This document shows positions 1 to 64,000 of a stretch of DNA of 64,000 bases, piece by piece. Numbering within the stretch: position 1 is the stretch's first letter; each line of letters starts with the position of its first letter. The notes beneath the pieces are model-generated. The model was not told the DNA's origin. It saw only the letters and a program-made list of their open reading frames with translations, and did not search any database. The position numbers and the translations under genes are program-made. The stretch comes from an uncultured Clostridia bacterium (lineage in GTDB: Bacteria; Bacillota; Clostridia; Christensenellales; Aristaeellaceae): NCBI GenBank assembly GCA_946627565.1, contig CAMOVR010000003.1, positions 1-64,000 on the forward strand. Direction: 5' to 3'.

Positions 1-186
1 ATACATCTACAATTCAAATTGTTACAAAGACAGACAATCGTATTTTCCGAAAGAAATATGGATTGTTTTTCTTGCAGGCATCGGAACATAATCAGCAGCG
101 AAAGCACTGTCTTCACAGCTCAGCAGAAAGACAAACAGATCAGAAAATAAACCAGAAATATACCAACAATAAAGGAGGCGCCTGCT

Positions 187-1341
187 TTGATCAACGTTGC
201 CATCGTCGGTACCGGCAACATCAGCCACGCTCACATTCAGGCCTATTTGAAATTCCCTGACCGGGTCCGGATCGCCGCTCTGGTGGATATCATTCCTGGC
301 AAGGCTGAAAAGGTCCGGGATCAGTACGGTCTTGACTGTCCCTGTTTCCTGGACCATCAGGACATCCTTTCCTTCCCCGGTCTTGATCTGGTGGACGTAT
401 GCACCCCGCCCTATGTGCATGCAGAGATCAGCATCCATGCCCTGCAGTCAGGTCACAACGTGGTATGCGAAAAGCCCATGGCGGCATCCCTGGAAGAATG
501 CGACGCCATGCTCCGGGCCCGGGACGAAAGCGGGAAAAAGCTGTCCATCATTGCCCAGAACCGTTTCCGCAAGCCCATACGTGACCTGAAGGCCCTCCTG
601 GACAGCGGCATCGCAGGTCCCGTGCGGGCAGCCCAGATCGACTCCTTCTGGTGGCGGGGCCACTGCTACTACGACCTGTGGTGGCGGGGCACCTGGGAAA
701 AGGAAGGCGGCGGCTGCACCCTGAACCATGCGGTGCACCACATCGACATGCTGGGCTGGATGATGGGCCTGCCCTCCCGGGTCACCAGCGTTCTGGCCAA
801 CACAGCCCATGACAACGCCGAGGTGGAAGACCTGAGCATGTCCATCCTGGAATACCCGGGCGCCCTGGCCCTGCTGACCGCATCGGTGGTGCACCACGGG
901 GAAGAGCAGACCCTCACCTTCCAGTGTGAAAAGGCCAAACTGGCCGCTCCCTTCTCCACCTTCGCCTCCGTCTCCAAGCCCAACGGTTTCCCGGAGCGGG
1001 ACGAAAACTTTGAAAAGGAAATCAAGGCCTTCTGTGACGCCCTGCCCCCCGTGCCGTATGAGGGACATGACGGCCAGATTGAGAACGTGCTCAGCGCCAT
1101 TGAGAAGGATGAAGAACCTGCCATAGGCGGCGAGGACGGCCGCACCACCCTGGAACTCATCACAGCCATCTACAAGGCCGGTGCCCTGAAGCAGGCCGTC
1201 ACTTTGCCGCTTCAGGCGGACGATCCCTTCTATACCGTGGAGGGCATCCGCTCCGGCGTACCCCATTTCTATGAAAAGAACGTTTCCCGCATGGACCTGG
1301 GAGACGGCCCCATCACCCTCGGAAGCTTTGACAAAAAGTAA
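187..1341 (+). CDS. Gfo/Idh/MocA family oxidoreductase (TTG start)
   Basis: N-terminal Rossmann motif VAIVGTGNISHAHIQAY and CEKPMA motif; AAAGGAGG SD about 8 nt before TTG. Confidence 0.9.
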   Translation: MINVAIVGTGNISHAHIQAYLKFPDRVRIAALVDIIPGKAEKVRDQYGLDCPCFLDHQDILSFPGLDLVDVCTPPYVHAEISIHALQSGHNVVCEKPMAASLEECDAMLRARDESGKKLSIIAQNRFRKPIRDLKALLDSGIAGPVRAAQIDSFWWRGHCYYDLWWRGTWEKEGGGCTLNHAVHHIDMLGWMMGLPSRVTSVLANTAHDNAEVEDLSMSILEYPGALALLTASVVHHGEEQTLTFQCEKAKLAAPFSTFASVSKPNGFPERDENFEKEIKAFCDALPPVPYEGHDGQIENVLSAIEKDEEPAIGGEDGRTTLELITAIYKAGALKQAVTLPLQADDPFYTVEGIRSGVPHFYEKNVSRMDLGDGPITLGSFDKK

Positions 1342-1347
1342 AGGAGA

Positions 1348-2451
1348 ATGCATATGCAGCAGGCAAGCGGAATGAACTATGCCCCCAAGGGCAAGCCCCA
1401 GCCGGTGGTCAAACCCGGTGAATTCGTCTTCTCAGCCGTCCGTCTGGACCACGGCCACATCTATGGCATGTGCAACGGCCTGACCGAGGCCGGCGGCACC
1501 ATCAAGTACGTATGGGATCCGGACCCGGCAAAAGTCAGCGCATTTCTCAAGGCTTTCCCGGATGCAAAGCCCGCCCGCAGCGAGGAAGAAGCCCTGGAAG
1601 ACAAGGATACCTGCCTCATCGCCGGTGCCGCTGTCACCAGCCAGCGCTGTGAACTTGGCCTGAAAGCCCTGGCCGCCGGCAAGGATTACTTCACCGACAA
1701 GGCTCCCCTCACCAGCCTCGAGCAGCTCCGGCAGGCCCGGGAGATGACGGAAAAAACCGGGAAGAAATACATGGTCTACTACTCCGAGCGCCTCCACGTG
1801 GAGGGTGCCATCCTGGCCGGCTATATGGTGGATCAGGGCCTGATTGGCAAAGTGGTGCAGGTCATGGGTGTGGGCCCTCACCGTCTGGGCGCGCCTTCCC
1901 GTCCCGCCTGGTTCTTTGAAAAGGACAAGTACGGCGGCATTCTCTGCGACATCGGCAGCCACCAGATTGAGCAGTTCCTGTTCTACGCCGGCGAGGAAGA
2001 CGCAGACATCGTCTCCAGCCGCATTGCCAACTATGCCCATCCCCAGTACCCGGAACTGGACGACTTCGGCGACTGCACCATCACCGGCAAAAACGGTGCC
2101 ACCCAGTACTTCCGGGTGGACTGGTTCACCCCGGATGGACTGCGTACCTGGGGCGACGGCCGTACCCTGATTCTGGGCACCGACGGATTCATTGAGATCC
2201 GCAAATATGTCAATCTGGCACAGCCTGCTGACGGCGGCAACCATGTCTACCTGGTCAACGGCAGGGAAGAGACCTATGTGGACGCCACCGGCGTCACCGG
2301 ATACCCCTTCTTCGGTCAGCTCATCCTGGACTGCCTGAACCGCACGGAAAACGCCATGACCCAGGCCCATGCCTTCAAGGCTGCCGAGCTCTGTGTCAAG
2401 GCCCAGATGAAGGCTGCCGACCTGACCCCCATGGTCCCCGGCAGAAAGTAA
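1348..2451 (+). CDS. Gfo/Idh/MocA family oxidoreductase
   Basis: 367 aa; FTDKAPLTS and GGILCDIGSHQIEQFL motifs; 6 nt after the previous gene, likely co-transcribed. Confidence 0.85.
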   Translation: MHMQQASGMNYAPKGKPQPVVKPGEFVFSAVRLDHGHIYGMCNGLTEAGGTIKYVWDPDPAKVSAFLKAFPDAKPARSEEEALEDKDTCLIAGAAVTSQRCELGLKALAAGKDYFTDKAPLTSLEQLRQAREMTEKTGKKYMVYYSERLHVEGAILAGYMVDQGLIGKVVQVMGVGPHRLGAPSRPAWFFEKDKYGGILCDIGSHQIEQFLFYAGEEDADIVSSRIANYAHPQYPELDDFGDCTITGKNGATQYFRVDWFTPDGLRTWGDGRTLILGTDGFIEIRKYVNLAQPADGGNHVYLVNGREETYVDATGVTGYPFFGQLILDCLNRTENAMTQAHAFKAAELCVKAQMKAADLTPMVPGRK

Positions 2452-2480
2452 ACCGCAAAACACGGTTCACCCGTTATTTC

Positions 2481-2509
2481 AAAAGGCGCTGCGTATGCAG
2501 CGCCTTTTT
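2481..2509. terminator. bidirectional intrinsic terminator
   Basis: AAAAGGCGCTGC-GTAT-GCAGCGCCTTTTT between convergent genes. Confidence 0.85.
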
Positions 2510-2526
2510 GCGTCATTCTCAATGGT

Positions 2527-4554
2527 TTACCAGACCCGGACTTTGTCCGCAGCATCCGCCAGGGGGCCCGGCATGGACCGCACACCCCGGTGCGTTCCGG
2601 TATAGTCCTCGTTAAAGACGATGGGGCTGCCGTCGGGCTGTTCATACTTCTGCTCCGGTTCAAATGCCATGCCCAGGGTTTCCGTGGTGATCACCGGCAC
2701 CTGGATGGCTTCTGCCTTTTCAAAGACATCCGTCTCCAGCTTCCACTTGCCGTCCTTTTCCGTCAGCTCCAGGGTAATCTCCTCATCGCTGACCACAGCG
2801 CCTGTTTCCTTTTCCCAGGGCTGGGCGCCGCCGAAATACACATTCCCGTGGGACCATACAGGCAGATGGGAATAGTACCGGTCGCTGGGTTCACTGCCCA
2901 TGCCGCAGTAGCCCTCAAACTGGCTCTTCCACGTTTCAAAATCGGGATACCCATTAAAGCGGAAGGTGCCCACGCTGACGCAGCCGTCGTCCCATTCATT
3001 CTTCTTCCCCACCAGGTCCTCCCGTGCCTTCAGGGCAGGGTGCACCTTCTGCTGGACAAAGATGTTGTTGTAGAACCGGTCATCCCCATGCAGGAAGCTC
3101 ATGAAACCCGCCACTTCCGTACGGTGCGGCACATGGTAGGGTGTGTACCTGGGACTTTTCAGGGTCTTTGAGCCGTTGTCCGTGCCAATGCCCACTGCCG
3201 TGAATGCACCGGCAATCAGGTTGTGCACCATGGCCACCCCCTGTGTGGCCAGCTTCACCGCCCGGGTGGAAAGGAAGATGTTGTTGTCCAGCAGGGTGGG
3301 GCCGTGGCTCACTTCAATGAACACATCGTCCCCTATGCCCTGGAAGGCTTCTTCAGGCGGGTTCTCCATTCCCTCCAGATTGGGCAGGGTATTGTGGTGG
3401 AACAGGTTCTGGGTCACCCGGGTTCCCTGGGCCTGCCAGTCCAGCCAGATGCCCCGGGTGCAGTGGTGGATATGGTTCCTGCGGTAGATCACGTCGATGG
3501 CCGCATGCATCTTGATACCGCCGATCTCCGCTCCCGCCAGGTTCTGCTTGTTGTTGATATGGTGGATCTCGTTGTCCTCAATCAGGGAGAAGACGCCGCC
3601 CAGGTGTCCCACGATACCCGTCTGTCCGCAGTCATGGATGTTGCACCGGCGGATGATGTGGCTTCCGATCTTTTCCCTGGTCCACCCTTCCCTCTGGGCC
3701 TGCAGGATGCAGTCCCTCTCTGTCTGGGTGCCGTCCTTGTACTTCCAGTTCAGCCACTTGTTGTCATTGCCTTCCTGGCGGTACTTGCCAAGGGAGATGC
3801 CGCTGCATTTGGACTCGAAGACCTCGCAGTCCTCTATGATCCATCCCCTGGACCAGTGGGGCCCGATCATGCCTTCCTGGTACGCCGTGGGAGGCGCCCA
3901 CTGGGTGGCCGCCTTGCAGACCTTAAAGCCGGAGAGGGTGATATAGCCCCTTCCTTCCTCAGAGGGATAGAAGCAGTTTTCCCTGACCGTGATCTCCACA
4001 TTCTCCTCATTGGGATCCTTATCCTGGAAGTTTGCGTAAAACACGGTCTCATCCGTCTTTTCATCCTGCTGGACGTACCACACGTATACGGAGAAGTCCG
4101 GATCCCAGGAGGCAGCTGATTTCACCGGGAACCTGACAGACTCATAGTCCGTCACTTCGTACATGGATTTGTCGTTGAGAAACACATCCCCGGTATGGGC
4201 CGTGAAGGTAGCAATGAACCAGTCGCCCCGCACCAGGGTGGTATAGGGGTTGTAGGCACCGAAAACCTTGTTGGAAACCCGGGCTGTCCAGACGTTTCCT
4301 TCCACCCGTGTCCAGTCCCGGAGCTTTTCCGCCCCTGTTATGGTGGCACCCAGCATCTCCTCTGAGCGGTACACGATCCGGTTTTCTTCCGTTCCGCCGC
4401 GCCTGGGATTCACGTATTCCCGGTAGACCCCGGGCGCCACAATCACTTCATCCCCGGGGACGGCGATGTTTGCCGCTTCCTGGATTCTCTGGAACGGATA
4501 TTCCCTGGTGCCCATACCGCTGCGGCGGGCATGCTTGTCCACATAAATCTGCAT
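2527..4554 (-). CDS. right-handed parallel beta-helix glycoside hydrolase, GH120 (beta-xylosidase)-like
   Basis: N-terminal IYVDKHARRSGMGTREYPFQRIQEAANIAVPGDEVIVAPGVYREYV; WAPPTAYQEGMIGPHWSRGWIIEDCEV, GSHIIRRCNIHDCGQTGIVGHLGGVFS and IWLDWQAQGTRVTQNLF resemble GH120 XylC-type enzymes as recalled. Confidence 0.75.
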   Translation of the reverse strand: MQIYVDKHARRSGMGTREYPFQRIQEAANIAVPGDEVIVAPGVYREYVNPRRGGTEENRIVYRSEEMLGATITGAEKLRDWTRVEGNVWTARVSNKVFGAYNPYTTLVRGDWFIATFTAHTGDVFLNDKSMYEVTDYESVRFPVKSAASWDPDFSVYVWYVQQDEKTDETVFYANFQDKDPNEENVEITVRENCFYPSEEGRGYITLSGFKVCKAATQWAPPTAYQEGMIGPHWSRGWIIEDCEVFESKCSGISLGKYRQEGNDNKWLNWKYKDGTQTERDCILQAQREGWTREKIGSHIIRRCNIHDCGQTGIVGHLGGVFSLIEDNEIHHINNKQNLAGAEIGGIKMHAAIDVIYRRNHIHHCTRGIWLDWQAQGTRVTQNLFHHNTLPNLEGMENPPEEAFQGIGDDVFIEVSHGPTLLDNNIFLSTRAVKLATQGVAMVHNLIAGAFTAVGIGTDNGSKTLKSPRYTPYHVPHRTEVAGFMSFLHGDDRFYNNIFVQQKVHPALKAREDLVGKKNEWDDGCVSVGTFRFNGYPDFETWKSQFEGYCGMGSEPSDRYYSHLPVWSHGNVYFGGAQPWEKETGAVVSDEEITLELTEKDGKWKLETDVFEKAEAIQVPVITTETLGMAFEPEQKYEQPDGSPIVFNEDYTGTHRGVRSMPGPLADAADKVRVW

Positions 4555-4616
4555 GTTTATTCACTCCTGTATCCGGCATTGTGTTTTAGCGGCATTGTAT
4601 CATGCCCTGGTAGCCT

Positions 4617-5288
4617 CTACAAGATGGATGACTTCTCAATCATTGCTGCGCAGCATGGGATATCAAGCATTTCCCGCACCACCAGGCGGCAGATCTGATC
4701 GGCTCCGTACGCGTTAAAATGGGTTTTGTCGTCATGCCCATCCGGGAAATCCGGGTTCTCACCCGGAGCAAGGCGTACAAACAGTTCCGCGGTCTTTTCT
4801 TCCCCCAGTTTCAGGTACAGCTCCCGGCTGTCCTTCTTCAGGTCGCACAGGGGAATTCCCTTTTCCGCAGCCAGTTTCCGCACCGCCGCGGGATACTCCC
4901 CGTGGGTGTACAGGAGGCTTCCGTCCCCCACAAAGAACCGCCGGGATACCGGGGTCATCAGCACCGGCTGTGCCCCCCGGCTCAGGGCCATGGAGCAGTA
5001 ACCGTACAGGTATTCCGGATAGGTGGTGGCAGGGTCCGTATGCCGCTCGTCGTCCTTTTCGTCATTGTGTCCGAACTGGATCATCAGCAGGTCCCCGCTT
5101 CCAAGCCCTTCTTCCACAGGCTTCAGCAGCCCTTCCTCCAGGAAGCTCCGGCTGCTGCGGCCGCTGAGGGCACAGTTGTGCACCTCAACGCCGGGTTTCA
5201 CATACTTTGGCAGGGCCCAGCCCCAGCCTCTGAATGGCGGCTTGTTGTCCTCCACCGTGGAGTCACCGATAATGTAAATCGCAGGCAT
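4617..5288 (-). CDS. SGNH/GDSL hydrolase, rhamnogalacturonan acetylesterase-like
   Basis: IIGDSTVEDN block I, GRSSRSFLEEG, IQFGHND block III, C-terminal DKTHFNAYGA block V. Confidence 0.85.
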   Translation of the reverse strand: MPAIYIIGDSTVEDNKPPFRGWGWALPKYVKPGVEVHNCALSGRSSRSFLEEGLLKPVEEGLGSGDLLMIQFGHNDEKDDERHTDPATTYPEYLYGYCSMALSRGAQPVLMTPVSRRFFVGDGSLLYTHGEYPAAVRKLAAEKGIPLCDLKKDSRELYLKLGEEKTAELFVRLAPGENPDFPDGHDDKTHFNAYGADQICRLVVREMLDIPCCAAMIEKSSIL

Positions 5289-5292
5289 GCTT

Positions 5293-6336
5293 TCACTCCC
5301 TCTCCATCAGCTCCGTCAGCATCAGGAAGGTCAGGCCCTGGCCGTAGGCCGTGGGGGTCACAATGATGTCCTTGTAATGCTGGAGCGTATGTCCCATGCC
5401 CGTGCCGCCGGAAACGCCCTGCACCGCACCGGTCTCGTCAATCTGTCCCAGAACGGCTTCCGCGGACAGCATGCCCATCTGCTGATAGGGTTCCTGGGGC
5501 AGCCAGCCCAGACGGATGCCCTTGAGCACGCCGTAGGCGATGGCCGCGGTGGCACTGGTTTCACAGTAGCACTCTTCCACATCAATCAGCGTCGTATACA
5601 GACCGTTGACCCGCTGATACTTCCACAGGGCCAGAACCTGGTCCTGCCATGCACTGCGGATCATCCGCATGGCGGCGTCTTCCCGGCCGGTGATGTCGTA
5701 CAGTTCAATGGCTGCCGCCGTGAACCAGCTGTTTCCACGGGCCCAGAAGGCATTGGCAAAATTGTGACGCCTGTCAAATGTCCAGCCGTGGTAGAACAGG
5801 CCGTTTACCTTGTTCTGCAGATAACGGATATGCATCAGGAACTGGTATTCCGCCTCTTCCACCAGCTCCGGACGTTCAAGCACCACACCTGCCTTGGCCA
5901 GGAACAGACATACCATGAAGAGGGTATCGCACCACAGCTGCTGATAGTGCTTGTTCCACACCGTGCAGTGCTGCATGCCGCCGTATTCGGTCCTGGGCAT
6001 TTCCTTCATCACCCAGTCAATCCAGCTTTCGATCACCGGAAGATAGGCTTCATTCTTTGTTTCCTTATAGAGGCACACCAGCGTCAGCACAGGTGCCACC
6101 GTGTTCACATTGCGGTGGGGCTTGGTTTCCCTGGAGAGCATGTCATCGTACCAGCCCTTCAGGTAATCAAGAATGGTGGGATCCCCGCTCTGCTGGAAAG
6201 TCTTGTAGATGCCGTACAGGGCCACACCGGTGGGCCATTCCCAGTTGTTCATGGTCAGATGTCCCCGGGAGGGATCGTTTCCGTCTGCCCGCTGAAGCAT
6301 ACCCAGTACCTTATCCGCTGTTTCCTTATAACTCAT
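5293..6336 (-). CDS. glycoside hydrolase family 105 (unsaturated rhamnogalacturonyl hydrolase, YteR/YesR-like)
   Basis: WEWPTGVALYGIYKTFQ, FYHGWTFDRRHNFANAFWARGNSWF, ETSATAAIAYGVLKGI motifs. Confidence 0.9.
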   Translation of the reverse strand: MSYKETADKVLGMLQRADGNDPSRGHLTMNNWEWPTGVALYGIYKTFQQSGDPTILDYLKGWYDDMLSRETKPHRNVNTVAPVLTLVCLYKETKNEAYLPVIESWIDWVMKEMPRTEYGGMQHCTVWNKHYQQLWCDTLFMVCLFLAKAGVVLERPELVEEAEYQFLMHIRYLQNKVNGLFYHGWTFDRRHNFANAFWARGNSWFTAAAIELYDITGREDAAMRMIRSAWQDQVLALWKYQRVNGLYTTLIDVEECYCETSATAAIAYGVLKGIRLGWLPQEPYQQMGMLSAEAVLGQIDETGAVQGVSGGTGMGHTLQHYKDIIVTPTAYGQGLTFLMLTELMERE

Positions 6337-6426
6337 TTCATTCAGCTCCTTTTCTTTGCATTTTTGACATATAATGATATAATATTACATTGTTTTTACT
6401 GCGTTCATCGTTTCTGGAGGTATTTC

Positions 6427-7401
6427 ATGTCCCGTGCCCGCCGTACTGTTCTGGAATACCGGAGCTATGAGCTGTCTCCGGATTTTCCCATTGTTGTCCT
6501 GACCGGTGACAAATGGCATATCAGTCCCGTGCCTGCCAAGCATCTGCATTTTCACAACTGTCTGGAGGTGGGCCTCTGCCATACAGGCGGGGGCAGCATG
6601 GTTTTTGAGCAGCAGAGCCATCATTTTTCCGCCGGCTCCGTCACCTGCATCGCCCGCAACATCCCCCATACCACGTATTCAGATCCCGGCACCACCAGCC
6701 TGTGGAGCTATCTGTTTCTGGATCCCGAGGGACTGCTTGGCATGGAAGCCCTGGGCATTATGGGCCTGACAGAGGCCCGCAACTTTCTCGCCGACTGCCA
6801 TCTGCTCCTCTCCGGGGAGTCCTGCAGCTGGGCCAGTCAGCTGATTGAACAGATCATCCGGGAGGTCCAGGAAAAACCCTCCGGGTATACCATTGTTGTA
6901 CGCTCCCTGTGCGCCGCCCTGCTCATTGAACTTCTCAGGGACTATGCCGCCTCTGACACGGAGTACGTCCGGGATTCCTATTTCCACGTCATCTGTCCGG
7001 CCCTGGATTATATCCACGAGCACTTCATGGAAAATGTGGACGTGGAAACCCTGGCATCCGCCTGTCACATGTCCCAGACCCATTTCCGCCGCATCTTCAA
7101 GGAACAGGTCGGTTCCTCACCCCTGGAGTTTCTGCACCAGACCCGGATTCTGAAAAGCTGTGCCCTGCTCCGCTCTTCCGATATGACCGTTGCGGAGGTG
7201 GCTTCCAAGGTGGGATACAATTCCCTGTGCAGCTTCAACCGGCATTTCTTTGACTCCATGGGGTCCACCCCCTCCACCTGGCGCAGATCCTCCGGGGAAA
7301 ACCTGCGCCCGTCCCTGCTGACCTTCACAGGATGGAAGGAAGCAGAGGTTATGGAAGAAGAGGATTCCGGGATCCCGGAAAAAGGAGACGAAGAAAACTG
7401 A
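6427..7401 (+). CDS. AraC family transcriptional regulator with cupin-like sensor domain
   Basis: ATG at 6427 with upstream TGGAGG; C-terminal two-HTH AraC domain (ETLASACHMSQTHFRRIFKEQVGSSPLEFLHQTRI... VASKVGYNSLCSFNRHF). The listed 704-aa ORF is an artefactual upstream extension. Confidence 0.92.
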   Translation: MSRARRTVLEYRSYELSPDFPIVVLTGDKWHISPVPAKHLHFHNCLEVGLCHTGGGSMVFEQQSHHFSAGSVTCIARNIPHTTYSDPGTTSLWSYLFLDPEGLLGMEALGIMGLTEARNFLADCHLLLSGESCSWASQLIEQIIREVQEKPSGYTIVVRSLCAALLIELLRDYAASDTEYVRDSYFHVICPALDYIHEHFMENVDVETLASACHMSQTHFRRIFKEQVGSSPLEFLHQTRILKSCALLRSSDMTVAEVASKVGYNSLCSFNRHFFDSMGSTPSTWRRSSGENLRPSLLTFTGWKEAEVMEEEDSGIPEKGDEEN

Positions 7402-7450
7402 ATGTGCCCTGACATGGGCTGAAGATATCCGCGATTCTTATTTCTTTCCG

Positions 7451-7497
7451 GTCTGTCCGGCAAAAATCCGTTCAGGATCTCTGCCGGACAGACCTTT
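7451..7497. terminator. intrinsic terminator hairpin
   Basis: GTCTGTCCGGCA ... TGCCGGACAGAC followed by CTTTTCT. Confidence 0.75.
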
Positions 7498-7532
7498 TCT
7501 GTTGCGATTTCGGCGTTTGCGTGCGTCCTGGT

Positions 7533-9680
7533 TTATTCAGAAAGAAAACGCATCTCCAGGGGCTCAAGGTCCACGGTCTTTTCCCCTTCCGGTGTCCGTA
7601 CCCGGGTGGAAACCGCATGTTCCGCGTTGTTCATGACCACCAGGGTCCGGCTTGCCGGGAACCAGCCGCACTCCACATCCGTGCTTTCGCAGCATCCTGC
7701 CGCCGTGCCGTCCGTTCCTGTCAGGCAGGTCAGCAGCTCCAGCAGCATGCGGGCCGCCCCGGGACTGTAGACAAAACCGCCCAGGTAAACAGCCTTTCCC
7801 TTTCCGAAAGCATGCAGCGTCATCTTCGGCACCCCGTTTTCCGAAAGGAGCACCCGGGTCTCAGGGGCCGTCAGCCGGATGCCCCGGGTAACGGGCACAG
7901 CCTCCGGCACGATATGCACCGGAATGTCCGCATCCTCTTCAAATTCCCAGGCATTGTGGCATGCGTATTCGCCCCTGTCCAGGTCCACACCCAGCACATG
8001 GGCCATGGCCAGACGGGTATCCCCGCCTTCCGCCGCGGTAGGTTCGCCGGCGCCGATGAAGACGCCGCCCTCATGGACAAACTTTGTCACAGCTGTGACC
8101 AGTTCGGGCTTTCTCCACACGCTTCCGCCGCTCCAGGCGTCTCCCTCGCGGCCGGCATTGATCAGCACGTCAATTCCATCCAGGGCACCGTTTACGACAT
8201 CCTCAAAGCTCAGGAAGCGCACAGAGACGGGAAGACCGGAAAGCGCTTCATTCAGATGGATCAGGATATTCCCGTCCGTCTCATGGAAGTGTCCCGACAG
8301 CGTCCAGGAGCGCAGGCTTCCCCAGCTGTGCAGCACGCCCACGGTCACGGGCAGTTCTGCAGGCGCGCCTTCCTCGTGCAGGTTCCAGAGTTTCCGGAAG
8401 CTGACCGCCATCTCCTCAATGGCATCGTTGAAGGCATCCTGTCCGATGGTCAGGTGCAGGTAGCCGCCAAGACCGATGCGGTCCACCCTCTGGCGCACCA
8501 GGGCACGCCGCACATGCAGCCAGTAGTCCATGGCGTCCTTTTCCGGGTGACCGCCCTCTGAGAAGGTGGGAAGTCCCCCCAGGCCCACGGGGAACAGATA
8601 GGGATGGAAACGGATTTCATGCACCGGCACATCCACCCCGGCACAGAGCCTGCACTCAAAGCCTGAGAACACGCACTTGATCAGGCCGTCAAAGCCCACC
8701 TTGGAAAAGCAGGGGCCATAGGGCTCCATGCCCACCCAGCTGTCATCATAGAAGACATAGGCCTGCTTGCCGTAGCTGTGGATGATGTCCACCAGCACCT
8801 TGGCCTTTTCCGCCACAAAATGCTGGATCATATCCATATATTTGCGCTTGTTTTCCGTGGGCACCCTGTGGGTGGCCTGCAGCCAGCCCTTATGGATGAA
8901 ATCCTCCGCCGTCAGGGCATAGCCGTAGGTCTCCTCAAAGGCCTTCAGGGCTGCGGGACTGACGGTGAAATCATAGCTGGCCCAGTCCACAAAGCGGGTG
9001 CGCCGGCGGGCGTCGGAGCCGAAAATCCACACGAAATTGTAGAACAGGGACGTGAGCCGGACCACATTGGTATCCGGATTGTCCTCACACCACTTCTTCA
9101 GCCAGTCCTGCAGATATGCCCAGGCCAGGGGATGTCTCGGATCCAGCTGCCTGAGGTGCTCCGTGGTCCAGTGGTTGGTGGTGTGGTTGTACATGTTGAT
9201 CTCTTCCCAGATCCGCCAGCAGAGCACGGAAGCGGTGTAGCGGTGATAAGGCTGCGCATTTGTAACCCTTATCACCCCGTCCCGGTACGTCCAGTTATCT
9301 TTCTCAACCAGGCAGTCCTGCGTCCGGTCCCAGACCTGCCAGCAGGCCAGTCCCTCCGGAGAATCGTTCAGTTCAAACTGCTCGGTAAAATACCCGTCCA
9401 GCGGCCGGATCTCCAGAGTGTCGGAAAGTGCCGTCACCGGATCCGAAGACAGGAATGTCTGCTGCTGGCACTCCGGGTGCGCCTCTGCAAACGCGTTGTG
9501 TTCACGGATAATGCAGATGGTGGAATAGATTCTGTACCCGGCTTCCACAATCTCCGGGGACAGCTTTGTGCCGTCGCTGTCCCTGATCACGTCTGCACCC
9601 CATTTGCGGGCCATCTCCAGGGTCAGCTGCTCATAGCCCGCTTCCCCGGGCAGCGTAAACCCGCCCTGATGTTCTTTCAT
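7533..9680 (-). CDS. GH112 phosphorylase (beta-galactosyl-N-acetylhexosamine or beta-1,4-galactosyl-L-rhamnose phosphorylase family)
   Basis: 715 aa; GGFTLPGEAGYEQLTLEMARKWGADVIRDSDGTKLS, TSLFYNFVWIFG, RFVDWASYDFTVSP, YDDSWVGMEPYG motifs characteristic of GH112. Confidence 0.9.
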   Translation of the reverse strand: MKEHQGGFTLPGEAGYEQLTLEMARKWGADVIRDSDGTKLSPEIVEAGYRIYSTICIIREHNAFAEAHPECQQQTFLSSDPVTALSDTLEIRPLDGYFTEQFELNDSPEGLACWQVWDRTQDCLVEKDNWTYRDGVIRVTNAQPYHRYTASVLCWRIWEEINMYNHTTNHWTTEHLRQLDPRHPLAWAYLQDWLKKWCEDNPDTNVVRLTSLFYNFVWIFGSDARRRTRFVDWASYDFTVSPAALKAFEETYGYALTAEDFIHKGWLQATHRVPTENKRKYMDMIQHFVAEKAKVLVDIIHSYGKQAYVFYDDSWVGMEPYGPCFSKVGFDGLIKCVFSGFECRLCAGVDVPVHEIRFHPYLFPVGLGGLPTFSEGGHPEKDAMDYWLHVRRALVRQRVDRIGLGGYLHLTIGQDAFNDAIEEMAVSFRKLWNLHEEGAPAELPVTVGVLHSWGSLRSWTLSGHFHETDGNILIHLNEALSGLPVSVRFLSFEDVVNGALDGIDVLINAGREGDAWSGGSVWRKPELVTAVTKFVHEGGVFIGAGEPTAAEGGDTRLAMAHVLGVDLDRGEYACHNAWEFEEDADIPVHIVPEAVPVTRGIRLTAPETRVLLSENGVPKMTLHAFGKGKAVYLGGFVYSPGAARMLLELLTCLTGTDGTAAGCCESTDVECGWFPASRTLVVMNNAEHAVSTRVRTPEGEKTVDLEPLEMRFLSE

Positions 9681-9733
9681 TCCTGTTTCCCTCCTACATC
9701 TTGTTCCTTATGCGCCTGTTTCCTTTGATCTTC

Positions 9734-11413
9734 TCAGCTTTCTGTATTCTTCCCGGAATCCCCGCCTGCGCGGTCCCGGAAAATTTCCTTCACAGTCCCG
9801 TAGGCCAGCTTCGGTCTTCTGTACGTGTCCACCACGCCCTTATTGTTCATGGTCCCGGGACGCACCTTGAACCAGCTCTCGTCCACCTTCACATCCGCCA
9901 GCTGCCAGACATACAGGCCGCTGACCCTGGGATTGGAAAAGACTGCCTCCAGCTGCTGACGGAGGATCTCCGCCTGCCGCTCCTCGCTCCACTTTGCCCT
10001 GCGGAAACCGTCGTGGAAGCCATAGATGCCGCCCGCGCCGATTTCTGAAACCAGAACCGACTTTCCCGCCGCACCGTGCGCATCGCTCCATGTCAGCAGC
10101 TCATCCAGCATATCAGACGGCGGTGTGTTCTCGTACCAGAGGGGATAGATGTTCCAGGAAACAATGTCCGCCAGGTCCAGGCACACGTCCTTCATGAGCC
10201 TGCAGGTGGCGTATGTGACAGGTCTTCCCGGATCCAGTTCCCTGAGCTGTCTGAGGTTTCTGGCATACAGCTCCCGTCCGAACTCCGTCTCGCTCTCGCA
10301 TTCATTGAGAACGCCCCAGACATAGATGCAGGGATGGTTTATGTGCTGGGTGATCATTTCCTCATTGCATGCGCTGATCTGCCGGCTGAAAACGTCAGAC
10401 CTGAGAATCTCGCCGGACAGAGCCCGGGCATGGTGCTCCTCCCATACCAGGATTCCCAGCTCATCGCACAGGTCCAGAAACCTGGGATCATTGGGATAGT
10501 GGCATGTGCGGATGCTGTTGCCGCCCATGTCAAGCAGCAGGTACAGATCCTGCATCATGGACCCGGGGGTGACGGCGCAGCCATAGTTCCCGTCATCCTC
10601 ATGCCGGTTGAAGCCCCGGATCTCAACGGGACGGCGGTTGATCAGGATGCGCTCATCCTTAACTTCCACCGTTCTGAAGCCCACCCGGTCCAGCAGATCA
10701 TCCAGCACGGTCTCCCCGGATGAAAGCCGGGCTTTCAGGGTATACAGCCTGGGTTTCAGCACGTCCCATTCTTCCGCCCTGACCGGCCCCAGCTCCAGAC
10801 TGACTTCTTCCGTCTCCCCTGCCCTGACTGACAGTTCACGGGAGGCACACGCTCCTGCCACGGACACGTTGAGGGTGATACCGTCCAGATCCGCAAGACT
10901 TCTGACCCATACACGGACCTGCGCCTTGTATCCTTCCTCCGCATGCAGAGCACAGAAGGACATGCGGCTGATCCAGCATCCGGGCAGCAGATGCATTTCC
11001 ACACCTCTGCTGATCCCGCCGTAGGTCATGTAATCATTGGGCACATGCAGGGCAGAGTCCGGACCGAAACGGTTGTCCACCTTCACCTTCAGGGTATGGG
11101 TTCCGTTTTTTACAGCGGGCAGGAGCACGTCAAAACCCGTAAACGCATTGTAATGGCTGCCCACATGCACCCCGTCCCAGAACACATCCGCCGTGTGGCT
11201 CACGCCTCCAAAGCGAAGCAGCACCGGACAGTCCCGGGGCACCTCCACCTGTCTTTCAAAGACTGCCTGTCCCTGAAAGCCGTTCCATGCCGGTATGGTA
11301 TCCCAGACTCCCGGCACCATGGCCGGGCCTGTGCCCCTCTCCCCCGTCAGCTGCCATATCCCGTTAAGGGATATGACAGGGCGGACCTCATGTTCGTCAA
11401 ACATCCGCAGCAT
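9734..11413 (-). CDS. glycoside hydrolase family 2 (beta-glucuronidase/beta-galactosidase-like)
   Basis: RPVISLNGIWQLTGERG, GFNRHEDDGNYG, SIRTCHYPNDPRFLDLCDELGILVWEE, WGVLNECESE, YVWQLADVKV; ATG at 11413 preceded by GGGAGG. Confidence 0.88.
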   Translation of the reverse strand: MLRMFDEHEVRPVISLNGIWQLTGERGTGPAMVPGVWDTIPAWNGFQGQAVFERQVEVPRDCPVLLRFGGVSHTADVFWDGVHVGSHYNAFTGFDVLLPAVKNGTHTLKVKVDNRFGPDSALHVPNDYMTYGGISRGVEMHLLPGCWISRMSFCALHAEEGYKAQVRVWVRSLADLDGITLNVSVAGACASRELSVRAGETEEVSLELGPVRAEEWDVLKPRLYTLKARLSSGETVLDDLLDRVGFRTVEVKDERILINRRPVEIRGFNRHEDDGNYGCAVTPGSMMQDLYLLLDMGGNSIRTCHYPNDPRFLDLCDELGILVWEEHHARALSGEILRSDVFSRQISACNEEMITQHINHPCIYVWGVLNECESETEFGRELYARNLRQLRELDPGRPVTYATCRLMKDVCLDLADIVSWNIYPLWYENTPPSDMLDELLTWSDAHGAAGKSVLVSEIGAGGIYGFHDGFRRAKWSEERQAEILRQQLEAVFSNPRVSGLYVWQLADVKVDESWFKVRPGTMNNKGVVDTYRRPKLAYGTVKEIFRDRAGGDSGKNTES

Positions 11414-11430
11414 ATTGTGCCTCCCGATAC

Positions 11431-11465
11431 AGACGGGGCCGGAGACCAAAGCTCCGGCCCCGTCT
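11431..11465. promoter_or_regulatory. perfect 14-bp stem hairpin between solute-binding protein gene and GH2 gene
   Basis: AGACGGGGCCGGAG-ACCAAAG-CTCCGGCCCCGTCT, no U-run on the transcribed strand. Confidence 0.7.
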
Positions 11466-11503
11466 GACATAGGGTTTTCTGTTTTTTATGATTTACTTGT
11501 GAT

Positions 11504-13141
11504 TTACTTGGAAAGATCGACTTCTTCAGCCGTTACGTTCAGCAGGTGGGTGCTGAAGCCGGCTTCATACTGCTCAGCGCGCTCGTCGATGATCTCCTGC
11601 CAGCCGGCATCCAGGTATTCCTGGGCATACTGTTCATAGAGGGCATCGAATTCTTCAGGTGCGCACATGGTCAGCTTGTCGCGGTATTCCTTGTACTTGT
11701 TGACCAGTGTGGTCTGATATTCAGCCTCAGCTTCCATGGCCACGGAGAACTTGGCATTGTCAATGGCCCAGCCGGCATCCCGGACAGCCTCTTTGTCATG
11801 ATACCAGGCAATGATGTCCTCGGTGAAATCCTGGGGCAGGTCATGGGGCAGGTTGTTGCTGATGATGTCTTCGATGGTACCGGCCTGACGGGCTTCCACG
11901 GTGATGCACCAGTAGTCCTTATTGTTGTTGTAGCCCATCTTGTAATCGCCGTTGTAATCGCTGACGGACACCGGCAGACCCTTGTCGTCATACTTGAAGG
12001 TTTCGCCCTCAACGCCCCACTGGAAGGTGAAGAGGTTTTCGTCCTGGGTCAGCCATTCCATGTACATCCAGGCAGCCTTGATCTGCTCGGGGGTAGCAAA
12101 GTTGGAGAAGCCCACCATCATGCCGAAGGGGTTATCGGTGCGGTAGCCGGGATTGGAGCCAGCCTGTTCGTCAACCTTGGTGTTGACAGGAGCGATGGCC
12201 AGCTTGGCATCGGGATTGGCCTCATAGAAGGCGGTGAGCCAGTCCATGTTGGCGGAGATATAGCTGCCATAGCTGTAGGACTTGCCGTTGATGAAGTTGG
12301 TCTTCTCATCTTCGGTGTTGGTCAGATAATACTCGGGGTTGGTCAGGCCTGCGTTGAACTTGTAGTTTTCGTTCTTCAGCAGCTTGTAGTTGGGTTCCCA
12401 GCCCAGAGCGGGGGTGTTGTAGTCGCCGTACATGGCCCACTCTTTTTCATCCAGCGGCCAGGTACGCCATGCATAGTTCTGATCGGAGCCAACACCGGTA
12501 ACCATGACGCCGCCGGCGGGATACTCGCAGATACCTGCTTCCTTGATCTTCAGCATGGCCTCGTTGTATTCGGTGGTGGTCACGGGCACATGGTCATAGC
12601 CAATCTGCTCCAGCCAGTCCATACGGACAAAGGTCTGGAAGGTGTAGGTGGTGTCATAGTAGGGACGCAGGGCAGCTGCAAAATAGGTTTCGCCGTTGAT
12701 CTGCGTGTAGGTCAGCTGGTTGTTTTCCACCATGCGGTTGTAATAGGTGGGGGCAACCTTGGCAAATTCTGCCATATCGAAGGTGGCCAGATATCCGTCA
12801 GCGGCCCACTGGGTGACCTTGGGATAGTCATATTCCATCAGGATGGTGGGCAGGTCTTCACCGGCGGCCAGCATGGAATACTTTTCCATAACCGAGGTAC
12901 GGGGGATGGCCACATACTTCACGGTGATGTTGTACTTGTTGCCGAAATTCTCCTGGATCCAGTCGGTCCAGTAGTTGCTCTCCACGTTGGGCACACCAGC
13001 CTGGCCTCTGTCATAGACAGGAACCGTGATGGTGACGTTCTCCGCAAAGGGCTCCCAGTCAGCCATGCCGTCGGCCATGGCAGCAGGTACCAGGGAAAGC
13101 AGCAGGGCAGCTGCCAGTACCAGAGAAAGCATCTTCTTCAT
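11504..13141 (-). CDS. extracellular solute-binding protein of carbohydrate ABC transporter (LplA/YtcQ-like)
   Basis: signal peptide MKKMLSLVLAAALLLSLVPAAMA; family-typical motifs (KVTQWAADGYLATFD, MYMEWLTQDENLFTFQWG); adjacent permeases. Confidence 0.92.
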   Translation of the reverse strand: MKKMLSLVLAAALLLSLVPAAMADGMADWEPFAENVTITVPVYDRGQAGVPNVESNYWTDWIQENFGNKYNITVKYVAIPRTSVMEKYSMLAAGEDLPTILMEYDYPKVTQWAADGYLATFDMAEFAKVAPTYYNRMVENNQLTYTQINGETYFAAALRPYYDTTYTFQTFVRMDWLEQIGYDHVPVTTTEYNEAMLKIKEAGICEYPAGGVMVTGVGSDQNYAWRTWPLDEKEWAMYGDYNTPALGWEPNYKLLKNENYKFNAGLTNPEYYLTNTEDEKTNFINGKSYSYGSYISANMDWLTAFYEANPDAKLAIAPVNTKVDEQAGSNPGYRTDNPFGMMVGFSNFATPEQIKAAWMYMEWLTQDENLFTFQWGVEGETFKYDDKGLPVSVSDYNGDYKMGYNNNKDYWCITVEARQAGTIEDIISNNLPHDLPQDFTEDIIAWYHDKEAVRDAGWAIDNAKFSVAMEAEAEYQTTLVNKYKEYRDKLTMCAPEEFDALYEQYAQEYLDAGWQEIIDERAEQYEAGFSTHLLNVTAEEVDLSK

Positions 13142-13199
13142 AGTGTGTTTTTCCTCCTTTATTTTTCTAAGGGGCTTTTGCCCCAAAGTTTCTTTTGGA

Positions 13200-14126
13200 T
13201 TATCCCTTCACGGCGCCCACCATGACGCCCTTGACGAAGTACTTCTGCAGGAAGGGATAGATGCAGATGATGGGGAGCGTGGCAAACATGATGCAGGAAG
13301 CCTGGAGAACTTCCGGCGTACTGGTTACCTCAACGGCCTCGGACAGCGTGGCCGTCTGGGCCTCCGTGGCGGATGCCACCAGCTGGTAGAGCTTGTACTG
13401 AATCATTTTGAGGCCTTCCCGGGTGACATAGTACTTGTTGTCCGCATATGCGTTCCAGCGGCCAACGGCATAGAACAGGGAAAGGGTCGCAATGATGGGC
13501 AGCGACAGGGGCAGTACGATGAGGAAAAGAATCTGGAAATTGTTCGCCCCGTCCAGGAAGGCAGCCTCCTCCAGGCTGTCGGGAATGCTGGACTGGAAGT
13601 AGTTTTTCATGATCAGCATGTTGTAGGAGGAGTAAATCAGCGGGAGAATCAGGACCCACATGGTATTGAGCAGATTCAGGTTCTTATAGAGCAGGTAGCT
13701 GGGAATAAGACCCGCGCTGAAATACATGGGGATCATGAGGATCACCGTCAGCACCGCGCGCCCCTTGAGGCGTTTCCTTGAAAGCGGATATGCCGCGCAG
13801 GTACAGGTGATCATGCCCAGCACCGTAAAGATGGCCACAACTTCCACACTGTAAAGGAAGGAATGCACCAGGGATCCGTCCTTGAATATGGTGGCATAGG
13901 CTTCCAGGTTTATGCCCTTGGGCCAGAGCACGACGCTGCGCTGCATCACGGCCGTGTTGCTGGACAGCGACTTGGCCAGAAGATGCACAAAGGGGAGAAT
14001 ACAGGTCAGGCAGAGGATCACCAGGATGAGAATGATCAGACAATCCCCGATGGAAAACTTCCGGATCGCATGGGACCCGTCATTGATGGTATCAAATTCC
14101 CTTTCCTTTTTTGCCATGGTCAGCAC
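13200..14126 (-). CDS. carbohydrate ABC transporter permease (LplC-like)
   Basis: EAAFLDGANNFQILFLIVLPLSLPIIATLSLFY permease EAA motif; start may be the internal ATG at 14117. Confidence 0.92.
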   Translation of the reverse strand: MLTMAKKEREFDTINDGSHAIRKFSIGDCLIILILVILCLTCILPFVHLLAKSLSSNTAVMQRSVVLWPKGINLEAYATIFKDGSLVHSFLYSVEVVAIFTVLGMITCTCAAYPLSRKRLKGRAVLTVILMIPMYFSAGLIPSYLLYKNLNLLNTMWVLILPLIYSSYNMLIMKNYFQSSIPDSLEEAAFLDGANNFQILFLIVLPLSLPIIATLSLFYAVGRWNAYADNKYYVTREGLKMIQYKLYQLVASATEAQTATLSEAVEVTSTPEVLQASCIMFATLPIICIYPFLQKYFVKGVMVGAVKG

Positions 14127-14130
14127 CTCC

Positions 14131-15114
14131 TTACATCAGGCCGTCTTCGCCAAGGGCCTTGGCAAAGCGGTCACTGATCAGCACCAGCATGAGGCCCACC
14201 ATGGACTGGAACAGACCCACGGCGGTGGCCATGCTGAACTTGGAATTCGCCAGACCTTTTTCGTAGATGTAGATGGCCAGCTGGTACTGGTAATCCCGCA
14301 CCTGTGTGTTGGCAAACACGTCCAGACGTTCATAGTTGCTGCCCATGATCTTGCCCAGGTTCATGATGAGCAGCACCACGATGGTGGAACGGATGCCGGG
14401 CAGTGTGATGTGCCAGATGCGCTGCATGCGGCTGGCGCCGTCAATCATGGCCGCCTCATACAGTTCGCCGGAAATGCCGGTGATGGCCGCCAGGTAGATG
14501 ATGGTGCCCCAGCCCATGCCCTGCCATACGCCCACGAGCAGGTAGGTGACCGCCCAGTGGTTCTTTTCCGTCAGGAAGGGTATGCCTTCCGATATCCATC
14601 CCCATTTCATGAGAAGGACGTTGACAATGCCGCTGGAGGGCTTGAAAAGCTGATAGGCCACGGAGCCCACGATAACCCAGGACAGGAAGTGGGGCAGATA
14701 CAGAATGGTCTGCGTCACTTTTTTAAACCTGGGAAACCGCAGCTCATTGAGCATCAGGGCCAGGATGATGGGCATGGGAAAGCTCACCACCAGGTCCAGC
14801 AGGTTAAAGATCAGGGAGTTTTTCAGGGCCCGGAGGAAGTCCTTGTCCCTGAACACCTTTTCAAAGGTTGCCCAGCCCACCCATTTGCTGCCGGCATATC
14901 CTTTTGCGGGTTTGTAATCCATGAAAACCATGCGCAGACCCGGATAGGCGGCATAGTTGAAAATGACCACCAGTGCCACGGGAATTAAAAGCATCAGATA
15001 CAGGTGCCAGTCCCGCTGAAACGCTTTTTTCCACGTCGTATGCTCACGCAAAGACGGTGCCTTCGTCTTGTTGGATCGCAACACTCTTCCCCCTTTATAT
15101 GTTCCGGCCCGCAC
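14131..15114 (-). CDS. carbohydrate ABC transporter permease (LplB-like)
   Basis: YEAAMIDGASRMQRIWHITLPGIRSTIVVLLIMNLG EAA loop; six predicted hydrophobic segments. Confidence 0.92.
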   Translation of the reverse strand: MRAGTYKGGRVLRSNKTKAPSLREHTTWKKAFQRDWHLYLMLLIPVALVVIFNYAAYPGLRMVFMDYKPAKGYAGSKWVGWATFEKVFRDKDFLRALKNSLIFNLLDLVVSFPMPIILALMLNELRFPRFKKVTQTILYLPHFLSWVIVGSVAYQLFKPSSGIVNVLLMKWGWISEGIPFLTEKNHWAVTYLLVGVWQGMGWGTIIYLAAITGISGELYEAAMIDGASRMQRIWHITLPGIRSTIVVLLIMNLGKIMGSNYERLDVFANTQVRDYQYQLAIYIYEKGLANSKFSMATAVGLFQSMVGLMLVLISDRFAKALGEDGLM

Positions 15115-15147
15115 TCAGGCCTTTTTGAGCTTTATCTGTCAATGCCT

Positions 15148-15176
15148 ATTATATGAGCACTTTTTCTCCCCTGCAA
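15148..15176 (-). promoter_or_regulatory. putative sigma-A-type promoter for ABC transporter operon
   Basis: minus strand TTGCAG-17-TATAAT. Confidence 0.6.
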
Positions 15177-15240
15177 GTGCATTCATGCTTAAATACTTAT
15201 CAGATTCAACCAATTTCGACATGTGCACGGGGATCTTTTC

Positions 15241-15269
15241 TTGTCAGGCATCCCCTGCCATGCTATACT
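15241..15269 (+). promoter_or_regulatory. putative sigma-A-type promoter for GH28 gene
   Basis: TTGTCA-17-TATACT. Confidence 0.6.
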
Positions 15270-15350
15270 CCAGGCCATCCGCACAGCATGTCCCGCACTG
15301 CAGGACACACAGATACCATCCATCCGATTCAGCCAAAAGGAGTATTGCAT

Positions 15351-16835
15351 ATGACCATCTCTTCAGCCGCCACCGCCACTTCCCTGACCATCTGGTGGGA
15401 GCAGCCCGATTCTTCCCCTGCAGGGGCCGTCTATTCCGTCATCCTTGACACCGGGGAACACATGGAGGGCCTGCGCCACACCCACTGTACGATTAAGGGA
15501 CTTGAACCCGGAAGCACCCATACAGCCGCCGTGTACATGAACGGGGAAAAAACAGGCACCCTCTCATCTTCCCTTCCCTTTGCGAGAAAGAGGCTCAATG
15601 TCATGGATTTTGGCGCCGTCCCGGACGGGGTGACCCTGAATACGCAGGCCCTGCAGAAGGCCATAGACGCCTGCGGCGGGGATGAGGAAGTGTACTTCCC
15701 TCAGGGAACCTATCTCACAGGCGCCCTGAGACTGCACAGCGATATGGCCCTGTACCTGGAAAAAGATGCCGTGCTGCAGGGAACCGACCGGCCGGAAGAC
15801 TATCTGCCCAAGATTCCAAGCCGTTTTGAAGGCATTGAACGGATGTGCTATCAGAGCCTGCTGAACCTGGGCCAGATGCACCACGACCAGGGGCCCAATG
15901 CCGGCAACGTCCTGATATACGGGGAAGGCTGCATATCCGGCGGCGGCCAGAGCCTGGCGCTGAACATCATGGATGCGGAGCGCAGGGAAATGGAGGGTCT
16001 GACCCCTGACCCGGAATGTGAGAATGAAAACACGCAGCCGGGCCGTGCCCGGGGCCGGCTGATCAATCTCAGCAACTGCGAAAACGTGCGCATCTCCGGC
16101 CTTACCCTGCAAAACGGTGCCAGCTGGAACGTACACATGCTCTATTCCCGGGACATCGTCACCGACCACTGTGTCTTCCGCTCCGAAAACGTGTGGAACG
16201 GCGACGGCTGGGACCCCGACTCCAGTGAAAACTGCACCCTGTTTGCCTGTCAGTTCCATACCGGGGACGATTCGGTGGCCATCAAGAGCGGGAAAAACCC
16301 GGAGGGCTGCCGGATCGCCCGGCCCACCCGCTTCATCCGCATCTTTGACTGCAAAAGTTTCTATGGCCTTGGCGTGGCCATCGGCAGTGAGATGAGCGGC
16401 GGCGTGGAGGATGTCCGCATCTGGGACTGCGATCTGGAGCATTCCCTGTACGGTGTGCAGATCAAGGGTACCAGGAAACGGGGCGGCTATGTCCGGAACG
16501 TTTCTGTCCGGGACTGTGTCCTGTCACGCTTCCTGGCCTGCGCCGTCCTCTATAACGACGACGGGGAAGGCTCCCCCACGCCCCCGGTTTTCTCCGGTTT
16601 TGCCTGCGAGCGGGTGCATTTCACCGGGTGGGCCCGGAACTACTGGGAAAAGGAAGAGCATATGATGCCCGGGATCGATCTGTCCGGTTTTGATACGGAT
16701 GGTTATGAGGCCAGCGATATCGCCTTCCGCGCCTGTACCCTGGGGGACGGCGCCGGCATCGCCATGAGCCGGTGCAGGCATATCACCCTGGAAATTGTGG
16801 AGACAAAGCCCACCGGACATGAGCAGCATTCGTAA
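15351..16835 (+). CDS. glycoside hydrolase family 28 (polygalacturonase-like)
   Basis: RLNVMDFGAVPDGVTLNTQALQKAIDAC; NGDGWDPDSSENC, HTGDDSVAIKSG, GSEMSGGVEDVRI, IKGTRKRGG catalytic motifs; AAAAGGAG before ATG 15351. Confidence 0.93.
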   Translation: MTISSAATATSLTIWWEQPDSSPAGAVYSVILDTGEHMEGLRHTHCTIKGLEPGSTHTAAVYMNGEKTGTLSSSLPFARKRLNVMDFGAVPDGVTLNTQALQKAIDACGGDEEVYFPQGTYLTGALRLHSDMALYLEKDAVLQGTDRPEDYLPKIPSRFEGIERMCYQSLLNLGQMHHDQGPNAGNVLIYGEGCISGGGQSLALNIMDAERREMEGLTPDPECENENTQPGRARGRLINLSNCENVRISGLTLQNGASWNVHMLYSRDIVTDHCVFRSENVWNGDGWDPDSSENCTLFACQFHTGDDSVAIKSGKNPEGCRIARPTRFIRIFDCKSFYGLGVAIGSEMSGGVEDVRIWDCDLEHSLYGVQIKGTRKRGGYVRNVSVRDCVLSRFLACAVLYNDDGEGSPTPPVFSGFACERVHFTGWARNYWEKEEHMMPGIDLSGFDTDGYEASDIAFRACTLGDGAGIAMSRCRHITLEIVETKPTGHEQHS

Positions 16836-16840
16836 CGGCA

Positions 16841-16874
16841 ACAGAAAAAAGGCGGCCAAGCCGCCTTTTTCTGT
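16841..16874. terminator. bidirectional intrinsic terminator
   Basis: ACAGAAAAAAGGCGGC-CAA-GCCGCCTTTTTCTGT between convergent GH28 and lon. Confidence 0.88.
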
Positions 16875-16892
16875 TTATCTGTATTCTGTCTC

Positions 16893-19190
16893 TTATCCTG
16901 CCATTTTCAGGCCTCTGGGGGTCATGCCCAGATGACTGAGCACTTCCTCCGCGGAAGAAACCAGGATGATTTCCAGGGCACTGCGGACCTCCTCCGGCAC
17001 ATCCCGGAGATCATCCGCATTCTCCCTGGGGACAAATACGGTCCTGGCGCCTGCCCTCTGGGCCGCCATGAGTTTCTCCGGCAGACCGCCTATGGCCTTC
17101 ACGTCGCCCTGCAGCGTCACCTCTCCCGTCATGGCAATATCCGGGGGAACCTGCTTTCCGGTGACAAGGGAGGAAAGGGCGGTGGTCAGCGTAATGCCGG
17201 CACTGGGTCCGTCCTTGGGGGTAGCCCCGTCCGGAACATGGACATGCAGGTCGCACTTTTTAAGGCCCGCCGTCTCCTCCGGGAAGAAAGCCTTGGTCAG
17301 GGACAGGGCGATCTCCACGGATTCCTTCATCACATCCCCCAGCTGTCCTGTCACCGTCATTCTGCCGTTTCCTCTGGTGGAGAGGGTCTGGATGCTGAGG
17401 ATGTCGCCCCCTGCCGGTGTCCAGGCAAGACCGGTCACCACGCCGGGTTTGGACTGGCTGCCCACCGTCTTCTGCCGCACCGGGTGCATATCCATGAATT
17501 CGTCGACATTTTCTTCGCTGACCGTCACTTTTTCATCCGGCGCTTCCACCAGCCTGACCGCCGCTGCCCGGCAGATCATATCCATCCGCTTTTTCAGGCC
17601 GCGCACGCCCGCCTCCCGGGTGTATTCCGAAATGATCTTTTCAATGGCCCCGTCGGATACCTCCAGCGTATCCTCCTTCAGGCCGGAAGCCGCCATGGCC
17701 TTGGGCAGCAGATGCTCCCTGGCGATTTTCTGTTTTTCAAGGGGCGTGTACCCCTGGAACTGGATGACCTCCATGCGGTTCAGCAGGGGCTCCGGAATGG
17801 TCTCCAGGGTATTGGCTGTGCAGATGAAGAAGACATCGGACAGATCAAAGGGGACGTTCAGATAGTGGTCCGTGAAGCTGGCATTCTGTTCCGGGTCCAG
17901 GACTTCCAGCAGGGCGCTGGCCGGGTCCCCGGCATACGAAGCGCTGAGCTTGTCGATTTCATCCAGGACCATAACCGGATTGGAAGTCCCGCTGCGGTGA
18001 ATCCCATCCATGATCCGGCCGGGCATGGACCCGATATAGGTCCGCCTGTGGCCCCTGATATCCGCCTCATCCCGGACACCGCCCAGGCTGACCCGCACAT
18101 AGGCCCTGCCCAGGGCTTCGGCGATGCTCTGGCCGATGCTGGTCTTTCCGGTGCCGGGGGCACCCACAAAGCAGAGGATGGACCCGGACTGCCGGCCCCG
18201 CAGTGTCATGACGGCGATCTGCTGGATGATGCGGTTTTTCACCTTTTCAAGGCCTGCATGGTCCTTTTCCAGAATGGCCCGGGCATCCTTCAGGGAAATC
18301 CTGGCGGGTTCCTCCTTCTTCCAGGGCAGGGATGTCAGAAGCTCCAGATAGTCCGTCAGCATGCCTGCCTCCGGTCCCTGGCCCCCTTCCCGCTTCAGGC
18401 GGTTTAAGACGCGCTGGCCCTCCTTCAGGGCTTCCTCATTCATCCCGGCCTCTTCCAGTTTCAGCTCCAGCCGCCGCACCTCCGAGACATTCTCCGGGTG
18501 CATCTCATCCAGTTCCTTCTGGAGATAGGCCATCTGCTTGCGGATGGCTTCCTCCCGGTACAGATGCTGGTAGTCCTCCTGCTGGGCCGTCTGGGCTTCC
18601 GTATTGACTCTGGCCAGCTCCAGGCTCTGCATGAGGAGCTTTTCCGTCATGTCAAAGCGCGCCTGAAGCCTGTCTTCCGCCAGAAGGGCGTAGGCTTCAT
18701 CACCGCCTATGGCCAGATACGGGGACAGGGCCCCCATCATCTCCCAGACACTGTTCCATCTCTGGGCCTGGATGCGGAGCATGGGCCCCCAGTCATATTC
18801 TTTGGAAAAGTCGATGATCTCATCCCGGAGTCTCTCAAGGCGCACCCTGGCATCCTCCTGGTCCAGGTCATCCAGATCCGGCCGGCGGCTCACCGACAGG
18901 GATATGGTCTTATCCGGCAGGATCGTCACTTCCTCCACATCCACCCGGTTCTGGATCCGAACCGCCAGGTAATTGCCGGGATTGACCTCCTCAATCACCC
19001 CGGCGGCGCCCACGGGATAGAAACTGTCCGGCTGCAGGGCTTCCTTTTCCAGGGCCTCCTTTTCCATAAGAAAGGTTACTTTTTCCCCGCTGGAAGGCTT
19101 CCTTCCGCACAGGGTCATATAGTCACCGGTGCGCATATAGATCACGGCGCCGGGAATCACCACACGTCCGTACATGGGAATGACAGACAT
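16893..19190 (-). CDS. lon: ATP-dependent protease Lon (endopeptidase La)
   Basis: Walker A GAPGTGKTSIGQSIAEALGR; GGVRDEADIRGHRRTYIGSMPGRI; catalytic PKDGPSAGITL and GEVTLQGDVKAIGGLPEKL. Confidence 0.97.
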   Translation of the reverse strand: MSVIPMYGRVVIPGAVIYMRTGDYMTLCGRKPSSGEKVTFLMEKEALEKEALQPDSFYPVGAAGVIEEVNPGNYLAVRIQNRVDVEEVTILPDKTISLSVSRRPDLDDLDQEDARVRLERLRDEIIDFSKEYDWGPMLRIQAQRWNSVWEMMGALSPYLAIGGDEAYALLAEDRLQARFDMTEKLLMQSLELARVNTEAQTAQQEDYQHLYREEAIRKQMAYLQKELDEMHPENVSEVRRLELKLEEAGMNEEALKEGQRVLNRLKREGGQGPEAGMLTDYLELLTSLPWKKEEPARISLKDARAILEKDHAGLEKVKNRIIQQIAVMTLRGRQSGSILCFVGAPGTGKTSIGQSIAEALGRAYVRVSLGGVRDEADIRGHRRTYIGSMPGRIMDGIHRSGTSNPVMVLDEIDKLSASYAGDPASALLEVLDPEQNASFTDHYLNVPFDLSDVFFICTANTLETIPEPLLNRMEVIQFQGYTPLEKQKIAREHLLPKAMAASGLKEDTLEVSDGAIEKIISEYTREAGVRGLKKRMDMICRAAAVRLVEAPDEKVTVSEENVDEFMDMHPVRQKTVGSQSKPGVVTGLAWTPAGGDILSIQTLSTRGNGRMTVTGQLGDVMKESVEIALSLTKAFFPEETAGLKKCDLHVHVPDGATPKDGPSAGITLTTALSSLVTGKQVPPDIAMTGEVTLQGDVKAIGGLPEKLMAAQRAGARTVFVPRENADDLRDVPEEVRSALEIILVSSAEEVLSHLGMTPRGLKMAG

Positions 19191-19231
19191 TGCATTTCCT
19201 CCTTACCGGCTGAAAGACACCAGCCTCTCAC

Positions 19232-19300
19232 TTGACATTTGTCTAACTTTGACATTTGTCAATGTGTGGGCATGATACATCCAACCTTGACATCTGTCAA
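19232..19300. promoter_or_regulatory. three TTGACAnnTGTC(AA) palindromes overlapping divergent lon and tetR promoters
   Basis: TTGACATTTGTCTA 19232-19245, TTGACATTTGTCAA 19249-19262, TTGACATCTGTCAA 19287-19300; plus-strand TTGACA-17-TACACT (19287-19315), minus-strand TTGACA-17-TATCAT (19300-19272). Confidence 0.75.
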
Positions 19301-19353
19301 GTCTTGTCGTACACTTTTTCCCATTCCCGGGAAACATGCATCAGGAGGCAGGT

Positions 19354-19896
19354 ATGTACTGCGGCAAGAACAAGGTAGCCCTTTCTTCACAGCATCAGAT
19401 CGCGGAAGCGCTCATGCAGCTGATCGAAGAAAAACCCTATCAGGAGATCACCATCTGCGAGCTGTGCAAGACGGCCGGCATATCCCGCCAGACCTTCTAC
19501 AGTCTCTTCACTTCCCGGGAAAACGTGGTGGTCTATACCCTGCAGGAAAAGTACGGCTACACCCCTGAACAGCCTGAAGAAGAGGAAGACTGTTCCGCCC
19601 TGCACCGTCTGTGCCGCGGATACGGCAACTACATCGTAAACAACCGTTCCTTCCTGCAGGTGCTGGTGGACAACGGTATTGACTATCTGCTCTATGACAG
19701 CATCGCAGATGCCCTCTCCTCCTGCTCCTGCTTCATGCCGGACCTGCCGGATGAGCGCCGTCAGTTTGCAGCAGACTACTACGCCGGGGGCATCACCGGT
19801 GTGGCCAAGCGCTACGCCCGCCTGGGATGCCGGATTACGGAGGCGGAACTGGAGGACATTCTCTATCAGCTTCTCAGCGGCAGCCTCTTTTCCTGA
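19354..19896 (+). CDS. TetR/AcrR family transcriptional regulator
   Basis: HQIAEALMQLIEEKPYQEITICELCKTAGISRQTFYSLFTSRENVVVYTLQEKY; AGGAGG at 19343 before ATG 19354. Confidence 0.9.
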   Translation: MYCGKNKVALSSQHQIAEALMQLIEEKPYQEITICELCKTAGISRQTFYSLFTSRENVVVYTLQEKYGYTPEQPEEEEDCSALHRLCRGYGNYIVNNRSFLQVLVDNGIDYLLYDSIADALSSCSCFMPDLPDERRQFAADYYAGGITGVAKRYARLGCRITEAELEDILYQLLSGSLFS

Positions 19897-19960
19897 CGGA
19901 TCTGAGGCACTGTTTTTGGGTGCTTAAACGTTTAAGTTACATATGAAATCGATCTTCGTC

Positions 19961-19989
19961 TTGACACACCCCCTGCTCTCCTGTATCTT
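19961..19989 (+). promoter_or_regulatory. putative promoter for tldD-like operon
   Basis: TTGACA-17-TATCTT. Confidence 0.5.
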
Positions 19990-20099
19990 CCCATAAGGCG
20001 GCCATACCGCATGTATACAACAGATTGCAGAAAACCGGAACGCCGTCCTGTGCCTTCCGGATCTTTGCAGACACAACGACCTACAAGAGGAACAACAAG

Positions 20100-21533
20100 A
20101 TGAATGCACCGTTTTCTTCCTATCTGGCATCCATCGCTGACTGCATGAAGGCAGTCATTCATGGTCTTGCCCCGATGTATGACTATGTCAGCATCCTTTC
20201 CACCGACACCACCGGCTGGAGCATCCGCATCGGCCAGCGCGCCCGGTCTGTCAGCAACAATACCATGACCACCGAGCGCGGAAATGTCATCCGGGTCTGC
20301 CGGGACGGTCTGTACGGCGAATATGCCTTCAACACCTTCGATCCCTCTGACCCGGATGCCATCGTCCGCAGGGCGGATCAGGCACTCAGTGCCCAGCTTG
20401 CCCTCCTGAAAGCCACCCGGACGGCAGCCTACACCACACCGGTGCTCCCCGACGAAAGCTGCACCCTGTTTGTGGAATTTCCCTGTACCTCCCTGCCTGA
20501 AACCGCGGACCAGGGAGAGCTGATCTCCCGGATGACCCGTCTGTCGGACCTGGGCATGGAAAAAGGAAACAGCCTGGTGGACTGCCGCGTATCCTTCCAG
20601 TCCACCCACGTCTCCAAAATGTTTCTCTCTGAAAACCGGGACCTGCGGCAGAGCTATGTCTTCTCCGAAGGCTCCGTGATCCCCATTGCCGTACAGAACG
20701 GAAAAAGCGCCTATACCCATCTTTCGGTTGCCGAAAGGGAAGGCCCGGACCTGTTCAGCCAGCTGGAAGGCAAGCTGGAGGAAGCCCTTCAGGTGGTCCA
20801 GGACGTTATGGATGCCGGAAGGGTTGTCCCGGGAGAATATGAGATCATCACCATGCCGGAAATCACCGGCCTCATTGCCCATGAGGCCTTCGGGCACGGT
20901 GTGGAGATGGACATGTTCGTCAAGAACCGGGCCCTGGGCAGCAGCTACATCGGCAAACGTGTGGCCTCGGATCTGGTCACCATGCACGAAGGCGCCTCCT
21001 GTGCCGTGAACGTCACCTCCTTTGCCTTTGACGACGAAGGCACCCTGGCCGGGGATGTGACGGAAATCGACCACGGCATCCTGCGCAGCGGCATCTGCGA
21101 CGCCCTGGCCGCCCTGCGTCTTGGCACGCAGCCCACGGGCAACGGCAAACGGCAGAATTTCGAACACAAGGTCTATACCCGCATGACCAACACCCTCTTT
21201 GATTCCGGTACATCCACCCTGGATGAGATGATTGCCTCCGTCCGTCACGGCTACCTCCTCAAGGGTGTCCAGAGCGGCATGGAGGATCCCAAGCACTGGG
21301 GCATCCAGTGCCTGATTGAGCGGGGATACGAAATCCGGGACGGAAAGCTCACCGGAAAGGTGGTCTCCCCCCTGATCATGACCGGCTATGTTCCGGATCT
21401 GCTGGGGAACATTTCCATGGTATCCGGGGACCGGGAAGTCTTTGGCAGCGGCGGCTGCGGCAAGGGCTACAAGGAATTCGTCAAAGTGGCCGACGGCGGC
21501 CCCTGTCTCAAGACCCTCGCCCTGCTGGGCTGA
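20100..21533 (+). CDS. tldD: TldD-family metalloprotease
   Basis: HEAFGHGVEMDMF (HExxxH) motif, EIDHGILRSGICDALAALRLG, GNGKRQNFEHKVYTRMTNT. Confidence 0.88.
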   Translation: MNAPFSSYLASIADCMKAVIHGLAPMYDYVSILSTDTTGWSIRIGQRARSVSNNTMTTERGNVIRVCRDGLYGEYAFNTFDPSDPDAIVRRADQALSAQLALLKATRTAAYTTPVLPDESCTLFVEFPCTSLPETADQGELISRMTRLSDLGMEKGNSLVDCRVSFQSTHVSKMFLSENRDLRQSYVFSEGSVIPIAVQNGKSAYTHLSVAEREGPDLFSQLEGKLEEALQVVQDVMDAGRVVPGEYEIITMPEITGLIAHEAFGHGVEMDMFVKNRALGSSYIGKRVASDLVTMHEGASCAVNVTSFAFDDEGTLAGDVTEIDHGILRSGICDALAALRLGTQPTGNGKRQNFEHKVYTRMTNTLFDSGTSTLDEMIASVRHGYLLKGVQSGMEDPKHWGIQCLIERGYEIRDGKLTGKVVSPLIMTGYVPDLLGNISMVSGDREVFGSGGCGKGYKEFVKVADGGPCLKTLALLG

Positions 21534-21560
21534 CAGATCCGTTTCTTTGGAGGACACGAT

Positions 21561-22823
21561 ATGACACCCTATCTTCTCTCTGAACTTGCCTCCTGCGACG
21601 CCTGGGAAATCACGGAAACCCGCACGGAAGGCTGGGAATTCTACTTTATCCGTCATCAGCTGGACCAGCACAGGGTCAGGGAAGTCACCCACACGGACCT
21701 GACGGTTTACACAAAGAGCAGCGACGGGAAATACCTGGGATCCGCCTCCTGCGAGATCCAGGAAACCGCATCTGAAGATGAGGTACGCTCCGCCGTATCC
21801 ATGCTGAAGTCTCAGGCATCCCTTGTCCGCAATCCCTTCTTTGAACTGCGCACCCCCATGGAGATACAGGCAGACAACGCTTCCCTGCCTGACATACAGA
21901 CCATGGCCGGGGACTTCATCCGCACCATGCAGACCGTTAAGGAGACGGAAGACGCGGACATCAATTCCTATGAGATCTTCGTCAATCTCCGCACCCGGCA
22001 TTACATGAATTCCAGCGGCATCGACCTGACGGAAACCTTTCCGGACAGCATGATTGAAGTGATTGTCAATGCCCGGGAAGGGGAGCACGAAATCGAACTG
22101 TACCGAAACTACACCTCCGGCACCTGCGATCCGGAAACCCTGCGCCGGGAGCTGGAAGACACCCTGCGCTTTGGACGGGACCGTCTGCACACCGTGCCCA
22201 CACCGGCCCTTGAGAAAACGGACCTGGTGCTTTCCACCTCAGCTGCCCTGGAAGTCTACAACTACTTCATCAGCCGCATGAACGTCTCCATGAAGTACCA
22301 GAGAATCTCGGACTGGGAAATCGGCCAGACCGTCACCGGCAGCCCCCTGACCATTACGGCACTGCGCACGCTTAACAATTCCAGCGGCAATCATGCCTTT
22401 GACCGGGAAGGCGCCCCTGTCCGGGATCTGGACATCATCCGGGACGGAAAGGCCTGTGCCTATTTTGGCAGCAAGCAGTTTTCGGATTACCTGGGCCTCA
22501 CCGGCACCTTCACCCCGGGGAACTTCCGGGCAGAGGGCGGCACGGCGGACGAGGACGAGCTGCGTTCGGGAGACTGTCTTGAAGTGGTGGAATTCTCGGA
22601 CTTCCAGATTGACCCCATGACCGGGGATATTGCCGGTGAAATCCGGCTGGGTTACCTGCACAGGGGCGGCTCCGTTCAGATTGTTTCCGGCGGTTCCGTC
22701 TCCGGCAGCATGCTGGAATCTGGCCTGTCCTTCTCCTCCGCACTCAGACAGTATGACACGCGCCTGATTCCTTCCCTCACCCGGCTGAGCGGCATTCATG
22801 TGACCGGCTTTGAAGCACACTGA
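21561..22823 (+). CDS. TldD/PmbA family protein (TldE-like partner)
   Basis: second PmbA/TldD-type protein without HExxxH; FTPGNFRAEGGTADEDELRSGDCLEVVEFSDFQIDPMTGDIAGEIRLGYLHRGG. Confidence 0.82.
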   Translation: MTPYLLSELASCDAWEITETRTEGWEFYFIRHQLDQHRVREVTHTDLTVYTKSSDGKYLGSASCEIQETASEDEVRSAVSMLKSQASLVRNPFFELRTPMEIQADNASLPDIQTMAGDFIRTMQTVKETEDADINSYEIFVNLRTRHYMNSSGIDLTETFPDSMIEVIVNAREGEHEIELYRNYTSGTCDPETLRRELEDTLRFGRDRLHTVPTPALEKTDLVLSTSAALEVYNYFISRMNVSMKYQRISDWEIGQTVTGSPLTITALRTLNNSSGNHAFDREGAPVRDLDIIRDGKACAYFGSKQFSDYLGLTGTFTPGNFRAEGGTADEDELRSGDCLEVVEFSDFQIDPMTGDIAGEIRLGYLHRGGSVQIVSGGSVSGSMLESGLSFSSALRQYDTRLIPSLTRLSGIHVTGFEAH

Positions 22824-22845
22824 AACAGCTTATCCTGAGAAAGCA

Positions 22846-22875
22846 CGGGCCCCTGCAGTTGACTGCAGGGGCCCG
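22846..22875. terminator. perfect 13-bp stem hairpin between convergent genes, probable terminator
   Basis: CGGGCCCCTGCAG-TTGA-CTGCAGGGGCCCG. Confidence 0.65.
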
Positions 22876-22909
22876 CTTATGTTTTGCGCTCTTTAAGACC
22901 TTCAGTTCA

Positions 22910-25900
22910 TCAGCCCAGCAGCGCCAGCAGTTCTTCGCTGGACATGGACAGCAGGGATTCCTTTTCGCCCTCCAGTATAGCCTCCGCCAAGTCCTTCTTG
23001 GCATCCTGCAGCGCCAGGATCCTTTCCTCGATGGTATCCTTCATGATCAGGCGGATCACCGTCACCTGCTTTGTCTGTCCGATGCGGTGGGACCGGTCCG
23101 TGGCCTGATTCTGGGCCGCCAGGTTCCACCAGGGGTCATAGTGGATGACCACATCAGCCCCGGTCAGGTTCAGGCCTGTTCCGCCCGCCTTCAGGGAGAT
23201 CAGGAAGACCGGTACATCCCCCTCATTGAAGGCCCGCACCAGGGAAATGCGCTTTTCCTTGGGGGTGGCGCCCACAATCTTGTAGTAGGGAATGCCCGCT
23301 GCCTTCAGGTCTTCCTCCAGAAGCTCCAGCATGGAGACAAACTGGGAAAACAGCAGCATCCTGTGTCCGCCTTCCATGGCGCTGTGAATCAGTTCCATGC
23401 AGGCATCCCGCTTGGCGCTCCCGCCGTCGTAGTTTTCCACCACCAGGGACGGGTCACAGCAGATCTGGCGGATACGGGTGAGCTCCGCAAACATTTTGAT
23501 CTTCTCTTCCCCTGCCAGTTCGCCCCCGGCCAGCATCTTCTTCATGCGCACCACCTGGGCGTCATAAAGCTGCTGCTGTCTGCCGCTGAAACGTGCATAG
23601 CGCACTTCCTCCAGCTTGGGCGGCAGGTCCGTCAGCACATCCGTCTTCCTGCGCCTGAGGATAAAGGGACCCGTCATGGCCCGCAGCCGGGCGGTGGCCT
23701 CCTCATCCTTCTGCTTGGCAATGGGCAGCTCAAAGCGGTCGGAGAATTCCTTCTGTCCGTACAGAAAACCGGGCATGAGGAAATCAAAGATGCTCCACAG
23801 TTCCAGCAGTCTGTTCTCAATGGGCGTGCCGGTCAGGGCAAAGCGGTGCTCGGCGTGAATCAGCTTGACGGACTTGCTCACCGCCGCCCTGGCGTTCTTG
23901 ATATACTGCGCCTCATCCAGCACACAGTTGCGGAATTTCAGGTTTTCATACAGAACAACGTCCCTCCGGAGCAGGTCATAGGAAGTGACATACACGTCCG
24001 TATCCTGCCCCTCCGTGAGAATCTGCTTTCTGTTTTCCGCCGTGCCCGCCACGGGCACGCACTTCAGCTCCGGCGCAAAGCGGTTGACTTCCTCCTGCCA
24101 GTTGTACACCAGGGAAGCCGGGCATACCACCAGGGAGGGCAGATGGTCTTCCTTTTCCTTTTCCCTGTCTGCCTGGAATACGGAGATCATCTGCACCGTC
24201 TTGCCCAGGCCCATCTCATCGGCCAGAATGCCGCCGAAGCCTGCCTCCTGCAGCGTTCTGAGCCATTTATAGCCATATACCTGGTATCCCCGCAGCACAT
24301 TTTCCATATTTTCCGGAACCTCGTATTCCGCGTCCCTGACCGTCTTGAAATTGCGGATCAGGGCCCGGTACATGCGGTCCCGGGTGGATGCCAGCTGTTC
24401 ATGGTTTTCCAGCATCCGGTCCAGATACAGCGCCCGGTACAGGGGCATTCTGACTTTTTCCCGGATCACATCCGCAGGCAGAATGTCCAGCTCTTCCATG
24501 AACTTTTCCATCTCGGCCATTTCCGTGTCATGGGTCAGGTCGATCAGGTCACCGCTGCGTATCCGGTAATAGCGCTTCTTTTTCTTATAGCTGTTGTACA
24601 GTTCCAGCAGATCACTGGTGGAAAGATCCTTGCTGGTCACGCCGATATTCAGCAGACCGCCGCCGTCTATGGCAATTCCCAGCTGAATATGGGGCTGGGG
24701 TATGACCCGGCGGGCATGGAAGGCACTGGTGGCCTTGACGGTACCGTAGTATTCCAGGACCGGGATGCCGGAGGTCAGAAAATCGAAAAGGAAATCATCC
24801 GTAAGTTCCTTCTCAAACTCCTCTTTCTTTGCATTATAGGGCAGCAGGGCCTGGACTTCCCTGAGCACCCTGCTTTCCTGTTCCTTATCCCGGTATTCCC
24901 CCGTGCCGCGATTGATCTGCGCCACGGGCCTGAGGGGGTATTCCGCTTCCCCGTAGCGCACCGTGCCCCGCATGGTGATCCGCTTCTCATCCATATCCAG
25001 ATAGAAGGTGAACACCGGTTCCGGGGGCAGATAGGCCGCTGCTTCCTCCGCGCAGGTATCCTCCAGTTCCACGCAGGGATTCTCCACCAGTCCGGGCAGC
25101 ACCCGGTAATAGAATTCCTGCAGGCGTTCCCTGCCGATCTGCAGGCGGAAATAGCCGGATGCGTCCGCCACCTGCAGGAAGGGATTGACCACGCTTTCCT
25201 CATCCGCGGAAATCCTGGAAAGGGAACCGGCGTCCAGGGTATAGCGGTACGAATTGCCCTTGATCAGCACCGGCACATAGCCCTGCAGGGCCACACCCAG
25301 GAACATGCCCCGGGCATCTGCCACCTTTTCCACCTTAAGTTTGAAATGAATGTCCCTGTGCCCGATCTTCAGTTCCTCTGCCTTCACCGCATTGGTCTTG
25401 TCCTGGAAGGCACAGGATGTCCCCTGGGCCATGTCATAGAAGTTATCCAGCACAGCCCCTCTCAGGGAAACCTGGTACGTTCCCTTGATGGGGTCATGGC
25501 GGTTGCGGCGGATGAAATCATACAGTTTTTCCGCTTCAGGGCGTATGGCCTGGGAGGAGAAATGCAGGGCCTCATTCTTTCCCAGCTTCAGTTCCTTCTC
25601 ACCGTCCACCGCCTGAATCAGGTCCCGGCAGTCCTTGAGAATAAAACTCTTGCTGCCCACGGTGCCGATCTTGAAGGACAGTGTCGGGTAGCCGTCGTCC
25701 ACCACAATGCGGGGGATCAGATCCACATTGGCTTTCTTTGCCTGCCTCTTCTCTTCCTCCACCGGACGGATGCTCTTCTCCCTCTGGGCCTTGATACCCA
25801 GGAAGAACTTTTCCGCCGACTCATCTGTCACCAGAGGAGCAGCCTGGCTGTTCACGTAATCCCAGAGCCGCTGGATTTCTGACAGTTCATAGGCATCCAG

Positions 25901-26707
25901 CGGTTCCTCCGGCCCGTCGTGTCTCACCGGTTCCCCGGGAACATAGCAATCCTTTGCATTCAGATTCTCTCTGAAATGAAAAATCTCAAGGCCGTCTGCT
26001 TTCAAGCATCCCCGGACCGTTTCCTTCCACAGCGGTGCAAAATACGTTCCCCGGAATACCACCTGCCGGCTTCCGTCCCGGAGCTGTTCCGTATCCATGT
26101 CCGATCCAAAGGTGCTGCGCTGCTTTACGGCCTCCTTCAGGTGATGGATGGCTGCCTTTGTGGTGGTAAATTCCTTCAGAACCTTCTCAAGATCCAGATA
26201 TACCGGCTCGGCCATCTTTTTCCCCGGGAAAGCCTCCAGAGCAGCTATCGGCGCCGTCCCCATGGCTTTATCCGCCTCTGCAATCTGCTGCCGCTTTAGA
26301 TCCAGTTCGATGTCCTTCATGCGGTATTTGTAATCCCACTCGTTTTCCCAGACGATCCATGGACCGTGTTCCTTCTCCCACAGAAGAAAGGTGGCTGCCA
26401 GATGAACACAGCGGGGCTTTCCGCAGGTGCAGTCCATCCGGATATCTTTCCAGGAAGTATTCCTGAGATCCGGTTCGTCATAAATGGTAGTCTGAATCCG
26501 CTGCCGTTTTTCCGTAAATTCTGTTACACGCTGATACCAGTATATACTGTATCTGCCTGCTGATTTTCCCCTCATCAGGACCGGATTGTTTGCAGCTTCC
26601 TCAATGATTTTGGGATCAAACAGTTCCCGCCATTCACACACTGTGTAATGGCGGCCCGGAAACTTTTCCAGTGTCCTGTCGATCACTTTTTTTGTTGCAG
26701 CGTCCAT
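22910..26707 (-). CDS. SWIM zinc-finger SNF2-family helicase
   Basis: N-terminal SWIM CTCGKPRCVHLAA; ILADEMGLGKTVQMISVF, DEAQYIKN, ALTGTPIENRLLELWSIFDFLMPGFL, LISLKAGGTGLNLTGADVVIHYDPWWNLAAQNQATDRSHRIGQTKQV. Confidence 0.95.
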   Translation of the reverse strand: MDAATKKVIDRTLEKFPGRHYTVCEWRELFDPKIIEEAANNPVLMRGKSAGRYSIYWYQRVTEFTEKRQRIQTTIYDEPDLRNTSWKDIRMDCTCGKPRCVHLAATFLLWEKEHGPWIVWENEWDYKYRMKDIELDLKRQQIAEADKAMGTAPIAALEAFPGKKMAEPVYLDLEKVLKEFTTTKAAIHHLKEAVKQRSTFGSDMDTEQLRDGSRQVVFRGTYFAPLWKETVRGCLKADGLEIFHFRENLNAKDCYVPGEPVRHDGPEEPLDAYELSEIQRLWDYVNSQAAPLVTDESAEKFFLGIKAQREKSIRPVEEEKRQAKKANVDLIPRIVVDDGYPTLSFKIGTVGSKSFILKDCRDLIQAVDGEKELKLGKNEALHFSSQAIRPEAEKLYDFIRRNRHDPIKGTYQVSLRGAVLDNFYDMAQGTSCAFQDKTNAVKAEELKIGHRDIHFKLKVEKVADARGMFLGVALQGYVPVLIKGNSYRYTLDAGSLSRISADEESVVNPFLQVADASGYFRLQIGRERLQEFYYRVLPGLVENPCVELEDTCAEEAAAYLPPEPVFTFYLDMDEKRITMRGTVRYGEAEYPLRPVAQINRGTGEYRDKEQESRVLREVQALLPYNAKKEEFEKELTDDFLFDFLTSGIPVLEYYGTVKATSAFHARRVIPQPHIQLGIAIDGGGLLNIGVTSKDLSTSDLLELYNSYKKKKRYYRIRSGDLIDLTHDTEMAEMEKFMEELDILPADVIREKVRMPLYRALYLDRMLENHEQLASTRDRMYRALIRNFKTVRDAEYEVPENMENVLRGYQVYGYKWLRTLQEAGFGGILADEMGLGKTVQMISVFQADREKEKEDHLPSLVVCPASLVYNWQEEVNRFAPELKCVPVAGTAENRKQILTEGQDTDVYVTSYDLLRRDVVLYENLKFRNCVLDEAQYIKNARAAVSKSVKLIHAEHRFALTGTPIENRLLELWSIFDFLMPGFLYGQKEFSDRFELPIAKQKDEEATARLRAMTGPFILRRRKTDVLTDLPPKLEEVRYARFSGRQQQLYDAQVVRMKKMLAGGELAGEEKIKMFAELTRIRQICCDPSLVVENYDGGSAKRDACMELIHSAMEGGHRMLLFSQFVSMLELLEEDLKAAGIPYYKIVGATPKEKRISLVRAFNEGDVPVFLISLKAGGTGLNLTGADVVIHYDPWWNLAAQNQATDRSHRIGQTKQVTVIRLIMKDTIEERILALQDAKKDLAEAILEGEKESLLSMSSEELLALLG

Positions 26708-26742
26708 GCTTTATCCATCCTTTGCCTCTGCATCTGTCATTC

Positions 26743-28644
26743 TTACCGGATTCTTGTCAGTGATGCTCCGTCAATCTTGCCCCAGGCACCGGCACCGGAG
26801 CATACCACATGGACGCCCACTGTCACCGTGTCCCCTTCCCCGGCCTGTGCCTGACACACCACTGTGTCCCAGCTGTTCCAGGAGGTGATGGACATTTCTT
26901 TCTGTTCCATGACTTCCCCGCCAACCGCGATCCAGGCATATGCGGTATATGTCCCGGCATCGCCGCCCATGATGGATACTTCAAAGGCATAGGTACCTGC
27001 CGTCAGGCCCGTTACATCCTGGGAAAGATCAAAGCCCACGCGGTCCGCCCCGGCAGAGTAGAAGTGGTAATGCTTTGTGCCGTCCAGGGAATCGGACTTC
27101 TTCTCTTCGATATAAAGCTGTTCGGTGCCCCCGAAGTTGTCCGCCTTCCACTCTCCCCTGTCTTCACCTTCAAAGTCCCCGTTTGACAGGTAATTCGTAT
27201 TCTGTACCTTCACCACCAGCTTTGCCGGCATGCCCTCCGCGGTACCGGCATACACATAGGTCCCGACTGCACCGCTGACGTCCTTCGCCGCCTCCCAGGA
27301 AACCGGCAGCGCCTTCCGGCTGCCATCGTTGAGCACCGCATCCACGGAAGACGGCAGCACCACGGTATCATTGACATCAAAGCTTACATATGTGTCCGCT
27401 ATGGCATCCGGCTTAAGGGGCACTTCCTGTCCGCTGCGCAGCAGGGAAAAGGTCTTCAGGGAAGGAAGCGCCCTGCCGTCAAAATCAAAGAGGGCCTGGT
27501 TCTCACAGGCGCAGCCGCCATAGTATTTCCCCGCGTCATCCGGGTCGTAGCCGGCCGCATAACTGGATGCCCAGCCGGAGCCGTATTTTTCCCACAGCGC
27601 ACTGTTTTTCTCATAGCTTTCCCTGCCCACAGGAACCCAGGCGCCTTCCCACCAGCACACCCCGATCCCGCCGATGCTGTTTACCGCGTCCACCACATCC
27701 CGCAGTTCGTTGGACTGACCCTGGACGGTGACAGGCCAGTATGTCTCATAGCCGCCGCCATCCGAAATGGTGTTCCCGGAAAAGTCGCCGTCCTCCAGGG
27801 TATAGGCATAGCTGGTCTCCAGGACCATCACCTTTTTCCCGTACTGGTTCTGTATCTCCTGAAGGACGCTCTTCAGGTTTTCCAGTGTTCCGTGCCAGTA
27901 GGGATAGTAACTGGTTCCGAACACATCATAATCCAGCTCATAATAGGCCAGCTTGGAGGCATAGTTCAGGTAGTTTTCCGCAGACTCGGGATTGGCAAAA
28001 TGCACAGCCGTCAGGGCTGAGGGGTACACTTCCCTTACGGCCCGGATCCCCGCCTTCATCAGGTGGTGCACAATGTTCATCCAGGTTTTTTCCCCGCAGA
28101 GGCGGCCGTTGGTCTCATTGCCGATCTGCACCATGGCCACATCAATGCCGTTTTCCTTCATGTTCTCAAGAACATCCAGGGTATAGCCGTACAGGGCTTC
28201 CGCCTTTTCCTTGACGCTCATGCCCTTCCAGGCCCTGGGCACCATCTGTTTGGAAGGATCCGCCCAGAAGTCCGAGTAGTGAAAATCCACCAGCAGGGGG
28301 AGGCCTGCGGCGGCGGCCCTTTTTCCGATCCGGACTGCCGCATCCATATCATTGTTGCCGCCGCCAAAGCCCCTGCCTTCCTCATCAAAAGGATTGTTCC
28401 ATACCCTGACGCGGATCAGGTTGACCCCGCTGTCCCGCAGGATCTCAAACAGGTCCCGTACCTGGCCCTCCGCATCCCGGTACACAACACCGGACGCTTC
28501 TTCTGCAAGGACCGAGGATACATCCATGCCCAGCCAGAAGTCCTCCGGCAGGTCCTCCACTTTTCTGACATACAGATCCTCCGCCAGGGCAGAGGAAACA
28601 CACAGCAGCAGGGCCAGCAAAAGAATCCATCCGGTTTTTCTCAT
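26743..28644 (-). CDS. secreted GH53 endo-beta-1,4-galactanase with Ig-like and C-terminal carbohydrate-binding-like domain
   Basis: signal peptide MRKTGWILLLALLLCVSSALA; LGMDVSSVLAEE, LIRVRVWNNPFDEEGRGFGGGNND, DFHYSDFWADPSKQ, VQIGNETNG (acid/base), VLETSYAYT (nucleophile); tail resembles galactan-binding CBM61. Confidence 0.9.
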   Translation of the reverse strand: MRKTGWILLLALLLCVSSALAEDLYVRKVEDLPEDFWLGMDVSSVLAEEASGVVYRDAEGQVRDLFEILRDSGVNLIRVRVWNNPFDEEGRGFGGGNNDMDAAVRIGKRAAAAGLPLLVDFHYSDFWADPSKQMVPRAWKGMSVKEKAEALYGYTLDVLENMKENGIDVAMVQIGNETNGRLCGEKTWMNIVHHLMKAGIRAVREVYPSALTAVHFANPESAENYLNYASKLAYYELDYDVFGTSYYPYWHGTLENLKSVLQEIQNQYGKKVMVLETSYAYTLEDGDFSGNTISDGGGYETYWPVTVQGQSNELRDVVDAVNSIGGIGVCWWEGAWVPVGRESYEKNSALWEKYGSGWASSYAAGYDPDDAGKYYGGCACENQALFDFDGRALPSLKTFSLLRSGQEVPLKPDAIADTYVSFDVNDTVVLPSSVDAVLNDGSRKALPVSWEAAKDVSGAVGTYVYAGTAEGMPAKLVVKVQNTNYLSNGDFEGEDRGEWKADNFGGTEQLYIEEKKSDSLDGTKHYHFYSAGADRVGFDLSQDVTGLTAGTYAFEVSIMGGDAGTYTAYAWIAVGGEVMEQKEMSITSWNSWDTVVCQAQAGEGDTVTVGVHVVCSGAGAWGKIDGASLTRIR

Positions 28645-28670
28645 ACGTTTCTCTCCATTTCTCTCTCGTT

Positions 28671-30545
28671 TTACTCCCCGTCAGGGAAAAGTCCCTGCCA
28701 GGTGGTACTGGTGAAGACCTTAAGGCCGGTACCCGAAGCGGTGCCGATCTGCCATGCCCGGTCACTGCCCGCAAAGGGGCTGCCCTCCAGACGGGGCGTC
28801 TTGTTGCCTTCAAAAACAACAAACTCCAGGTTCTTCATGTTTCCAAAGGCTCCGTCCCCTATGCTTCTGACACCTGCAGGGATAAAGACCGCATCGGCAG
28901 CGGATCCGATGAAAGCCTGCTGGCCGATCTCCGCCGTGTCCTCCGGCAGTCTCAGCACCGTAAGGCCCCTGTCTGCCTTTTCAAGTGCTACTGTCTTGTA
29001 CCCCTTTGCCGCAAGCCACCCGTGAAGTGCCGTACTCTCACCGCAGAAAACCACGGTTCCGGCCGGCACGGCATCTGCCGCCACCTCCGGGTCTCCCCGG
29101 ATAATCAGCATGGCCAGATGCCCGCAGTCCGCAAAGGCTTTGCTGCCGATTGTTTTCACGCTGTCCGGGACCGTAACACGTATTATGCTGTTTTTTCCTT
29201 TAAAGGCATCTGCCCCCACGGACCTGACCGGGGCACCCTCCAGCTCAGAGGGGATCACCACGTCCGTCCCCGTTCCGCTGTAGCCCGTGATGGTGCGGCT
29301 TCCGTCTGCTGCCAGGCTGCTCCTAAAGGATGACTGAGGCGCAAATGCCGGGTCATACGCCGTCCCTGACAGGGTCAGCGCTGCTTTCCCGTATATGTCC
29401 GTGGTTTTTTCGTCATATGCATATCCCACATTTGCCCCGTTGCACCTGAACCAGTAGCCATCCTCCACACTGCCGGAGGAAAAGCCTTTGAGGAAGAGCA
29501 GCTCCCCTTCCCCCACGGTTCCCGCATCACAGTTGGTCACGTCCACCAGATAGTTCTTCCCGTCAGGCATGGCCACCGCATTCCACATATGGGGACCCGC
29601 TCCGGTTCCGCCTGACATATATCCGCTCACCAGACTGCTCTCCACATTCCCTGCAAAGGAAGTCAGATCGCACAGGTACTGGAACGCCTTGGCATAGCCT
29701 TCGCAGACCACCTTTGTGTCCGGATCACCGTCAAATACCCATACCAGCTGCCAGGGGTTTCCAAAGGGTGTGGTCAGATCATTCGCCACCTCCCCGTTAT
29801 AGGACGCCAGGGTGCAGATTTCCTGCAGATATCCCTGCAGTTTTTCATAGTCCGTGGAGCCTGCATATTTTTCCACAATGCTCTTTGCCTTCGCCGCCGC
29901 GGCCATCGGAGCTGCCGTCAGGCCCGCTTTTACCGTAAAGGGTGCATCCTCCCCGGCGCCCGTGTCCTGGTAGGCCTGTGCAACATAGAACTCAAAGGTA
30001 TATGTCTGGGACACCACCAGCGCATTCTGCACCCCGTTATAGCTTATGCCCCCGTTGTAGCTGTCATGGGAACCCTGGGTCTTGTCAAACCAGTACAGTT
30101 CGTAGGGGCAGTTCAGCAGAAGCAGGTCCATAATATGGCCTGTGTCATAGCTGACCTCCCTGGCCAGGGCTTCCCGGAGCTTTGTCCTGGCCTGTTCAGA
30201 TATTCTGCTTCCATCCAGCAGGCTTCCTTCAACGCCAAGATCTTCCGCTGTCCAGACCGTCTTTGCCCCGAAGTCTTCCAGCGTATAGGTCTTTCTCGCC
30301 AGCGTTGCCCTTCCTGCTGCCAGATCTTCAGCCAGTGTCTGAAACTGGGCATAGAGGAACTTTTCCGTATCACTCAGGCTGTCCAGTCCCGCCCTGCGGC
30401 TGACAGGTCCGCCTTCCCAGGCAAGCAACCTGCTGACATATCCGTCAAACAGGGCCTGGTTCTCCTGATCCGCCTGTGCGGATATGCCGGGTACGGCCAG
30501 TACAATCACTGCACAAATGAGCAGCCATTTCCAGTATTTCTGCAT
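28671..30545 (-). CDS. secreted transglutaminase-like domain protein with BspA-type leucine-rich repeats
   Basis: signal peptide; VVCEGYAKAFQYLCDL...PHMWNAVAMPDGKNYLVDVTNCD Cys/His/Asp arrangement; LRR_5 units IIRVTVPDSVKTIGSKAFADCGHLAMLII and AVFIPAGVRSIGDGAFGNMKNLEFVVFEG. Confidence 0.8.
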   Translation of the reverse strand: MQKYWKWLLICAVIVLAVPGISAQADQENQALFDGYVSRLLAWEGGPVSRRAGLDSLSDTEKFLYAQFQTLAEDLAAGRATLARKTYTLEDFGAKTVWTAEDLGVEGSLLDGSRISEQARTKLREALAREVSYDTGHIMDLLLLNCPYELYWFDKTQGSHDSYNGGISYNGVQNALVVSQTYTFEFYVAQAYQDTGAGEDAPFTVKAGLTAAPMAAAAKAKSIVEKYAGSTDYEKLQGYLQEICTLASYNGEVANDLTTPFGNPWQLVWVFDGDPDTKVVCEGYAKAFQYLCDLTSFAGNVESSLVSGYMSGGTGAGPHMWNAVAMPDGKNYLVDVTNCDAGTVGEGELLFLKGFSSGSVEDGYWFRCNGANVGYAYDEKTTDIYGKAALTLSGTAYDPAFAPQSSFRSSLAADGSRTITGYSGTGTDVVIPSELEGAPVRSVGADAFKGKNSIIRVTVPDSVKTIGSKAFADCGHLAMLIIRGDPEVAADAVPAGTVVFCGESTALHGWLAAKGYKTVALEKADRGLTVLRLPEDTAEIGQQAFIGSAADAVFIPAGVRSIGDGAFGNMKNLEFVVFEGNKTPRLEGSPFAGSDRAWQIGTASGTGLKVFTSTTWQGLFPDGE

Positions 30546-30584
30546 AGCTTCATCCTCCTGTCCACATCTGTTTTCCCTATCATA

Positions 30585-30620
30585 ACAGAAAACCGGTGTT
30601 TTTCACACCGGTTTTCCTGT
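30585..30620. terminator. intrinsic terminator hairpin downstream of livF
   Basis: CAGAAAACCGGTG-rich stem with A/T flanks on both strands. Confidence 0.75.
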
Positions 30621-30632
30621 ATTTGCGTCAGT

Positions 30633-31358
30633 TTATGATCCCAGATATGCCTTGCGCACATTATCGTTATGCAGCAGGTCGTCCGCCTGCCCTTCCATGG
30701 TGATGGTGCCCGTCTCCAGCACGTATGCCCGGTCAGCTATGGACAGTGCCATCTGTGCATTCTGTTCCACCAGCAGAATGGTCACCCCTGCCCCGTGCAT
30801 TTCCTTGATGATTCCGAAAATCTGCTCCACCAGAATGGGGGCCAGGCCCATGGAGGGCTCGTCCAGCATCAGCAGTCTCGGCCGGGTCATAAGGGCTCTT
30901 GCCATGGCCAGCATCTGCTGCTCGCCGCCCGACAGGGTGCCCGCCACCTGCTTTTCCCTCTCCTTCAGGCGCGGAAAGCGTTCAAACATTTCCTCCATGG
31001 AGGACTGGATCTCGGATGCCTGGCGGATGAAGCCGCCCATCTCCAGATTCTCCCGCACCGTCATCTGCTGGAAAATCCTTCTGCCCTCAGGGCACAGGGC
31101 AATGCCCTGGGAAATCATTTTGTGGGACGGCAGGGAAGTCACATTCTTCCCGTCAAAACAGATGGTCCCCTGTTTGGGGCGCAGAAGTCCCGTAATGGTA
31201 TTGAGTGTTGTGGACTTGCCGGCTCCGTTGGCGCCGATGAGGGTCACGATCTCATCCGGGTACACCTGGAAGCTCACGCCCTTGATGGCGTGGATCGCGC
31301 CGTAATACACATGAATGCCGCTGACATCCAGCAATGGGGTACGCTTCTCCTCGCTCAC
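30633..31358 (-). CDS. livF: branched-chain amino acid-type ABC transporter ATP-binding protein LivF
   Basis: GANGAGKSTTLNTITGLLRP, LSGGEQQMLAMARALMTRPRLLMLDEPSMGLAPILVEQIF. Confidence 0.95.
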   Translation of the reverse strand: MSEEKRTPLLDVSGIHVYYGAIHAIKGVSFQVYPDEIVTLIGANGAGKSTTLNTITGLLRPKQGTICFDGKNVTSLPSHKMISQGIALCPEGRRIFQQMTVRENLEMGGFIRQASEIQSSMEEMFERFPRLKEREKQVAGTLSGGEQQMLAMARALMTRPRLLMLDEPSMGLAPILVEQIFGIIKEMHGAGVTILLVEQNAQMALSIADRAYVLETGTITMEGQADDLLHNDNVRKAYLGS

Positions 31359-32215
31359 CTGGCTTCCTCCTTCCGCTTGCCCAGATAGGCCTCCACCACC
31401 ACCGGGTTGTTCTGAATTTCCTCCGCCGTACCCTTGGCAATGATCCGGCCGTAGTTCAGCACGCAGATGCCCTCGCAGATGCCCATGACCAGGTTCATGT
31501 CATGCTCAATGAGCATGATGGCGATCTGGAACTGGTCCCGGATCTTGATGATGTTGTCCATCAGCTCTTCCGTCTCATGGGGGTTCATGCCGGCAGCCGG
31601 CTCGTCCAGCAAAAGAAGGCTGGGATTGGTGGCCAGTGCCCGGACAATCTCAAGACGCCTCTGGGCGCCGTAGGGAAGGGATCCCGCGCGCACATCCGCC
31701 AGCTTCTGCATGTCAAAGATGGAGAGCAGCTCCAGGGCTTCCCGGTGGAGCCGGCGCTCCGCGCCCCAGTACCTGGGCAGGCGCAGAATGCCCTCCACCA
31801 TATTGTAGCGGATCTGGTTATGCAGCCCGATGGCCACATTGTCCTCCACGCTCATGTTTCCAAAAAGCCTTATATTCTGGAATGTCCTGGCAATTCCCAG
31901 CCGGGAGGCCTGGACAATGTTCATGCCGTGGGTATCCTTGCCGTTGATGAGCACGGTACCGGTGGTGGGCTCATACACCTTGGTAAGCAGATTGAAGACG
32001 GTGGTCTTGCCCGCACCGTTCGGGCCGATCAGGCCGGCGATCTCGGTGCGGCCGATAATCATATTGAAATCTTCCACGGCCTTCAGGCCGCCAAACTCAA
32101 TGCCCAGATGACTGGCCTCCAGCACAGGCTGGGAACCAAGGTCCCTCTCCGGTACGATGGCGTAGGAGGGGACCGGAACCATGATGGTATCCGAACGTCT
32201 CTTCTGTCCCGTCAT
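31355..32215 (-). CDS. livG: branched-chain amino acid-type ABC transporter ATP-binding protein LivG
   Basis: GPNGAGKTTVFNLLTKVYEPTTG, RTFQNIRLFGNMSVEDNV, LLLDEPAAGMNPHETEEL. Confidence 0.95.
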   Translation of the reverse strand: MTGQKRRSDTIMVPVPSYAIVPERDLGSQPVLEASHLGIEFGGLKAVEDFNMIIGRTEIAGLIGPNGAGKTTVFNLLTKVYEPTTGTVLINGKDTHGMNIVQASRLGIARTFQNIRLFGNMSVEDNVAIGLHNQIRYNMVEGILRLPRYWGAERRLHREALELLSIFDMQKLADVRAGSLPYGAQRRLEIVRALATNPSLLLLDEPAAGMNPHETEELMDNIIKIRDQFQIAIMLIEHDMNLVMGICEGICVLNYGRIIAKGTAEEIQNNPVVVEAYLGKRKEEAR

Positions 32216-33276
32216 GCCGCTTCCTCCTTCCCGCCTGTAAACAGCCTCTTCACGGGTGCCAGCATCCTGTCCGTCAGGGCACGGATGGCAGGATTGTTGG
32301 TAAAGATCATGACCAGAATCAGGACCACTGCATACACCAGCATGCGGTAATCCGCAAAGGCACGGAGCACTTCCGGCAGCACCGTCAGAAGCGTTGCTGA
32401 AATCACGGATCCCAGCACGTTGCCAAGGCCGCCCAGCACCACAAAGACCAGCACGTTGATGGACTGGTTGAAGGTGAACTGGCCCGGCACCACCGTGGAA
32501 CTGTTAAGCCCGTAGATGGCTCCGGCCATACCGGCCAGCACCGCCGCCGTCACAAAGGCCATCATCTTGTACTTTGTCACCGGCACGCCCATGGACTCCG
32601 CTGCGATCCTGTTGTCCCGAATGGCCTTGATGGCGCGTCCCGAGCGGGAATTGACCAGGTTCAGAACCACCACCAGGGTAATCATCACCAGGATGAAACC
32701 GGCCGTAAACGTGGAAATCTTGCCCACCTTCACAGCGCCGCTGGCGCCGTCCACCAGCATTCTGGTTCCCTCCGGGGCATTCTTGTTGAGGAAACTGAAA
32801 ATCAGGTCGCTGCCGTTGACACCGATATAGGTGACGTTCACGATGTTCCGGATGATCTCGCCGAAGGCCAGCGTCACAATGGCCAGGTAGTCACCCCTCA
32901 GGCGCAGCACCGGCACGCCGATGATCACACCGGCAATCCCTGCTGTGATGCCGCCTGCCGTCACAGAGATGAACAGCCGGAGACCCTCATTCTCCATGCC
33001 CAGGGCATGCAGCAGGTAGCCGCTCACCACGGCCCCCGTAAAGGCGCCCACGCTCATGAACCCCGCATGTCCCAGGGAAAGCTCCCCGGAAATGCCGATG
33101 ACCAGGTTCAGGGAGACGGCCATGACAATCCAGCAGCAGATGGGGATCAGCTGACCCTTCAGGGCCCTGGTGATGCTGCCGTTTGCGATCATGGTCTGCA
33201 TGATGATATAGGCGCCGATGACCACAGCAAAGGTGACAATGTTGTATATCAGGCGTTTCCGTTTCGCTTTTGTCAC
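32212..33276 (-). CDS. livM: branched-chain amino acid-type ABC transporter permease LivM (GTG start inferred)
   Basis: GHAGFMSVGAFTGA, LRGDYLAIVTLAFGEIIRNIVNVT; GTG at 33276 is 9 nt from a GAGG SD. Confidence 0.9.
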   Translation of the reverse strand: MTKAKRKRLIYNIVTFAVVIGAYIIMQTMIANGSITRALKGQLIPICCWIVMAVSLNLVIGISGELSLGHAGFMSVGAFTGAVVSGYLLHALGMENEGLRLFISVTAGGITAGIAGVIIGVPVLRLRGDYLAIVTLAFGEIIRNIVNVTYIGVNGSDLIFSFLNKNAPEGTRMLVDGASGAVKVGKISTFTAGFILVMITLVVVLNLVNSRSGRAIKAIRDNRIAAESMGVPVTKYKMMAFVTAAVLAGMAGAIYGLNSSTVVPGQFTFNQSINVLVFVVLGGLGNVLGSVISATLLTVLPEVLRAFADYRMLVYAVVLILVMIFTNNPAIRALTDRMLAPVKRLFTGGKEEAA

Positions 33277-33286
33277 AATGCCCACC

Positions 33287-34171
33287 TCACACTTTCTCCC
33301 GCACGGGTTTGCCCAGCAGGCCGCTGGGCCTGACCAGAAGCACCACAATCAGAACAGCAAAGACAATGGCATCCCCAAGCTCGGTGGAGATATACGCCTT
33401 GCCGAAAATTTCAATAATCCCCAGGAGCAGTCCTCCCAGCATGGCCCCGGGAATGGACCCGATGCCTCCGAAGACTGCCGCCGTAAATGCCTTGATGCCC
33501 GGCATGGAACCGGTGGTGGGCTGCAGGGTCGGATAGGAGGAGCACAGCAGGATGCCCGCCACCGCCGCCAGGGCTGAGCCGATGGCAAAGGTGATGGAAA
33601 TCGTGCGGTTCACATTGATACCCATGAGGCTGGCGGCACCCCGGTCCTCGGAAACACAGCGCATGGCCTTGCCTGTCTTGGCCCGGCTGGTGAACAGCGT
33701 CAGCCCCACCATGATCACCACATTGGCAAGAATGGTCACAAGGGTTGCGCCGGTAATCTTCAGCTGGCCCCCGAACAGGGAGAGGGTGGGGATGCTGATC
33801 ATGGTTCCGGGGAAACTCTTGGGATTGGCGCCCCAGATCATCAGGGCCAGGTTCTGTAGAAGGTAGCTCATGCCGATGGCGGTAATCAGCACCGCCAGAC
33901 TCGCCGCCTGCCTCAGGGGTCTGTAGGCAAGCCCCTCAATGACCACGCCCATGACCGTACAGGCCGCCATGGCCACAATCAATGCCATAACCGGCGGCAG
34001 ATTCAGATACTGCAGTGTGCAGAAAGCGATATAGGCACCCATCATGATGACGTCGCCATGGGCAAAGTTCAGCATCTTGGCGATGCCGTAAACCATGGTG
34101 TACCCCAGCGCTATGATGGCGTAGATACTCCCAAGGCTGATGCCGGTGATCAGTTTGTCCAGAAAGATCAT
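33287..34171 (-). CDS. livH: branched-chain amino acid-type ABC transporter permease LivH
   Basis: GISLGSIYAIIALGYTMVYGIAKMLNFAHGDVIMMGAY signature. Confidence 0.95.
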   Translation of the reverse strand: MIFLDKLITGISLGSIYAIIALGYTMVYGIAKMLNFAHGDVIMMGAYIAFCTLQYLNLPPVMALIVAMAACTVMGVVIEGLAYRPLRQAASLAVLITAIGMSYLLQNLALMIWGANPKSFPGTMISIPTLSLFGGQLKITGATLVTILANVVIMVGLTLFTSRAKTGKAMRCVSEDRGAASLMGINVNRTISITFAIGSALAAVAGILLCSSYPTLQPTTGSMPGIKAFTAAVFGGIGSIPGAMLGGLLLGIIEIFGKAYISTELGDAIVFAVLIVVLLVRPSGLLGKPVREKV

Positions 34172-34325
34172 GCGCAGTCCCCCCAGATGAAATAAGGAAC
34201 CAGAAAAGGAAAAAGATAAGGAGAATAAGGAAAAAGGAATCCGCCGGATGCGGACCGGAGGCAGGAGGTTTTCTTCAGGTACCCCCGTTTATCCCCCTGC
34301 TGCCCCGGATAAGGATACAGCCGGA

Positions 34326-34369
34326 AAAATGCATATAAGGAAAGTGCTGTAAAATGCATATTCGGAAAG
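34326..34369. repeat. two 19-bp direct repeats AAAATGCATATnnGGAAAG, 25-bp period
   Basis: 34326-34344 and 34351-34369, 17/19 identical. Confidence 0.85.
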
Positions 34370-34413
34370 CATCATATCATATTTGTCCAACTGTAAGCAA
34401 GGCGGTAAAGGGC

Positions 34414-34443
34414 AAGCCGGCCCCGGGAACCCGGAGCCGGCTT
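34414..34443. terminator. GC-rich hairpin after solute-binding protein gene
   Basis: AAGCCGGC(C)CCGGG-AA-CCCGG(A)GCCGGCTT. Confidence 0.6.
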
Positions 34444-34461
34444 AAGCACGCATGTTATTAC

Positions 34462-35601
34462 TTACTTCAGGACATACACGCCATTTTCAATCACAGCAGC
34501 CATGGGTGTCTTGGAAACAGCACCGGTAGCGTCCCAGGTCATGGTGCCGGTGATGCCGTCCACCTGGATGTTGACCATCTGGGGAACCAGAGCGGCGCAG
34601 ACTTCTTCAGGAGACATGCCGTCGGTGATGCCGGCAGCCTTGGCAGCAGCTACGATGGCATAGATTCCGTCATAGGCATCTGCAGCAAACTGGATGGGGG
34701 TCTCGCCGTAGGCGGCTTCATACTTGGCCACGAAGCTCTTGACAGCCTCGTCCTCAGCGGTGGCCACGAAGGGGGTCAGCAGCATGACGCCCTCAGCCAG
34801 GGAGGTGTCAAAGCCTTCGATGCCCAGGATGCCGTCCATGCCGTCCACGCCGAAGAAGACAGGCTTGTATTCACGGGCAGCGGCGGTGGTGAGGATCAGG
34901 GAAGCGGGGGTGTAATAGATGGGCAGGAACACCAGGTCAGCGCCCAGTTCCTGAGCCTTGGAAACCTGCACGGTGAAATCGGTGGTATCGTCATTGAAGA
35001 CTTCCTCGCCCACGATCTCAAGGCCCAGTTCCTTAGCCTTTTCCACGAAGGTATCCCGGATGCCGATGGAGTACACGTCAGCGTTGTTGTAGATCACAAA
35101 GGCCTTTTCGCCCAGCTTGTTTTCCACGATGTACTCGGCAGATGCCTTGCCCTGGTTGGGGTCGGTGAAGCAGATCTGGAACATGTTGCCCTTGTATTCT
35201 CCCTCGGCGTCGGGGGATTCAATCACAGCTTCAGAAGAAGCAGAAGGGGTAACCATCATGACCTGGTCTTCCATGGCCACGGCGGAAACTGCTTCGCAGG
35301 GCTTGGAAGTGGTGGTGCCCAGGATGACCTGTGCGCCGGCGTCCAGAGCCGCATTGTAGGCGTTGACAGCCTTTTCGGGGTTGTGTTCATCGTCCTGGTT
35401 GATCAGGGTGATGTGGAACTCGCCGGCTTCATTGATTTCCTGAACAGCGATCTCAGCGCCGTGCAGGGTTGCCAGACCATAGAGAGCGGCCGGACCGGTG
35501 GTGGGGCCGATATGGGCGATCGTCAGGCTGACCTCGGCAAATGCAGAAACAGCCGTCAGGCAGAGCGCCAGAGCCAGAGCAAAAGCAAGCAGCTTTTTCA
35601 T
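34462..35601 (-). CDS. branched-chain amino acid-type ABC transporter substrate-binding protein (LivJ/LivK)
   Basis: signal peptide MKKLLAFALALALCLTAVSAFAE; LTIAHIGPTTGPAALYGLATLHGAEIAVQEINEAG periplasmic-binding fold; adjacent to livHMGF. Confidence 0.93.
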   Translation of the reverse strand: MKKLLAFALALALCLTAVSAFAEVSLTIAHIGPTTGPAALYGLATLHGAEIAVQEINEAGEFHITLINQDDEHNPEKAVNAYNAALDAGAQVILGTTTSKPCEAVSAVAMEDQVMMVTPSASSEAVIESPDAEGEYKGNMFQICFTDPNQGKASAEYIVENKLGEKAFVIYNNADVYSIGIRDTFVEKAKELGLEIVGEEVFNDDTTDFTVQVSKAQELGADLVFLPIYYTPASLILTTAAAREYKPVFFGVDGMDGILGIEGFDTSLAEGVMLLTPFVATAEDEAVKSFVAKYEAAYGETPIQFAADAYDGIYAIVAAAKAAGITDGMSPEEVCAALVPQMVNIQVDGITGTMTWDATGAVSKTPMAAVIENGVYVLK

Positions 35602-35916
35602 GGATTGTATTCCTCCTTGTATTATCTGATTTCTCTGCCCTGTCGGCAGGGAAATGATAAAGGCATTATACACCTGAAATACCCGCTTTGAGCCATCCGG
35701 GCATGTATTCTTCGTGTATTTTTCACATTTTCCGCCCCCCGTTTATCCCATTCCCCCCATGTACCCCCGTCTGCGGGGCCTGCAGGGGCGCCATCTTCTT
35801 GACAGCCAACAGACAACACATGTAAAATATGAAAGAATTCAGCAGGAATTCGTTTTATATCCCGCCTTTTATCCGAATGAGCAAAAGGAGGTTGGGCGGT
35901 TTTTTCCGCCTGCATC

Positions 35917-37722
35917 ATGACCATGTTGAAACAAATGCAATGCAAATCAATGGGTCGCACCTGCCTTATGACCCTTGTTCTTTTCGCTGTGCTTCTTTTC
36001 TGTCTCGGCTCCGCCTGTGCCGATGAGGTCAATCCCCTCCGGGTCTCCATGCAGGTTTCCCAGACGGCCTTTACCGAGCCTGCAGACATAACCGTATCCA
36101 TCCGGGTGGCCAATACCGGAGAGGAAACCCTGCCCGGCGCCGTGACCCTGTTCTATCCCGACGGCACACAGGTGGAAGAATTCGGGGCCCCCATTCTGGA
36201 GGGCGGGGCCAGCAAATCCTGGACGGGCAACATCAGCGTCACCCAGGCCATGCTGGATGCCGGCAAGATCACCTTCCGGATCCGTTATTCCCTCTATAAC
36301 GAAGACGGCGACCTGGTTTCCAAGTCCAGAAACTTTTCCAAGGAAATCTCCTATACCGGCGGCGTGGTCTCCCTGGATGTCAGCCGGACCATCACCCCGG
36401 CCATGGCTTCCAAGGGCCAGGAAGTCTCCATCCGCTACGATATTGTCAACACCGGCACCCTGGAGGCCACGGACATCTCTCTGTCCGAATCTGCAGCCGT
36501 CTCCTCCGTCCGGGGCTCCATCGCCAGCATTGCCCCCGGTGAAAAGGGTTCCTACACCTTTACCGCCACCATGGGCAGCAAGGACATGACCAGCCAGGCC
36601 ACCATCACCTACAAGGCAGGCGGCAGAACGGAAACCATCCTCAAGGAACCCGCCACCATCAAGTACGGTGAGATCCGCCTCAAGTCCACCATTTCTTCGG
36701 ACAAAAAGGGCGGCGTACCCGGGGACACCGTCAAGCTGACACTGAAACTGGCCAACTCCGCCAAGACGGATTACACCAACATCACCGTCACGGACCCCGT
36801 CCTGGGCCTGCTGTTTACCAACGTCACCGCCACCGCCGGCAAAACCACCACCCTTGAAAAGGAAGTTGTCATCGACACCACCACAAACTACCAGTTTTCC
36901 ATCACAGCCACCGACGGGGAAGGCAACGAAATCGAGACAGCCTCCAATCTGCTGACCGTCACAGCCGTCTCCCCGGAGCAGGTGATCTCCCTGTCCGTGG
37001 TGGCCGAGGCTGACCGCAGCATTATCTATACCGTCCCGGGCACTGTACGCTTTACCGTCTCGGTCACCAACGAATCCACCGTGGACGTAACCGATGTGCG
37101 GGTCACATCCTCCGGCGTAACGCTGTACACCTTCCCCTCCATCTATTCCGGCGAGACCCGGACCTTCACCAGGGACGTTTCCGTATCCATGAAGGGCACG
37201 TTCCAGTTTGAAGCCAGTACCCTCAACCAGCTCCAGGAGCGGGTGTCCTTCTCCAGCAACACCCTGAAGATCGACAGTGCCTCCCCCACTGAGGTGCCCA
37301 CGGAAGTGCCCATTGTCACGCCGCCCAAGCCCGAGCTTCAGAACCTGCCCACAGAAGATGACCTGAACGAGACCGTCAAGGCCCTGCAGCAGCCCCTTAT
37401 GACCGTCGGCATCGTATTTGTGAGTCTGTTCGCCCTCGGTTTCATCCTGCTGTGTGCCGCAGCTCTGCGGCGCAGGAAGCTCAAGCTTGAATCCGCCGCG
37501 GCCCTGGACCATCTCTCCGGCGGCGGAAGCCGCGACTATACAGCCCCGGGCGGAAACTTCATGCCCCAGGAGGAACCGGAAGAAACCCCGGATGATAACA
37601 GCGGATTCTTCCCGGAAACCACCACGGAAGACACCTCCTACTACACCTCCCAGATGCCGGATGCACCTGATAAGAAGGAAGATGACGGGGACCGGCCGGA
37701 TCCGGATGACATTCAGCTGTAA
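35917..37722 (+). CDS. secreted/membrane-anchored protein with about four DUF11/CARDB-like Ig repeats, one C-terminal TM helix and acidic cytoplasmic tail
   Basis: signal peptide, repeated VxxxxxVxNTGxxxxxxVxV units, TM near PLMTVGIVFVSLFALGFILLCAAAL, tail RRRKLKLES...DPDDIQL. Confidence 0.75.
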   Translation: MTMLKQMQCKSMGRTCLMTLVLFAVLLFCLGSACADEVNPLRVSMQVSQTAFTEPADITVSIRVANTGEETLPGAVTLFYPDGTQVEEFGAPILEGGASKSWTGNISVTQAMLDAGKITFRIRYSLYNEDGDLVSKSRNFSKEISYTGGVVSLDVSRTITPAMASKGQEVSIRYDIVNTGTLEATDISLSESAAVSSVRGSIASIAPGEKGSYTFTATMGSKDMTSQATITYKAGGRTETILKEPATIKYGEIRLKSTISSDKKGGVPGDTVKLTLKLANSAKTDYTNITVTDPVLGLLFTNVTATAGKTTTLEKEVVIDTTTNYQFSITATDGEGNEIETASNLLTVTAVSPEQVISLSVVAEADRSIIYTVPGTVRFTVSVTNESTVDVTDVRVTSSGVTLYTFPSIYSGETRTFTRDVSVSMKGTFQFEASTLNQLQERVSFSSNTLKIDSASPTEVPTEVPIVTPPKPELQNLPTEDDLNETVKALQQPLMTVGIVFVSLFALGFILLCAAALRRRKLKLESAAALDHLSGGGSRDYTAPGGNFMPQEEPEETPDDNSGFFPETTTEDTSYYTSQMPDAPDKKEDDGDRPDPDDIQL

Positions 37723-37834
37723 CTTCATCAATTGCGCGGCCCCATTTTCCGGGGCCGCGTTTCTTGCTTTTTTCGCCGTTTTCAGGCACAATTCTCAACT
37801 GAATCCATTCGCATCTATTCAGAAAGGAGCGGAC

Positions 37835-37861
37835 ATGCATACCATGTCCTGTCATACATGA
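37835..37861 (+). CDS. putative 8-aa leader peptide MHTMSCHT upstream of GH2 gene
   Basis: AAAGGAG SD 37823-37829, ATG 37835, TGA 37859-37861; GH2 ATG follows 5 nt later and lacks its own SD. Confidence 0.45.
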   Translation: MHTMSCHT

Positions 37862-37866
37862 TATAA

Positions 37867-40179
37867 ATGAAGAAGCAATCTTTTACCGAAGGCTGGATCT
37901 TTGAAGGACAGAAAATCACACTTCCCCATGATGCCATGATTCACGGCACCAGGAGCGCTGACGCGCCTTCTGCCAGCGCTCAGGGATATTTTGCCGGCGG
38001 ATCCTACAGCTATGAAAAGCATTTCTTAAGGCCCGATGCCGGACAGGTTATTCTGGAATTTGAAGGCGTTTACCGCAATGCCCGGGTCCTCCTCAACGGG
38101 ACTGAGGCAGCCTGTCACGCCTACGGTTATACACCCTTTCTTGTGGATATATCAGACCTTCTTAAGGACGGCGAAAATGTTCTTCAGGTCCTGTGCGATA
38201 ACGAGCAGCAGCCGGATTCCCGCTGGTACGCCGGCGCGGGCATCTACCGCCCCGTCTGGCTCTGGACGGGAGACGGTGCCGTCCTGAAGCCCTTCTCCGT
38301 CTCCATTACCACCGAGTCCACCGCCCCTGCCCGGATCCGGGTGGAGACAGACTGTGAAGAAGAAACCGATGTCATCATCAGCCTTCAGGGGCAGGTGGTT
38401 GCAAAGGGACATGGCAATGACTGCATGCTCAGCATACCGGATGCCCTTCTCTGGAGCGATGAGACCCCGGTTCTCTATACCTGCACCGTGCAGAGCTCCA
38501 CGGATTCCATCTCCCAGTCCTTCGGCATCCGCCTGATCACCCGCAGCCGCGACGGCATCGAAATCAACTGGAAGCCTGTCAAGCTCCGGGGCGGGTGCAT
38601 CCACCACGACAGCGGCATTCTGGGCAGCGCCACCTATGATGAAATGGAATGGCGCCGCATCCGCATGCTGAAGGAAGCCGGCTTCAATGCCGTAAGATCT
38701 GCCCACAACCCCATCTCCCGGGCTGCTCTGGAGGCATGCGATGCCCTGGGGCTTTACGTCATGGATGAGAGCTGGGACATGTGGTTCAGCCACAAATCCC
38801 GCTTTGACTATGCGGACAAATGGCGGGACAACTGGCAGCAGGACCTGGAAGCCATGGTCCTCAGGGACCGGAACCATCCCAGCGTCATTCTGTATTCCAT
38901 CGGCAATGAGGTCTCGGAACCCGCTTCGCCCGAGGGCCAGGAGGCAGAAAGGCGCATGGTGGACTTCATGCATGCCCTGGATTCCTCCCGTCTGGTCACC
39001 GGCGGCTTTAACCTGATGATCATCTCCAGCGCCGCCAAAGGCAAGGGCATCTATGACAAGGCAGACGAGGGCGGCTCCGGCTGGGACAGCGACAGCGCAA
39101 AGAAAATGGGGAATATGAATTCCACCCTTTTCAATCTCATCACCAGCGTGGTGGGCACGGGCATGAACCTGACCGCCAACAGCCGCAAAGCAGATGCGGC
39201 CACATCACCGGGACTGGACCTGCTGGACGTGGCAGGCTACAACTATGCCAGCGGACGCTACAGAAAGGACGGCAGGCTGCATCCGGACCGTCTCATCGTG
39301 GGCAGCGAGACCTTCCCCCAGGACATCGCCAAGAACTGGCGCATGGTGGAAAAGTATCCCTGGCTGTGCGGCGATTTCATGTGGACCGCCTGGGACTATC
39401 TGGGTGAGGCGGGCATCGGTGCCTGGGCCTATACCAAAGACGGCAAGGGCTTCAACAAGCCCTATCCCTGGCTTCTGGCGGACTGCGGCGCCCTGGACCT
39501 GCTGGGCAACCCCACCGGCGAACTGTTCCTGGCCCAGGCCGTGTGGGGCACCGGACCCAAAGTACAGCTCGCCGTACAGCCCGTAAACCACAAAAAACGC
39601 CCCGCCAAGGCTGTCTGGCGCGGCACCAATGCCATTCCCGGCTGGAGCTGGGAGGGGTGCGAAGGCAAAATGGCCACCGTGGAAGTCTATGCCGCCTCCG
39701 GCACCGTTGCCCTGATGCTCAACGGCGTGGAAGTCGGCCGCAAACCTGTGCGCAGCTGCCGGGCCGTTTTCCGCCTCCGCTATGTGCCGGGCACCCTGTC
39801 TGCCGCCCTCTACAGCCAGGACGGCACCATCGTGGCCACCTCTGAGCTGACCAGCGCCTCCGGCCCCCTGCAGATCCATATGAATGCCCCGGAAACCATC
39901 CACCACCGGGATATCATCCATGTGGACCTGTCCATTGCGGACAGCGAAGGGCACATTGAAAGGAACCGGGACGAACAGATCTCCCTGGAAGTGCACGGCG
40001 GTGAGCTCCTGGCCTTTGGCAGCGCCAATCCCCGCACGGAGGAGCGCTATGATGCAGGCCGCTTTACCACCTACTACGGCCAGGCCATGGCCGTCATCCG
40101 GGTGGGCACCGGGGATTCCCTGAAGATCTCCGTGTCCTCCTCCCTCTATGAGGGCAGCCGGATTTTCCCCATCACCTGA
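37867..40179 (+). CDS. glycoside hydrolase family 2 beta-galactosidase-like
   Basis: GSYSYEKHF, LRGGCIHHDSGILGSATYDEMEWRRIRMLKEAGFNAVRSAHNPIS, SIGNEVSEPA (acid/base Glu), SETFP..; 770 aa. Confidence 0.92.
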   Translation: MKKQSFTEGWIFEGQKITLPHDAMIHGTRSADAPSASAQGYFAGGSYSYEKHFLRPDAGQVILEFEGVYRNARVLLNGTEAACHAYGYTPFLVDISDLLKDGENVLQVLCDNEQQPDSRWYAGAGIYRPVWLWTGDGAVLKPFSVSITTESTAPARIRVETDCEEETDVIISLQGQVVAKGHGNDCMLSIPDALLWSDETPVLYTCTVQSSTDSISQSFGIRLITRSRDGIEINWKPVKLRGGCIHHDSGILGSATYDEMEWRRIRMLKEAGFNAVRSAHNPISRAALEACDALGLYVMDESWDMWFSHKSRFDYADKWRDNWQQDLEAMVLRDRNHPSVILYSIGNEVSEPASPEGQEAERRMVDFMHALDSSRLVTGGFNLMIISSAAKGKGIYDKADEGGSGWDSDSAKKMGNMNSTLFNLITSVVGTGMNLTANSRKADAATSPGLDLLDVAGYNYASGRYRKDGRLHPDRLIVGSETFPQDIAKNWRMVEKYPWLCGDFMWTAWDYLGEAGIGAWAYTKDGKGFNKPYPWLLADCGALDLLGNPTGELFLAQAVWGTGPKVQLAVQPVNHKKRPAKAVWRGTNAIPGWSWEGCEGKMATVEVYAASGTVALMLNGVEVGRKPVRSCRAVFRLRYVPGTLSAALYSQDGTIVATSELTSASGPLQIHMNAPETIHHRDIIHVDLSIADSEGHIERNRDEQISLEVHGGELLAFGSANPRTEERYDAGRFTTYYGQAMAVIRVGTGDSLKISVSSSLYEGSRIFPIT

Positions 40180-40327
40180 CCTGTCCTGTATGGTTCCTTT
40201 TTTCCCGTATTTTGGTCCTTGTTTTTTTCGACAGAAGTGCTAAAACTCCCATCTGCACATCCATGGATGTGCAGGCCGGACATACGCCGGCCACACAGAA
40301 TAAAGACATTTGTCGAAAGGAACATAT

Positions 40328-41812
40328 ATGTCCCGTACCATAACCCGGGATCTGACAAAGGGCCGTCCCCTTTCCCTGATCCTCAGTTTCACCCTTCCCC
40401 TGCTCTTTGGCTTTCTGTTCCAGCAGTTCTACAGTTTCGTGGATACCGCCATCGTAGGCAAGTACCTCGGGGCTGCCAAGCTGGCTGCCGTGGGCGACAC
40501 CGGCTCCATCAACTTCCTTGTTCTGGGCTTCTGCCAGGGAGCCTGTGCCGGGTTTTCCATTCCCATCGCCCAGGCCTTCGGTGCCAGGGACGAGCGTGAG
40601 ATGCGGCGCTGTGTTTCCGCCTCCGTATATCTGAGCGCTGCCGTGAGTCTTGTCATGGCGGTCCTCACATCCCTTCTCTGCCCTGCCATGCTGCGGCTCA
40701 TGAATACACCGGAGGCAATCATCTCCGATGCCGTTTCCTATATCCGCATCATCTTCATAGGCATTCCGGTGACCATTCTCTACAACATGGCCAGCGGCAT
40801 CCTCCGGTCCCTGGGCGACAGCAAAACCCCGGTTTTCTTCCTGGTGGTGGCTTCCCTGGTGAACGTGGCCCTGGACCTGTTCTTTATCATCTGCCTGAAA
40901 CTGGATGTGGCCGGCGCCGCGCTGGCCACCCTGATCTCCCAGCTTGTCTCCGGCGTCGGCTGCGTCATCGTCCTGCGCCGGAACTTCCCCATGCTCACAT
41001 CAGGAAAGGGCGAAGGGGGACCTGACCTGAAGCGGATGAAGGAACTGCTCCTGGTGGGCCTGCCCATGGGACTGCAGTATTCCATCACCGCTGTGGGCTC
41101 CGTCATTGTCCAGTGGTCCGTCAACGGCCTCGGCGTGGCTGCCGTGGCTGCCATCGCGGCCGCCGGCAAGCTGAGCATTTTCTTCTGCTGTGTCTTTGAC
41201 GCCCTGGCCACCACCATGGCCACCTACGCGGGCCAGAACATGGGTGCCCGGGACGTGGACCGCATCGACCTTGGCCTGAAGAATGCCGCCGTCATTGGCA
41301 GCATATACTCAGCCCTGGCTTTCCTGGTCATCTGGTTCTTCTCCCCTGCCCTGCTTTCCCTCTTTGTGGACGCCGGGACAGAGGCGGAAGTCATGGACAT
41401 GGCCGTCACGTACATCCGCATCAACGGTGCCTTCTATATTCCCCTTCTGTTCGTCAACATCCTCAGGCTCTCCATCCAGGGCATGGGGTACACCAGGGTC
41501 GCCATGCTGGCGGGTGTCTTTGAAATGGTCGCCCGCACCGCAGTTGCCCTTTTCCTGGTCCCCGTCATGGGTTTTGCCGGGGCCTGCCTGGCAAATCCGG
41601 CCGCATGGATCATGGCGGACCTCTTCCTCTTCCCCTGCTATGCCTTTGTCATCCGTGCCGTGCGGGAGCGCCTGCATGTGCCGGTGAGAAGCCATGGACT
41701 TCTTCATCACAAGGAGGCGGAACATGCGTCTGCTGCTTCTGGCCGACCTTCATGGAAACATGGTCGCACTGTCGGCTATGGAGACCGTTATTCAGCAACT
41801 GAAGCCAGATAA
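40328..41812 (+). CDS. MATE family multidrug/Na+ efflux transporter
   Basis: KGRPLSLILSFTLPLLFGFLFQQFYSFVDTAIVGKYLGAAKLAAVG signature; C-terminus overlaps next gene by 89 nt. Confidence 0.92.
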   Translation: MSRTITRDLTKGRPLSLILSFTLPLLFGFLFQQFYSFVDTAIVGKYLGAAKLAAVGDTGSINFLVLGFCQGACAGFSIPIAQAFGARDEREMRRCVSASVYLSAAVSLVMAVLTSLLCPAMLRLMNTPEAIISDAVSYIRIIFIGIPVTILYNMASGILRSLGDSKTPVFFLVVASLVNVALDLFFIICLKLDVAGAALATLISQLVSGVGCVIVLRRNFPMLTSGKGEGGPDLKRMKELLLVGLPMGLQYSITAVGSVIVQWSVNGLGVAAVAAIAAAGKLSIFFCCVFDALATTMATYAGQNMGARDVDRIDLGLKNAAVIGSIYSALAFLVIWFFSPALLSLFVDAGTEAEVMDMAVTYIRINGAFYIPLLFVNILRLSIQGMGYTRVAMLAGVFEMVARTAVALFLVPVMGFAGACLANPAAWIMADLFLFPCYAFVIRAVRERLHVPVRSHGLLHHKEAEHASAASGRPSWKHGRTVGYGDRYSATEAR

Positions 41813-42410
41813 GATCCTTTTCCTGGGTGATGCAGTGGGCAAGGGACCCCAGAGCCGGGAAACCCTGGACTGGGTCCGTGAAAGATGCAGCACGGTCATA
41901 GGAGGCAACTGGGACTTTGGTGTCGGCCACATGAAATACCCCAATGACGCCTATTACTGGAGACAGCTGGGCCAGGAGCGTCTGGCCTACCTGCGCTCTC
42001 TCCCCATGGAAGCAGAAGTGACCCTCTCAGGGCTCCGTCTGCGCCTGCTCCACGGCCGGCCCATAACCGGCCTTCTCAGGGTGCAGACGGAAAAGGAGCT
42101 GCTGGAGCCCCTCTTCCACACGCCATCCGGGGACTTTGACGGCGTCATTTTTGCTGACAGCCACCGTCCCTTTTTCCGTACCCTTGACTGCGGCTACATC
42201 ATGAACACCGGCAGTGTGGGCAACAGCATGGGCGTTCCCAGGGCCCACGCCCTTATGCTGGAGGGCGGGGACAACGGTGTTCTTCTCTCCACCATCCTCT
42301 CTGTCCCCTACGACAACCGCCTGACCGCAAACCTTGCCCAGCAGGATCCGGATCTTCCCCGGGGTGAAGCGTATATCCGTGAGATCCTCACAGGCATCTA
42401 TTCACGCTGA
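41724..42410 (+). CDS. metallophosphoesterase, YfcE/MJ0936-like phosphodiesterase
   Basis: MRLLLLADLHGNMVALSAM, LFLGDAVGKGPQS, VIGGNWDFG, INTGSVGNSMGVPRAHALML-type motif; AAGGAGG at 41711 before ATG 41724. Confidence 0.9.
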   Translation: MRLLLLADLHGNMVALSAMETVIQQLKPDKILFLGDAVGKGPQSRETLDWVRERCSTVIGGNWDFGVGHMKYPNDAYYWRQLGQERLAYLRSLPMEAEVTLSGLRLRLLHGRPITGLLRVQTEKELLEPLFHTPSGDFDGVIFADSHRPFFRTLDCGYIMNTGSVGNSMGVPRAHALMLEGGDNGVLLSTILSVPYDNRLTANLAQQDPDLPRGEAYIREILTGIYSR

Positions 42411-42424
42411 AGGAGGTAAAGCAA

Positions 42425-45160
42425 TTGCATCACCGCTCTCTTATCCTTCTCATCCTGGCCCTCTGCCTGCTGGCCCTTTCACCTTCCCTGGCCCAGGAGC
42501 CCGTCATCCCGGTTTTTGAGATTATTCAGAACGGTCTGCCCGTGGGCACAGGGGTGCTCTTTTACAACGATACCTTCCTCATCACCACCGCACCCCTGCA
42601 AAATGACCATGACATCCTCATCCGGACAGGGGATGAGCAGATTGTCCCGGCCGAGGTCTATACGGACGCAGACGGGCTGTTCACCCTGCTGGTTTCCGGC
42701 CAGGCCATGCCCGGCACCCCTCTGTCCCTGGAAACGGTCACCTCAGGGGGGCTTACCTATACCGGATATGATGCGCAGGGCAATATGCTGACGGGTCCCT
42801 GCACCCGGACTGCCTATGCCCATTCCCCGGAGGGCCTGATCCTCTCTGCCGCCCCGGGTCTGCTGCCCGGAGCCGTTCTGACCGGTCCCACAGGGGGCAT
42901 TGCGGGTCTGACGGCCGCCTCCCTCTCAGAAGGCTGCGGACGTTACTATGCCATCACCTCGGATGATATCTATGCCCGGATCCTGCCGGCCTCAGACGAG
43001 GCCGCCGAGAGCTTCCTCAAAGTGGAGGCTGAGGCGGAACACAACCGGGTGCACCTCAGCTGGGAAGCACCGGAATCGGGCGCCGCAGGATTCTGCGTCT
43101 TCCGTCTGGATACCCTCAACGGGTATTACACCTACAACCTGGTGGAGGACACTTCCGCCACCTTCAGCTGTGTGCCCGGCCGCACCTATTCGTTCTATGT
43201 GCGGGCCCTGGAAAGCATGGAGCAGGATCCCACACCGCTGCAGTTCCCCCAGGACATGGGCGCCACCCTGACCGTTCCCATGCAGGAGTCCGTGAACGCC
43301 TACGGTTTCACGGACAAACAGGTCTACCTCTCCTCCTGGGCCGGGAAAGAGGATCCGGAGGATTTTTCCACGGTCCTTGAGCCCCTTGAAGACTTCTCCA
43401 CGGTCTTTCACCACGGGGAAAACCGGATCTTCCTGCAGGTCATCTCCACCTATGAGGTAACAGAAACCATTCAGGCGGACCTCACCGTGGCGCTGTATGC
43501 CCCGGACGATACCTGCTACAGCATGCTGAGCGGCTACGTCTTTGCTCCGGAATACATGCCCGAAGATGCCTGGCACATGGATATCACGGAAGTGTTTGAC
43601 GCCTGCAGCAGCTACGGCGGCATCACGGAGGGCACCTACCGCCTGCGCTACTTCATCGATGAAGCCATGGCCAGCGAAATCTCCTTTACCGTGCCCGCCG
43701 GCAGCGCCGCGGCAGAAATGCCCCGGAAAACCAGCGTCATCCACCCGTCCTTTACCCTTGAGCACAACCGGGTGAACCTTCACTGGGAGGCTGACAGGGA
43801 CGGCAGGAATCTGTACTGTGTCTATTTCCAGGACATCCTCAATCCTTACTTTTCCTACACCGTGGTCAGTGAACCCTCCGAAATCCTGGCCTGCGTCCCC
43901 GGAAGGACCTATACCGTCCATGTACTGGCCATAGACAGCGAAGACGACATTCCCCCCATGCCAGTGGATGAGGACCCGGTCACCTTCACCGTCCCCATGC
44001 AGGAAACCTTTGAGGACTACGGTTTCCGGAACACGGCGGTTCATCTGTCGGATGTTCAGCCAGATCATCCCGACGACATGACCGTCATCTTCCCGCCCAT
44101 GGAGGACACCTCCGACATCTTCTCCTCCGAAACACCCGTCTACCTGCAGGTGGTCTCCACCTATGAGGTGACAGAGGAGATTCAGAAGGACCTCACCGTG
44201 GCGCTGTATGCCCCGGACGGTGCCTGCTACAGCACGGTAAGCGGCTATCTGTTCGCCCCGGAATACATGCAGGAAGATGCCTGGCACATGGACATAAGCG
44301 AGCTGTTTGCATCCTGCAGGAAGTTTGGCAGTGACATAAGCGGCACCTATACCCTAAGCTGGTTCCTGGACGACGCCCTCTCCAGCAGTTTCACATTCAG
44401 CGTGGGAGAAGAAGAGCTTTCCCGGACAGAGACTGACCCCCTCGGCTTTCTGATTCCCAAGGCGGAAGTCATCCGCAACAGAGTCCGCCTGACATGGGGC
44501 ATGCCTTTATCCGGTGAGAATACCTTCTGCGTGTACATGCAGGATACGCTCAATCACAGCTTCTATTCCTGGGTCCTTACCCAGGAGACTTCCGTCACCC
44601 TTCCCTGTGTCCCCGGAAGAACCTATACCTTCCATGTCCGGGCCCTGGAAAGCCAGGATGAAGACACAGCCCTGGACGTCTTTCCCCCGGAAATGGGAAC
44701 CGTTGTCACCATCCCCCTTCAGGAGAAAATCACGGAATACGGTTTCCGGGACCTGAATGTGTACCTTTCCCATCACCCGGGCGGGGAACCGGAAGACCCG
44801 GCACAGATTCTGGAGCCCATGAAGAACATGTCTTCCATCTTTTCCCTGGAGGACATCTACCTGCAGGTCATCTCCACCTATGAGGTCACAGAAGAGATCC
44901 GCTCGGATCTCACCGTGGCCCTGTATGCTCCCGACGGCACCTGTTTCTTCATGGTAAGCGGCTACATCTTTGCACCGGAATACATGCCGGAGGATGCATG
45001 GCACATGGACATTACCGAACTGTTTGCATCCTGCAGGGAGTTTGGTTCATCCGGTCTGGGCACCTACCGCATCCGGTACTTCATCGACGAAAAGATGGCC
45101 AGCGAATTCTCCTTCACGGTTTCCGAACCCACCCTGCTTCAGACAGATACCCAGATGTAA
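42425..45160 (+). CDS. secreted protein: degenerate trypsin-like N-terminal domain plus three tandem ~225-aa modules (TTG start)
   Basis: AGGAGG 42411-42416, 8 nt, TTG 42425; signal peptide SLILLILALCLLALSPSLAQ; repeats at about 43022-43705, 43741-44406, 44452-45127. Confidence 0.8.
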   Translation: MHHRSLILLILALCLLALSPSLAQEPVIPVFEIIQNGLPVGTGVLFYNDTFLITTAPLQNDHDILIRTGDEQIVPAEVYTDADGLFTLLVSGQAMPGTPLSLETVTSGGLTYTGYDAQGNMLTGPCTRTAYAHSPEGLILSAAPGLLPGAVLTGPTGGIAGLTAASLSEGCGRYYAITSDDIYARILPASDEAAESFLKVEAEAEHNRVHLSWEAPESGAAGFCVFRLDTLNGYYTYNLVEDTSATFSCVPGRTYSFYVRALESMEQDPTPLQFPQDMGATLTVPMQESVNAYGFTDKQVYLSSWAGKEDPEDFSTVLEPLEDFSTVFHHGENRIFLQVISTYEVTETIQADLTVALYAPDDTCYSMLSGYVFAPEYMPEDAWHMDITEVFDACSSYGGITEGTYRLRYFIDEAMASEISFTVPAGSAAAEMPRKTSVIHPSFTLEHNRVNLHWEADRDGRNLYCVYFQDILNPYFSYTVVSEPSEILACVPGRTYTVHVLAIDSEDDIPPMPVDEDPVTFTVPMQETFEDYGFRNTAVHLSDVQPDHPDDMTVIFPPMEDTSDIFSSETPVYLQVVSTYEVTEEIQKDLTVALYAPDGACYSTVSGYLFAPEYMQEDAWHMDISELFASCRKFGSDISGTYTLSWFLDDALSSSFTFSVGEEELSRTETDPLGFLIPKAEVIRNRVRLTWGMPLSGENTFCVYMQDTLNHSFYSWVLTQETSVTLPCVPGRTYTFHVRALESQDEDTALDVFPPEMGTVVTIPLQEKITEYGFRDLNVYLSHHPGGEPEDPAQILEPMKNMSSIFSLEDIYLQVISTYEVTEEIRSDLTVALYAPDGTCFFMVSGYIFAPEYMPEDAWHMDITELFASCREFGSSGLGTYRIRYFIDEKMASEFSFTVSEPTLLQTDTQM

Positions 45161-45205
45161 CCAAAACGAAAACCGGAGGACGAATCCTCCGGTTTTCATT
45201 TTGGG
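45161..45205. terminator. bidirectional intrinsic terminator
   Basis: CCAAAAcgAAAACCGGAGGA-CGAA-TCCTCCGGTTTTcaTTTTGG between convergent genes. Confidence 0.88.
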
Positions 45206-45208
45206 AAT

Positions 45209-46882
45209 TTACTCAACATCCTGACCCGTCAGGGCCTTCCAGGCACTGCGGATCGTATTCTGATTGGCCACCCCGTACTTGGGGTCATTCTTCTGGCACT
45301 CGTCCATATCCCTCAGGAAATGCACACAGAGATGGCCGTTAAAATTGTTGTCCTTGATGGATCCGGACAGATGGGGCATGTCGTGGGTCGACCCCAGGGT
45401 CCAGGTGCCGCCGGGCAGCTGCACGTACACAGCCTTCTGGTTCCAGGTATTCACGCCCCCGAAGGCCTTCACCATGTTCGCCGTATCTTCCGCTGTCAGA
45501 GGCTCGCAGTCCGCGTGCCTGCCCAGGGAATAGATCCGCAGGGTCCATGAGATCTTCGTCTGGGGATCGTACACCAGCAGGTTCTGCCCGCTTTTCAGAC
45601 TGGGCTTGATATCATTAAACCAGTGGAGAAGCCGGATCTGGCTTCCGGAAGGACCCGTGGCTGTAACCGCAGTTTCCGTCCTGACAGAAGTACTCTCCGT
45701 GGTTGAACCCGCTGAAGCCTTTGATGTATCCGCTGCCACCGCGCCTGAGGAAAAGAGCCTGGTCTGGGTCAGCCTGCCCGCCACGCCGTCCACCGTCAGG
45801 CCGTTGCGCTGCTGAAAGGACCGTACCGCGGTTCTGGTGGCGGCGTCATAGGTGCCCGTCACGGCTACCGGGTAGGACAGCCGCAGCAGGGCTGTCTGCA
45901 GGTTTGTCACATCAGCGCCTGTGGCGTTCAGTTTCAGGTTCCGGTAGGAAGCTGCCTGGGCTGTCTGCACCGCCGTCTGTACGACTACTGGCTGTACGGC
46001 CGTCTGCGCTGTCACTGCGTTTGCCGACGCAAGCGCCGACAGGGTCCTGCTCCCGGCAACGCCGTCCGCCGTCAGGCCGTGGGACGCCTGAAAGGCAATC
46101 ACTGCAGAGAGAGTACCTGACCCGTATACCCCGTCCACCGTACCGGTATAATACCCCAGATCCTTCAGCTTCTGCTGCAGGCTGCTCACAGCGCTCCCGG
46201 ACATGCCGGATGACAGGGACGTATCGCTGCTCTGGACAGGCTGGACCGCAGCCGCTGCAGGGGTGTTTCTCAGGTTCTCCATCTTCTTAAGGGTCTTTTT
46301 CCCTGCAATCCCGTCCTCCGTCAGGGAATTGGCCTTCTGAAAGGCCTTTACGGCCTGCACCGTCTGGTCCCCGTAGGTACCGTCCGCCATGCCACAGTTA
46401 TACCCCAGAAGATTCAGCGCATTCTGCAGAAGCACCACCCTGGTTCCCGTCTGGCCGGGATACATGGATGCATAGTTTCCTCCGAAAAAGGACCCGTCGC
46501 TCCGGGTTACGGCAGACTGGCTTTCCTGCGCCGGCTGAGGGACCGCCGTCTGAACCGGCTGCGTCACGGTCACCGCCGCCGTCTGGCCGGAGAGGGCATA
46601 GAGCAGCTCAACGGTCTTTGCTCCGGCAATCCCGTCCACGGACAGTCCGTTGGCCTTCTGAAAGCGCCGCAGCGCATTTTCCGTATATGCCCCGAAGGTA
46701 CCGTCCACTTTTCCCGGCTGATATCCCAGGGTTTCCAGCGCCTGCTGGAGACGGAGAACATCATCTCCCTTATCCCCGTACTCCAGACTCCCTGCCTTCG
46801 TTCTGGCAAAGGCTCCTGAGGCTGTACAGAGCGCCAGCAGAAGCACCCATATGCCTGCCAGGACACGTATGCCGCTGCGCAC
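45209..46882 (-). CDS. secreted protein with four PG_binding_1 repeats and a conserved-looking C-terminal domain
   Basis: four LxxLGYxxGxxDGxxGxxTxxAVxxFQxxxGLxxDGxAGxxT units; C-terminal STHDMPHLSGSIKDNNFNGHLCVHFLRDMDE. Confidence 0.85.
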   Translation of the reverse strand: MRSGIRVLAGIWVLLLALCTASGAFARTKAGSLEYGDKGDDVLRLQQALETLGYQPGKVDGTFGAYTENALRRFQKANGLSVDGIAGAKTVELLYALSGQTAAVTVTQPVQTAVPQPAQESQSAVTRSDGSFFGGNYASMYPGQTGTRVVLLQNALNLLGYNCGMADGTYGDQTVQAVKAFQKANSLTEDGIAGKKTLKKMENLRNTPAAAAVQPVQSSDTSLSSGMSGSAVSSLQQKLKDLGYYTGTVDGVYGSGTLSAVIAFQASHGLTADGVAGSRTLSALASANAVTAQTAVQPVVVQTAVQTAQAASYRNLKLNATGADVTNLQTALLRLSYPVAVTGTYDAATRTAVRSFQQRNGLTVDGVAGRLTQTRLFSSGAVAADTSKASAGSTTESTSVRTETAVTATGPSGSQIRLLHWFNDIKPSLKSGQNLLVYDPQTKISWTLRIYSLGRHADCEPLTAEDTANMVKAFGGVNTWNQKAVYVQLPGGTWTLGSTHDMPHLSGSIKDNNFNGHLCVHFLRDMDECQKNDPKYGVANQNTIRSAWKALTGQDVE

Positions 46883-46955
46883 ATGTCCTCCCCCTTTCCC
46901 GACAGTCTTCGGTCATCTCCTGAAGACAGTGTCTCTTCACGAAACGAATCCTGTC

Positions 46956-47624
46956 TTATATTTCTTCCCTTTTCCCGGTTTCCTGCGCTGCAAGGTCCAG
47001 CACATCCTCCGGTTTTTCCAGGATATGCTCCGCGCCTGCCTCCGTCAGCTCCTGCCTGTCCCTGAAACCCCAGAGGACCCCCACGGCATGCATGCCGGCA
47101 CGCCTGGCACAGGCAATATCCACGGATGTGTCCCCCAGGTACAGGATCTCTTCCGGCTTAAGACCTTCCCCCCGGGCCATCTCCAGGGCAGCTGCCGGGT
47201 CCGGTTTGATGGGCACCCCGGGCCGCTGTCCGTGCACGGTGTCAAAGAGATCCTCCCCGAAATAATGGGCGATGACATGGCGGGTATCCGCGTCCGGTTT
47301 ATTGGACAGCACCATAAGCTTCTGTCCCCGGTCTTTTAAGGCCTTCAGGGTCTTTTCGATCCCCGGATACGGCCTGGACTTTACCAGGTTATGGGTCTCA
47401 TACCACGCCTGATACGTTTTCCTGACCGCCTCAGCCATCTCCTGCCTGTCCCCCACGGCCCTCTGTGACAGGATCACAGCCCCGTTGCCCACCAGGTACC
47501 GGTACCTTTCCAGCGGATATGTATCAAGACCGTGCATCGCAAGGGCCCGGTTCATGGCATCCGCGATATCCTCCAGTGTGTTCACCAGCGTACCGTCCAG
47601 GTCAAAGAGAATGCCCTGAATCAC
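46956..47624 (-). CDS. HAD-superfamily hydrolase, phosphoglycolate phosphatase-like
   Basis: ILFDLDGTLVNTLEDIADAMN, LMVLSNKPD, PGVPIKPDPAAALEM, YLGDTSVDIACARRAGM. Confidence 0.93.
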   Translation of the reverse strand: MIQGILFDLDGTLVNTLEDIADAMNRALAMHGLDTYPLERYRYLVGNGAVILSQRAVGDRQEMAEAVRKTYQAWYETHNLVKSRPYPGIEKTLKALKDRGQKLMVLSNKPDADTRHVIAHYFGEDLFDTVHGQRPGVPIKPDPAAALEMARGEGLKPEEILYLGDTSVDIACARRAGMHAVGVLWGFRDRQELTEAGAEHILEKPEDVLDLAAQETGKREEI

Positions 47625-47670
47625 ACTATCCCCTCTTTAGTACAGAATGCAAAATACAGAAAACATCAAA

Positions 47671-47693
47671 ACCCGACCGCAGTGCAGTCGGGT
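47671..47693 (-). terminator. intrinsic terminator of infC-rpmI-rplT operon
   Basis: minus strand CCCGACTGCACTGCGGTCGGGTTTT. Confidence 0.8.
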
Positions 47694-47700
47694 CCATTGT

Positions 47701-48048
47701 TTACGCCTTGGCAATTTCCACCAGCTTGGCGAATCCGGCGGGATCATTGACGGCCAGATCGGCAAGCATCTTGCGGTTGATTTCAACGTTCTGCTTCTTC
47801 AGACCGTTGATAAAGGTGGAATAGCTCATGCCGTTGAGACGGGCAGCAGCGTTGATACGGGTGATCCACAGACGGCGGAAATCACGCTTGCGCAGTCTGC
47901 GGCCGATATATGCATAGCGCAGGGAGCGGCGCACCTGTTCCTTCGCAGCGCGATACTGCTTGGACTTTGCACCCCAGTAACCCTTTGCCAGCTTCATTAC
48001 CTTGCGGCGTTTTTTCTGAGCATTAACGGCTCTCTTAATACGTGCCAT
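47701..48048 (-). CDS. rplT: 50S ribosomal protein L20
   Basis: [68 protein letters not shown]. Confidence 0.98.
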
Positions 48049-48078
48049 GGTTTTTTTCCTCCTTGCCAGCCAAAGGGC

Positions 48079-48279
48079 TTATTTGTAGGGCAGCAGCTTA
48101 TGGATCGTGCGGGCTTCTTCCTTGTTATCCACAATACCGTCATTACGCAGGTGACGGGTCCTCTTGGTGGTCTTGAGCCGAACCTGATGGTTGGCATTCA
48201 TCTGCTTATGCTTAACGATACCAGTCTTGGTAAAAGAGAAGCGCTTGGCAGCACCACGATGCGATTTCTGCTTAGGCAT
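48079..48279 (-). CDS. rpmI: 50S ribosomal protein L35
   Basis: MPKQKSHRGAAKRFSFTKTGIVKHKQMNANH. Confidence 0.97.
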   Translation of the reverse strand: MPKQKSHRGAAKRFSFTKTGIVKHKQMNANHQVRLKTTKRTRHLRNDGIVDNKEEARTIHKLLPYK

Positions 48280-48324
48280 AGGGTGGTCCTCCTTCCTTGT
48301 ATCAGGCCCTGACGGGCAGTAGCT

Positions 48325-48915
48325 TTATCCTTGCGCCTCTTGTGTGGCGTTTTTCTCCCGGTTAGCCGCTTCTCTGTTTGCCTTCTTCTCGGCAAAGGAA
48401 GCTTTGGCTGACTTGGGAGCCAGGATCATAATCATGTGACGGCCGTCCATGGCAGGTCTGCGTTCAACCACGCTGACATCCTTGCAGCGTTCGGCGAAAT
48501 CCTGCATAACCTTTGCCCCGATCTCGCTGTGCGTGATCTGACGGCCGCGGAACCGAATGGATACCTTGACCTTGTCGCCGCCATCCAGGAACTTGATTGC
48601 CTGTTTGGCTTTGGTCTGAACGTCGTTTTCCTCAATGGTGGCAGAAAGCTGCACTTCCTTGATTTCCACAACGCGCTGGTTTTTCCGGTTTTCCCGCTCG
48701 CGCCTTGACTGCTCATAACGGTACTTGTCATAATCCAGCAGTTTACAGACCGGCGGCTTTGCCATTGGCTGAATCTTGGCGAGATCGTATCCGCGTTCCT
48801 CGGCAAGCTCCAGAGCCCGCTGTGTCAGCATGACACCCAGCTGTTCGCCGTTCTCATCAATCAGACGGACTTCCCGGTCGCGGATCTCCTCATTGATCAT
48901 CAGCTCGATAGCGAT
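48325..48915 (-). CDS. infC: translation initiation factor IF-3 (non-canonical start inferred)
   Basis: INEEIRDREVRLIDENGEQLGVM...EQSRRERENRKNQRVVEIKEVQLSATIEENDVQTK; GGAGG at 48929-48925 is 9 nt from an ATC at 48915. Confidence 0.93.
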   Translation of the reverse strand: MAIELMINEEIRDREVRLIDENGEQLGVMLTQRALELAEERGYDLAKIQPMAKPPVCKLLDYDKYRYEQSRRERENRKNQRVVEIKEVQLSATIEENDVQTKAKQAIKFLDGGDKVKVSIRFRGRQITHSEIGAKVMQDFAERCKDVSVVERRPAMDGRHMIMILAPKSAKASFAEKKANREAANREKNATQEAQG

Positions 48916-48938
48916 ACCCAAACACCTCCATTAATAAA

Positions 48939-49091
48939 GCGGCGGGGCAAAAACCCGCCGCGAAAAATCGCTTCTAATTCCCTTTGTAAGGGAAGTGCCA
49001 GAACCCGGGGACCTGATCCCACAAGGTGAGGGGCGGGCAAGCCTCTGCTTGTAACGGAAGCGAGTCTATCACAGCTTTGCCGCTGTGTCAA
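48939..49091 (-). promoter_or_regulatory. infC operon promoter and structured 5' leader (candidate ribosomal protein leader/attenuator)
   Basis: minus strand TTGACA (49091-49086)-17-TAGACT (49068-49063); leader contains TTCCCTT-ACA-AAGGGAA hairpin and GCGGCGGG-TTTTTG-CCCCGCCGC hairpin (48961-48939) followed by TTTATTAAT. Confidence 0.65.
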
Positions 49092-49121
49092 GCATTTTTT
49101 TCAGACATGGCACTGAACCTG

Positions 49122-50930
49122 TCAGGCGATCCCGGCCTCCGCTTCCCCTGTCTGGGTGGTATACAGCTGATAGTACAGTCCCTTTCTGGCCATGAGTTCA
49201 TCATGGCTGCCCATCTCGGCAATGCCCCGGTTGCTGATATACAGGATCCGGTCGCAGTTGCGTATGGTGCTCAGGCGGTGAGCCACAATCAGGCTGGTAC
49301 GGCCCCGCAGCATCTCCGCGATGCCCTCCTGCAGGAGTTTTTCCGTCTGGGTATCGATGGACGAGGTGGCCTCATCCAGAATCAGGATGGACGGATCGGA
49401 AAGCAGCGTCCTGGCAAAAGCCACCAGCTGCCGCTCACCCTGGGACAGGTTGTTGCCCCGCTCCCGTATCTCCGTCAGGTAGCCCTTGGGCAGCCGGCTG
49501 ATGAACGTGTCTGCCCGCACCCGGCGGGCCGCTTCCTTGACCTCCGCGTCCGTGGCATCCAGGCGCCCGTAGCGGATGTTGTCCATGAGGGTGCCGGCGA
49601 AAATGAAGCTGTCCTGCAGCATGATGCCCAGCTGTTCCCTGAGGCTGTGCAGCGTCACCTGGGAGATATCCTGCACGCTGCCGTCCTTGCAGTGCAGCAT
49701 GATCCTGCCGGATCCCACATTGTAGAAACGGCACAGAAGATTGATGATGGTGCTCTTTCCGGCGCCCGTGGGACCCACCAGGGCCACGGACTCCCCGCTG
49801 CGAATATGCAGGTCCAGGTGCTCCAGTACCAGATTGCCCTCTTCATAGGCGAAACTGACGTTCTCAAAGTCCACTTCGCCGGTGATGGGTGTAAGGTCCT
49901 TTGCCCCGGGGGCGTCATCCACCGTCACGGGCTCGTCCATGGTCTCAAAAATCCGCTCCAGATAGGCAATATTGTTGACAAAGGAGTTATAGATGTTTGC
50001 CAGGTTGGTGATGGGCTGCCAGAAGCGGCTGACATACTGGCCCATGGCCAGAATCACGCCGAAGGACACCATGTTGCCCCCGCCCATCCAGTACACGCCG
50101 GCAATATACAGGAATACCGTCACAATCTGGGTCATAAGCTCACTGCTCAGCCAGACGGTATTGCTGATATACACAGCCTTCAGCCATGCCTCACGGCAGG
50201 CCTGGGCAAGGCGCTTCATGATGGAAATGTTCGTCTCCTGCCTGTCAAAGAGCTGGGAGACCCTTACGCCGTCTATGGACTCCGCCAGATAGGCGTTGTA
50301 ATTGCTGTTCTTGTTGCTCTGGTTCTGCCAGGCGCGCCGCTGTCTGGGCTTGATGAGGATGATGATGGCCGCAAACACCGGCAGTCCCGCCACAATGACC
50401 GTGGCCAGGGTGGCGTTGGTGGCATACATGAAGAACACAATGAAGATGATGTTGATAACCTCCAGAATCATATTGATGATTCCGTTGGAGAGAATATCCG
50501 ACACCGAGTTTACGTAGTTGATCACCCTCACCAGAATCTTGCCCGCCGGCCGGCTGTCATAGTAGCTGAAGGGCAGTTTCTGCAGATGGGCAAACAGGTC
50601 CTTGCGGATATCGTGTATGATTTCCTGGCTCACATGGGCCATCATCCGGGAACGGATGGTGGTAAAGACAATGCTCAGGCAGATCAGTCCCACAAAGAGC
50701 ATGGCCATGCGGAAAATCATTTCCGTGTTTCCTTCAGGCACGGCCACGTCCAGTACCCACTGGGTGATCCTTGGAATATACAGCGTGGCCATGCTGGAGA
50801 GCGCGGAAAGCAGCAGTGCCAGGATCATGCGGTTCCGGTGTCTTGCAATATACTTCCCGGCCCGCTTCATGTGTTTCCACTGAAAGGGGGATTCCAGTCT
50901 CTCGTCCACATCAAACTTGTTCCGTGCCAT
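49122..50930 (-). CDS. ABC transporter ATP-binding/permease protein (exporter half)
   Basis: GPTGAGKSTIINLLCRFYNVGSG, LSQGERQLVAFARTLLSDPSILILDEATSSID; N-terminal TM domain. Confidence 0.94.
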   Translation of the reverse strand: MARNKFDVDERLESPFQWKHMKRAGKYIARHRNRMILALLLSALSSMATLYIPRITQWVLDVAVPEGNTEMIFRMAMLFVGLICLSIVFTTIRSRMMAHVSQEIIHDIRKDLFAHLQKLPFSYYDSRPAGKILVRVINYVNSVSDILSNGIINMILEVINIIFIVFFMYATNATLATVIVAGLPVFAAIIILIKPRQRRAWQNQSNKNSNYNAYLAESIDGVRVSQLFDRQETNISIMKRLAQACREAWLKAVYISNTVWLSSELMTQIVTVFLYIAGVYWMGGGNMVSFGVILAMGQYVSRFWQPITNLANIYNSFVNNIAYLERIFETMDEPVTVDDAPGAKDLTPITGEVDFENVSFAYEEGNLVLEHLDLHIRSGESVALVGPTGAGKSTIINLLCRFYNVGSGRIMLHCKDGSVQDISQVTLHSLREQLGIMLQDSFIFAGTLMDNIRYGRLDATDAEVKEAARRVRADTFISRLPKGYLTEIRERGNNLSQGERQLVAFARTLLSDPSILILDEATSSIDTQTEKLLQEGIAEMLRGRTSLIVAHRLSTIRNCDRILYISNRGIAEMGSHDELMARKGLYYQLYTTQTGEAEAGIA

Positions 50931-50931
50931 C

Positions 50932-52674
50932 TCAGACCGCCTCCTCCATGGGAACACCATACTGCAGACAGTACGTCTGCCAGTAATACCCCTTCTGTTT
51001 CAGCAGCTCCGCATGGGTGCCGCGTTCGATGATGCGCCCGTCCCTGAGCACCAGAATCAGGTCCGCATCCCGCATGGACGAGATCCTCTGGGCAATGATC
51101 ACCTTGGTGCAGGTATAGGGCAGCTTCCTGAGCTGATCCTGGATATACTGTTCCGTTTCACTGTCCACAGCGGAGGTGGTGTCATCCATCACCAGAATGG
51201 TGGGCTTTACCGCCAGGGCACGGGCCAGGGCAATCCTTTGCTTCTGTCCGCCGGACAGGCCCACGCCGCGTTCACCGATGATGGTGTCATATCCTTCAGG
51301 AAGGCTGCTGATAAAACCGTCCGCGTCCGCCCTTCTGGCAAAATCCCGTACCTCATCCATGGAAATGTCCTGGGCACCGAAGGCAATGTTTCCTTCCACC
51401 GTGTCCGAGAACAGGAAGACATCCTGGGTGGCCGTTCCGATGCCCCCGCGAAGTTCCTGCAGCTTCCACTGCTTCACATCGCAGTCATCCACCAGCACCT
51501 GGCCTTCTGTCACATCAAAGCAGCGGGCCAGAAGCTGGATCATCGTCGTTTTGCCGCCGCCTGTGGGACCCATGATGGCCAGTGTCTGTCCGGGCTGAAC
51601 GGTAAAGCTCACGTCCCTGAGGATCTGCTTTTCATCCAGCTGGAAGGACACATCCCTGAATTCAATCTTGCCCTCCATATGGTCATGGGAGACAGCATCC
51701 CCTGCGTCCGCAATCTCCGAGCGGTTCAGGGACAGCTCCATCACCTTGGCAGCAGAAGTTGAAAAACGCTGCAGGTCATTGATCAGGTTTCCCAGTTCCC
51801 TCATGGGATTGGCCAGCGCCCAGCTCAGGCCTGTGAACACCGTGAGCTCGCCGGGGGTAATCTCCCCCTGAACAATCAGGATACCGCCCATAAATACGGT
51901 CAGCAGCATCATGCCGTTGGCCAGCAGTTCAATGAAAGGATAGAAGGTCAGCCACAGCTTATTGATGCGCAGGTGGCTGTTCATGAAGGCAACGTTCTTT
52001 TCCTCAAAGCGTTCCTTCTCATACTCTTCCCGGGCAAAAGCCTTTACCACCCGGTTGCCTGCAATGTTTTCCTGGGCTGCCGCGTTCATTTCACTCAGCT
52101 TTTCCCGCATGAAGACAAACCTGGGCCTTACATGTCTTGAGAAAAACTTGGTGATCAGCATCAGGCAGGGCGTAACCGCAATCAGCATGGCGGTCAGCTT
52201 CACATTTACCGTGAAAAGATAAATCCCGGCAAACAGGAATGTACAGACAGCATCCACAATCCGGTAATCGATATAGGCGAGAAAATGCCGGCACCAGTCC
52301 AGGTCCGCGCTCATTCTCGTCATGATATCGCCTGCCCGGTTCTGGTCAAAGAACCTGAGGTCCGCATACTGGAGTCTTTCAAACAGCCGGCACCTGAGAT
52401 TGTAAAGCACGTCCTGGGCATCCTTTTCAAGAAAAATCACCATCAGGTACCGAAGGCCTTCCCTTCCCGCTTTCACCAGGAGCATGACCATCAGAATACC
52501 CAGAAGAGGATCCGGGTTCTGTGCAACAATCACCTCGTCAATAAGACGACGGGACAATGCCGGATTGACCAGCAGCAGCAAACAGGTAAACACACTGATA
52601 CACAAAGCCGCTACATGGCGCCTTCTGTCAGGGGGATCCATATAATCCCATAACCATTTAATCTGATTGTTCAT
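50932..52674 (-). CDS. ABC transporter ATP-binding/permease protein (exporter half, partner)
   Basis: GPTGGGKTTMIQLLARCFDVTEG, LSGGQKQRIALARALAVKPTILVMDDTTSAVD (degenerate Walker B DD, typical of heterodimeric exporters); ATG at 52674. Confidence 0.94.
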   Translation of the reverse strand: MNNQIKWLWDYMDPPDRRRHVAALCISVFTCLLLLVNPALSRRLIDEVIVAQNPDPLLGILMVMLLVKAGREGLRYLMVIFLEKDAQDVLYNLRCRLFERLQYADLRFFDQNRAGDIMTRMSADLDWCRHFLAYIDYRIVDAVCTFLFAGIYLFTVNVKLTAMLIAVTPCLMLITKFFSRHVRPRFVFMREKLSEMNAAAQENIAGNRVVKAFAREEYEKERFEEKNVAFMNSHLRINKLWLTFYPFIELLANGMMLLTVFMGGILIVQGEITPGELTVFTGLSWALANPMRELGNLINDLQRFSTSAAKVMELSLNRSEIADAGDAVSHDHMEGKIEFRDVSFQLDEKQILRDVSFTVQPGQTLAIMGPTGGGKTTMIQLLARCFDVTEGQVLVDDCDVKQWKLQELRGGIGTATQDVFLFSDTVEGNIAFGAQDISMDEVRDFARRADADGFISSLPEGYDTIIGERGVGLSGGQKQRIALARALAVKPTILVMDDTTSAVDSETEQYIQDQLRKLPYTCTKVIIAQRISSMRDADLILVLRDGRIIERGTHAELLKQKGYYWQTYCLQYGVPMEEAV

Positions 52675-52743
52675 GGCTATCCCTTCTCTTTGCCGGCATC
52701 TTCCGCGCCTGGGCAAAGCGGGTGCAGTATAGGATGGATTCTC

Positions 52744-52772
52744 TTGACATTCCACAGAAAAACCAATAATAT
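52744..52772 (+). promoter_or_regulatory. putative promoter for AraC regulator
   Basis: TTGACA-17-TAATAT. Confidence 0.45.
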
Positions 52773-52823
52773 TTCCCCAGATTACTGATTTTCCAACACC
52801 CATGCTTTTCCGGAGGTATTGCC

Positions 52824-53660
52824 ATGCATGATCAGCCGCTGCCCCATGATACCCGTGTCATCCATGCAGAGAGCCGTCTGCGGGATGAATCCTATGTCAT
52901 GCACGGCCACCACTGCCATTCCTGCCATGAACTTTTCTATACGGAAAGCGGCTCCTGCCGTTTCCTGATCGGTGACTGCATCCATGACCTGCAGGCAGGC
53001 GACTTTGTCCTGATCCCTCCCATGGTTCTGCATTACACCCGCTATGTCTTCGGGTCCTGCAGGCGCACCGTGGTCCTCTTTGACCATGCCTCCATTCCTG
53101 CAGACGTTCAGAAACTCCTTCCCCTGCCGGAGGAATTCTTCACCAGGACACAGATTTTTCAGATTCCGGAAGCCCACCGGCAGCAGATTGTCGCCTGCCT
53201 CATGCGCCTTGTGACGGAAGAAAAAATATCCGACTCCTTTTCTCCCCTCCTCATGGAACGCGACCTGCAGTCCCTCTTCCTGCTCTCTTCCCGGTACTGC
53301 ACCTTCCTCCACGACACCCCGGAGCAGATTCACACCACGGATCCCCAGATCGTCCAGGCCGCCCGTTACATCTCCGAAAATTACATGCACGCCATCTCCA
53401 CCGAGGATATTGCCCGTTCCGTGGGGTTCAGCCCCAACTACCTGAGCCGCAAATTCCGGGAAACGGCCGGCATCGGTCTGCACGAGTACCTGGTTTTCAT
53501 CCGTCTGCACCATGCCGCCCTGGAACTGGTCTCCACGGATGACTCCATCACCACCATTGCCCTGCGCTGCGGTTTTTCCGACAGCAATTATTTCAAGGAC
53601 AGTTTCAAAAAGAAATTCGGTCTGACCCCCAGGGGCTACAGGAAAAGCATCAGCAATTAA
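52824..53660 (+). CDS. AraC family transcriptional regulator
   Basis: cupin-like N-term HHCHSCHELFYTESGSCRFLIGD; C-term ARSVGFSPNYLSRKFRETAGIGLHEYLVFIRLHHA...IALRCGFSDSNYFKDSFKKKFGLTPRGYRK. Confidence 0.95.
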   Translation: MHDQPLPHDTRVIHAESRLRDESYVMHGHHCHSCHELFYTESGSCRFLIGDCIHDLQAGDFVLIPPMVLHYTRYVFGSCRRTVVLFDHASIPADVQKLLPLPEEFFTRTQIFQIPEAHRQQIVACLMRLVTEEKISDSFSPLLMERDLQSLFLLSSRYCTFLHDTPEQIHTTDPQIVQAARYISENYMHAISTEDIARSVGFSPNYLSRKFRETAGIGLHEYLVFIRLHHAALELVSTDDSITTIALRCGFSDSNYFKDSFKKKFGLTPRGYRKSISN

Positions 53661-53662
53661 AG

Positions 53663-53696
53663 AAGGCCCGGCACAGGAAAGCGTGCCGGGCTTTTT
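53663..53696. terminator. intrinsic terminator
   Basis: AAGGCCCGGCAC-AGGAAAGC-GTGCCGGGCTTTTTC. Confidence 0.85.
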
Positions 53697-53717
53697 CTTT
53701 GCCATGACATATTTTTC

Positions 53718-55196
53718 TTACATAAGTTCAAACACATCCGATACCGTTTCCTGTTCAAAGCCGTCCCCGTATACCGTAACCCTGAGCCGGTACAGTCCTG
53801 CCCCGGCCGGTTCCCCGTTCCTGAGCTTTCCGTCCCAGTATAACGTGGTCCCCTCCGGATAGATCTGTTCCGGGCGCGACAGCTGGCGGGAAGCCAGGCG
53901 GCACACGCTCTCCCCTTCCACCGTTTCTATGACGGCGGACACTTCCGCAGGGCCCGTATGGGAAACCACAAAGCCCATCTCTTCTCCCCTGCCCGGTACA
54001 CAGCGGGAGCGCACCTGAACCGAGAGCTCCCCTTCTTCCGAAGCCGCCCGTCCTATGGCACGGGATGCCACGATCCTCACGCCCTTGGCATCCGTCACCA
54101 CCATCTGAAACAGCACATACCCTGAAAGCTGTCTGACGTCTTCTGCTATGCTCAGGGTTCTCTCCTTATAGCCCGGGGACAGATATCCCGCTCTCCCGTA
54201 GTATTCATCCGTGTCATACAGAATCCGGGCATTTTCAAAATCCCACCGGTTTCCCCGCTGGTACACAATCTGGTAGGACACCTGCACCTGCGCATAGACC
54301 GTGAAGGAAAACGAAATGTTCATATGGTCCGCTGTCAGCAGATCGCTTTCAAAGGAGATATTTCCCACCGCCTCCGTCTGCCGGCGAAGGGAAGAAACAT
54401 GATATGTCAGGACAGGAAAATCATCCTGCTCAGGATACACATGCACGGTACTGGAACCGTGCATGTTCAGCAGGTAGCGCACCAGTTCCTTAAGGGTAAT
54501 GCAGCCGTCCCGGTTCTCATCTGCGGCATATCCGGTCCGCACGCTTATGCCAGCGCTCAGCACCCCGGAAAAATAACCGCCCCCGGCCATCTCCCCGTCC
54601 TCTGTCATGCCGCCCCGCCAGAACCAGCTCTCCTCCGCCCCTCCCGAAGAACAGATGACCTTAAACTCACTGCCTTCAAAGATATGGCTGAACTCGTCCC
54701 GGATTCCCTTGGCAATCATGGCACCCGCATGGCAGGCGTCCACAATCAGGACCTTGGTGCCGGCGATCCCTGCAAAGGCATCGTGCAGCTGCTGTGCCGT
54801 AATACCGCTTTCCGTCCGGCCGTCCGAGAGCAGCATGGTCATGGAATACCCGGGTTCACCCGGCTCCCAGAGGCCATGGGTGCTGATGTAAAAATAGCTG
54901 ACATCCCCTTCCCTTGCATCCGCGAAGGTCTCCTGAATCAGATTTGTCAGCTCCCGGGCCCCTGAGACACCGTAGCGCCTGGTCACCAGCGTCTCCAGGT
55001 TCATGGATCCCCCGCTGAGCGCCTCCGCCATTTCCGCCACGTTATTGGAGGAAGAAGGGGAGGTATCCATCAGGGAGCGGAATACATCGCATCCCACCAG
55101 CAGCGCCCGGTTTTCAGCCCGGCCTAGACGCGGAAAGGCCAGAAGAAAAAGCAGGGCAAAGAGGAAAAGGACACGCCGAAACAACCGTATCCGCAT
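53718..55196 (-). CDS. secreted caspase-like (peptidase C14/clan CD) protein with EF-hand-like motif and FlgD-Ig-like C-terminus
   Basis: signal peptide; YFYISTHGLWE (catalytic His) and KVLIVDACHAGAM (catalytic Cys); DENRDGCITLKEL; WDGKLRNGEPAGAGLYRLRVTVYGDG. Confidence 0.82.
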   Translation of the reverse strand: MRIRLFRRVLFLFALLFLLAFPRLGRAENRALLVGCDVFRSLMDTSPSSSNNVAEMAEALSGGSMNLETLVTRRYGVSGARELTNLIQETFADAREGDVSYFYISTHGLWEPGEPGYSMTMLLSDGRTESGITAQQLHDAFAGIAGTKVLIVDACHAGAMIAKGIRDEFSHIFEGSEFKVICSSGGAEESWFWRGGMTEDGEMAGGGYFSGVLSAGISVRTGYAADENRDGCITLKELVRYLLNMHGSSTVHVYPEQDDFPVLTYHVSSLRRQTEAVGNISFESDLLTADHMNISFSFTVYAQVQVSYQIVYQRGNRWDFENARILYDTDEYYGRAGYLSPGYKERTLSIAEDVRQLSGYVLFQMVVTDAKGVRIVASRAIGRAASEEGELSVQVRSRCVPGRGEEMGFVVSHTGPAEVSAVIETVEGESVCRLASRQLSRPEQIYPEGTTLYWDGKLRNGEPAGAGLYRLRVTVYGDGFEQETVSDVFELM

Positions 55197-55227
55197 GTCC
55201 TTTCACCTCCCTTTTCCCCACTTATCT

Positions 55228-56487
55228 TCAGGTATTCTGAACCGCTCTGCCCTCCGCTTCCCGGATCAGGGCATGGAGCGCATGCTTCACCGTCAGTGTC
55301 CGGATCCGCTCCCGGGTCCCGGACAGGTGCAGGGCAACCGCATAGCTTTTCTCCCTGTCTGCGATTCCCAGAAACACTGTGCCCACAGGACATTCCTCTG
55401 TCCCGCCTCCCGGGCCTGCAACACCTGTAGCGCTGACAGCCATATCCACATCCAGTTTTTTCCGGGCCCCTTCCGCCATGGAAACGGCTACCTCTGCGCT
55501 GACCACCCCGCAGCGTTCAATCAGGTCGGAGGGCACACCCAGCATCATGGTCTTGGCTTCACTCTGGTAGGTTACGTATCCGCCCCGCAGCACATTCGAT
55601 GCACCCGGCACTTCCACCAGCGTCGCCGCAATCAGGCCGCCTGTGAGGCTTTCTGCAGTGGTCACGGTCATATGCCTTTTCATAAAGGCATCGATGCATG
55701 TTTTCTCAAGGGATCCGCTGTCATCCTCCCCGATTTCATAGATGACGTCTCCAAGCCTCTTTCGGATCTCCACAAGGAGCGGTTTCAGCAGTTCCAGTCC
55801 TTCCTTCTCATCCGCCGCCGCTGCCGTAGCCCGCAGCATGACTTCCCCTGTGGAGCAGTAGGGGCTCAGGGTCGGGTTGCCCCTCTCTTCCAGGTCATGC
55901 AGGCGCATATCCACTTCCGCTTCGCCCATACCGAAAATCCGGATATACCTGCTCACCAGCACGCTGCCGGTATATGCCCTGAGATACGGTTCCACCGCTT
56001 CCACAAACAGGGGCTCCAGTTCCCTTGGCGGCCCGGGCAGATGTATGATGACCTTTCCCTCTCCGGCCGGCACAATCGCCGCCGGGGCGGTTCCGTAGGG
56101 ATTCAGCAGCACCTGGCTGTCCCCGGTGAACATGGCCTGGGACCTGTTGTTTTCCGTCATCTGTTTGTGGTATTGCAGAAACCTCTCCCGGACCATCCTG
56201 TCCGCTTCGGGCCTGAGGACCAGTTCCTTCCCCAGCACCCTGGCTGCTGCCCGTTTGGTGATGTCGTCCACCGTAGGCCCGAGGCCTCCGCTGGTGATGA
56301 CAATATCGGATCTTCCCAGTGCCTGTCTGTATGCTTCCTCAAGCCTCTGTTCATTATCGCCCACCACCGTCTGGTGATACACGCTGATCCCCAGTGCTGA
56401 AAGCCGTCTTGAAAGAAACTGCGCATTGGTATTCAGCACCTGTCCCATGAGCAGTTCCGTTCCGACGCACAGGATTTCTGCAACCAC
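55228..56487 (-). CDS. cinA: competence/damage-inducible protein A (CinA, nicotinamide-nucleotide amidase) (GTG start)
   Basis: VAEILCVGTELLMGQVLNTNAQFLSRRL, TSGGLGPTVDDITKRAAARVLGKEL, C-terminal TTAESLTGGLIAATLVEVPGASNVLRGGYVTY, SATGVAGPGGGTEECPVGTV. Confidence 0.95.
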   Translation of the reverse strand: MVAEILCVGTELLMGQVLNTNAQFLSRRLSALGISVYHQTVVGDNEQRLEEAYRQALGRSDIVITSGGLGPTVDDITKRAAARVLGKELVLRPEADRMVRERFLQYHKQMTENNRSQAMFTGDSQVLLNPYGTAPAAIVPAGEGKVIIHLPGPPRELEPLFVEAVEPYLRAYTGSVLVSRYIRIFGMGEAEVDMRLHDLEERGNPTLSPYCSTGEVMLRATAAAADEKEGLELLKPLLVEIRKRLGDVIYEIGEDDSGSLEKTCIDAFMKRHMTVTTAESLTGGLIAATLVEVPGASNVLRGGYVTYQSEAKTMMLGVPSDLIERCGVVSAEVAVSMAEGARKKLDVDMAVSATGVAGPGGGTEECPVGTVFLGIADREKSYAVALHLSGTRERIRTLTVKHALHALIREAEGRAVQNT

Positions 56488-56764
56488 GCTCCTACCCGCT
56501 CCCTTAAAAAAATAGAAAAAACCGGACATGATTGTACCACAAACGTAAGAAAGACAGAATAGAAGCAGTACCGTCTTCTCCCGACCCATATATCTGACGC
56601 ATGATATCCCGGATTGTTTCGTTTCTTCCGTGTTTTCCTGAAACGGGCCCTGCATGAAATGCCATGGTATTTTTGCTGTATCTTTCCGGGATGTTATGAA
56701 GGAAAAAAACATCATCTGCAGAAAGGTAGAGGTACATATTACAGCAACAAAGGAGATCTCAGCC

Positions 56765-57052
56765 ATGACACATTATGTTCTTATGAAATTCAAACCCGGC
56801 ACAGACCTCGCCGGCAGCGAGAAACGCATCCGGGAAACCTACAGCCAGCTTGACGCGGCTCTTCCTTTCCTGCACAACCCCAGGATTTACCGGAACTGTG
56901 TGGAGCGGGACAGCAACGCAGACATTATGGCTGTCATTGATCTTGACAGCGAAGAGGACCTGCCGCGCTACCTCAACCACCCTCTTCACCTGCAGATGGC
57001 AGCCAGCTTCAGAGACAGCATTGTAAACCGCGTCTCTTTTGATCATCCCTGA
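56765..57052 (+). CDS. Dabb (stress-responsive alpha/beta barrel) domain protein
   Basis: HYVLMKFKPGTDLA...YRNCVERDSNADIMAVIDLDSEEDLPRYLNHPLHLQMAASFRDSIVNRVSFDH. Confidence 0.85.
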   Translation: MTHYVLMKFKPGTDLAGSEKRIRETYSQLDAALPFLHNPRIYRNCVERDSNADIMAVIDLDSEEDLPRYLNHPLHLQMAASFRDSIVNRVSFDHP

Positions 57053-57085
57053 CATCATGAATACCATCAAGGAGGTATCTTCACC

Positions 57086-58225
57086 ATGAGCCTGAAAAAG
57101 AACTCCATTTTCGCCGCGTCCTACCTTGGCGTGGCTTCTGTCTGGCTGGGAGGCCACTTCGGCCCCGGCTTTGCCACTGGCGCCTTTTCTGTCACCTATT
57201 ATGTCAAGTACGGCTGGGTCGGTCTTCTCATGCCGCTGCTGGCCATGCTGATTACCGGCGGTGTCATCTTTTACATGACGGAATACGCCCGGAGCCAGGG
57301 CACCACCAGCTACCGTCCCTTCGTCATCTCCTGCTTTGGGGAGAAATACGGAAAGTACATTGCCGTTTTCTACGACATTCTTTTCCTGGCCACCGTCATG
57401 TGCGCAGGCGGCCTGGCTTTCTCCGGCGAGGCCAATGTGCTGATGAATTTCGGTTTCAGCTACTGGGGCGCTGCCATTCCCACCATCATCATCTCAGCCC
57501 TGCTGTGCCTGTACGGATCCAAACTTGTCAGCCGCTCTTCAAAATACATGATGTACGCCATCGTTGCGGTGGTTCTCCTCATTGCCATTCTCAGCTTCAC
57601 CCTGGGCAGCTATGACTTTGCTGCCGCGGTGGCTGCCCCGCCTGTCAGCACAGCCGAGCCCAACCTGCTTCATGCCATCCTCAGCGCCATCCTGTATGGC
57701 TGCTTCCAGTCCACCATTGCCTTCAATGTCATGTCCGTAGCTGACCTGCTGGAGAGCCGGAACGAGACCCGGAAGGCCATTGTTGCGGGCTACATCATCA
57801 CCGTCATTCTGATGATCGCCATTGCCATCACCCTCTTCAGCTATGTCACCATCATTCCGGACCTGTGCAATCCCGGTGTTGTGGCTGTCCCGATCATGGC
57901 CGTGCTGGGTCGGCTGAACATGCCCTGGCTCACCTGGCTGTTTGTTCTGCTCATGACGCTGGCGGTTCTCACCAGCGCCGCAGGCCTGGCCAATGCAGGC
58001 TGTGCCCGGTTCGATCATCTCTTCAAGTTCATCAAGAACCAGCAGCTCCGGCGCACCGTCATCACCTGCATCCTGCTGGGCGTGGCTGCCCTGGGTGCTT
58101 CCTTTGGCATGAAGGCCCTCCTGCAGCAGGGTACTTCCATCGTGGGCTACATCGGCATTGCAGCCCTGGTGATTCCTGCCTTTACCATTGTCCGTTCAAA
58201 ACTCAGCAAGTCAAAGAATGTATAA
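57086..58225 (+). CDS. YkvI-family membrane transporter
   Basis: multiple TM helices; AASYLGVASVWLGGHFGPGFATGAF N-terminal motif. Confidence 0.8.
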   Translation: MSLKKNSIFAASYLGVASVWLGGHFGPGFATGAFSVTYYVKYGWVGLLMPLLAMLITGGVIFYMTEYARSQGTTSYRPFVISCFGEKYGKYIAVFYDILFLATVMCAGGLAFSGEANVLMNFGFSYWGAAIPTIIISALLCLYGSKLVSRSSKYMMYAIVAVVLLIAILSFTLGSYDFAAAVAAPPVSTAEPNLLHAILSAILYGCFQSTIAFNVMSVADLLESRNETRKAIVAGYIITVILMIAIAITLFSYVTIIPDLCNPGVVAVPIMAVLGRLNMPWLTWLFVLLMTLAVLTSAAGLANAGCARFDHLFKFIKNQQLRRTVITCILLGVAALGASFGMKALLQQGTSIVGYIGIAALVIPAFTIVRSKLSKSKNV

Positions 58226-58239
58226 TCCACAGGCTATGC

Positions 58240-58270
58240 AAAAAGGGGGCAGCATCCGCTGCCCCTTTTT
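58240..58270 (+). terminator. intrinsic terminator
   Basis: AAAAAGGGGGCAGC-ATCC-GCTGCCCCTTTTT. Confidence 0.88.
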
Positions 58271-58384
58271 GAAAACAGCACTTCAGGGGATCGTTTCATT
58301 TCCATGGCAGGTTCATAAAATCAGTTTACCCGTCTGAAGGAAGTCCTGCAAGGAATTATAAACATCCACCGTCCTGTGCTATCC

Positions 58385-58489
58385 TGTGTATAACTCTGAC
58401 ATATAAGCAAACACTTATTGACAGATTGTGCATAACTTGTGGATAAGTTGTGGGAAAGCTGTGGAAAGTTTCCTGAAACCTCTGGATAA
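58385..58489. repeat. cluster of DnaA-box-like 9-mers with 11-bp periodicity
   Basis: TGTGTATAA 58385-58393, TGTGCATAA 58427-58435, TGTGGATAA 58438-58446, degenerate TTGTGGGAAAG and CTGTGGAAAGT at 58448 and 58459, TCTGGATAA 58481-58489. Confidence 0.7.
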
Positions 58490-58510
58490 CTGTACCGGGC
58501 AGTGCAAACA

Positions 58511-58534
58511 CAGACCTGCAGAAATGCAGGTCTG
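58511..58534. terminator. hairpin downstream of typA
   Basis: CAGACCTGCA-GAAA-TGCAGGTCTG. Confidence 0.6.
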
Positions 58535-58542
58535 TCTTCTGA

Positions 58543-60378
58543 TCAGTCTTGTGTCTGATTTCTCCACTGTCTGGAGCGGTCACCGGCACTGAGAATCTTC
58601 TTGCGCATGCGCAGATTCTTCGGCGTAATTTCCAGAAGCTCGTCGTCATCAATAAATTCCAGGCATTCCTCCATGGACAGGGGATGCACGGAAACCAGGC
58701 GCAGGGAATCCTCGGAGGCAGAGGCATTACGCATATTGGTCACATGCTTCTGCTTGCACACATTCACCACAAGGTCTCCCGGCCGGGCGTTCTGACCGAC
58801 AATCATGCCCTCATACACTTCAATACCCGCGCCAATAAACAGGGTGCCTCTCTCCTGGGCATAGAACAGGCCATAGGAGTTGCTGGTTCCTGTCTCATGG
58901 GCCACCAGTGCACCGGCATTGCGGTGGGGAATATCACCCTTGATGGGCTCATACTTTTCAAACACGGAGGACATGATACCCTCGCCCCGGGTATCCGTCA
59001 TAAACTCGCTCCGGTATCCGAACAGGCCACGGGAGGGAACCAGGAACTCCAGACGCACCCGGTCATATCCGCTCATGTGTTCCAGCGTGCCGCGGCGGCG
59101 GCCGATCTTTTCAATGACAGCACCGGCAGTAGCCTGGGGCGTATCCACCACCAGACGCTCCATGGGTTCACATTTGACACCGTCAATCACCTTGTAAATG
59201 ACCCTGGGCTTGCTTACTGCAAACTCATATCCCTGACGGCGCATATTCTCAATGAGAATGGAAAGATGGAGCTCGCCGCGTCCGCAGACTTCAAAGGCGT
59301 CGGTGGAATCGGTTTCATTCACCCGCAGGGATACGTCCGTCTGCAGTTCCCGCATAAGCCGGGCCCTCAGGTGTCTGCTGGTAACATACTCGCCTTCCCT
59401 GCCGGCAAAGGGACTGTCATTGACCTGGAAAGTCATGGTCACGGTGGGCTCTGAAATCCGGACGAAGGGCAGGCCTTCCACGCAGGACGGATCGCAGACC
59501 GTATCGCCGATGGAAATATCCGACATGCCGCACAGAGCCACAATATCGCCCATGCTGACTTCCTCAGCAGATACCCTCTTGAGGCCGTCATAGCTGTACA
59601 TTTCACTCAGGCGCCATACAGGGCTTGTCACACCGGTCTCCACATTGGTATGCACCACATTCATGCCGGCGTGGAACTTGCCGCGGGTAATACGGCCCAC
59701 ACCGATGCGGCCCACATATTCGCTGTAGTCAATGGTGGAGATAAGCACCTGCGCCGGTCCGTCCGGATCACCTTCAGGAGCAGGAATATACTTGAGGATA
59801 GCATCAAAGAGGGGTCTGAGGTCCGTGCCGGGTACCGACAGATCTGTGGTGGCCGTGCCTTTTCTGGCACTGACATAGAGAATCGGGTTATCCAGTGTGG
59901 TTTCATCCGCTTCCAGATCAATGAGCAGGTCCAGGATTTCACTGACAACCTCTTCACATCTGGCATCCGGGCGGTCCACCTTATTGATGACAATGAGAAC
60001 CTTCAGCTTCAGGTCCAGTGCCTTTTTCAGCACAAACCTGGTCTGGGGCATGGGACCTTCAAAACTGTCCACCAGCAACAGAACGCCATCCACCATTTTC
60101 AGGACGCGCTCCACCTCGCCGCCAAAGTCTGCATGGCCGGGGGTATCCACAATATTGATCTTGTGTCCCTGATAATGAACAGCCGTATTCTTTGCAAGAA
60201 TCGTAATGCCGCGTTCACGTTCGATGGCATTTGAGTCCATGACGCGGTCCACCGTCTGCTGGTTTTCCCTGAACACGCCGCCCTGTTTCAGCATCTGGTC
60301 CACCAGGGTTGTCTTGCCGTGGTCAACGTGGGCAATGATTGCAATATTCCGAATATCTTCACGAATGATGGAAATCAA
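58543..60378 (-). CDS. typA: ribosome-associated GTPase TypA/BipA
   Basis: RNIAIIAHVDHGKTTLVDQMLKQGGVFRENQ, RERGITILAKNTAV, DTPGHADFGGEVERVL; full-length BipA architecture. Confidence 0.97.
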   Translation of the reverse strand: MISIIREDIRNIAIIAHVDHGKTTLVDQMLKQGGVFRENQQTVDRVMDSNAIERERGITILAKNTAVHYQGHKINIVDTPGHADFGGEVERVLKMVDGVLLLVDSFEGPMPQTRFVLKKALDLKLKVLIVINKVDRPDARCEEVVSEILDLLIDLEADETTLDNPILYVSARKGTATTDLSVPGTDLRPLFDAILKYIPAPEGDPDGPAQVLISTIDYSEYVGRIGVGRITRGKFHAGMNVVHTNVETGVTSPVWRLSEMYSYDGLKRVSAEEVSMGDIVALCGMSDISIGDTVCDPSCVEGLPFVRISEPTVTMTFQVNDSPFAGREGEYVTSRHLRARLMRELQTDVSLRVNETDSTDAFEVCGRGELHLSILIENMRRQGYEFAVSKPRVIYKVIDGVKCEPMERLVVDTPQATAGAVIEKIGRRRGTLEHMSGYDRVRLEFLVPSRGLFGYRSEFMTDTRGEGIMSSVFEKYEPIKGDIPHRNAGALVAHETGTSNSYGLFYAQERGTLFIGAGIEVYEGMIVGQNARPGDLVVNVCKQKHVTNMRNASASEDSLRLVSVHPLSMEECLEFIDDDELLEITPKNLRMRKKILSAGDRSRQWRNQTQD

Positions 60379-60386
60379 CTTCTTTC

Positions 60387-62009
60387 TTACGCATTTCTCG
60401 ATGACGTATCCGTCAGTTCCAGCCCGGGATTATTCTCACAGGCAAGACGGATACTCCACTCATTCTCAAACAGCAGCACGTCCCGGTCACGACTGTCCCT
60501 GGCACGGCCCGATGTGGATGTCAGCTTCAGTTCTTCCACTGGCTTTGGTGTCTTCACAACCCATCTTACATAATGGAAGGGCTGCGGTTCCCGGACAATC
60601 TCAGCCTGGTATTCGGTCCGCATCCGGTGCTCCAGCACCTCAAACTGCAGCACACCTACCACGCCCACAAGGAATTCTTCCTTGCCGGTTTCCGTCCGGG
60701 TAAAGGTCTGTATGGCACCCTCTTCTGCAAGCTGCTGAATACCCTTCTGAAACTGTTTGCGTTTGAGGGAATCTGTGGGTCTGACCCGGTTGAAGTGCTC
60801 CGGGGCAAACACCGGGATGTTTTCGTAATGCATCTTCGGTCCTGTGGAAAGCGTATCCCCCAGCTGATATATTCCGGGGTCAAACAGACCGATGATATCC
60901 CCTGCCCAGGCTTCTTCCACGGCTTCCCGCTCATCTGCCATGAACTGCTGAGGCTGTTTGAGGGCAACCGGTTTTCCGCTGCCGCTGTGCCAGACCTCCA
61001 TGCCTTTTTCGAATGCACCGCTGACAATACGCATAAAGGCAAGACGGTCCCGGTGTGCAGGGTTCATGTTTGCCTGAATTTTGAAGATAAATCCGGAGAA
61101 ATAAGGTGATTCCGGTCCAATATCTCCAAGATCGCTCTGCCGGGGCAGAGGCGGCGTCGTGTACTGAAGGAAACGTTTGAGGAACGGTTCCACACCGAAA
61201 TTGGTTATGGCGCTTCCAAAGAAAAGGGGAGTCAGTTCGCCTCTGCGCACAGCATCCAGGTCGAAATCGTCCCCGGCCACGTCCAGAAGTTCAATCTCTT
61301 CTTTCAGCCGGTCAATATATCCCTGATTCAGGACATCGGACAGTGCCGGATCATCCACGGAAATATCCGTTTTCTGTACCATCTTCTGTCCATGATCCCC
61401 GCCGGTGTACAGTTCCACCATTCTGGAGTCACGGTGATACACGCCCTGAAAATCGCCATCGACACCGATGGGCCAGTTGATGGGACAGGAACGGATGCCC
61501 AGAACCTGTTCCAGTTCCTCCATGAGGGAAAAGGGATCCTTTGCCGCACGGTCCATCTTGTTTACAAAAGTAAAAATCGGGATATGGCGCATACGGCAGA
61601 CCTTGAACAGCTTGATGGTCTGTGCTTCTACACCTTTGGCAGCATCGATCAGCATGACAGCAGAGTCTGCCGCCACAAGCACGCGGTAGGTATCTTCAGA
61701 GAAGTCCTGATGGCCGGGTGTATCCAGGATATTGATCCTGAACCCGTCGAAGTCAAACTGCATGGCTGAACTCGTCACGGAAATACCGCGCTGCTTTTCA
61801 ATCTCCATCCAGTCGCTCGTAGCATGCCTGTCACTCTTGCGTGCCTTGACTGATCCCGCCGAGCGGATCGCGCCTCCGTAAAGAAGCAGTTTTTCTGTCA
61901 GTGTTGTTTTGCCGGCATCCGGGTGGGATATGATTGCGAAGGTTCTTCGCTTCTCCACCTGTTCATGCAGCAAGTCGATGAATGCCTGCGTATCTCTCGA
62001 AGGCAGCAT
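60387..62009 (-). CDS. prfC: peptide chain release factor 3
   Basis: RRTFAIISHPDAGKTTLTEKLLLYGGAIRSAGSVKARK, SDWMEIEKQRGISVTSSAMQF, DTPGHQDFSEDTYRVLVAADSAVMLIDAAKGVE. Confidence 0.97.
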   Translation of the reverse strand: MLPSRDTQAFIDLLHEQVEKRRTFAIISHPDAGKTTLTEKLLLYGGAIRSAGSVKARKSDRHATSDWMEIEKQRGISVTSSAMQFDFDGFRINILDTPGHQDFSEDTYRVLVAADSAVMLIDAAKGVEAQTIKLFKVCRMRHIPIFTFVNKMDRAAKDPFSLMEELEQVLGIRSCPINWPIGVDGDFQGVYHRDSRMVELYTGGDHGQKMVQKTDISVDDPALSDVLNQGYIDRLKEEIELLDVAGDDFDLDAVRRGELTPLFFGSAITNFGVEPFLKRFLQYTTPPLPRQSDLGDIGPESPYFSGFIFKIQANMNPAHRDRLAFMRIVSGAFEKGMEVWHSGSGKPVALKQPQQFMADEREAVEEAWAGDIIGLFDPGIYQLGDTLSTGPKMHYENIPVFAPEHFNRVRPTDSLKRKQFQKGIQQLAEEGAIQTFTRTETGKEEFLVGVVGVLQFEVLEHRMRTEYQAEIVREPQPFHYVRWVVKTPKPVEELKLTSTSGRARDSRDRDVLLFENEWSIRLACENNPGLELTDTSSRNA

Positions 62010-62027
62010 GCAACCCCTCCATCTTCC

Positions 62028-62072
62028 AAAAGTACAGTGAAGTATTATCTTCAGGGTACTTTTTCTTGTCAA
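62028..62072 (-). promoter_or_regulatory. prfC promoter overlapped by 15-bp inverted repeat
   Basis: minus strand TTGACA (62072-62067)-17-GATAAT (62049-62044); IR AAAAGTACAGTGAAG-TATTAT-CTTCAGGGTACTTTT, 13/15 paired. Confidence 0.65.
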
Positions 62073-62128
62073 GACCATATCTGAAGAGTCATCCGAAAAC
62101 CCAATGAAAACACATTTCATACAGACGT

Positions 62129-62152
62129 GAAAAAGGCCGGATACCGGCCTTT
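62129..62152 (-). terminator. intrinsic terminator of phosphodiester glycosidase-like gene
   Basis: AAAGGCCGG-TAT-CCGGCCTTTTTC on minus strand. Confidence 0.8.
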
Positions 62153-63029
62153 ATTCATCCACACAGAAACACATGATATCAAAATCCTTCCGCTCGCCTC
62201 CAAATACCTTTGTAAGCCTGCGTGTTCCTTTTTTCCATGCAAGAAGCGCAGAAGATGGTCCGCCGTCAAGGTTGAAAGCCCAGACAGGGTCAAACTGCTC
62301 CATCAGAAAATCCGTAGCCGTGGTAAGACGCACCCCATGGTTATTCGTTGCTGTCAGAATCACATAATTGTTTCTGTCTATCCCGGCCAGAATGGTGCGC
62401 GTTGCCAGATGGTCCGCAAATTCCCATGTCCTGTCCACAATCGGTACATGGTTGTCAATCAGTGCGCAGCCGTCATAGAAAGACCAGGTGGACACCGGAT
62501 CTGATGCCAGCACCTGGGACGTTGACACGCCGGCATACATGGAAAGACCCTCGTCCGTCAGCACAACGCCGTAGAAGGGCACATCCTCCAGATTCCGCAG
62601 AATTTCCCCGTCCGTCATAACCAGACTGCCCAGGGATGTGAAATAATAATCCTCACTGGTGCCCGGATATGAATCCGGTATCTCCGGATAGGTCCGGGTT
62701 ATATAACCGCTTCCGTTAATGACCAGTGCTGCCTCCGGGACCTTTTTGGCCATCTTTTCCGGCAGAGCAAGGCTTTTTCTCCATGTACTGTTCACTTTCC
62801 GGACCTGTTTGCCCGGGTCCCGTATCCAGACTGTGGTCAGATAGCATGTCGTTGTTTTGATCCTGAACTTCTGAATGGTATAACAGAGGCTTTCTGACGT
62901 GTACTTCCGCACCACTCTGGCTCCCTGCGTGGTCCAGGAAACTGGTTCCGGTACAGGTTCAGCATATGAGGATAAACCGGACATAAGGAAGATGATCACC
63001 AAGATCAGCCAAAAACAGCTGCGTTTCAG
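62151..63029 (-). CDS. secreted phosphodiester glycosidase (NAGPA-domain) family protein; true start uncertain (CTG 63029 or TTG 63002)
   Basis: ALVINGSGYI, GVVLTDEGL, AFNLDGGPSSALL motifs; frame open upstream of the listed ORF to CTG 63029 giving LKRSCFWLILVIIFLMSGLSSYAEP signal peptide. Confidence 0.8.
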   Translation of the reverse strand: MKRSCFWLILVIIFLMSGLSSYAEPVPEPVSWTTQGARVVRKYTSESLCYTIQKFRIKTTTCYLTTVWIRDPGKQVRKVNSTWRKSLALPEKMAKKVPEAALVINGSGYITRTYPEIPDSYPGTSEDYYFTSLGSLVMTDGEILRNLEDVPFYGVVLTDEGLSMYAGVSTSQVLASDPVSTWSFYDGCALIDNHVPIVDRTWEFADHLATRTILAGIDRNNYVILTATNNHGVRLTTATDFLMEQFDPVWAFNLDGGPSSALLAWKKGTRRLTKVFGGERKDFDIMCFCVDE

Positions 63030-63046
63030 ACAGAATCCCTCTTTCT

Positions 63047-63085
63047 TTGATAGGTTTCGCTGTTGTGATACAATCAGATTGTATC
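63047..63085 (+). promoter_or_regulatory. putative promoter with perfect inverted repeat at -10
   Basis: TTGATA (63047-63052)-16-TACAAT (63069-63074); GATACAAT-CAG-ATTGTATC 63067-63085. Confidence 0.6.
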
Positions 63086-63107
63086 AGGAAGAGGGGAGGC
63101 AGCGCAA

Positions 63108-64000
63108 TTGGACCGGGATCAGAAGAATATCTCAGACAGCCTGGTTAAGGAAGCTTATATCCGCGGTGCCCTGGAAATCCGTGATCAGAAGCTCTATTTA
63201 CTCACTGTAAAAAAAGCAGAAGTTATCACCAGGAGCATGAGGACGGAAGAAAAGAAAGCTTATTTTGCAAGCAACTCCTTTGCCAATGCACTGAATCAGA
63301 CCAGAAAAAAAGATCCCGAATACAAACTGCTTATTTCCGGCGATCTGAATGATTATCACAGAACCTTACTGGAAAAACTCACGCCTCTGATCAGAGAAGA
63401 AATAAAGAGCGGAAACAGAGTTGATCTCCAGTTTCTTCAGTCCGTTCAGCGTCTTCATCTGCCTCTGAAAAAAGCTCACCTTGCGGAACAGACCCTGCGT
63501 GATAACAAACCGGAAGCGTATCTCAGGGAGAATCTTCAGAAAATACTGGCTGAAATCTATAGACTCGTTTTCCGGTATCTTACAGAAACAGAACTGACTG
63601 CCACAGAAAGTGATACGCAGAAAAATACGGACGTGGTAAATCAGATCCTTAAAACCACATTTTCCGACGGCTTAAACAACAACCTTCTGAACGCCTGTCT
63701 TCCGGAAAAGAATCTGAACGATTATCTTCTTCATAAGGTCTATCGTGCCTTTCCTGAATTGTCTCTGTGCCAGAAACTATACCATGGAAAAACCAGTATA
63801 AAGGATCAGACGGAAGCCGGTTTTTCTGCCGTAAAAAATCAGATATCAGCTGAAGTAAGACAACATTATACAAAAAACAGGATCCGCAAGTTTCTTGAAA
63901 GGAACCCGCATGTCAGACAGCTTCAGGATTCAAGAGAACGCTCCTTGCGTGAAAATCAGATGCTGCAGCGGGCTCTGGTCAGGGCGATTCCTGAACACAT
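63108..64000 (+). CDS. 3'-truncated CDS, uncharacterised (charged, helical); not in the supplied ORF track
   Basis: TTG at 63108 with GGGGAGG SD 8 nt upstream; frame open without stop to the window end: LDRDQKNISDSLVKEAYIRGALEIRDQKLYLLTVKKAEVITRSMRTEEKK... Confidence 0.8.
   Translation, partial: MDRDQKNISDSLVKEAYIRGALEIRDQKLYLLTVKKAEVITRSMRTEEKKAYFASNSFANALNQTRKKDPEYKLLISGDLNDYHRTLLEKLTPLIREEIKSGNRVDLQFLQSVQRLHLPLKKAHLAEQTLRDNKPEAYLRENLQKILAEIYRLVFRYLTETELTATESDTQKNTDVVNQILKTTFSDGLNNNLLNACLPEKNLNDYLLHKVYRAFPELSLCQKLYHGKTSIKDQTEAGFSAVKNQISAEVRQHYTKNRIRKFLERNPHVRQLQDSRERSLRENQMLQRALVRAIPEH

Follow-up and report, generated by a model that had tools for sequence, protein, structure and literature searches.

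A phased DnaA-box array between a ykvI-like gene and typA in an uncultured Clostridia bacterium is probably a species-specific cluster outside oriC

Bacillus subtilis initiates early when six DnaA-box clusters that lie outside oriC are removed, and the effect is strong only when all six are gone (Okumura et al. 2012, as described in the reviews PMC13220808 and PMC5295017). In Escherichia coli, the essential boxes of datA face the same direction, an IHF site lies between boxes, and HU is no substitute for IHF (PMC5742627). In the DARS core, box I is oriented against boxes II and III (PMC5742627). The boxes that we read for E. coli DARS1 between bioD and uvrB in NC_000913 (L231; 308+, 322- and 334-) match this published description (PMC5742627).

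The window analyzed here, by which we mean the whole stretch of 64,000 bases, covers 64,000 of the 65,631 bases of contig C3 in a draft genome of 4.16 Mb (321 contigs, 83% complete). A ykvI-like gene and typA converge on a 315-bp gap that contains three exact TTATNCACA boxes and one near box, all on the minus strand. The coordinates and sequences given in the initial annotation for three same-orientation boxes and a near match are exact, and two weaker boxes lie among them:

58226-58540, no strand: convergent intergenic region with the array (GC 45%, against 57% for the window)
58385-58393, minus strand: exact DnaA box TTATACACA, by sequence match
58427-58435, minus strand: exact DnaA box TTATGCACA, by sequence match
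58438-58446, minus strand: exact DnaA box TTATCCACA, by sequence match
58449-58457, minus strand: two-mismatch box TTTCCCACA, unit 3 of the 11-bp register
58460-58468, minus strand: two-mismatch box CTTTCCACA, unit 4 of the 11-bp register
58481-58489, minus strand: near box (one-mismatch DnaA box) TTATCCAGA

Box starts follow one another along the array at 42, 11, 11, 11 and 21 bp, and 43 bp separate 58438 from 58481, which confirms that the outer boxes lie 42 and 43 bp from the inner pair. The proposed 11-bp direct-repeat register, spanning 58427-58470, is real: at a lag of 11 this segment matches itself at 24 of 33 bases, whereas the maximum among 5,000 shuffles was 18. Dinucleotide shuffles of the gap (58226-58540) contained 0.014 exact boxes on average, and none of 20,000 contained three or more. 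Elsewhere in the 64-kb window there is only one exact box, at 48125. On the plus strand of the gap, the only one-mismatch sites are TTATTGACA at 58415 and TTATAAACA at 58356. Like DARS1 and DARS2, the array holds three boxes within a short stretch, but its boxes all face one direction whereas DARS box I is opposite to boxes II and III. Judged against the DARS1 geometry, this orientation excludes the DARS-like role that had been suggested for the array.

Exact boxes occur 112 times in the genome and the reversed motif 34 times. In a set of 41 genomes that reaches from the genus to the order, we counted 53 tandem pairs (same-strand exact boxes with a gap of 0-30 bases), against none for the reversed motif. 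Start distances fell at 9-14 bp in 30 pairs and at 19-24 bp in 17, and only 2 of the 53 lay at 15-18 bp. Since 47 of the 53 pairs are spaced at about one or two helical turns, helical phasing is general among these boxes and not special to the array; the associated p-value of 6e-14 is indicative only, as the bins were picked with the helical repeat in mind. Such phasing is consistent with cooperative DnaA binding. In one member of the genus, G001, boxes (58) hardly outnumber the reversed motif (50), unlike in several relatives, and there were zero tandem pairs. The array shares its motif with the boxes that precede dnaA in this genome. In a congener, the C-terminal helix-turn-helix domain of DnaA is complete and the protein carries a DHTTV motif, which has a role in box recognition.

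An origin of chromosomal replication was among the roles proposed for the array, and it is indeed a DnaA-box cluster in comparatively AT-rich intergenic DNA (58385-58489 has 37% GC). Consistent with the earlier remark that the window holds no dnaA, a genome search placed this gene on a separate contig, C320 (2,609 bases). Upstream of it (L008, 799-941) lie two pairs of boxes, one of exact boxes at a distance of 12 bp and one of TTATCAACA boxes at 11 bp, and box clusters are also present upstream of dnaA in three congeners (G002, G004 and G008). This putative oriC resembles the array in its motif and tandem boxes, but differs in that it adjoins dnaA and is matched by clusters at the equivalent position in congeners. 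Skew values (GC) stay negative from 48 kb up to the end of the contig at 65.6 kb, that is, on both sides of the array, with no sign change at it. Because dnaA and its boxes are on C320, congeners have clusters upstream of dnaA and the skew does not switch, the array is very unlikely to be oriC; its lack of conservation, described below, also speaks against this role, which we consider virtually eliminated.

The genome contains at least four further exact-box clusters outside oriC besides the array:

C11:4442-4503: exact-box cluster, three boxes
C20:17986-18130 (L004:5987-6131): exact-box cluster, five boxes, in the rluD-rfbB gap
C65:4605-4813 (L005:4594-4813): exact-box cluster, four boxes, beside a DUF1292-like ORF (named by resemblance)
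C200:832-1010: exact-box cluster, three boxes

Two of these recur in relatives: the C20 cluster in the rluD-rfbB gap and the C65 cluster next to the DUF1292-like gene. In the rluD gap, an inverted box is followed after 12 bp by a second box, and a third lies 20-21 bp further on; this arrangement is found in G000, G002, G003, G004, G005 and G008, with some boxes carrying one mismatch. The gap downstream of the rluD homologue adjoins rfbB in most congeners, and the core TGTGGATAA-N12-TTATCCACA-(weak box)-TTATCCACA is likewise present in most of them (L178, L179, L180, L181, L185). The gap holds a diverged version of the cluster in G006, only TTTTCCACA and TTCTCCACA boxes in G007, and no boxes in G001. 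Several of the rluD-gap boxes in G003, G006 and G007 (L185, L186, L189) have the form TTTTCCACA in place of TTATCCACA, a hint that box preference has shifted. The core was rejected as a DARS-like element, its inverted pair TGTGGATAA-N12-TTATCCACA being divergent and the DARS1 pair convergent. The DUF1292-side cluster occurs in five of nine genus genomes (G000, G008, G004, G005 and G002; congener copies at L213:3570-3776, L214:3345-3551, L215 and L222), with identical box spacings in G004 and G008 (13, 97, 24, 40). It is these two sites, and not the typA array, that are conserved as expected of a lasting regulatory site, and the rluD-rfbB cluster is a better candidate than the array for a lasting DnaA site outside oriC.

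The genes surrounding the array are arranged as follows:

55228-56766, minus strand: cinA, which in seven congeners follows typA directly
56771-57085, plus strand: stretch upstream of ykvI, homologous in relatives, where it looks like the end of a small ORF
57086-58225, plus strand: ykvI-like gene (the name is that of the initial annotation), member of a cassette located elsewhere in G003, G004 and G008
58543-60378, minus strand: typA (TIGR01394, 881 bits)
60387-62120, minus strand: prfC

The ykvI-like gene had no Pfam or NCBIfam match, and the actual start of cinA is probably near 56490. Beside cinA lies a caspase-like gene (53718-55196, minus strand) that matches Pfam Peptidase_C14 and, below its cut-off, an NCBIfam EACC1-type caspase; it stays next to cinA in congeners. 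In seven congeners (G001 and G003-G008; TypA 90-95% identical), prfC, typA and cinA form a contiguous run, with about 50-125 bp (by protein match) between typA and cinA, and there are no exact boxes in roughly 4.8 kb around typA. No boxes were found within 1.5 kb after typA in G002. In a more distant relative, a RecF-like gene (L021:7887-8975; SMC_N/RecF domain) directly follows typA; recF-type genes are often near oriC.

In the window, a block of ~2 kb consisting of the ykvI cassette and the array separates typA from cinA (56490-58540). In three congeners (G003, G004 and G008) the cassette itself, which here runs from 56771 to about 58211, occupies other places, at ~75% DNA identity and with no box cluster beside it. 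Homology to the relatives' cassette stops near the ykvI stop and typA homology starts at about 58537; the array sits in the remaining unmatched stretch, unique to this genome. A search of eight congeners found no homologous array DNA, only a 29-base match in G008 to the terminator part. We rejected the possibility that the array was carried in with the ykvI cassette, because no cluster lies beside the relatives' ykvI and homology ends near its stop. A mobile or plasmid origin was also rejected, as the array stretch matched no plasmid or phage.

Conservation beside typA, named as a check in the initial annotation, was thus absent from all congeners examined, whose genomes are incomplete drafts; conserved position would support, without defining, a cluster of the B. 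subtilis type. Of the outcomes that had been held to speak against a replication role (a GC-skew minimum and a denser cluster elsewhere, with no conservation in close relatives), denser clusters elsewhere in the genome and the lack of conservation were both found. The species is represented by one genome, and the ykvI block between typA and cinA may reflect misassembly. Because the array is missing at the orthologous place in congeners, selection for a function is unproven, and there is a real chance that it is neutral. It is possible, if doubtful, that the array is chance or relic sequence without function, in filler left behind when a rearrangement placed the ykvI cassette between typA and cinA: it is unconserved, and it occupies just the unique stretch between the two ends of homology. 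Three exact boxes in 62 bp together with an 11-bp register, however, never arise in shuffles, and similarly spaced clusters exist elsewhere in the genome.

Lack of conservation bears also on the comparison with datA. As in E. coli datA, the boxes of the array share one direction, strong ones are mixed with weak ones and the setting is non-coding (PMC5742627), and the shared direction of the boxes would suit a datA-like locus promoting DnaA-ATP hydrolysis. We regard such a locus as unlikely, since datA depends on its IHF site, with HU no substitute (PMC5742627), and since the array, unlike other clusters in this genome, lacks conservation. A datA mechanism for the array is unsupported; of the datA-like role first proposed, titration in a loose sense is possible.

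The region was originally described as bracketed by terminators, which is correct on one side:

58246-58265, minus strand by scan call: terminator hairpin on the ykvI side, with a plus-strand T-run after the stem seen by eye
58511-58534, minus strand: hairpin just 3' of typA, without a T-run and not called as a terminator by the scan

The first is a good terminator; the second exists, but is at best a weak one. Since it lacks a T-run, typA transcripts may run through the array, where bound DnaA could act on either gene, typA or ykvI, by way of read-through, 3' ends or antisense RNA. We consider a DnaA-responsive regulatory site of this kind rather unlikely: the genes are convergent, a scan of the gap found no promoter-like site between the ykvI-like gene and typA, and no RNA family in Rfam matched the gap. 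A small RNA in the gap was rejected for want of a credible Rfam match and a promoter-like site. The one sub-threshold Rfam match, to a microRNA, lies inside ykvI.

Taken together, these results make it probable that the array is a secondary, species-specific DnaA-box cluster outside oriC. We favor this reading because of the exact boxes and 11-bp register beyond shuffles, the excess of boxes and of helically spaced tandem pairs far above the control, the motif shared with the region upstream of dnaA, where three congeners also have clusters, the complete helix-turn-helix domain of congener DnaA, and the absence of a promoter-like site between the two genes. The genome resembles that of B. subtilis, also a Firmicute, in having several consensus-box clusters, above chance, dispersed outside oriC; by analogy, a role as a DnaA sink is plausible for the array, which differs from the B. 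subtilis clusters in being private to one species. Most likely, it would be an ordinary DnaA-binding cluster and a weak sink, probably redundant. With its three strong, one near and two weak boxes facing one way, predicted to be on one side of the helix, DnaA may bind head-to-tail and cooperatively. DnaA bound in this manner would be withdrawn from oriC, and the small sink so formed would add to the other non-oriC clusters of the genome. Occupancy of the array by DnaA, cooperative binding there and any influence on when replication starts are inferred from the base sequence.

These findings indicate that an array of DnaA boxes adjoining a housekeeping gene is not necessarily an origin or a regulator that is conserved. 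This uncultured Clostridia genus has dispersed clusters of DnaA boxes, of the type already described in Bacillus; they are helically phased, partly conserved and partly private. We tentatively speculate that in the genus such clusters might turn over like accessory elements, with a small conserved set (in the rluD-rfbB gap and on the DUF1292 side) and private ones like the typA array, each helically phased, together setting a species-specific sink capacity that would tune initiation. The conserved clusters are better places than the flagged array to seek the control of initiation.
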